This document shows, one piece after another, positions 1 to 32,438 of a stretch of 32,438 bases of DNA. Positions within the stretch are counted from its first letter, which is position 1; each line of letters opens with the position of its first letter. Where the stretch lies: positions 1-32,438 of the forward strand of contig NZ_JQKD01000051.1 of assembly GCF_000745855.1 (NCBI RefSeq). Reading direction: 5' to 3'. This stretch comes from Xenophilus azovorans DSM 13620. GTDB lineage: Bacteria; Pseudomonadota; Gammaproteobacteria; Burkholderiales; Burkholderiaceae_C. The position numbers were made by a program, and so were the translations under genes. Under the pieces are notes generated by a model that saw nothing but the letters and a program-made list of their open reading frames with translations, was not told the DNA's origin and did not search any database.

Positions 1-21
1 GCTGAGGTTCTATGGTCCGCG

Positions 22-996
22 TCAAGCGATCTTGACCGCCTGGTGGAGAGTCGGATCGAAGGTTGCGCGGTTTTTGAACAGGCTGAAGGCCACACGCACG
101 AGCTTGCGGGCCAGCACCACCAGGGCTGCCGTGCGCGGCAAGCCCTTGGCGATCTCGCGCGCATAGACCTCGCGCCAGGCCGCCGTTCGGGACGCGGACA
201 TCGCCGCATTGAACATCAGCCGCCGCAGCTCGGCCGGCCCGCGCTTGGACAGCCTGCGCACACCCCGCTTGTGGCCCGAGTCCATCGGGCGCGGATCCAG
301 CCCGGTGAAGGCCACCACCGCGTCAGCGCTCGCCTGAGCCAGGCGTGTGAACAGCACGAGCAGGGCCGCGCCGCTGAGCGCCCCCACGCCCGGCACCGAG
401 GTGATGCTGCCCAGCGCCTGCTGCGCGCCCTGGATGCCTTGGGCCACCTGGGCGATGCGCTTGTCCAACGTCTGCAGTACCTGTGTCAGGGGCAGCATCA
501 CCTGGGGCAGCAACGCCCGGGTCACCGGGTCCTCGCCCATGCTCTGGCGCAGCGCGCCCTGGTGACGCACCAGCGCCGCTCGTCGGCGCAGCAGGCTGTC
601 CAGTTCGGCCAGCGCCGGGGGCACGGGCTGCCAGCTGCGCAACTGCGCGTGCTCATGGGCCAGGTAGCGGGCAATCACCTGCGCATCGAGCCGGTCGGTC
701 TTGCCGCGCTGGCCCACGCCTCGCGCGTAGTGGCTCACATCCCGCGGATTGAGCACATGCACCTGCAGCCCCTGAGCGTGGGCCAGGCGCGCCAGCAGCA
801 GGTGGTAGCGGCCGGTGGACTCCATGGCCAGGCACGAGCCCGGCGGTACCTGCGCCAGCCATTGCGCGATGGCCGGGGCGTTGTTGGCGATGCGCCGCAC
901 GCCGGCCTTGTCGCCGTGCACGGCAATGTCCAGGTGGGTGCTGGCCACATCGGCCCCAAGATGCCAGATCGTCTGGCTTGTCAGCCTGGGATGCAT
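22..996 (-). mobile_element. IS110-family transposase (DEDD recombinase)
   Basis: The 324-residue product has the two-part layout of IS110 transposases. The N-terminal RuvC-like DEDD domain shows D16 (GADVAST), E59 (AMESTGRY) and D101/D104 (KTDRLDAQ). The C-terminal domain has an SVPGVG helix-hairpin-like motif near residue 200, then GLDPRPMDSGHKRG with the likely catalytic serine S240. Family knowledge: these enzymes act with a bridge RNA made from the element's non-coding end. I start at the ATG at 996, because the open frame further upstream (to 1242) encodes nothing family-like and the MHPRL start gives normal family length. Only 21 bases follow the stop before the window edge, so the downstream element end is not defined. 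It appears intact. Confidence 0.93.
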
Positions 997-1219
997 GGTG
1001 ACAATGCAAAGGCCGGGGCGGGGCTCGTGCAACGGCGTCAGCTTGCAGGCATCGGCGCTCGCCAAGGCGGCGCCGGGTTCCTTATCGACGCTCGGTGCAA
1101 GGGTGGGACGTTGCTCAGTGGGTGGGTCGATGCCTCTACATCGCCCAGGCCTGTCGATGTCCCTCCACCCCGGCGCCTTGCCCTTTCTCCAATGGTTGTT
1201 GCGGTGGCAAAACCATACA
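997..1219 (-). ncRNA. Non-coding 5' region of the IS110 element, candidate bridge RNA
   Basis: This stretch upstream of the transposase has no convincing gene. In the IS110 subgroup the long non-coding end upstream of the transposase encodes the bridge RNA that pairs with donor and target DNA, so this is where one would lie. I see a hairpin at 1192-1216 (ATGGTTGTTGC, loop GGTG, GCAAAACCAT; one bulged base), but I have not traced a full bridge RNA fold or the exact element end. The call rests on position, not on a recognised RNA sequence. Confidence 0.3.
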
Positions 1220-1255
1220 AGCCTGTCGAAGCCCGCTACCACGCTTCGACAGGCT
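1220..1255. repeat. REP-like palindrome, possible terminator of the kgu operon
   Basis: A perfect 13-bp inverted repeat, AGCCTGTCGAAGC (1220-1232) and GCTTCGACAGGCT (1243-1255), encloses a 10-base loop. The right arm continues as GCTTCGACAGGCTCAGC, a sequence I recognise as a dispersed intergenic repeat in Burkholderiales genomes. It begins about 40 bases past the stop of the last operon gene. On the minus strand the stem is followed by TTGTATGGTTTTG, so it could end transcription, although the T-run is imperfect. Confidence 0.6.
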
Positions 1256-1294
1256 CAGCGCGAACGGCCGGGGGTGGCGGACCGCGCTTCGATC

Positions 1295-2329
1295 TCAGTC
1301 GGGGGCAGCCGACGACCCCCGCACCTGCAGCGCCCCCGGCAGCAGCATCTGCCGCGCCGGCCCCTCCAGCCCGTGCAGCCGCTCGATCAGGCAGGTCGCC
1401 GCCGCCCGGCCGATCTCGTCGGTGGGCTGCGCGATGGTCGACAGGCCCGGGCCGATGAGCTGCGCCCACTCGGGGTCGTCGAAGCCGACGAAGCCCAGCT
1501 CCCGCCCGAACTGCCAGCCCAGCCGCCGCATGGCCGCCGCCACGCGCAGCGTGACGACCGCGTTGCCGGCGACGACAGCCGGCCGCCGCGTCCTGCCGGC
1601 GCGGCGGCGCAGGGCGCGCAGCGCATCGTGCAGCGCGTCCTCGGCGCCCTCTTCGCTCTCGAAGACCTCGCCGCGCGCCTGCTTCGGGTGCGCCGCCATG
1701 CAGGCCGCGAAGGCGGCGGCCCGCTCGCGCCGCGTGCTCACGCCCTTCTGCGGCTCGGTGACGTACAGCAGCTCGCGCCAGCCGCCGGCCAGCAGGTGCT
1801 CGCAGGCCTGCGCCATCGCGCCGGCGTTGTCCAGCGAGACGAAGTCGGCGTGCATGCCGGCATGCCGCCGGTCCACCAGCACCGCCGGTTTGCCGTGCGT
1901 GGCCACGGCATCGACCACGCCCGCGCCGCGGCCCAGGGTGTTGAGGATGAAGCCGTCCACCTGGTAGCCGGTCAGCGCGTCGATGGCCTCGCGCTCGCGG
2001 CCGGACTCGTTGCCCAGGTTGAACAGCATCACCAGGTAGCCGGCCTCCTGGCAGGCCTTCTCGGCGCCGCGCAGCACGGCCACCGAGTACGGGTTGGTGA
2101 TGTCGGCCACGATCAGGCCGATGAGGCGCGAGCGCCCGCGGCTGAGCGCCTGCGCCATCGGGCTGGGCACGTAGCCGAGCTGCTCGGTGGCGGCCTGCAC
2201 GCGGGCAGCGATGTCGTCGGACAGCAGCCGCTCGCGGTGGTTGAAGAAACGCGAGACGGTGGCCTTGGAGACGCCGGCGGCACGCGCCACGTCGGCGATG
2301 GTGGCGCGGCGCGGGGCTCCCCTGTTCAT
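1295..2329 (-). CDS. ptxS: LacI-family repressor, PtxS-like (2-ketogluconate regulator)
   Basis: The 344-residue protein has an N-terminal LacI helix-turn-helix at residues 10-30 (TIADVARAAGVSKATVSRFF), a hinge helix near 55-66 (SPMAQALSRGRS) and a periplasmic-binding-protein-like sensor domain from about 68 to the end. Its ATG overlaps the kguD stop by four bases (ATGA), so it is the last gene of the operon. Two facts support the PtxS identity: its neighbours are kguE, kguK and kguD, and a perfect copy of the PtxS operator lies in front of the first operon gene. In Pseudomonas, PtxS releases its operator on binding 2-ketogluconate. Repression of this operon, and so of its own gene, is inferred. 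A GntR/KdgR-type LacI regulator is the alternative. Confidence 0.88.
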   Translation of the reverse strand: MNRGAPRRATIADVARAAGVSKATVSRFFNHRERLLSDDIAARVQAATEQLGYVPSPMAQALSRGRSRLIGLIVADITNPYSVAVLRGAEKACQEAGYLVMLFNLGNESGREREAIDALTGYQVDGFILNTLGRGAGVVDAVATHGKPAVLVDRRHAGMHADFVSLDNAGAMAQACEHLLAGGWRELLYVTEPQKGVSTRRERAAAFAACMAAHPKQARGEVFESEEGAEDALHDALRALRRRAGRTRRPAVVAGNAVVTLRVAAAMRRLGWQFGRELGFVGFDDPEWAQLIGPGLSTIAQPTDEIGRAAATCLIERLHGLEGPARQMLLPGALQVRGSSAAPD

Positions 2330-3306
2330 GCCGCGGACGTGTCGTAGAGCGCCGCCGGCCGCCGGCCCGCCAGTGCGTCCAGCAGGTTGCTGGTGGCCAG
2401 CTCGGCCATGGCGTGCCGCGTCTCGTGCGTGGCCGAGCCGATGTGCGGCAGCGGCGTCACGCGCGGATGGGTGCGCAGCGGCGAATCGGCGGGGAGCGGC
2501 TCCTTCGCGAACACGTCCAGCCCGGCGGCGCGCAGGCGGCCGCCGTCCAGCGCGGCGAGCAGCGCAGCCTCGTCCACCGTCTGGCCGCGGCCGCCGTTGA
2601 TGAAGACGGCGCCGGGCTTCATCTGCGCGAAGACGCCGGCGTCGATCATCCCGCGCGTGTGCTCCGTCAGCGGCAGCATCGCCACCACGAAGTCGGATTG
2701 CGCCAGCAGCTCCGCCAGCGGCGTGTGGACCGCCCTGCCCTGCAGCTCGGGCGCCTGCGCCGCCAGGTCGACCGGCCGGCGCGCGTGGTAGCGCACCGGC
2801 ATGCCGAAGCCCAGCGCCGCGCGCCGCGCGATGGCCTGGCCGATGCGGCCGAAGCCCAGCAGCCCGAGCGTCTTGCCGTGCACGTCGTGGCCGAACAGGT
2901 CCTCGCCGATGTTCTTCGTCCAGCGGCCCTCGCGCACCAGGTTCGCCAGCTCGACGACGCGGCGGCTGGTCGCCATCAGCAGCGCGAACACGGTGTCGGC
3001 CACCGTCTCGTCGAGCACGCCGGGCGTGTGGGCGAGCAGGATGCCGCGGCGGTGCAGCTCGGCCAGCGCGTAGTTGTCCACGCCGACCGAGACGCTGGAG
3101 ACCGCCTCCAGCTTCGGCGCGCGGTCCAGCACGGCGGCGTCGATGGGGAAGCTGGAGCCGATCAGGCCGTGCGCTTCGGGCAGCGCGGCGTCGAAGGCGG
3201 CGCGGTCCTGCTTGGGGTCGGCCACCGTCACGTCGTGCACGGCCTGCAGGCGGGCCAGCTGGTCGGGCGGCAGCTCGCGGAAGACGAGGATGTTCTTGCG
3301 GGTCAT
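2326..3306 (-). CDS. kguD: 2-ketogluconate (6-phosphate) reductase, D-2-hydroxyacid dehydrogenase family
   Basis: The 326-residue protein is a D-isomer-specific 2-hydroxyacid dehydrogenase. The nucleotide-binding loop GFGRIG is at 151-156, and the catalytic trio is R240 (INGGRGQ), E269 (FAKEP) and H288 (LPHIG). In the Pseudomonas pathway KguD reduces 2-keto-6-phosphogluconate to 6-phosphogluconate, which enters the Entner-Doudoroff route. It lies 25 bases after kguK and overlaps the regulator start. By sequence alone it could equally be a GhrB-type glyoxylate/hydroxypyruvate/2-ketogluconate reductase; the kinase and KguE neighbours favour KguD. Cytoplasmic. Confidence 0.87.
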   Translation of the reverse strand: MTRKNILVFRELPPDQLARLQAVHDVTVADPKQDRAAFDAALPEAHGLIGSSFPIDAAVLDRAPKLEAVSSVSVGVDNYALAELHRRGILLAHTPGVLDETVADTVFALLMATSRRVVELANLVREGRWTKNIGEDLFGHDVHGKTLGLLGFGRIGQAIARRAALGFGMPVRYHARRPVDLAAQAPELQGRAVHTPLAELLAQSDFVVAMLPLTEHTRGMIDAGVFAQMKPGAVFINGGRGQTVDEAALLAALDGGRLRAAGLDVFAKEPLPADSPLRTHPRVTPLPHIGSATHETRHAMAELATSNLLDALAGRRPAALYDTSAA

Positions 3307-3331
3307 GGTGAGGTCGATCGTAGGGCCTGCG

Positions 3332-4291
3332 TCACAGGTCAGCCGCGTCCAGCTCGGCGCGGGTGGGCAGGCCCTCCGTGTCGCCGAGCACCTGCACGGC
3401 GCGTGCGCCGATCCACGCGCCGCGGCGCACCGCCTCGGGCACGCTGCGGCCTTCGAGCAGCGCGCTGACCACGCCGGCGGCGAAGCCGTCGCCGGCGCCC
3501 ACGGTGTCGACCACCTCCTTCACGGGGAAGCCTTCGACGTGCCCCGCGCCCGCCGTGTCGCTGTCGTAGTACGCGCCGTCGGGACCGAGCTTGACCACCA
3601 CCAGCTTCGCGCCGCGCCCGCGGTAGAAGCGCGCCACGCCTTCGGGCGTCGCCTCGCCGGTGAGCAGGCGGCCTTCTTCCATGCCAGGCAGCACCCAGTC
3701 GGCGCGCGCCGCCAGGTCGTTGATGCATTCGCGCATGCGCGCCTCGCTGGCCCACAGCGTGGGGCGCAGGTTGGGATCGAAGGAGATGCTGCGGCCGGCC
3801 GCGCGCATGATCTCCATGCTGCGCAGCGCCGTCGGCAGCGTGGTGTCGGAGACGGCGGCGAACACGCCGGTCGCGTGCAGGTGGCGCGCCGAGCGCAGCC
3901 AGGCCTCGTCGATGTCCTCCGGCCGCATGTGGCTCGCGGCCGATCCCTTGCGGTGGTACTCCACCGGCGGGTCGCTGCCGTCGGTGACGCGGCCCTTGAA
4001 CTGGAAGCCGGTGCGCTGCGCCGCGTCGCAGATGACGTGCGAGCAGTCGATGCCCTCGGCCTGCATGGTGGCCAGCAGCGCGCGGCCCATCGAGTCGGTG
4101 CCCAGGCGGCTGGCCCAGCCCACCTTGAGGCCCAGGCGCGCCAGGCCGATGGCCACGTTGGTCTCGGCGCCGGCGGTGCGCCGGTGGAACATCGTCGCGT
4201 GCTCGATGGGGCCGGGCTCGGCCGCCACCAGCAGCAGCATGGCCTCGCCGAAGGTGGCGACGTCGAAGGCGGTGGGTTCGGTCATGGGCAT
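3332..4291 (-). CDS. kguK: PfkB-family sugar kinase, probable 2-ketogluconokinase
   Basis: The 319-residue ribokinase-fold protein has the N-terminal PfkB glycine region (AGAETNVAIGLARLG, about 40-54) and the C-terminal signature DTVGAGDGFAAG at 262-273, with D268 as the catalytic base. KguK phosphorylates 2-ketogluconate at C6 with ATP. The closest look-alike is KdgK (2-keto-3-deoxygluconate kinase), which shares the fold and most motifs. I prefer KguK because kguE overlaps its start by 10 bases, kguD follows, and the operon carries a PtxS operator. No dehydratase or aldolase for 2-keto-3-deoxygluconate is nearby. Confidence 0.83.
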   Translation of the reverse strand: MPMTEPTAFDVATFGEAMLLLVAAEPGPIEHATMFHRRTAGAETNVAIGLARLGLKVGWASRLGTDSMGRALLATMQAEGIDCSHVICDAAQRTGFQFKGRVTDGSDPPVEYHRKGSAASHMRPEDIDEAWLRSARHLHATGVFAAVSDTTLPTALRSMEIMRAAGRSISFDPNLRPTLWASEARMRECINDLAARADWVLPGMEEGRLLTGEATPEGVARFYRGRGAKLVVVKLGPDGAYYDSDTAGAGHVEGFPVKEVVDTVGAGDGFAAGVVSALLEGRSVPEAVRRGAWIGARAVQVLGDTEGLPTRAELDAADL

Positions 4292-5031
4292 CCTCTCGCG
4301 GTGCGCACCTGTGCCAGCTGGGCCTGCGTGACGGCCAGCAGGTCGTTACCGGCCAGAGGGTATTCGATCGCATGCGGCACCTCGGCCGGCAGCGCACGCA
4401 GCACGGCGCGCCAGGGCGCGGTGGAATCCGCCAGCGGCACGGCCACCCACTTGTCGGGCCGGCGCTGCACGCCCTTGCAGTGCACGTAGCGCACCTGCGG
4501 CGCGAAGGCGCGCGCCGCCTCCAGCGGGCACTCGCCCAGCCAGTGCCAGTTGCCCATGTCGAAGGTCATGCCCAGGTCGAGGCCGGCCGCGTGCTGCGCC
4601 GCGAAGAAGCGCTGCAGCGCATCGAGCGTGCCGGCCGAGGGCGTCTGGTCGTTCTCGATCAGCAGCTCCACCGGCTGCGCCGCCAGGCGCTCGCGCAGCG
4701 CGACGAGGCCATCACGGGAACGCGCAGCGTCGAAGCCGCCGATCGCCATCTTCAGGCGCGGCGCCTGCAGCAGCGCGGCGCGGCGCAGGCCTTCGTCCAG
4801 CGCGGCCGCGTCGAGCGCGCCGCCGGGCGCGAACAGCCCGTCGGGGCTGGAGTAGACGGCCGCCCGGCCACGCAGTCCGGCCAGCTCCACGGCGGGATCG
4901 CGCAGCAGCTCGCCGCGCACCTCCACGCCGTCGGCGCCGGCCTCGATCGCCAGCTCGGTGCACCAGCGCTGGCCGTGGCGCAGCAGCTCGGCCGCGCCGA
5001 AGGACGACAGCGAGATCAGCAGCACGGCCAT
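4282..5031 (-). CDS. kguE: KguE-like TIM-barrel protein (xylose isomerase-like)
   Basis: The 249-residue protein has the AP-endonuclease-2/xylose-isomerase TIM-barrel pattern. Probable metal ligands are E126 (LLIEND), D158 (TFDMGNWHW), H184 (RYVHCKG) and E223 (HAIEYPL). In pseudomonads KguE is the first gene of kguEKTD and is usually annotated as an epimerase; its reaction is not well established. Here it starts two bases after the ATPase stop and runs 10 bases into kguK, so it is translated as part of the same operon. A generic sugar phosphate isomerase/epimerase is the fallback. Confidence 0.82.
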   Translation of the reverse strand: MAVLLISLSSFGAAELLRHGQRWCTELAIEAGADGVEVRGELLRDPAVELAGLRGRAAVYSSPDGLFAPGGALDAAALDEGLRRAALLQAPRLKMAIGGFDAARSRDGLVALRERLAAQPVELLIENDQTPSAGTLDALQRFFAAQHAAGLDLGMTFDMGNWHWLGECPLEAARAFAPQVRYVHCKGVQRRPDKWVAVPLADSTAPWRAVLRALPAEVPHAIEYPLAGNDLLAVTQAQLAQVRTARGCP

Positions 5032-5033
5032 CG

Positions 5034-5801
<768 letters not shown>

Positions 5802-5936
5802 GTGTCGATTCCGCGGCGAGCGCAGCGAAGCCCCTCCGGGTGCACTCGCGGAGCCGGCTTTGCCGGGCCGCCGAGTGCGCCCCCTTGAGGGGGGATTCGG
5901 CTACACGAAGTGAGCAAGAAACGGGGGTGGGTCAGT
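5802..5936. repeat. Intergenic palindromic element between binding protein and ATPase genes
   Basis: The gap holds nested inverted repeats. GCACTCG (5842-5848) pairs with CGAGTGC (5872-5878) around an inner hairpin CCGGC (5854-5858), TTT, GCCGG (5862-5866). A second hairpin, CCCCC (5880-5884), TTGA, GGGGG (5889-5893), follows. Its wording (GCGAGCGCAGCGAAG, CCCCTTGAGGGGG) resembles GC-rich palindromes scattered between genes in Comamonadaceae. Being downstream of the binding-protein gene, it is well placed to stabilise the upstream transcript segment or attenuate the downstream one. Confidence 0.65.
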
Positions 5937-6722
5937 TCAGAACTTCGGGAAGTCGCTCTTGAGCCACTTCTGGTAGAGCTTGTTCAGCTCGCCGTTGGCG
6001 GTGTTCTTCGCGACGAACTCGTTCACGTTCTTCAGCAGGTCGTCCTGGCCGGGGCGCATGGCGATGGCCATGGCCTGCTGCACCAGGGTGAACTTGTTCT
6101 CGAAGGTGCCGGCCGGCACGCGCTGGGCGATCTGCGCCGCCACCGTCACCGAGCAGCCGATGGCATCGACCTGGCCGGAGATCAGCGCCTGCATGGCCGA
6201 GGCGTCGTCGTCGAAGCGGCGGATCTCGGTGCCCTCGGGCGCCGACTTGGTGACGGCCACGTCCTGCGTGCTGGCGCGGGCCACGCCCACGCGCACGCCC
6301 TTGAGGTCGGCCGCGCTCTTGATCGCCGCGTCCTTCTTGCCGTAGAGCACGATGGTCGCGGCCGCGTAGGGCTGGCTGAACTGCACCTGCTTGGCGCGCT
6401 CGGGCGTGACGGCCAGCGAGGCCACCAGCAGGTCGACCTTGTTGGTCAGCAGGAAGGGGATGCGGTTGGGGCCGGTGACGGGCACGATGTTGGCCTTCAC
6501 GCCCCAGTCCCTGGCCAGCAGCTTGGCCACGTCGGCGTCGTAGCCGTCGGGCTGGTTCTGCGCGTTGGTGGTGCCGTAGGGCGGGAAGTCCACCAGCATG
6601 CCGATGGTGATCTCGCCCTTCTTCTTGATGTCGGCCACGGTCTGGGCCGAGGCCAGCGGAGCGAAGGCGGTGGCGCAGGCGGCCAGGGTCAGGGCCAGGG
6701 TGGCGCGGCGGGTGAAGGTCAT
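5937..6722 (-). CDS. Periplasmic solute-binding protein, SBP_bac_3 family (sugar-acid candidate)
   Basis: The 261-residue protein begins with a Sec signal peptide (FTRR, hydrophobic core, cleavage near ASA-QT at 26/27), then the family's bilobed fold opening at DIKKKGEITIGMLVDFPPYG. The start ATG at 6722 is preceded by a good ribosome site (AAGGAGA). R109 in AVTPERAKQVQFSQPY matches the Arg that binds the substrate alpha-carboxylate in amino-acid receptors. The Asp that binds the alpha-ammonium group (second D in the GRxDAxxxD pattern) is S191 here (GQVDAIGCS). That fits a carboxylate without an amino group, such as 2-ketogluconate. The ligand is inferred from this and from the operon. Confidence 0.9.
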   Translation of the reverse strand: MTFTRRATLALTLAACATAFAPLASAQTVADIKKKGEITIGMLVDFPPYGTTNAQNQPDGYDADVAKLLARDWGVKANIVPVTGPNRIPFLLTNKVDLLVASLAVTPERAKQVQFSQPYAAATIVLYGKKDAAIKSAADLKGVRVGVARASTQDVAVTKSAPEGTEIRRFDDDASAMQALISGQVDAIGCSVTVAAQIAQRVPAGTFENKFTLVQQAMAIAMRPGQDDLLKNVNEFVAKNTANGELNKLYQKWLKSDFPKF

Positions 6723-6760
6723 GCGGGGTCTCCTTGGGTTGAGTCGGGATGGGGAAGGGT

Positions 6761-7414
6761 TCAGCGGGCCAGCGCCTGGGCGCGCCGGCGCTCCATGCGC
6801 GCCGCCAGCAGCGACAGCGGCCAGCAGATCGCGAAGTAGATAGCGGCCACGGTGGCGAACACCGGCAGCGGCTGGAAGGTGGCGTTGTTGATGATCTGGC
6901 CGGCCCGCGTGACCTCGGTGAAGCCGATGATGGCCGCCAGCGAGGTGCCCTTGATGATCTGCACCAGGTAGCCCACGGTGGGCGGCAGCGCGATCTTGAA
7001 GGCCTGCGGCAGGATCACGTCGCGCATGCGGGCCGCATACGAGAGGTTGAGCGCCTGCGCCGCCTCCCACTGGCCGCGCGGGATGGCCTCGATGCAGCCG
7101 CGCCAGATCTCGGCCAGGAAAGCGGCGCTGTTGAGCACCAGCGCGATGCCGGCGGCGATCCACGGGTTGATGTCGAAACCCAGCACCGGCGCGCCGAAGA
7201 AGATCAGGAACAGCTGCAGCAGCAGCGGCGTTCCCTGGAAGATCTGGATGAAGCCGCGGGCCAGGCCGCGCGCCGCGGCGTTCTCGGACACGCGGGCCAG
7301 CGCGGTCGCCAGCCCCAGCACGGCGCCACCGGCGAAGGCGATGGCCGACAGCGCCAGCGTCCACTGGGCCGCTTGCAGGATGAACAGGAATTCGGGAAAG
7401 CCGAAGGTGCGCAT
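6761..7414 (-). CDS. ABC importer permease (HisM/GlnP type), second subunit
   Basis: The 217-residue inner-membrane protein has about five hydrophobic helices. The cytoplasmic EAA loop (EAAQALNLSYAARMRDVILPQA) near residue 120 docks the ATPase. The N-terminal GxxxTLALSxxAFxxGxxLG-like pattern and the QGTPLLLQLFLIFF stretch are typical of His/Glu/Gln/Arg/opine permeases. It lies 19 bases after the first permease and 38 bases before the binding protein, and pairs with the 7434-8105 product as a heterodimeric channel. Confidence 0.92.
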   Translation of the reverse strand: MRTFGFPEFLFILQAAQWTLALSAIAFAGGAVLGLATALARVSENAAARGLARGFIQIFQGTPLLLQLFLIFFGAPVLGFDINPWIAAGIALVLNSAAFLAEIWRGCIEAIPRGQWEAAQALNLSYAARMRDVILPQAFKIALPPTVGYLVQIIKGTSLAAIIGFTEVTRAGQIINNATFQPLPVFATVAAIYFAICWPLSLLAARMERRRAQALAR

Positions 7415-7433
7415 GATGGTCGTCTCCTTCGGC

Positions 7434-8105
7434 TCAGCGGCGGTCCGGGTAGTGAAGGAGGTGCTGGTAGACCAGCTTGAACAGCGCCGAGAAGGCCAGC
7501 GCCAGCGCCAGGTAGATGCCCGCCACGACGATGTAGATCTCGAAGCTCCGGAAGGTCTGCGACTGCAGGTTGGCCGCCACCGAGGTGAGGTCGTCCGCCG
7601 AGATCACCGACACCACGGCCGAGCTGAGCATCAGCAGGATGAACTGGCTGGTCAGCGCCGGGTAGATGGCCTTGAGCGCCGGCTTGATGACGATGAAGCG
7701 GAAGATCTCCCAGCCCTTGAGATTGAGCGCGCGGCCCGCCTCGATCTGCCCCTTGGGGATGGACTCGATGCCGGCGCGGATGATCTCGGTGGCGTAGGCG
7801 CCCAGGTTGACGACCATTGCCGTCAGCGCCGCCGTGTAGGGCGACCAGCGCAGGCCCACCGCCGGCAGCGCGAAGAAGAAGAAAAACAGCTGCACGAGGA
7901 AGGGCGTGTTGCGGATCACCTCGATGTAGGCGTTGACGATGAAGCGCAGCCACGCCGGCCCCGAGGTCTTGCCCCAGGCGCACAGCACCGCCACCGCCAG
8001 CCCGATGAGCGTGGCGGTGAGCGAGAGCTGGATGGTGATCCACGTGCCCTTGAGCAGCAGGGGCCACGCGGCGAACACGGCATCGAACTGGAACTGGTAA
8101 TTCAC
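7434..8105 (-). CDS. ABC importer permease (HisQ/GlnP type), first gene of the kgu operon
   Basis: The 223-residue inner-membrane protein has about five hydrophobic helices. The EAA loop reads EAGRALNLKGWEIFRFIVIKPALK, with NTPFLVQLFFFFFALP in the preceding core. It is the promoter-proximal gene of the minus-strand operon: its start lies 50 bases from the PtxS-type operator. Its partner is the 217-residue permease. As with the other importer subunits, the family would predict an amino acid, while the operon predicts ketogluconate. Confidence 0.92.
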   Translation of the reverse strand: MNYQFQFDAVFAAWPLLLKGTWITIQLSLTATLIGLAVAVLCAWGKTSGPAWLRFIVNAYIEVIRNTPFLVQLFFFFFALPAVGLRWSPYTAALTAMVVNLGAYATEIIRAGIESIPKGQIEAGRALNLKGWEIFRFIVIKPALKAIYPALTSQFILLMLSSAVVSVISADDLTSVAANLQSQTFRSFEIYIVVAGIYLALALAFSALFKLVYQHLLHYPDRR

Positions 8106-8149
8106 GGACGGCAGGCGCCGGAAGGCGCTCGGCGGGTTTCGGTGCCGGA

Positions 8150-8179
8150 AGTGTATGAAACCGGTTTCAGTTGCGTCGA
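8150..8179 (-). promoter_or_regulatory. Probable kgu operon promoter around the PtxS operator
   Basis: On the minus strand, TCGACG (8174-8179; 4 of 6 matches to TTGACA) and TACACT (8150-8155; 4 of 6 to TATAAT) are separated by 18 bases. The operator fills most of that spacer, a common place for a LacI-type repressor to block RNA polymerase. The hexamers are weak matches, so the exact promoter is uncertain. Confidence 0.5.
8156..8169. promoter_or_regulatory. PtxS-type operator TGAAACCGGTTTCA
   Basis: The 14-base sequence is a perfect palindrome. It equals the motif established for PtxS binding in front of kgu and related glucose-pathway genes in Pseudomonas. It lies 51-64 bases upstream of the first importer permease, and the operon's last gene encodes a PtxS-like repressor. 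I noticed no second perfect copy when reading the rest of the window. Confidence 0.85.
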
Positions 8180-8452
8180 CAGGGGTTTACCCGCAATAGA
8201 TCTTGCGCCATCACCGGATCCGTCGGAAGGGCCATGACCGAAGTGCGCAGGCGACCGGAAAAAGGCTGCGCGCGCGGTCGCGCAAGACAGCCTCGAAAGC
8301 ATGTGCCCGCCATCCGATTTTTTTGCGCCGAAATGTCGTAAGTTGGTGCTACTCTTAGGTTTTTCGGCAACATCCGCTAACACCGTTCGACCGGTGTGGA
8401 CAGCATGCCATGCTAAGCTTTTTGCCAGTCTTTCCTTGAAAGAAGTGCACCC
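8180..8452. other. Divergent intergenic region before the exopolysaccharide operon
   Basis: No gene is supported here. Approaching the plus-strand operon the sequence becomes less GC-rich. It carries two small inverted repeats: ACACCG-TTCGAC-CGGTGT (8380-8397) and AGCATG-C-CATGCT (8402-8414). TAAGCT at 8413-8418 could be a -10 element, but no good -35 is spaced for it. The start at 8453 has only a weak purine stretch (GAAAGAAG) as ribosome site. This is the likely control region of the yjb-wzb-wzc unit. Confidence 0.45.
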
Positions 8453-8773
8453 ATGAAGCTCAGCCATCTGATCTCCGGCCTGGCCATCGCTGGGCTCGCC
8501 AGCACCCCTGCGCTGGCCCAATCGAATACCAACGGCGCCCCGGCCTCTCAGGCTCCCCAGGCGACCCAAACCACCCCGGGCGCGCAAGCCGCGCAAGGGG
8601 CCCGCGGCGGTCTCACCACCGGCGAGGCAGTCGGCCTGGGCGTCGGAGGCAGCGTCCTGCTCGCGACGGCCCTCGGCGGCGGCAGCGGCAACCGGGGCTT
8701 CTTCTTCCTGCCTCCCACCGGCACGACGGGCACCACGGGCACGGGCACCGGCTCCACGGGCACCACGCGCTGA
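8453..8773 (+). CDS. yjbE: YjbE-like small exported protein of the exopolysaccharide operon
   Basis: The 106-residue product has a clear Sec signal (MKLSHLISGLAIAGLASTPALA, cut before QSN). A Gln/Ala/Thr-rich low-complexity stretch follows, then a short glycine-rich hydrophobic segment (GLGVGGSVLLATALGGG, about 61-77) and a Gly/Thr tail made of GTT/GTG-type repeats. E. coli YjbE has the same design, a tiny exported protein with an LAATGGG-like segment and a Thr-rich tail, and likewise precedes yjbF. Its molecular role is unknown. The stop shares one base with the next start (TGATG), so translation is probably coupled. Low complexity makes homology weak; the identity rests on architecture and gene order. 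Confidence 0.7.
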   Translation: MKLSHLISGLAIAGLASTPALAQSNTNGAPASQAPQATQTTPGAQAAQGARGGLTTGEAVGLGVGGSVLLATALGGGSGNRGFFFLPPTGTTGTTGTGTGSTGTTR

Positions 8774-9546
8774 TGCGGCGCGCCCTCCTGCGTGAGGGCT
8801 GCCGACCGCCGGCCAGCCGCATCGGGCTGACCGTTCGCACCCTGGGATGCTGCACGCTGGCGGCATCCCTTCTCGTTGCCGGCGGGTGCACTTCGGGTGG
8901 CCGCGCCCTGCTGGCCACGGCGTCGCACATGTATGGCGACGCATCCGTCGAAGCATCTTCGCCGCCACAGAACTCGCAGCTCAACTTCAACTATTTGCGC
9001 GCCCATCTCGGCAAGCGCGAGATCTACCTCGCGCTCGGCTATGTCGATCCGCTGCCCGAAGGCCCCACCGAGGTGTGGTACAGCGGATCCGGCGAGGTGC
9101 TGCGCATACGACAGGGAAGGATCGTGGGCACCACAGGCCTCACCACCGATTGGCGTGCCGTGCGCTTTTCATCAACCAGGCCTTCGTGGGCCGCGTTGGC
9201 AAGCCGCCCGGACATGCCCGTGCGCTTCACGCGCGAACGCGACCTCATGCCCGGCTACCGCTTCGGCGTGCGGGACGAAGTGCGCGTGACGGCCATCGCG
9301 CCCCCGGCACGCAGCCGGATGGCGCAGCAGCACGCGGCGCCCGTGCAGTGGTTCGAGGAAGGCAGCACCACCGTCCCCGCCAGCGACGCGCTGCCACCGG
9401 CGCGCTTCGCCGTGACGCGCGTCGACGACGGCGGCGAGCCCCAGGTGGTGTATTCCGAGCAATGCCTCACCCGGGACCTGTGCCTGAGCCTGGAGCGCTG
9501 GAAACCCGCGCCCGCCGGCGAGGCAGCGGCGGCCACCGGTTCATGA
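8773..9546 (+). CDS. yjbF: YjbF/GfcB-family outer-membrane lipoprotein
   Basis: The 257-residue protein has an N-terminal hydrophobic segment ending in a lipobox-like LVAGGC, with the lipid-bearing Cys at residue 39. The mature part matches the YjbF/GfcB layout: LNFNYLRAHLG, then an LALGYVDPLPEGPTEVWYSGSGEVLRI block and a later ERDLMPGYRFGVRDEVR segment. In E. coli this family is encoded in the yjbEFGH and gfc (group 4 capsule) operons and acts at the outer membrane in polysaccharide production, mechanism unknown. The leader before the hydrophobic core is long, so the true start may be downstream. The end overlaps the next gene as ATGA. Confidence 0.85.
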   Translation: MRRALLREGCRPPASRIGLTVRTLGCCTLAASLLVAGGCTSGGRALLATASHMYGDASVEASSPPQNSQLNFNYLRAHLGKREIYLALGYVDPLPEGPTEVWYSGSGEVLRIRQGRIVGTTGLTTDWRAVRFSSTRPSWAALASRPDMPVRFTRERDLMPGYRFGVRDEVRVTAIAPPARSRMAQQHAAPVQWFEEGSTTVPASDALPPARFAVTRVDDGGEPQVVYSEQCLTRDLCLSLERWKPAPAGEAAAATGS

Positions 9547-12500
9547 CGCGCACCGGTCCGTCGTCCGCGCCCCACCCCCTGCGTCTTGGCACCATGGCCA
9601 CGGCTGCCGCCCTGTTCGCACTCGCCGGCTCCGCCGCAGGTGCCGCGGAGCCTGCGCACGCAAGCGACGCCGCGCAGCTCACCGGCCATCCGGCGGACAT
9701 CCGGCCGGGCGAACGGCTGAGCCGATGGCTGCTGCGCCAGCCGGACGGGCAGCAGGTCGCCAACCCCGGCCTGGCCTGGCAGATACGCGACGAGGAATTC
9801 GCCCAGCGGCACCTGAAGAACACGCTGCTGGTGCAACTGGAAGCCTGGGTGCAGGAGGCCCGCTCCGGGCCCGAGCGCAGCGACCGCGAGCGCCTGCGCG
9901 CCTGGATCGACAGCCTGCCCGTCACCGGCCGCGTGGCGCTGGGCATCGTCGATCCGCGCTGGCTCGAGGCCAACCCCACGGAAGACCCGGTCCTCGGCGC
10001 GGGCCAGCGGCTCGTGCCCTCGGCCTGGCCGCTGCGCAGCGTGGCGGTGGTCCTGCCCGACGGCCGCCTGTGCCGCGTGGCGCACGAACCCGGCCGCAAC
10101 GTGCTGGACTATCTGGCCGCCTGCGGCCTGCAGGACCAGGCCGACCAGGCGTGGCTGGCCCAGCCCGACGGCCGCACCTCGCGCATGGGTGTCGCGCCCT
10201 GGAATGCCGGCCCGGTGGACGAGCCCGCGCCCGGCGCCTGGCTGTGGGCGGCGCCGCGCCGCATGCGGCTGCTGGACGGCCTGTCCGAAGGGATGATCAA
10301 GTTCCTGGCCACCCAGGGGCCGTCGCCGCAGGAAGACGGCGCATCGGCCGCGTCGGCAGCACCCGGCCAGGCCGCGCGGCTGCCCGAATCCGCCGCCGCG
10401 CAGCCGCGCACGCTGGACGTCAGTGCCAACGACTGGGGCGAAATCGGCCTGCTGCAGACGCCCACGGCCCGCATGGAACAGGCCGGCAACCTGCGCGCGA
10501 CGCTGAGCAACGTCTATCCGTACAGCCGCCTCAGCTTCATGTTCCAGCCCTTCGACTGGATGGAAGGAGGCTTTCGCTACAGCTCCATCTCGAACCGCAT
10601 CTACGGCATCACCGACCAGCAGTCCTACAAGGACAAGAGCATCGACCTGAAGCTGCGCCTGCTCAAGGAGTCCGCCTACGTGCCCCAGGTGGCGCTGGGC
10701 TTCCGCGACTTCGGCGGCACCGGCCTGTTCTCCAGCGAATACCTGGTCGCCAGCAAGCGCTGGAACGACTTCGACTTCAGCCTCGGCATCGGCTGGGGCT
10801 ACATGGCGCGCAGCGGCAACATCCGCAACCCCTTCCGGCTGTTCGGCGACCGCTTCGCCACGCGCCCCACCGACTTCACCACCGGCCAGGCCAGCCTGAG
10901 CACGCTGTTCCGCGGCCCCGCCGCGCTGTTCGGCGGCGTGCAGTGGCGCACGCCCTGGGACCCGCTCACCCTCAAGATCGAATACGACGGCAATGACTAC
11001 CGGAGCGAGCCCTTCGACAACCGGCAGCGCCGCCGCTCCCCGATCAACGTGGGGCTGAGCTACCGCGTCTCGCCCGGCGTCGTGCTGTCCGCCGGCTTCG
11101 AGCGCGGCGACAGGGTGATGGTGGGACTGAGCCTGTCGAGCAACCTGGCCCGCTCGTCGATGCCCAAGGTGCTCGACCCGCCGCTGCCGCGCCTGGGCCC
11201 GCAGGCGCCGCTGCACCCGCCCGGCTGGGCCGTGACGGCCGCCGCGATCGAGGAGCAGACGGAGTGGACCGTGACCCACATCGCCCCGCAGGGCGAGGCG
11301 CTGCACGTCTGGGCCACCGAGGCCGACGCCACCTACCGCGACGCCCGGGCGCAGCGCGCCGCGGCGGTGCTTCACGCCGCCGCGCCGGAGAACATCCGCC
11401 GCTTCGTGCTGCACTTCAGCGAGCGCGGCCTGCCCAGCCATGCCCGTGTGATCGAGCGCGCCGAGTGGGTGACGCAACGCCTCGTGCCCCTGCTGCCGCG
11501 GCAGGCGCGCGTGCCTGCATCGGAGGACTACGGGCCGGCATCCACCCATGCCACGCCGGACGATCTGCCCGCATCGGTGCGTGCCCCGGCCGGCGCGGGC
11601 GAAGCAGCCGATGCGGCCGGCGCGGGTGCCGCTGCCGCCACCGCGTCAGCCGCCGGCAGCGTGCCCCAGGGCCTGCCGGGACACACAGGCGCCGACGGCG
11701 TGTGGACGCGCCAGCGCGACCGGTTCACCTGGGGCGTGGGGCCGTACTTCAGCCCCATCGTCGGCGGGCCCGACGCCTTCGTCCTCTACCAGCTCGGCCT
11801 GCAGGCCTCGGCCGAATACCGCTTCAGCGAGCGCACCTGGCTCAGCGGCGCCGTCAACATGCGCCTGGTCGACAACTTCGACAAGTTCACCTACACCGCG
11901 CCCAGCAACCTGCCGCGCGTGCGCACCTACCAGCGCGAATACGTCACCTCCGCCCGGGTGACGGTGCCCAACCTGCAGTTGACCCACGTCGGCCAGTTCG
12001 CGCGCGACCACTACTACAGCGTCTACGGCGGCCTGCTGGAGAGCATGTTCGCCGGCGTCGGCGCCGAATACCTGTACCGCCCCTGGGGCAGCCGCCTGGC
12101 CTTCGGCGTGGACATCAACCGGGTGCGCCAGCGCGGCTTCAAGCAGGACCTGAGCCTGCGCGACTACGAGGTCACCACCGGCCACGCCACCGTGTACTGG
12201 GACACCGGCTGGCACGGCGTCATCGCCCGCATCGCCGCCGGCCAGTACCTCGCAGGCGACCGCGGCGTGACGCTGAGCATCGCCCGCCGCTTCGACAACG
12301 GGCTGGTGATGGGCGCCTATGCCACCAAGACCAACGTGTCGGCCGAGCAGTTCGGCGAAGGCAGCTTCGACAAGGGCATCTACATCTCCGTCCCGCTGGA
12401 CGCCCTGCTGCCCCGCTCGACCAAGTTCTCCGTCGGCTTCCAGTGGAACCCGCTCACCCGCGACGGCGGGGCGCCGCTGGCGCGCAGCCAGCAGTTGTAC

Positions 12501-12608
12501 GAGCTGACCTCCGGCGCCGACCGGCAGGCCTTCCGCGCCGGGCCGCCGACGCAGAGCCCGCCGCGCAGCGGAGACAACCTCCTGAACTTCGAGAACCACC
12601 CGCGCTGA
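9543..12608 (+). CDS. GfcC(YjbG)-YjbH fusion, outer-membrane exopolysaccharide protein
   Basis: The 1021-residue protein starts at the ATG overlapping the yjbF stop; the open frame further upstream belongs to no recognisable protein. A signal peptide covers about 1-35. Residues 45-255 resemble GfcC/YjbG: LSRWLLRQPDGQ, a charged helix, VALGIVDPRWLEANP, then a ubiquitin-like-fold region VAVVLPDGRLCRVAHEPG. A Ser/Ala/Pro linker (about 256-292) leads to a YjbH-type domain beginning WGEIGLLQTPTARMEQAG near 298 and running to the end. It is rich in alternating Tyr/Trp/Gly strands of an outer-membrane barrel. E. coli encodes these two parts as separate proteins of about 250 and 700 residues. Residues of about 670-720 form an Ala/Pro-rich insert. 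Role: export or finishing of polysaccharide at the outer membrane, inferred. Confidence 0.85.
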   Translation: MTRTGPSSAPHPLRLGTMATAAALFALAGSAAGAAEPAHASDAAQLTGHPADIRPGERLSRWLLRQPDGQQVANPGLAWQIRDEEFAQRHLKNTLLVQLEAWVQEARSGPERSDRERLRAWIDSLPVTGRVALGIVDPRWLEANPTEDPVLGAGQRLVPSAWPLRSVAVVLPDGRLCRVAHEPGRNVLDYLAACGLQDQADQAWLAQPDGRTSRMGVAPWNAGPVDEPAPGAWLWAAPRRMRLLDGLSEGMIKFLATQGPSPQEDGASAASAAPGQAARLPESAAAQPRTLDVSANDWGEIGLLQTPTARMEQAGNLRATLSNVYPYSRLSFMFQPFDWMEGGFRYSSISNRIYGITDQQSYKDKSIDLKLRLLKESAYVPQVALGFRDFGGTGLFSSEYLVASKRWNDFDFSLGIGWGYMARSGNIRNPFRLFGDRFATRPTDFTTGQASLSTLFRGPAALFGGVQWRTPWDPLTLKIEYDGNDYRSEPFDNRQRRRSPINVGLSYRVSPGVVLSAGFERGDRVMVGLSLSSNLARSSMPKVLDPPLPRLGPQAPLHPPGWAVTAAAIEEQTEWTVTHIAPQGEALHVWATEADATYRDARAQRAAAVLHAAAPENIRRFVLHFSERGLPSHARVIERAEWVTQRLVPLLPRQARVPASEDYGPASTHATPDDLPASVRAPAGAGEAADAAGAGAAAATASAAGSVPQGLPGHTGADGVWTRQRDRFTWGVGPYFSPIVGGPDAFVLYQLGLQASAEYRFSERTWLSGAVNMRLVDNFDKFTYTAPSNLPRVRTYQREYVTSARVTVPNLQLTHVGQFARDHYYSVYGGLLESMFAGVGAEYLYRPWGSRLAFGVDINRVRQRGFKQDLSLRDYEVTTGHATVYWDTGWHGVIARIAAGQYLAGDRGVTLSIARRFDNGLVMGAYATKTNVSAEQFGEGSFDKGIYISVPLDALLPRSTKFSVGFQWNPLTRDGGAPLARSQQLYELTSGADRQAFRAGPPTQSPPRSGDNLLNFENHPR

Positions 12609-12630
12609 ACACGCCCCACGCCCGCCCAAG

Positions 12631-13074
12631 ATGAAATCCGTCCTCGTCGTGTGCATCGGCAACATCTGCCGCAGCCCCATGGGCCAGGTCCTGCTCGCGC
12701 AGGCCCTGCCGGGCGTGTCGGTGTCGTCCGCCGGCACGGGCGCGCTGGCCGGCCATCCGGCCGATGCCGCCGCGCAGGCGCTCATGGCCCGGCGCGGGCT
12801 GGACCTCGGCGCCCACCGCGCCCGCCAGATCAGCCCGGAGTTGTGCCGGCAGGCCGACCTCATCCTGGCCATGGACGACACGCAGCGCCGCCACATCGAG
12901 GCGCTCTACCCGCCCGCGCGGGGCCGCGTCTTCCGCCTGGGCCACGTCGCGCAGGTCGACGTGCCCGACCCCTACCGCCAGGGCCAGGCCGCCTTCGAGC
13001 AGGCGCTCGAACTCATCGACGCAGGCGTGCAGGCCTGGGCCGAACGCATCCGGAAGATCCAGTCACCATCATGA
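12631..13074 (+). CDS. wzb: Low-molecular-weight protein-tyrosine phosphatase Wzb
   Basis: The 147-residue protein carries the phosphate loop CIGNICRS with nucleophile C8, R14 and S15, and the general-acid loop DPYR with D113. The length is normal for Wzb/Etp. It dephosphorylates the tyrosine tail of the Wzc kinase, letting Wzc cycle between assembled and disassembled states during polymer synthesis. wzc starts within its stop codon (ATGA), as expected for a matched phosphatase-kinase pair. Cytoplasmic. Confidence 0.95.
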   Translation: MKSVLVVCIGNICRSPMGQVLLAQALPGVSVSSAGTGALAGHPADAAAQALMARRGLDLGAHRARQISPELCRQADLILAMDDTQRRHIEALYPPARGRVFRLGHVAQVDVPDPYRQGQAAFEQALELIDAGVQAWAERIRKIQSPS

Positions 13075-15326
13075 ACACCCTCTCCGCCTCCACCGTTCCG
13101 CCCGCCACGCCGCAGGCCGCCGCCCCGTACGGCGACCACGACGACATCAACCTGATCGAGTACGTCGACATCCTGATCGACCACAAGTGGTGGATCGCCG
13201 GCATCACCGCATTGGCGCTGGCCCTCGGGGTGGCCTACACCCTGCTGGCCACGCCGATCTACCAGTCCAACCTGCTGGTGCAGGTGGAGGACGCGGCGCC
13301 CGACACCAAGAGCTTCCTGGGCGACGTCTCCAGCCTGTTCGACGTCAAGACGCCGGCCACCGGCGAGATCCAGGTGCTGCAGTCGCGCATGGTGCTGGGC
13401 GCCGCCGTGGACCAGACCCGGCTGTACATCGACGCCCAGCCCCGCTACCTGCCGCTGGTCGGGCGCTGGCTGGCCCACCGGGCCGACGGGCTGTCCACCC
13501 CCGGCCTGCTGGGCCTGGGCGGCTACGTCAACGGCACGGAGCGCATCGAGGTCGCCCGCATCGACGTGCCCGAGGCCATGGAGGACGACGAGCCCTTCAC
13601 GGTGACAGCCGAGGGCGAGGGCCGCTACATCCTGCGCCACGACCTGCTGGACGCTCCCCTGCACGGCACCGTGGGCCAGCTGCTGGAGCAGGACCTGGGC
13701 GGCGGCGAGCGCATCGCCGTGCTGATCGAGCGGCTGGACGGCCAGCCGGGCGCGCAGTTCACCGTGCGCCGGGCCTCGCGCCTGCGGACGATCGAGGACC
13801 TGCAGGCGCGCCTGCAACTGGCCGAGCAGGGCCGCCAGTCCAACGTGATCAACGTCTCGCTGCAGGACGGCAGCCGCGCCCGGCTGGTCCGCATCCTGAA
13901 CGCGATCGGCGAGCAGTACGTGCGCCAGAACGTCGAGCGCAAGGCCGCCGAGGCGGAGAAGACGCTGGTCTTCCTCAACCAGCAGCTGCCCGAGTTCCGG
14001 CGCCAGCTCGAGACCTCCGAGGACGCCTTCGCCAGCTTCCGCAAGAAGAACGGCACCATCGCCTTCGACGAGGAAGCCAAGGGCGTGCTGAGCCAGACCG
14101 TCGACCTGCAGACCAAGCTGCTGGAAGCCCAGCAGCAGCGCCGCGAGACGGTGGCCCGCTTCACCGACCGCAACGTGCGCGTGCAGACCATCGACCGCCA
14201 GATCGCCGCCGTGCAGAAGGAGATCGACGGGCTGGAGGGCCGCGTGCGCCGCATGCCGGCGATCCAGCAGGAGGCGCTGCGCCTGGAGCGCGACGTGCGG
14301 GTGAACGCCGAGCTGTACCAGTCGCTGCAGAACAACGCGCTGCAGATGCGCCTGGTCAAGGAGGGCAAGACCGGCAACGTGCGCCTGCTGGACAAGGCGA
14401 CGACGCCCAAGGACCCCGTGAAGCCGAAGAAGGCGATCGTCATGGCCACCATGCTCGCCCTGGGCCTGCTGGCCGGCGCGGTGCTGGCCATCGTGCGGGC
14501 GCGCTTCCTGCGCGGCGTGAGCGACCCGCAGGAGATCGAGGCCCACACCGGGCTGAGCGTCTACGCCACCGTGCCCTACGCCGCCGACCAGTCGGCGCTG
14601 GACCTGCGCGTCGACGCCGGCGTCCAGGGCGTCCAGCTGCTGGCGGAGCACCAGCCCGACAGCCAGCCCATCGAGGCGCTGCGCAGCCTGCGTGTGGCGC
14701 TGCAGTTCGCCGGCCTGGAGGCGGAGAACAACCGCATCCTGGTCACCGGCCCCACGCCGGGCATCGGCAAGAGCTTCATCTCGGCCAACTTCGCGGCCAC
14801 CCTGGCGCATGCCGGCAAGCGCGTGCTGCTGATCGACGCCGACCTGCGCAAGGGCCACCTGCAGAAGCTGCTCGGGCTGCCGCGCGAGGGCGGCCTGTCG
14901 GAACTGCTGTCGGGCGACCTGACGGCGCAGCAGGCCGTGCACGCGGGCGTGCTGCCCAACCTGGACGTGCTGACCACCGGCAGGCTGCCCGTCAACCCGG
15001 CGGACATGCTGATGTCCGACACTTTCGTGCGCATGCTCGACACCCTCTCGGCCGCCTACGACACGGTGATCGTCGACACGCCGCCCGTACTGGTGGCGGC
15101 CGACACCGCCGCCGTGGCGCCGCACTGCGGCGTGGTGCTGCTGGTCGCGCGCGCGGACCAGACGCAGATGGGCGAGCTCAACGAAAGCGCGCGCCGCCTG
15201 GCGCAGGGCGGCAAGCGCGCGAGCGGCGTGGTGTTCAACGGCATGGACCTCACGCGCCGCCACTACGGCAGCTACGGCTACCGCTACGGCGGCTACCGCT
15301 ACGCGGAATACAAGTACAAGACCTGA
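13071..15326 (+). CDS. wzc: Polysaccharide co-polymerase and tyrosine autokinase Wzc
   Basis: The 751-residue protein combines a Wzz chain-length domain with a BY-kinase. TM1 is about 40-60; a long periplasmic coiled-coil-rich part follows (heptad-like 290-430); TM2 is about 455-475. The cytoplasmic kinase has Walker [11 protein letters not shown] near 560, Walker A' [10 protein letters not shown] near 586 and Walker [10 protein letters not shown] near 667. The last 20 residues hold eight tyrosines (732, 735, 737, 739, 742, 744, 747, 749), the autophosphorylation cluster. The start overlaps wzb. Partner proteins are Wza (29448-30611, opposite strand) and Wzb. The tail is encoded partly by a 13-base direct repeat at 15276-15288 and 15291-15303. 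Confidence 0.95.
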
Positions 15327-15348
15327 ACGGATCGAGCGAGGCCCCTCC

Positions 15349-16293
15349 ATGCACACCGATTCCCGCATCTTCGTGGCCGGCCATCGCGGGCTGGTCGGCA
15401 GCGCCATCGTGCGGCGCCTGAAGGCCCTGGGCTGCAGCCAGCTGCTGCTGGCCGGACGCGACACGCTGGACCTGCGCGACCGCGACGCCGTCGAGGCCTG
15501 GTTTGCCGCCCACCGGCCCGAGTACGTCTACCTGGCGGCGGCCAAGGTCGGCGGCATCCATGCCAACGATACCTATCCGGCGCAGTTCCTGCTGGAGAAC
15601 CTGCAGATCCAGAACAACGTCATCGATGCCGCGTACCGCCACGGCGCCGCCAAGCTGACCTTCCTCGGCTCGTCGTGCATCTACCCGAAGCTGGCGCCCC
15701 AGCCCATCCGGGAGGACTCCCTGCTGACCGGCCCGCTGGAGCCCACCAACGAGTGGTACGCCGTCGCCAAGATCGCCGGCATCAAGCTGTGCCAGGCCTA
15801 CCGCCGGCAGTACGGCTTCAACGCCATCAGCCTGATGCCGACCAACCTGTACGGCCCGGGCGACAACTTCGACCTGCAGAACTCGCACGTGCTGCCGGCG
15901 CTGATCCGCAAGTTCCACGAGGCCAGGCTGCGCGGCGACGGGCAGGTGGTGATGTGGGGCACCGGCACGCCGCGCCGCGAGTTCCTGCACGTGGACGACA
16001 TGGCCGAGGCCGCGGTCCACCTGACCGAGACCTACGACGGCGAGGACATCGTCAACGTCGGCGTGGGCGAGGACATCAGCATCCGCGAGCTGGCCGGGCT
16101 GGTGAAGGACATCACCGGTTTCCGGGGCGAGATCGTCAACGACGCCAGCAAGCCCGACGGCACGCCGCGCAAGCTGCTCGACGTCGGGCGCCTGCACGCC
16201 CTGGGCTGGCGCGCGCGGATCGGCCTGCGCGAAGGCATCGAGGACACCTACCGCTGGTTCCTCGGACACCAGGCCGAGCTGCGCAGCGTGTAG
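15349..16293 (+). CDS. fcl: GDP-L-fucose synthase
   Basis: The 314-residue short-chain dehydrogenase-type epimerase/reductase has the NADP loop GHRGLVG (11-17) and catalytic residues matching E. coli Fcl: S108, C110 (GSSCIYP), Y137 and K141 (EWYAVAK) and H180 (QNSHVLP). It converts GDP-4-keto-6-deoxymannose, made by Gmd, to GDP-L-fucose with NADPH. It follows wzc by 22 bases, with a fair ribosome site (AGCGAGG). Its pathway partner gmd is at 25390-26514 on the other strand. No mannose-1-phosphate guanylyltransferase is in the window, so GDP-mannose must come from elsewhere. Confidence 0.95.
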
Positions 16294-16303
16294 CCGCATC
16301 CGC

Positions 16304-16330
16304 CCCTCCCTGCTTCGCAGGCATCGAGGG
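16304..16330. other. Hairpin between fcl and the beta-helix gene
   Basis: CCTGC-TTC-GCAGG (16309-16321) is nested inside CCCTC (16304-16308) and GAGGG (16326-16330). No T-run follows, so a terminator is unlikely. It may tune expression of the next gene, whose start at 16361 lacks a clear ribosome site. Confidence 0.35.
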
Positions 16331-16360
16331 AACAGCAACCCACTACCGGTCTGCCTCCCC

Positions 16361-17812
16361 ATGAAAACCATCCTGGAAAGCCGGCGCTCCGTCTTTGCCT
16401 TCATGGGCGGCGCCGTCCTCGGCTCCACCGCGATCGCGCAGCCCCGGGGCGCCGCCGCCGATACGGCCGCCGGCGCCCAGCCCCCGCAGGACATTGCCAA
16501 GGCCCTGTCCCGGAACGGGCTGTTCACGGGCAGCCTCGACACGCCCTACCCGACGCCCACGATCACGCTGGCGCCATCGGCCTCCATCTTCTCCGCCCAC
16601 CTGGCCGGCGCCCGCGAGCAGAAGTCGCTGCTGGAGTCGCCGGCGAACGCGGCGAACATCAAGATCTCGAACACGATCCTGCGCTCGCCCGGCGGCATCG
16701 CCTTCCACCAGAACAAGGCCAACGCCGCCAACACCAAGATCATCGGCAGCAGCATCTTCAGCAGCGGCTACGGCATCCTCGCCAACAGGAACGGCCGCGA
16801 CTCCGCCTCCTTCCTGGTGATGGGCTCCACGGTGGAGTCCGACACCTCCGACGCCATCGAGTGGAACCAGCCGGACGCCAACTGCAGGGCCTATTCCGCG
16901 ATCGGGAACTTCCTGTCCGCCAAGCAGGGCGGGTCGGAAGCCACCGCCGGGTTCGCCGTCGGCATCGCCGGGACGCAGAGCCACATCACCGTCGCCAACC
17001 AGATCCTGCAGGCCCGCAACGCCGCCATCCACCTGGAGGATGCGCAGGCGCGCGGGGTGGTGGTCGGCAACGCGGCCTCCGAGTGCATGAAGGACGGCTT
17101 CACGGCGCAGGCGGGCCCCGGCGGCGCCGGCGACGGCGCCATCGTGGCGACCAACCAGTTCAACGCCGCCGGGTCGAATGCGGGCACCGGCGTCTGGAAC
17201 ATCCACGACAGGAACGGCGTGGTGCGCCTCCATGCGATCTCGTCGAACCGTGCAAGGGGATTCCGGACAGGCTACTGGCTGGACGGCGCCGGCATCCAGG
17301 CCACCGAGAACAACATCTCGCTGGACTGCCGGACGGGGCTCAAGCTGGGCAACCAGGCGGTCGGCCTGGGCCACTGGTACAGCCAGAACACCGCCAATCC
17401 CGCCACGCTGGGCTCCCTGTCCATCGGCGGCAAGCTGGTCAGCCAGTCGCCGGTGTCGGCGCTGATCGCCCGGTCGGGCAACCCGGCGCCCGGCGGGTAC
17501 GTCAAGGGCTTCCTGATCCCGCTGGCGCCGTCGGACGCATCGCAGCCCCTCACCGTCTGCCCGCTGCCCACCCGCATGGCGGGCCGGCTGACGATCATGT
17601 TCTCGTCCAGTGGCCAGGGGGGCATGATCAGCGCCGACATCGCCTGGAACGGCAAGGAGCTGAACGTGTCGGGCACCGTCTCGCACTTCACCGGCACCGT
17701 GAGCGTGGCGGCCCTGCGCGCGGACGACGGCAAGCTCACCGCGCAGCTCGCCGGGAGCGGCGCGGTCACGGCCGGCTACGCCGATTTCGATGGCATCTAC
17801 TACCAGGCCTAG
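16361..17812 (+). CDS. Exported right-handed beta-helix protein (Tat-like signal), function unknown
   Basis: The 483-residue protein begins with a twin-arginine-like signal (SRRSVFAFMGG, hydrophobic stretch, likely cut near AIAQ at 26-27). Residues of about 85-345 show many short repeats of N/I/G pattern (ANIKISNTILRS, NTKIIGSSIFSS, SHITVANQILQA, AAIHLEDAQARGVVVGN), typical of the parallel beta-helix of pectate-lyase-like enzymes and phage tailspikes. The last 100 residues form a beta-rich domain ending FDGIYYQA, reminiscent of tailspike C-terminal domains. No catalytic set can be named. Being last in the wzc-fcl unit, it may cut, modify or bind the exopolysaccharide. Secretion route and role are inferred; a glycoside hydrolase or lyase is the main option. 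Confidence 0.75.
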   Translation: MKTILESRRSVFAFMGGAVLGSTAIAQPRGAAADTAAGAQPPQDIAKALSRNGLFTGSLDTPYPTPTITLAPSASIFSAHLAGAREQKSLLESPANAANIKISNTILRSPGGIAFHQNKANAANTKIIGSSIFSSGYGILANRNGRDSASFLVMGSTVESDTSDAIEWNQPDANCRAYSAIGNFLSAKQGGSEATAGFAVGIAGTQSHITVANQILQARNAAIHLEDAQARGVVVGNAASECMKDGFTAQAGPGGAGDGAIVATNQFNAAGSNAGTGVWNIHDRNGVVRLHAISSNRARGFRTGYWLDGAGIQATENNISLDCRTGLKLGNQAVGLGHWYSQNTANPATLGSLSIGGKLVSQSPVSALIARSGNPAPGGYVKGFLIPLAPSDASQPLTVCPLPTRMAGRLTIMFSSSGQGGMISADIAWNGKELNVSGTVSHFTGTVSVAALRADDGKLTAQLAGSGAVTAGYADFDGIYYQA

Positions 17813-17828
17813 CCGCTGACCGCCCGCC

Positions 17829-19856
17829 TCAGGGCGAGCCGCCGCCGATGGCCTGCGCCCACGTCTGCCGCTGCGGCACCCCGGGCGGACCGAAGATGGC
17901 GCGGATCATCGGCACGAGCCTGCCGGCGCCGTGCTCGCCGAGGTGGTCGTCGTCGAAGTAGTTCGGCATGCCCTCGTGGGCGCCGTGGCAATGCCGCGCG
18001 TCGCACAGCACGGCGGTCGGGTCGATGATCTCGACGCCGCATTGCGCATGCGCCCGGTTCTGCAGCTGCCAGGCGTATGCCTGCCGCGCCCGGTATTCGT
18101 CGAGCGTGATGTCGACCTCCTCGTGCCGGCCCAGGATCATGGCCCGGGCCATGGTCCTGGGGACGTTGCGCCTCATCTCGGGGAAGGGGCGGACCATGTA
18201 GACCCGCCTGTACTTCCTGAACTCGCAGGCGGTGGCGACCAGGGCATCCGCCAGTTGCCGCCGGTAGTCCTCGTTCCGGGTCTCGAAGGGTTTGTCGAAA
18301 TAGACCTGCGGCTTCGAGGTCGTGGTCACCTGGTCGCCTTCGTTCTGGCCGTAGGCGTCGACGGAGATCCGGTTGGCGATGACGAGCGGGACATCGGCCG
18401 GGAACTGCTTCTGCGCCTCCAGGGCCCACCGGACGAACTGGCTGCACGCGTCCTTCTCCTCGCCGATCCGCCTGCTGTTCAGCAGGGTGCGGCAACCCGA
18501 GTAGGTCCAGTCGAGCACGTGCAGGTCCTTGCCGGGCAGGGCGTGCTCGACGGCGCGCACCAGGGTCGCGGCATGGCTGTCGCCCATGACGATCGCGCCG
18601 AGCTTCGGCCCCCCGTAGGTGCAGCCTGGCACGCGCGCGGGCGGGGCCGCGTGGCACTCGGCCATGCGCGGGTTCTTGTCCTCGGCGGCGCGGGACACCC
18701 GTTCGATCCCGGCGGGCAGGCGCCCTGGTACGCCGCCGGCCGCCACCACAACGACGCAGGGAATGCACAGGCACGCCCAGGCCGCGGGCCGGAAGAAGCG
18801 TGCGGGCCGCGCACCGGCCCGGTGCGACAGCGCGTTGGCGGATGTCTTCTCGACATACCGGTAGGACAGACTTCCCAGCACCAGCGACAGCGCCATCCCC
18901 GCGCCGAGCGCGACGACCGAGCGCGACAGGCCGGCAAAGCCGAGGATCACCACGACCGGCCAGTGCCAGAGGTAGATCGAATAGGACCGCAGGCCGATCC
19001 ACTGCGCGACCGTGCTGCCGGTGGCGAAGGAGCCGCGCCTTTGCGCAAGCAGGACGAAGGCCGCGCCGGCGACGGGCAGCAGCGCATGCACCGAGGGCCA
19101 GGGCGTCGAACCGTCGAAGGCCGCGAGCGCGGCGACGATCATGGCCAGGCCGGTCCATTCCAGGGCCCGCTGCCCGCCGGGGGACGCAGGGCCCCGCTCC
19201 TTCAGGAAGAAGACCAGGCCGCCCGCGATCATTTCCCAGACCCGGGTCGGCAGCAGGAAGAATGCCGAGGACGCGCTCTTGGCCGTCAGGTACCACGACA
19301 GCGCGAGCGATGCGAGGCCCAGCAGCGCATAGCACGCGAGCAGGCCCCTGCGGCGCCCGCCGAGGCGCCAGACGACCACCAGCGCCAGCGGCAGCAGCAG
19401 GTAGAACTGCCATTCCACCGAGAGCGACCAGGTGTGCAGCAGGAGCTTCTCGTGCGAGTCGGCGTCGAAGTAGCCCGCCTCCCGCCAGAACTTGACGTTG
19501 CTCAGGAAAACCAGCGCCAGGAAGGCGTCGAGCGCGAAAGCCCGGTAGTCCGGCGAGGGCAGCCAGAACCAGCCGAGCGCCAGCAGCGCGCAGCACAGCA
19601 CGCCCAGGGCGGGGACGATCCGCCGGGCGCGGGCCCGGTAGAACGACGCGATGGAGAACCGGTCCGACGCCAGGCCCTCGACGATGATCGACGTCATCAG
19701 GAAACCCGAGATCACGAAGAAGACGTCGACCCCGATGAAGCCGCCCTGGAAGCCGGCGACGCCGAAGTGGAACAGCACGACGGACACCACGGCCCAGGCG
19801 CGCAGGCCGTTGATGTCGTTGCGAAACGGCCGTGCCGTCGTCGATTCGGAGGTCAT
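17829..19856 (-). CDS. Acyltransferase-3/SGNH two-domain O-acyltransferase (OafA-like)
   Basis: The 675-residue protein starts at MTSES (19856); the open frame upstream is not this family. The N-terminal half is an acyltransferase-3 membrane domain of about ten helices with the R19 and H30 region (NGLRAWAVVSVVLFHF) and GVDVFFVISGFLM. After a further helix near 370 comes a periplasmic SGNH hydrolase-like domain with GDSH (D426, S427, H428) and DDDH near the end (D635, H638). Such proteins move acetyl groups across the membrane and place them on sugars of O-antigen or exopolysaccharide. It is the last gene of the minus-strand unit, 20 bases after the WcaF-like gene, and meets the beta-helix gene tail to tail. 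Confidence 0.9.
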   Translation of the reverse strand: MTSESTTARPFRNDINGLRAWAVVSVVLFHFGVAGFQGGFIGVDVFFVISGFLMTSIIVEGLASDRFSIASFYRARARRIVPALGVLCCALLALGWFWLPSPDYRAFALDAFLALVFLSNVKFWREAGYFDADSHEKLLLHTWSLSVEWQFYLLLPLALVVVWRLGGRRRGLLACYALLGLASLALSWYLTAKSASSAFFLLPTRVWEMIAGGLVFFLKERGPASPGGQRALEWTGLAMIVAALAAFDGSTPWPSVHALLPVAGAAFVLLAQRRGSFATGSTVAQWIGLRSYSIYLWHWPVVVILGFAGLSRSVVALGAGMALSLVLGSLSYRYVEKTSANALSHRAGARPARFFRPAAWACLCIPCVVVVAAGGVPGRLPAGIERVSRAAEDKNPRMAECHAAPPARVPGCTYGGPKLGAIVMGDSHAATLVRAVEHALPGKDLHVLDWTYSGCRTLLNSRRIGEEKDACSQFVRWALEAQKQFPADVPLVIANRISVDAYGQNEGDQVTTTSKPQVYFDKPFETRNEDYRRQLADALVATACEFRKYRRVYMVRPFPEMRRNVPRTMARAMILGRHEEVDITLDEYRARQAYAWQLQNRAHAQCGVEIIDPTAVLCDARHCHGAHEGMPNYFDDDHLGEHGAGRLVPMIRAIFGPPGVPQRQTWAQAIGGGSP

Positions 19857-19876
19857 GCGGGTGACTCGCTGGAGGC

Positions 19877-20473
19877 TCAGGCGCCGATCACCTGCGCCTG
19901 ATGTGGAGCAGGCTGCCGCAGCACGCGCGTCTTGATCCAGCGCGCGGGATTGCCGACATAGACGCCCCAGGGCTCGGCGTCCTTGAAGAGCACGGCGCGC
20001 GCGCCGACCACGGCGCCTTCGTTCACGGTCACGCCGGGGCCGACGAAGGCCTCGGCGGCGATCCACGCGTGGGCGCCGATGGCGATGGGTTTCTGGACCA
20101 ACTGGAAGTTCGGATCGGCGATGTCGTGGGTGCCGGCGCACAGGGAGGCGCCCTGCGAGACCACCGCCTTCTCGCCGATGGTGATCCGGCCCTGGCAGTA
20201 GCAGTCCACGCCGGGGCCGAGCACGGCGTACGCGCCCATCGTGAGGTGGGGCGGATACCAGATGCGCGCCTTGCCGTAGACGCGCGCGGTCGGATGCACG
20301 TCGGCGCCGAACAGCCGCAGCAGCAGGCCGCGCCAGCGGTGCAGCGGGGGCGGCGTCCAGGCCGCGCACAACAGCCACGCGAGGTTCCAGAGCGCCCGGA
20401 ACAGCCGGTGGCCGATCGAGTACGAGGCGCCGCCTTCCAGGGGCCGGCTCCTTCCGGCGTCGAGCAGGCTCAT
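19877..20473 (-). CDS. WcaF-like exopolysaccharide O-acetyltransferase (left-handed beta-helix)
   Basis: The 198-residue protein has an N-terminal helix region rich in Trp (ALWNLAWLLCAAW) as in colanic acid acetyltransferase WcaF, then hexapeptide repeats from about 58 (VHPTARVYGKARIW) to 175. The probable catalytic H116 is in AGTHD, and the family tail GVYVGNPARWIKTR is present. It would use acetyl-CoA to acetylate a sugar of the repeat unit in the cytoplasm. Its start overlaps the stop of the GT4 gene by four bases. WcaB or other NodL/CysE-type acetyltransferases are alternatives. Confidence 0.85.
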   Translation of the reverse strand: MSLLDAGRSRPLEGGASYSIGHRLFRALWNLAWLLCAAWTPPPLHRWRGLLLRLFGADVHPTARVYGKARIWYPPHLTMGAYAVLGPGVDCYCQGRITIGEKAVVSQGASLCAGTHDIADPNFQLVQKPIAIGAHAWIAAEAFVGPGVTVNEGAVVGARAVLFKDAEPWGVYVGNPARWIKTRVLRQPAPHQAQVIGA

Positions 20474-21594
20474 GCGGTCCTCCGGGAGGTCTCGCCCGCC
20501 GGGCGTTCCGCGGCCTGCCGCAGCACCGCCACGACCCTGCCCGCGAAGGAGCGTTCCGTGAACCTGGCGGCGGCATAGTCGCGGTTGTGCCGTGAGAAGC
20601 GATCCACCTCGTCGGGCAGGTGCGCCGAGATCTTGCGCAGCGTCGCCGCCAGCGCCGCGGGGTTGCGGGCCTCGATCACGTGGCCGTGCGACGCATCGAC
20701 GATGTCCGGGATGCCGGCGTGCGCGGTCGTCACGATGATGTTGCCGGTGGCCAGGCCTTCGAGCAGGGAGATCGGCTGCCCCTCCATGGCGTAGTAGGTC
20801 GGCAGCGCGAACACGTTGGCGCCGGCCAGGAGCCGACGCTTCCTGTCACCCGCGACGGCGCCGACGTACGCCGCCTCGGGCATCAGCGCGTCCAGCCTCT
20901 TTCGCACCTCGGCCTCCAGGCCCTTCTCGATGTGGCCCGCGATCCGCGCACGGAAGTCCACCTTCTCCCGCTTCAGGACAGCGAGCGCGTCCAGCAGGTC
21001 CAGGATGCCTTTTTCCCTCATGAGGTTGCTCAGGTAGAGGATCTCCAGGCGATCGGTGGGCTTGCCGGCTGCTGCGGTGTCCGCGAACAGGTCGTCGCCC
21101 GCGAAGTTCTCCACGACGAAGACCCGCTCGCCCGGCAGCAGGTCCTTGAAGTTGCCCCGCAGCGATTCGGAGAGGACGATGCCCGCGGCGGCGTGCGACA
21201 CGCAGCCGTGGAACAGCCGCTTGCGCAGGCCGGGCAGCTCGGCGTAGTGCCGCCCCAGGTGATTGCCGTGGAGGTGGATCACGTAGGGCTTGCGGCTCCA
21301 GCGGGCGAGCAGCATGAAGGGCGCGTACTTCATCAGGCCGAAGAAGGTCTGCCCCGGCGTCAGGTAGACGGCGTCGGCCCGGAGCACGCGCGGCAGGTGC
21401 CGGTAGGTGCCCAGGAAGGCCAGCGCCTTGCGCAGGGAGAAGCGCGCCCCCTGCTTCCCGGAGATGGTGGGCGTGGAGGTGTCGATGGCGCGGAAGTCGT
21501 GCCCCTCCTCCCGCGCCCTGCGCAGCAGTACCGCGTTCGCGTACGAGCAGCCGTTGATCGGCTCGGGCAGCGGCCCGATCAGCAGGAACCTCAT
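20470..21594 (-). CDS. GT4-family glycosyltransferase
   Basis: The 374-residue GT-B enzyme starts with the usual N-terminal strand and glycine region (MRFLLIGPLPEPINGCSYAN). It has IHLHGNHLG in the acceptor domain, EILYLSNLMREKGILDLL in the donor domain, and the retaining EX7E motif with E271 and E279 (AMEGQPISLLEGLA). It should add one sugar to the lipid-linked repeat unit at the inner face of the membrane; donor and linkage cannot be read from sequence. It overlaps the polymerase gene and the acetyltransferase gene by four bases each, so the three are tightly coupled. Confidence 0.9.
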   Translation of the reverse strand: MRFLLIGPLPEPINGCSYANAVLLRRAREEGHDFRAIDTSTPTISGKQGARFSLRKALAFLGTYRHLPRVLRADAVYLTPGQTFFGLMKYAPFMLLARWSRKPYVIHLHGNHLGRHYAELPGLRKRLFHGCVSHAAAGIVLSESLRGNFKDLLPGERVFVVENFAGDDLFADTAAAGKPTDRLEILYLSNLMREKGILDLLDALAVLKREKVDFRARIAGHIEKGLEAEVRKRLDALMPEAAYVGAVAGDRKRRLLAGANVFALPTYYAMEGQPISLLEGLATGNIIVTTAHAGIPDIVDASHGHVIEARNPAALAATLRKISAHLPDEVDRFSRHNRDYAAARFTERSFAGRVVAVLRQAAERPAGETSRRTA

Positions 21595-22868
21595 GCCGCC
21601 CTCCGCACGGTCCGCACGAAGTGCTCGTCACGGGCCCGGTCGAAGATCCGCGCCGCGATGTACAGCCACAGCGTGTAGAACGCGTACGAATCGAATTGCA
21701 GGTAGACCACGAAGGTCGCGAAGAACAGGATCTTCCTGCGCCGGTCGAACAGCATCAGGAGGAGCAGCAGGTAGCCCAGCAGGCCGTGCTCGGCCAGCAG
21801 CTTCACGTGCATGCTGTAGGTCAGGCCGTCCTGCCGGACGCGCAGCTGTTCGATTTCGTCGAGGTCGATGGAAGTGGGCATGTTCTGGTAGGCCTTGTCG
21901 AAGCCGGATTCGATCGCCTGGCCGCTGTTGCCGAAGCCGAAGCCGATCGCCGCGCTCAGGGGGTGTTCCACCATCCCGTACAGGGCGGCTTCCGAGCGGA
22001 ACTTCCGGATGAGGGCGGAGGGGTCCGCGACGCCCTCGCCCGAGAGCACGCTCTCGACCCGCTCCACCAGGCGGTTCGACGGCAGCGCGAGGAAGATGGC
22101 CAGGCCGCAGACCATCGCGCTGACGGCCTTGATCTTCTTCCTGGACGGCAGGATCAGCAGCAGGCCGCTGCCGAAGAGCGCACAGTCCACCAGCGCCCGC
22201 AGCGACGAGCCCGAGACGATGGAGATCAGCAGCAGCAGGACGCCACACGCCAGCAGCAGGGTCCTCGCGCGGCTGCGGGCCGGCGCCAGGATCAGCACGG
22301 TGGGGACGATGATGCCCAGCACGTGCAGGCTCACGAAGCTCGGCTCGGTGAAGCTGAACTGGACCTTCTCTGGATAGAAGCGGGCGAAGACCAGGTCGAA
22401 CGGAAGGGCGGGGCCCCATCCGAGGATGGCCAGGTACTGGGCCAGCCCGCACAGCACGGCGAGCAGGTAGCTCGCCGCCAGCATCGAGATCAGCTTCCTC
22501 GAAATCCTCTGCCCTCGCCGCTCGTCGGCCTGCACCAGGAAGATGACATACGAGAACGACACGAGGAGGCCCAGGCCGAGCAGCAGCTTGAACGCGGTCA
22601 GCCCGACCAGGCCCGGCTCGAGGCCGAACGCCAGGTAGGAAAGAAACGAGAGGAAGACCAGCCCCTGCAGGAGGATCGCCCGGTTGACCTTGACGCGCAG
22701 GAAGTTCGCCGCGAACTCCCGCGGCCGCCAGAGCACGAAGAGGACGGCGGAGGCGAAGAAGAAATAGGGAGAGACGGCCGCCCATCCGAGCGACGGGGCG
22801 ATCCGCAGGTTGTCGAATGGAATCAGCATCCATCCGGCATAGAACAACAGGAGCGCGAGCTGCCTCAT
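21591..22868 (-). CDS. Wzy-like O-antigen/exopolysaccharide polymerase
   Basis: The 425-residue hydrophobic protein has about ten to twelve transmembrane helices and a long periplasmic loop in the middle-to-late part (about 270-345). The stretch FSFTEPSFVSLHVLG near residue 165-180 matches the pattern seen before a helix in O-antigen ligase/polymerase-family proteins. In this locus it is the only candidate for polymerising flipped repeat units in the periplasm. Its coding sequence is visibly less GC-rich than its outer neighbours (57-60% in sampled lines, against about 72% in the yjb region). The pyruvyl transferase gene ends 57 bases upstream. An O-antigen ligase role is less likely because no LPS core genes are present. 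Confidence 0.82.
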   Translation of the reverse strand: MRQLALLLFYAGWMLIPFDNLRIAPSLGWAAVSPYFFFASAVLFVLWRPREFAANFLRVKVNRAILLQGLVFLSFLSYLAFGLEPGLVGLTAFKLLLGLGLLVSFSYVIFLVQADERRGQRISRKLISMLAASYLLAVLCGLAQYLAILGWGPALPFDLVFARFYPEKVQFSFTEPSFVSLHVLGIIVPTVLILAPARSRARTLLLACGVLLLLISIVSGSSLRALVDCALFGSGLLLILPSRKKIKAVSAMVCGLAIFLALPSNRLVERVESVLSGEGVADPSALIRKFRSEAALYGMVEHPLSAAIGFGFGNSGQAIESGFDKAYQNMPTSIDLDEIEQLRVRQDGLTYSMHVKLLAEHGLLGYLLLLLMLFDRRRKILFFATFVVYLQFDSYAFYTLWLYIAARIFDRARDEHFVRTVRRAA

Positions 22869-22925
22869 GCCTGGCAGGAAAAGGCGCCGCGCGCGTGGGG
22901 ACTGCTTGTCATGGCGTCGGGCGCA

Positions 22926-24131
22926 TCAGGCCGCAGCCAGGGGGACGGCGTCCGCACGGGCCTGGAAGTACAGGTCCAGCGACGTGCGGATGCCGCGCAG
23001 GTCGACGTGCCAGGCGCCGGCGTTCTCGTCCAGGAGCTGCAGGACCTGCTCCTCGACGGCATCAGGGTCGAAGTCGGCGATGTCGTGCGACAGCGCCGAC
23101 AGGCCGATGGCGTCGAAGGTCCCCTTCGTCTTCGGCTGGTAGGCCAGCCCGATGGTCGGCACCCCGCCGGCGATGGCGAAGATCGCCGAGTGCATCCGGC
23201 TGGCGATGAAGACGGACATGGCGGAATACAGCGTCACCAGTTCCTCGGGGGTGACGTCCTGGGGCAGTTCCACCACGCGGCAGCGCTCGTCGGCGACCAT
23301 CGCCTCCAGCTCCCGGGAGATCGGCACGTCGCTGTCGCTCGCGCCCACGTCGACCTGGGGAAAGATGCTGATGCGGGCGTCGGGATGGGCGCTCAGGACG
23401 GCCCGGGCCAGCTCCGCCAGCTTGCGCAGGTAGCGCGCGATGTCCTCGGGCGTGCTCCCCGCCTTGGAGAAGCCCCAGTCGAGCACGGTCAATCCGATCT
23501 GCCGCTCCTTCTTCCGGTTCGCATCCCGCAGCGGGGCCGGCAGGGTGAACGCGATGTCGGGGACCTCCTCGCAGGCGATGCGCAGCTGCTGGAGCAGCTT
23601 CGTGGAGATCGCCTCCCGGCTGAAGACGAGGTCGACGTCGCGCAGCGCGCGCTTCACCAGCGCGCGGTCGATCGCGTGGCTGAGCGGGCCGATGCTCTGC
23701 GGAAAGCCCAGGGTGGGCTTTCCGTGCCGCGGGCCCAGCCAGTAGTGGTAGAGCGCGTTCAGCAGGCCGACGCCCATCGGGCCGCGGCGCGACGAGTAGA
23801 TGTAGCCGCCGCCGGCCGAGACCACGAGGTCGGCCTCCCGGTAGGCCTGGAAGCGCCTGCTTCCGGGAAGAAAGACCGCCTGGAGCCACGCGGCAAGCCC
23901 GTCGAGGTAGCGCGACAGCGAGCCGGTGCCGCGCGCGAGAGGCCACGGCGGCGCCACGGAATCGGCGCGGTAGCGCGCGTAGAACGCCCGGTTCTCTTCC
24001 GCATAGGAGGACATGACGCTGATGCGGCAGTCCGGCCACAGGCCGCGCAGGTAGCGGATCATCGCGACGACGATCCCCGCGTCTCCGCGGTTGCGCGCGG
24101 AGTAGGCGTTGATGATGAGGATGTTCTTCAT
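22926..24131 (-). CDS. Polysaccharide pyruvyl transferase family protein (WcaK-like)
   Basis: The 401-residue protein starts at MKNILIINAYSARNRGDAG (24131), the classic opening of this GT-B-like family. The upstream extension is in another gene's territory. Further marks are VVSAGGGYIYSSRRGP (near 105), FPQSIGPLSHA (near 143), RQIGLTVLDWGFS, and the C-terminal SRMHSAIFAIAGGVPTIGLAYQPKTKG (near 320-345), whose Arg/His region is conserved. The family transfers pyruvate from phosphoenolpyruvate to form ketals on sugars, adding negative charge to the polymer. Its start overlaps the flippase stop by four bases. Confidence 0.9.
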   Translation of the reverse strand: MKNILIINAYSARNRGDAGIVVAMIRYLRGLWPDCRISVMSSYAEENRAFYARYRADSVAPPWPLARGTGSLSRYLDGLAAWLQAVFLPGSRRFQAYREADLVVSAGGGYIYSSRRGPMGVGLLNALYHYWLGPRHGKPTLGFPQSIGPLSHAIDRALVKRALRDVDLVFSREAISTKLLQQLRIACEEVPDIAFTLPAPLRDANRKKERQIGLTVLDWGFSKAGSTPEDIARYLRKLAELARAVLSAHPDARISIFPQVDVGASDSDVPISRELEAMVADERCRVVELPQDVTPEELVTLYSAMSVFIASRMHSAIFAIAGGVPTIGLAYQPKTKGTFDAIGLSALSHDIADFDPDAVEEQVLQLLDENAGAWHVDLRGIRTSLDLYFQARADAVPLAAA

Positions 24132-25360
24132 GCGCTTCGTTGTCGTGGATGCATCAGGCGCGCGGCACCCGCGGCCATGACGAGATGGAAGACCAGGTAG
24201 CCGAGGCTGGTGCCGGCCAGCGCGCCGAGCACGCCGTGGTGCAGCGCGCCCCATGCCCCGACACCCGCGACCGCCGCCAGGCAGCCCAGGTGCGCCACCA
24301 GGGTGATCCGGGTGTCGCCCAGCGCGCGGCTGATCACCAGCGGGGCCCGCGACAGGATCAGGAAGGCCTGCCCCAGGCACACCACGAGGACGGACGGCAC
24401 GTCCGCGGCGCCGAACTTCCGGGCATACAGGAGCCCATACAGCAGATGGAACACCGGCGCCCAGAACAGCACGTAGACCACGGCCAGCGCCAGGCAGACC
24501 TTGCGCAGCCTGGCCGCCGCGCCCGCGAACGCGCCCGTCTCGCGGCGGCTCGCATCCCTGCTGAGGAGGGGCACGTAGTGGTTCTCCATCCAGACGAGCA
24601 GCACCGTGGACATGCCGGCCAGGTTGATCAGCAGCCGGAACAGGCCGACCTGCCGGTCGTCCAGGAAATGCGGCAGCAGCAGGACGAAGCCCTGGCTGTA
24701 GACCCAGTAGATCCCCGCGCCCACCAGCAGCCAGTGCGAGTGATGCCAGTGCTGCTTCACGGCCTCGCCCAGGCCGATCCTGTAGCCGCCGCTGCCCGCA
24801 TAGGCCGTCACCAGGAACACGGCGCCCAGCACGGCCGCGCAAAAATACGAGAGCGCGACGGCGCCCAGGGCCGCGGCATAGCTCTTGTGCGCGGAGAACC
24901 AGATGAAGGCCATGCCGGCGCAGACGACGACGGCGCCGAGCGCCGAGACGAAGGCGGATTGCACCTGCCTGTTCGCCGAGATGAGCAGGCGGCGGAACAG
25001 ATCGAAGAGCGCCCAGCACGCGCCGACCACGACGGTCAGCGCCGACAGGGCCGGAAAGGCGCCGAGGCCGCTCAGCAGCCAGCCGGCCAGCAGCGTGAGC
25101 AAGGCGATGGCGCCGATCATGCAAAGCAACTGGGCGAGGTAGGCCCTGCCCGAGGGGCTGGATGCCTGGTTGATGAAATAGAGGGCAGGCACGGCGACCA
25201 GCGACGCGCACGCGGTCTGCAGGAAGGCGGCCGCGGCCAGGGACAGCGCGAACTGCACGAAATCCCCCACCGGCAGCACCGCGCCGCCCGCGAAGATGAC
25301 GCCGAAGGCCAGCGCGGAAGCCAGGCACTGGTCCGCCAGGCCCCAGAAGATGCGTCGCAT
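24128..25360 (-). CDS. Wzx-like lipid-linked repeat-unit flippase
   Basis: The 410-residue integral membrane protein has about twelve helices from the very N-terminus (MRRIFWGLADQCLASALAF) to a C-terminal VFHLVMAAGAARLMH. This fits the polysaccharide transporter (PST/MOP) fold in size and helix count, and charged residues sit in short cytoplasmic loops (FRRLLISANRQVQ, SRDASRRETG). I start at the ATG at 25360; the longer open frame upstream lies inside gmd in another frame. As the sole flippase candidate it should move the undecaprenyl-linked unit to the periplasm. Sequence conservation in this family is low, so the call rests on topology and context. Confidence 0.82.
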   Translation of the reverse strand: MRRIFWGLADQCLASALAFGVIFAGGAVLPVGDFVQFALSLAAAAFLQTACASLVAVPALYFINQASSPSGRAYLAQLLCMIGAIALLTLLAGWLLSGLGAFPALSALTVVVGACWALFDLFRRLLISANRQVQSAFVSALGAVVVCAGMAFIWFSAHKSYAAALGAVALSYFCAAVLGAVFLVTAYAGSGGYRIGLGEAVKQHWHHSHWLLVGAGIYWVYSQGFVLLLPHFLDDRQVGLFRLLINLAGMSTVLLVWMENHYVPLLSRDASRRETGAFAGAAARLRKVCLALAVVYVLFWAPVFHLLYGLLYARKFGAADVPSVLVVCLGQAFLILSRAPLVISRALGDTRITLVAHLGCLAAVAGVGAWGALHHGVLGALAGTSLGYLVFHLVMAAGAARLMHPRQRSA

Positions 25361-25389
25361 GTGACGATGGCCGGAAGTGGACTGCGCCG

Positions 25390-26514
25390 CTACTCGGCCT
25401 TCCCTGCAAACACGGAATGGCCGTGGCGGCGCAGCAGCGCGATCTGCTGCGCCGTGCCCAGGTCGGCCTCGACCATCTCCCTGACCATGTCGCCCAGCGC
25501 GATCTGCGGCACCCACCCGAGTTCGTCCTTCGCCTTCGACGGATCGCCCAGCAGGGTGTCCACCTCCGCCGGGCGGAAGTAGCGCGGGTCCACCGCCACG
25601 ATCACGTCGCCCGGCCTGAGCGCGGGGGCCTTGTCGCCCTTCACGTCCTCCACCACCACCCGCTCGTCGACGCCCTTGCCCTCGAAGGCGACGGTGATGC
25701 CCAGCTCCCTCGCCGCCATGTCGATGAACTGGCGCACGCTGTACTGCACGCCGGTGGCGATCACGAAGTCCTGCGGCTGGTCCTGCTGCAGCATCAGCCA
25801 CTGCATGCGGACGTAGTCCTTGGCGTGGCCCCAGTCGCGCAGCGAATCCAGGTTGCCCATGTAGAGGCACTTCTCCAGCCCCTGCGCGATGTTGGCCAGG
25901 CCGCGGGTGATCTTGCGGGTGACGAAGGTCTCGCCGCGGCGCGGGCTCTCGTGGTTGAAGAGGATGCCGTTGCAGGCGTACATGCCGTAGCTCTCGCGGT
26001 AGTTCACCGTGATCCAGTAGGCGTACAGCTTGGCCACGCCGTAGGGGCTGCGCGGATAGAACGGCGTGCACTCCCGCTGCGGGATCTCCTGCACCAGGCC
26101 GTACAGCTCGGAGGTGCTGGCCTGGTAGAAGCGGGTCCTGTCGCCCAGGCCGAGGAAACGGATCGCCTCCAACAGGCGCAGGGTGCCGATGGCATCCACG
26201 TCGGCGGTGTACTCGGGCGCCTCGAAGCTCACCGCCACGTGGCTCTGCGCGCCCAGGTTGTAGACCTCGTCGGGCTGCACCTGCGCCACGATGCGCGTGA
26301 GGTTGCTGGTGTCGGTCAGGTCGCCGTAGTGCAGGTGCAGGCGCGCGCCCGCCTCGTGGGGGTCCTGGTAGATGTGGTCCACGCGCTGGGTGTTGAACAG
26401 CGAGGCGCGGCGCTTGATGCCGTGCACCTCGTAGCCCTTCTCGAGAAGGAATTCGGCGAGGTACGAGCCGTCCTGGCCCGTGATCCCGGTGATGAGTGCT
26501 CGTTTCTGGGACAT
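25390..26514 (-). CDS. gmd: GDP-mannose 4,6-dehydratase
   Basis: The 374-residue protein starts at [16 protein letters not shown], with the NAD(P) loop G10, G13 and G16. Catalytic residues follow the family: T134 and E136 (ASTSELYG), Y158 and K162 (SPYGVAK). The [18 protein letters not shown] stretch is diagnostic for Gmd. It removes water from GDP-D-mannose to give GDP-4-keto-6-deoxymannose, the substrate of Fcl (15349-16293). The length is normal. The start has only a weak ribosome site (GAGAAC). fcl is not next to it, unlike in colanic acid clusters. Confidence 0.97.
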
Positions 26515-26550
26515 GTGTGTTCTCGATGTGGAGGAACGGGGTGTGCAACG

Positions 26551-26567
26551 GGCCGGTGCAACCGGCC
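26551..26567. other. Hairpin between the wcaI-like gene and gmd
   Basis: GGCCGGT (26551-26557), GCA, ACCGGCC (26561-26567) forms a strong 7-bp stem in the 88-base gap on the leader side of gmd. No T-run follows on the minus strand (CGTTGCACACC), so it is not a good intrinsic terminator. It may slow or protect the transcript between the two genes. Confidence 0.4.
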
Positions 26568-26602
26568 ACGGCCATGGAGGACGCTGCGGGTGTCGGGGCG
26601 GA

Positions 26603-27904
26603 TCAGGCCTCGCGCCGGCCGGCAGCCTCCGGTGGCGCGGAGGAAAGGTCCTGGCCCTCGCCCTCCCCCGCTTCGGCGGGGCCGCGGCGTGGGGCCAGCA
26701 ACTGCTGCTCGAAGCGCGCCAGGATGCCGTCGCGGGCCAGGGTCCGCTCGGCCTGCAGCCGCGCCGCGACGCCCAGGCGCTGCCGCTCGGGGGCGTCGTC
26801 CGCGAGGGCGAGCAGCGCGTCGGCGAATGCCGCTGCATCGCCCGGCGGCACGACCACGCCGCTGCCTTCGAGCGCATGGGCCAGCCCCGTGCCCGGATGG
26901 GCCGTGGCGAGGATCGCGCGGCCGCTGGCCAGCATGCCGGTCAGCTTGGAGGGCATGACGAGGTCCGCCACGTCCGCGCGCTGGGGCAGCAGGTGGATGT
27001 CCGCCAGGCCCAGCCAGTCGTTGAGGCGCTCGCTGGGCTGCAGGTCGAGGAAGCGCACGTTGGCCAGGCCGGCGCAGGCCTGCTCCAGCGGCCCCCGGCC
27101 CGGGCCCTGGCCGCCGAAGACGAAGTACAGGCCCGGCGTCGCCGCCAGGCGGGTGGCGGCCTCGCCCAGCAGTTCGAGCCCCTGCTTCAGGCTCATGTTG
27201 CCCGAGTACAGGGCCACCACCGCGCCGTCCGGGATGCCCAGTTCCGCGCGATAGGGGCTGGCGGCCTGCAGGGGCCGCACGCCGTCGATGTCGGCCCAGT
27301 TGGGGAACAGCGCCTGCCGCTCGGGTGCCACGCCCTTGGCGCCCAGCCGCTCCAGCATGCGCCCGGAGATGGTGGACACGGTGTCGAAGCGGCGCAGCAG
27401 CCAGCGCTCGAGCGCGACGGCGACGCGCCTGGCCGGCCCGGCGTCGACGATGCCCATGTTGAGCGCGGCATCGAGTTCGAAATCCTGGATGTGCAGCCAG
27501 CAGCGCGCACCCGACAGGCGCGCCAGCGCCCAGGCCGCGGGCGCGCTGGTCAGCGTGGGGGCGACGTTCACCACCACCTGCGGACGCCACGCCAGCGAAT
27601 ACGCCAGCGCGCAGGCCGAGCTCAAGCCGAAGCTGACGAGGTGCAGCAGGCGCGTGGCGCCGCGCGGCGTGCGGGGCACCCACAGCGGGCAGCGGATGAC
27701 GTCCACGCCGTCGAGCTGCTCGCGCCGGAACCACCAGCGCCTGTGGCCGGGCCAGACGCGCCAGGCGGGGTAGTACGGCGGCGCGGCGACCATGCGTACC
27801 TGGTGGCCGCGCGCGGCCAGCCATCGGCACATCTCGCCCGTGTATTTGCCGATGCCGATGTTCTCGGGCGCGTGGTTGATTCCGGTGACCAGGATGCGTG
27901 TCAT
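26603..27904 (-). CDS. wcaI: WcaI-like glycosyltransferase (probable fucosyltransferase)
   Basis: The 433-residue GT4-type enzyme shows the WcaI opening ([25 protein letters not shown]), [33 protein letters not shown] in the N-domain, [14 protein letters not shown] at the donor-domain start, and [18 protein letters not shown] near the C-terminus. In colanic acid synthesis WcaI is assigned the addition of fucose to the glucose placed by WcaJ. gmd downstream and wcaJ upstream (10-base gap) fit that job. The donor is inferred. The last 40 residues are a variable tail. Confidence 0.9.
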
Positions 27905-27914
27905 TCGGCAGCGT

Positions 27915-29417
27915 TCAATACGCGTTGTGGTTGATGAAGCCGGTGAAGACCGTGTAGAAGATGATCTTGATGTCGAAGGCCAGCGACCAGTTCTGCAGGT
28001 AGTACAGGTCGTACTCCACCCGCTTGGCCATCTTCTCCAGCGTGTCCGTCTCGCCGCGCAGGCCGTTGACCTGCGCCCAGCCGGTGATGCCCGGCTTGAC
28101 GCGGTGGCGCTGCATGTAGCGGCCCACCAGTTCCTTGTACTGCTCGTTGTGCGCCAGCGCGTGCGGGCGCGGGCCGACGATCGACATCGTGCCCTGCAGC
28201 ACGTTGATGAACTGCGGCAGCTCGTCCAGGCTCGTCCTGCGCAGGAAGGCGCCCAGGGGCGTCACGCGCCGGTCTCCACGCGTGGCCTGCGCCACGTGGC
28301 CGTCGCGCTCCTCGTGCACGTACATGCTGCGGAACTTCCACACCTCGATGGGCTGGCCGCCGATGCCGTGCCGCAGCTGCCTGAAGATGATCGGCCCCGG
28401 CGAGCTGAGCTTGACGGCGATGCCGATGAGGACGAGCAGCGGCGAGATGAGCAGGAGGATGCACGCCGCCAGCACGCGGTCCTCGATGGCCTTGACGATG
28501 CGGGCGTTGCCCTCGAGCGGGCTGTCGCGCAGGTTGATCACGGGCAGGCCGGCCATCTGTTCCACCGAATGGTTGAGCAGCTCCATGCCGAACAGGTCGG
28601 GCACGAACTTGATGTTGGTGGTGGAGTGGTACAGCTCCTGCAGGATGCGCGCGATCTTGTGCTGCGCGCTCATGGGCAGGGCGATCCATACCTGGTCGAT
28701 GCGCTCGCGCTGGACGTAGGCGGCGAGGTCGGACAGGTCGCCCAGCCTCGGCACCGATTCGATGGCGTGCGAATCCACGCTGGCGCTGAACCAGCCGTGC
28801 ACGCGGATGCCGGCCCAGTTCTGGCTCTGCAGCGTCTGGACGATCCGGTGCGCGTCGTGGTTGGCGCCCACCACCACGGCGCTGCGCACGTCGAAGCCCC
28901 GCGAACGCAGCACGTCGGCCGTGCCGCGCACCACGATGCGCATGGCCATGGCGGCAGTCAGGCTCAGGGAGAACCAGCCGAACCACCAGACGCGCGAAAG
29001 GTGGTCGCCGTCCTTCATCACCACCGCGTACAGCACCATCAGGCCGAACATCAGCAGCCAGAGCGTGGCCAGCGTCAACAGCTCGCTGGCCACGCGGCGG
29101 CCGCGCCAGCTGCGGTAGAGCGAGGTGCCGCTCAGCACGATCAGCGCGAACAGGACGCCGCGGCCGATCGCCTGCGCGTAGTCGGCGCCGAGGCCCGCCG
29201 CGCCGAAGCGCAGCCAGTGGACGAGCCAGCCGGCACCCACCAGCAGCACCAGATCGCTCGCGCGCAGCATCCACGACAGCAGGGCGTACAGCTTGCTGCG
29301 CACGCGCACCTGTTCCTCGAAGACGCCGCGAGCCGCGCCGACGGCCGACGAAGCGGCCTCGGCGCCCGCCGCCGCGCCTTGCAGGGCGGAGCGGGACTCG
29401 GAGTGCATCAATACCAT
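27915..29417 (-). CDS. wcaJ: Undecaprenyl-phosphate glucose phosphotransferase WcaJ
   Basis: The 500-residue polyprenol-phosphate hexose-1-phosphate transferase has four N-terminal hydrophobic segments (about 50-155), a Rossmann-like CoA_binding_3 region (RSAVVVGANHDAHRIVQTLQ), and a C-terminal bacterial sugar transferase domain. In that domain are KLSSPGPIIFRQLRHG, WKFRSMYVHE, LRRTSLDELPQFINVLQG, MSIVGPRPHA and the terminal INHNAY. It starts each repeat unit by moving glucose-1-phosphate from UDP-glucose to undecaprenyl phosphate. A second in-frame ATG lies three codons downstream. It follows wza by 30 bases. Confidence 0.95.
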   Translation of the reverse strand: MVLMHSESRSALQGAAAGAEAASSAVGAARGVFEEQVRVRSKLYALLSWMLRASDLVLLVGAGWLVHWLRFGAAGLGADYAQAIGRGVLFALIVLSGTSLYRSWRGRRVASELLTLATLWLLMFGLMVLYAVVMKDGDHLSRVWWFGWFSLSLTAAMAMRIVVRGTADVLRSRGFDVRSAVVVGANHDAHRIVQTLQSQNWAGIRVHGWFSASVDSHAIESVPRLGDLSDLAAYVQRERIDQVWIALPMSAQHKIARILQELYHSTTNIKFVPDLFGMELLNHSVEQMAGLPVINLRDSPLEGNARIVKAIEDRVLAACILLLISPLLVLIGIAVKLSSPGPIIFRQLRHGIGGQPIEVWKFRSMYVHEERDGHVAQATRGDRRVTPLGAFLRRTSLDELPQFINVLQGTMSIVGPRPHALAHNEQYKELVGRYMQRHRVKPGITGWAQVNGLRGETDTLEKMAKRVEYDLYYLQNWSLAFDIKIIFYTVFTGFINHNAY

Positions 29418-29447
29418 GTCGTCTGCTCTTTCGGTTCGCGCGCGCGG

Positions 29448-30611
29448 TCACCGATGACGCACATACACCTCGTCCGCGTTGTTCACGACCTGCGACGAAG
29501 GCAGGATGAGGCTGACGACGCGGTTCCACTTCACCAGCGGCGCCGGATCGACGTAGACGACGTCGAAGGGCTGCAGCCTGAACTGGCTGGCCAGCACCAT
29601 GGCCGCGGGGTTCTTGGCGTCGAGGTGGAAGATGGCAGGGTTGCCGCTGGCGGCTTCGCGGATGACATAGATCTGGCCGGGGTTGCTGCTGGCGACGGCG
29701 GGGCCGCCGGCCTCGTTCAGCGCTTCGTTCAGGTTCAGGCGGCCGTTGCTGCGCATGGCCAGGGCCATCGGCGCCAGGACCTCGCCCATCACGAAGACCT
29801 TGCTGTCTTCGCGGTTGGCCACGCGCACGATGTCGCCGTGCTGCAGGGGGATCCCGTTGGCATCGAGGCCCGCGTCGCGCAGGCGCGTCAGGTCGATGGG
29901 GATGGAGGCGCCGTCGCGGATGAGCGTCAGGGAGGAGCGATTGCCCTCCTCGGTGATGCCTCCCGCGCGGTTGACGGCCTCGGTCAGCGTCATGGGCACG
30001 TCGGTCACGATCTGCGAGCCGGGCGTGCGCACCGCGCCTTCGACATACACGCGGCGGCTGCGGAAGGACTGGATGCGCACGGTGACCTGCGGGTCCTGCA
30101 CCTGCGTGGCGATCAGCTTGGCGATCAGGTCGGAGGCCTCGGCCTCCGTCAGGCCCGCCACGCGCACGCGGCCGACATAGGGGAAGGCAATCTCGCCGGC
30201 GGCGTCGACGATGAAGCCCGGCGCCACCTGCACGCCGGTGGGATCGGCGGCCTGCGAGATGACGGCGCCGGCATTGGGCAGCAGCTCGGGATGGTCGTAG
30301 ACGATGACGCCGACCACGTCACCCGAGCCGATGGTGTAGCGCTCCGTCTTGCCGAAGAGGGCACGGACGTTGTCGGGCACGCCCGGCGCGGACTGGCCCA
30401 GCGTGCGCACCAGGGCGAGCGAGATGGGCGTGATGCGCCCTTCGGGGGCTTCATCGGGCAGGTAGTCGAACTGGGTGGGCAGTTCGTTGTGCGGCTCGTA
30501 CACGCTGACGTTGCCCATGCCGGGCACCACCGTGCAGGCCTGCAGTGCCAGGGCGCCCAAAAGGGCCATGCCGCGCGCCAGCCGCTGCGGCGCGCTGATC
30601 GTTGAAGTCAA
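29448..30611 (-). CDS. wza: Outer-membrane polysaccharide exporter Wza
   Basis: I start at the TTG at 30609-30611, preceded at good spacing by AAGGAGAGG. This gives 387 residues (E. coli Wza has 379) and a proper lipoprotein signal (TSTISAPQRLARGMALLGALALQAC, Cys 26). The ATG at 30567-30569 would leave only 11 residues with no charge before the Cys, and the upstream ATG at 30764 a long unrelated leader. The mature part has the Poly_export domain (YTIGSGDVVGVIVYDHPEL), two SLBB-type domains (about 160-330) and the C-terminal amphipathic helix VKWNRVVSLILPS that forms the Wza outer-membrane pore. It exports the polymer with Wzc. It is the first gene of the minus-strand unit. Confidence 0.93.
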   Translation of the reverse strand: MTSTISAPQRLARGMALLGALALQACTVVPGMGNVSVYEPHNELPTQFDYLPDEAPEGRITPISLALVRTLGQSAPGVPDNVRALFGKTERYTIGSGDVVGVIVYDHPELLPNAGAVISQAADPTGVQVAPGFIVDAAGEIAFPYVGRVRVAGLTEAEASDLIAKLIATQVQDPQVTVRIQSFRSRRVYVEGAVRTPGSQIVTDVPMTLTEAVNRAGGITEEGNRSSLTLIRDGASIPIDLTRLRDAGLDANGIPLQHGDIVRVANREDSKVFVMGEVLAPMALAMRSNGRLNLNEALNEAGGPAVASSNPGQIYVIREAASGNPAIFHLDAKNPAAMVLASQFRLQPFDVVYVDPAPLVKWNRVVSLILPSSQVVNNADEVYVRHR

Positions 30612-30829
30612 TTCGTCCTCTCCTTGATCGACAGGATGGGCTTCGAGCCGGATGCGTGTCTCCTCCTGTACGCCCGATGGCGGGAACAAGAGTCTGTTGG
30701 TGCTGCACGGAAATCGGCATCTCCGTGCTGGAGAGAAGACCTGCGGGTCGGGTGTCGAAAACACGAGCTTGCGCTACATGCTTTGACAGCACCGCCATGC
30801 ACCAATAAGCCTGTTTCGGCCTTGGAATC
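30612..30829 (-). promoter_or_regulatory. Long wza leader with a small overlapping ORF
   Basis: If transcription starts near 30825, wza has a leader of about 215 bases. A 78-codon open frame on the minus strand (30844 to 30608) fills it, and its TGA overlaps the wza TTG as TTGA. Its Arg/Ser/Cys-rich product looks like no protein I know, so I do not call it a gene. I found no ops/JUMPstart element (GGCGGTAG) of the kind that recruits RfaH to E. coli capsule leaders. Confidence 0.4.
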
Positions 30830-30861
30830 AATATACATGCTCATCGGGTGATACCCGATGA
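30830..30861 (-). promoter_or_regulatory. Inverted repeat and -10-like box upstream of wza
   Basis: TCATCGGGT (30841-30849), GAT, ACCCGATGA (30853-30861) is a perfect 9-bp inverted repeat. On the minus strand it is followed at five bases by TATATT (30830-30835), a 5-of-6 match to a -10 box. The repeat covers where a -35 would lie, which suggests a regulator-binding site controlling wza. On the plus strand the repeat is followed by CTTTTCTTCTTCTT and so resembles a terminator, but no plus-strand gene ends here. Confidence 0.45.
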
Positions 30862-31165
30862 CTTTTCTTCTTCTTAATCTCTCAACGAATACAAAGCACT
30901 ACGAAGCGATGTGGTTCTCGCACATCAACTTTTCTTAAGAAATGTCAGATCGTTACGAGGGATTCACAACCTGGATTTCGAGTGAAAAATTGCATTGCTT
31001 ACGTCGTGGTACGGATCACTTTCCGAACCAAAACATTGGTACTCATGCCGTCAGGAAGAACGAAGCAGAAAGGAATCAGTCTCGAATTCGGGATCAATTC
31101 GGGCACGGAAAGAGAACCCGTAAATCTTCTTCGTCTTGTAGGAAGAAGCCGCGATCGCGGGATCG
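30862..31165. other. AT-rich intergenic stretch without a supported gene
   Basis: I counted 131 G or C in the 300 bases 30841-31140 (44%), against about 70% in nearby genes. It holds a 12-base palindrome TTTCTTAAGAAA (30931-30942). Near the lysR end are the palindrome CCGCGATCGCGG (31149-31160) and a hairpin CTTCTTC (31126-31132) with GAAGAAG (31142-31148). The last could weakly terminate lysR transcription on the minus strand (followed by ATTT). Short open frames here (for example 30942-31169, plus) lack ribosome sites and family features. Confidence 0.5.
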
Positions 31166-32083
31166 CTAGTCGCGGGACCGGAACCCCCGCATGTCCTTGA
31201 TCCGTCGCCGCAGCGCATCGATGAACGCGGTCACGCGCGCGGGCCGGTGGATGTCGGGAGGCAGCGCCACGTGGATTCCCACCGGCTCGAGCCACAGGCG
31301 CGGAAGCACGCGCTTGAGACGGCCCGCCTCCAGGTCGGCCTGGCAGATCCAGGGCGCGGCCGCGCCGATGCCGTCGCCGTTGAGGATCGCGCGGTAGCTC
31401 GACAGCAGGCTGTCGGTGCGCAGCGGCGTATCGATCGACACCGTCTGCGAGCGCCCTGCCCTGTCGAGCAGCCGGACCGTGTCGACGAAGTACGGCACCA
31501 GGCCCACGCAGGGCAGGGTCGGCAGGGTGGCCGGCGTCACGGGCCCGATGCGACGCAGCAGCGCGGGGTGGGCGACCAGGATGCGTTCCATGTCGCCCAG
31601 ATGCCGGCACACCAGGCCCGGGTCGCGCACTTCGCCGACGCAGACCCAGCACTCCGCGCCGGTCGCGACCAGGTCCACGACGCGATCGGTCAGCGTCAGC
31701 TCCACGCGCAGCTGCGGCCATGCCGCGCGCAGGTCGGTCACCGCATCCGTCAGGAAGCCCGTCCCGTATCCCGAAGGCCCGATCACCCGCAGCGTGCCCT
31801 CCGGCCGGCTGCGGCCGCCCGAGATCCGCTCGGAGAGGCTGGCCCAGCGGTCGGACAGCGCCCTGGCCTCGACCATCAGGAGACGGCCCTCGTCGGTCAG
31901 CGAGAAGCTGGCGGTGGTCCTCAGCGCGAGCTTGCAGCCCAGCAGCCGCTCGAGTTCGAGCAGGCGCCGGCTGGCAGTGGGCTGGGTGATGCCCAGCAGA
32001 CGGGCCGCCTTGCTCAGCGAGCCCGTCTCGGCGATGCGCAGGAAGGTCGCGAGCAGGTCGATGCGGTCGTGTACGAGCTTCAT
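31166..32083 (-). CDS. LysR-type transcriptional regulator
   Basis: From MKLVHDRIDLL (32083) the protein has 305 residues. The LysR winged helix-turn-helix is at about 5-60 (ATFLRIAETGSLSKAARLLGITQPTASRRLLELERLLG), followed by a LysR substrate-binding domain (EGTLRVIGPSGYG onward, with AILNGDGIGAAAPWICQADLEAGRL near the end). An in-frame ATG seven codons upstream (32104) is possible, but those codons may belong to the IS5-type element end, so I prefer the internal start. The sequence is of the LTTR branch often annotated as CrgA/DmlR-like; effector and targets are unknown. It points toward wza across the AT-rich gap, but no link to the polysaccharide genes can be shown. Confidence 0.88.
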   Translation of the reverse strand: MKLVHDRIDLLATFLRIAETGSLSKAARLLGITQPTASRRLLELERLLGCKLALRTTASFSLTDEGRLLMVEARALSDRWASLSERISGGRSRPEGTLRVIGPSGYGTGFLTDAVTDLRAAWPQLRVELTLTDRVVDLVATGAECWVCVGEVRDPGLVCRHLGDMERILVAHPALLRRIGPVTPATLPTLPCVGLVPYFVDTVRLLDRAGRSQTVSIDTPLRTDSLLSSYRAILNGDGIGAAAPWICQADLEAGRLKRVLPRLWLEPVGIHVALPPDIHRPARVTAFIDALRRRIKDMRGFRSRD

Positions 32084-32107
32084 GCGCCTAGGCTGAATCG
32101 ACATTCA
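32084..32107. repeat. Junction of IS5-type element and lysR, with small inverted repeat
   Basis: TGAATCGACATTCA (32094-32107) is a 5-bp inverted repeat with a 4-base centre that includes the transposase stop. Next to it is CTAG (32088-32091), the kind of TA-containing target that IS5-family elements use. The element end probably falls within these bases, about 5-12 bases from the lysR ATG. The other end is outside the window, so this cannot be confirmed. Confidence 0.35.
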
Positions 32108-32438
32108 ATCTGTCAGCCAAGCCAGACTTGCGGCCAGGCAGAGGAAGGCCATGAAGTGGGCGGCCTTGCGGTCGTAACGCGTGGCGATGCGTCGGAACTG
32201 CTTGAGCCGGCCGAAGCATCGCTCGATCGCATTGCGAGCCCGGTATAGCTTGGCATCGAAGGAGCGCGGCTGCTGGCAACTGCGCGGCGGAATCACGGCT
32301 TGAGCGCCCGCCGCCTCGATCTGCGCCACAAAGGCGCGGCTGTCATAGCCCTTGTCGGCAAGCACATGCGTTGGCCTGAGGCCCTTGAGCAACTCTGGAG
32401 CCTGGGTGATGTCGTTGACTTGCCCGGGCGTGAGGATC
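32105..32438 (-). mobile_element. IS5-family transposase, C-terminal part (cut by window edge)
   Basis: The frame is open from the right edge (ILTPGQVNDITQAPELLKGLRP) to the stop at 32105-32107. HVLADKGYDS holds the second Asp of the DDE triad, and YRARNAIERCFGRLK matches the Y(2)R(3)E(6)K signature with the catalytic Glu. The tail (FMAFLCLAASLAWLTD) is typical of the IS427-like group. About 111 codons are visible; the N-terminal part with the first Asp lies beyond the window. No frameshift is seen in the visible part. Confidence 0.93.

Follow-up and report, generated by a model that had tools for sequence, protein, structure and literature searches.

The kgu operon of Xenophilus azovorans DSM 13620 is headed by an ABC importer built from amino-acid-type subunits, which stands in the place that the MFS carrier KguT holds in Pseudomonas, and its gene content, operator and conservation make it very probable that this importer is a carrier of 2-ketogluconate. 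It would then supply the 2-ketogluconate importer that has likely been missing in the Comamonadaceae and their relatives. The importer's periplasmic receptor belongs to a well-supported clade that we regard as a more interesting finding than the Asp to Ser change by which the receptor first drew attention, a change that is real but belongs to a larger branch.

An ABC importer at the head of a kgu operon

The window (the whole stretch analysed, 32,438 nucleotides) contains the operon on its minus strand, with all importer-operon ORFs intact. The gene for permease A (8105-7434) has a GTG start and is followed by that for permease B (7414-6761); the two proteins score 100.6 and 99.5 bits, respectively, with TIGR01726 (HEQRo_perm_3TM, cut-off 42.2) and both match PF00528. 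The 261-residue receptor (SBP_bac_3, 6722-5937) scores 125.7 bits with PF00497 (cut-off 26.4), a value obtained with seven additional upstream residues in the query, and the ATPase (5801-5034) matches PF00005, with GlnQ as its best NCBIfam match at 319.6 bits, below the cut-off of 379. PF00497, PF00005 and both occurrences of TIGR01726 are all above their cut-offs, which is the composition of a PAAT importer and agrees with a preliminary description of this DNA that assigned the four subunits to the polar-amino-acid uptake family. The interval given there for the four, 5937..8105, holds the permeases and the receptor but leaves out the ATPase.

Downstream of the importer genes lie homologues of kguE, kguK, kguD and ptxS, all present and in that order. 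The kguE product (5031-4282), named by homology and by gene order relative to kguE loci, is a TIM-barrel protein scoring 25.3 bits with PF01261, below the cut-off of 31.1. The kguK gene (4291-3332) encodes a PfkB-type kinase (PF00294, 196.5 bits) that is 54-58% identical to its counterpart in 15 of the 16 KguT-type gamma loci, the match being absent in the sixteenth (L222). The D-2-hydroxyacid dehydrogenase KguD (3306-2326; PF02826 and PF00389) is 48-54% identical to the KguD of these 16 loci, and the PtxS-like LacI-family regulator (2329-1295; PF00356 and PF13377) is 40-43% identical to the product of the gene in the ptxS position. Overlaps join kguE to kguK and kguD to ptxS, and the gaps in the importer part measure 19, 38, 135 and 2 bp. 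The tight spacing described previously does not extend to the 135 bp that separate receptor and ATPase genes (5802..5936). A dispersed intergenic repeat (5810-5930) lies there, and at least 39 other matches to it occur elsewhere in the genome; the RNA fold of this gap is unremarkable (z -1.77). A scan for sigma-70 promoters upstream of the first gene returned no match.

The operator TGAAACCGGTTTCA lies at 8156..8169, 50 bp upstream of permease A and hence of the entire operon. It matches the PtxS-type site exactly, with 0 mismatches, against a chance expectation of 0.03 at up to two mismatches, and allowing one mismatch reveals no second copy anywhere in the genome. The same 14-mer is given as the PtxS site of Pseudomonas, and 2-ketogluconate as the PtxS effector, in passages of PMC11678583 and PMC5902321. 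The importer thus shares one operon with kguE, kguK, kguD and a PtxS-type operator, as had been proposed. Compared with the Pseudomonas kgu operon (kguE-kguK-kguT-kguD, with PtxS as repressor), kguE, kguK, kguD and ptxS homologues are common to both and the 14-bp palindrome is identical; here, however, the ABC importer replaces KguT and comes first, and the operator precedes a permease gene instead of kguE.

Importer and KguT across kgu loci

A survey of importer versus KguT in kgu operons was anchored on KguE. Taking the genome of X. azovorans into account in each case, KguE was found in 28 of 250 genomes of the family, 7 of 300 of the order and 24 of 398 of the phylum; of the other 27 family genomes, 10 fall outside the neighbourhood count. 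The 123 loci compared comprise 80 from named genomes, 40 that were fetched and 3 lacking kguE, the named and unnamed sets overlapping in part. The loci from named genomes are the top 80 among 194 KguE relatives and hence mostly near kin, which we count against the importer reading. The importer was found in 94 of the 123 loci, KguT in 19, neither in 7 and both in none, with 3 loci cut by a contig end, so that the importer does appear to take KguT's place, as first supposed. The named set contributed 75 importer loci, the 3 cut loci and 2 with neither carrier; the first fetched set 15 with the importer, 3 with KguT and 2 with neither; the second fetched set 16 with KguT, 1 with the importer and 3 with neither; and all 3 loci of the set lacking kguE have the importer, the arrangement ABC-kguK-kguD-ptxS without kguE being seen in L174 and L175. 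Sixteen of the KguT loci come from another order-level part of the class (families f55 and f58), their KguT being 70-75% identical to the L125 reference, and three from family f32 of the same order. The operon in the window holds no MFS carrier KguT, and the best MFS protein of the genome is 32% identical to that of L125.

Among the 91 loci in which permease A was found, 84 have an exact copy within 300 bp of it, 5 the 12-bp core and 2 neither; the latter (L123 and L173) also count against the importer reading. Each of the six f55 loci, probably Pseudomonas, carries two exact copies of the 14-mer. No 12-bp core occurs in the stretch fetched for ten f58 KguT loci or for L124 and L125, and L127 has a single core site distant from the operon.

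Among the loci with neither carrier, two from Variovorax (L054 and L080) keep kguE and kguK with no importer nearby, a further point against the importer reading; in L054 an exact operator stands about 100 bp upstream of kguE. Three others (L126, L206 and L219) have kguE with neither importer nor KguT. In L136, inspection by eye places an AroE-like gene and then a TRAP-type receptor gene after kguD, from 10663, and L225, from the same genus, has by eye a similar layout; neither locus has an ABC importer or KguT, and a TRAP carrier is therefore possible in these two operons.

Receptor residues

The receptor positions of note are R87, A104, R109, R149, D173 and S191, in a predicted model with a pLDDT of 91.8. 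R109 and the Ser at 191 are as previously described, in both numbering and identity. In the alignment with AncCDT-1 and AncQR, the counterpart of S191 is the conserved Asp and that of A104 is Thr. By alignment, the receptor has neither the Asp at LAO position 161 nor the Ser or Thr at LAO position 72, two columns that we take to be the usual amino-acid pocket positions. The usual ammonium site is thus altered at A104 as well; Thr is found at this position in 9 of 9 paralogues from the same loci, and among kgu receptors Ala occupies position 104 in 89 of 89 and Ser position 191 in 88 of 89. Besides lacking an acid in the column of LAO Asp161 and having Ala in that of LAO Ser72, this receptor differs from importers of the HisJ, LAO and GlnH type by the additional invariant arginines R87 and R149. 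The N-R-I-P stretch with Arg87 is shared with glutamate/aspartate receptors of the GltI type (a label taken from the motif) in all four such controls, which nonetheless differ in having Asp at 191, Thr at 104 and His at 173, and in lacking Arg at 149.

The loss of the acid at 191 had been read as telling for 2-ketogluconate, an argument from a single residue that proves insufficient. Of 36 control PF00497 loci (sets of 7 and 29), 10 fall within the receptor clade described below; in the remaining 26, column 191 holds an acid in 14 (13 Asp, 1 Glu) and none in 12, with L005, L008, L263 and L264 aligning poorly. These 12 represent about four independent families, since seven of them are close orthologues and a further three make up another set. 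Within the clade itself the acid is missing in every row, including receptors next to ureide genes. The Asp to Ser change is compatible with a ligand that lacks an amino group, but does not single one out. In another, separate family of receptors from the genus (L246 and L249-L254), columns 191 and 104 are occupied by Gly and Tyr, respectively.

A receptor clade with three invariant arginines

The receptor tree comprises 64 rows, left from 83 sequences once 19 near-duplicates or poorly aligned controls had been taken out. The window receptor falls within a 48-row clade (support 100/99) in which arginines 87, 109 and 149 are invariant and an acid at column 191 is found in 0 of 48. This last count is subject to alignment doubt in four receptors, where a shift could alter the call: L184 has Asp one residue past the column, L187 and L189 have Asp two past it, and one L233 receptor has Glu two past it. 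Seven kgu receptors form a subclade (100/96) nested in a group of 13 (99/98) with L230 and five receptors from more distant genomes, three of which adjoin LacI-type and D-2-hydroxyacid dehydrogenase-like genes. The remainder of the clade consists of an 8-row subclade with sugar-acid neighbours (100/99), a 25-row subclade (100/99) in which some members adjoin purine or ureide genes, and L123 and L232, which stand apart.

The importer in the kgu operon of L123 also comes from this branch, yet it and the window type are not sisters. The kgu label requires two changes on the tree, and one change suffices in 0% of 200 bootstrap trees. The simplest reading of this phylogeny would be two separate recruitments of the branch into kgu operons, the alternative being a single early gain of the association followed by losses.

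The context labels of these subclades are our own assignment, and many clade members have no telling neighbour. Among the eight sugar-acid rows, L148/L176 and L244 bear the label firmly; it is suggestive in L241, L242 and L236, weak in L185, where a PfkB kinase lies at a distance of 4.8 kb, and without basis in the two L233 rows. L176, the same place as L148, is flanked by galactarate/altronate dehydratase domains, an SDR and a gluconolactonase-type protein; L244 by a 2-dehydro-3-deoxyglucarate aldolase (above cut-off) and a 3-hydroxyisobutyrate-dehydrogenase-type protein; L241 by a RuBisCO-like protein and a kinase nearest to 3-oxo-isoapionate kinase (below cut-off); and L242 by an RpiB-type isomerase and a protein nearest to tartronate semialdehyde reductase (below cut-off). 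In the ureide subclade three rows are firmly labelled, each by an enzyme above cut-off: an allantoicase for L182, a xanthine dehydrogenase subunit for L183 and an allantoate amidohydrolase for L192. For L180 and L189 the label was given by eye or is weaker. The remaining 20 rows are unlabelled, and two of them, L177 and L179, lie by eye near amino-acid-type enzymes.

Column 173 separates the two sides of the clade: all 23 rows outside the ureide subclade have Asp or Glu there, and none of the 25 rows inside it has an acid (Asn in 23, Pro in 2). This split was noticed after the tree had been built, and serves therefore as a hypothesis and not as a test. Since some close relatives of the receptor adjoin sugar-acid genes, the sugar-acid branch postulated at the outset is plausible, but the clade is broader than then claimed and extends to receptors next to ureide genes. 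We give about even odds to the proposition that this branch of SBP_bac_3 serves carboxylates without an alpha-amino group instead of amino acids, with an acid at the D173 position on the sugar-acid side and Asn on the ureide side, and that kgu operons drew on it twice. Members of the clade are annotated under names like polar amino acid transport system, and our results suggest that this common amino-acid label is wrong for one receptor branch. The pattern of R87 and R149, no acid at 191 and an acid or Asn at 173 provides a short test for the branch. A literature search, with subscription journals mostly outside its scope, returned no paper on such an ABC importer for 2-ketogluconate or sugar acids, and none describing a receptor clade with three invariant arginines and a split at residue 173.

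Substrate and proposed mechanism

The kgu genes function in 2-ketogluconate catabolism in Pseudomonas, where PtxS responds to this compound, according to passages of PMC6237876, PMC11678583 and PMC5902321; in the latter two, KguK is described as 2-ketogluconate kinase and KguD as 2-keto-6-phosphogluconate reductase. In the periplasm, the receptor would close on 2-ketogluconate, with R109 probably contacting the carboxylate and R87, R149 and D173 probably the remainder of the ligand; at the expense of ATP, the two permeases and the ATPase would carry the sugar acid inward. KguK would then phosphorylate it and KguD reduce the product to 6-phosphogluconate, as reported for Pseudomonas, and the PtxS-like repressor, if its effector is that of Pseudomonas, would silence the operon from its operator until 2-ketogluconate enters. 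No gluconate 2-dehydrogenase subunit (PF13618), the sole enzyme type sought, was found in the genome; we count this against the importer reading, and 2-ketogluconate may consequently have to come from outside. Scavenging from other producers would fit.

A neighbouring sugar acid as the importer's substrate, be it gluconate, 5-ketogluconate or another, in place of 2-ketogluconate or alongside it, seems to us unlikely. Receptors of the same clade do adjoin genes for other sugar acids, and sequence cannot tell specificity among them, but the kinase and reductase of the operon are those assigned to 2-ketogluconate and its phosphate in the Pseudomonas accounts just cited, and the importer excludes KguT, the 2-ketogluconate carrier, across loci. 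Less probable still is that an amino-acid uptake system of the usual kind shares the operon by chance. Although all the subunits belong to amino-acid-type families and the nearest solved structures are mostly amino-acid receptors, chance sharing is at odds with the conservation of the importer in over three quarters of the kgu loci to the exclusion of KguT, with a PtxS operator heading its genes, with the second, non-sister case in L123, and with the loss of both usual ammonium-site residues throughout nearly all kgu receptors. Transport of 2-ketogluconate thus stands as our preferred reading.

Other features of the window

By eye, an IS110-type transposase-like ORF (22-1242, minus strand) adjoins the ptxS-like gene. 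On the other side of the operon, an exopolysaccharide-like cluster (8773-15326, plus strand) encodes, again by eye, an outer-membrane protein and a Wzc-type tyrosine kinase, together with a low-molecular-weight tyrosine phosphatase (nearest NCBIfam models below cut-off) at 12631-13074.
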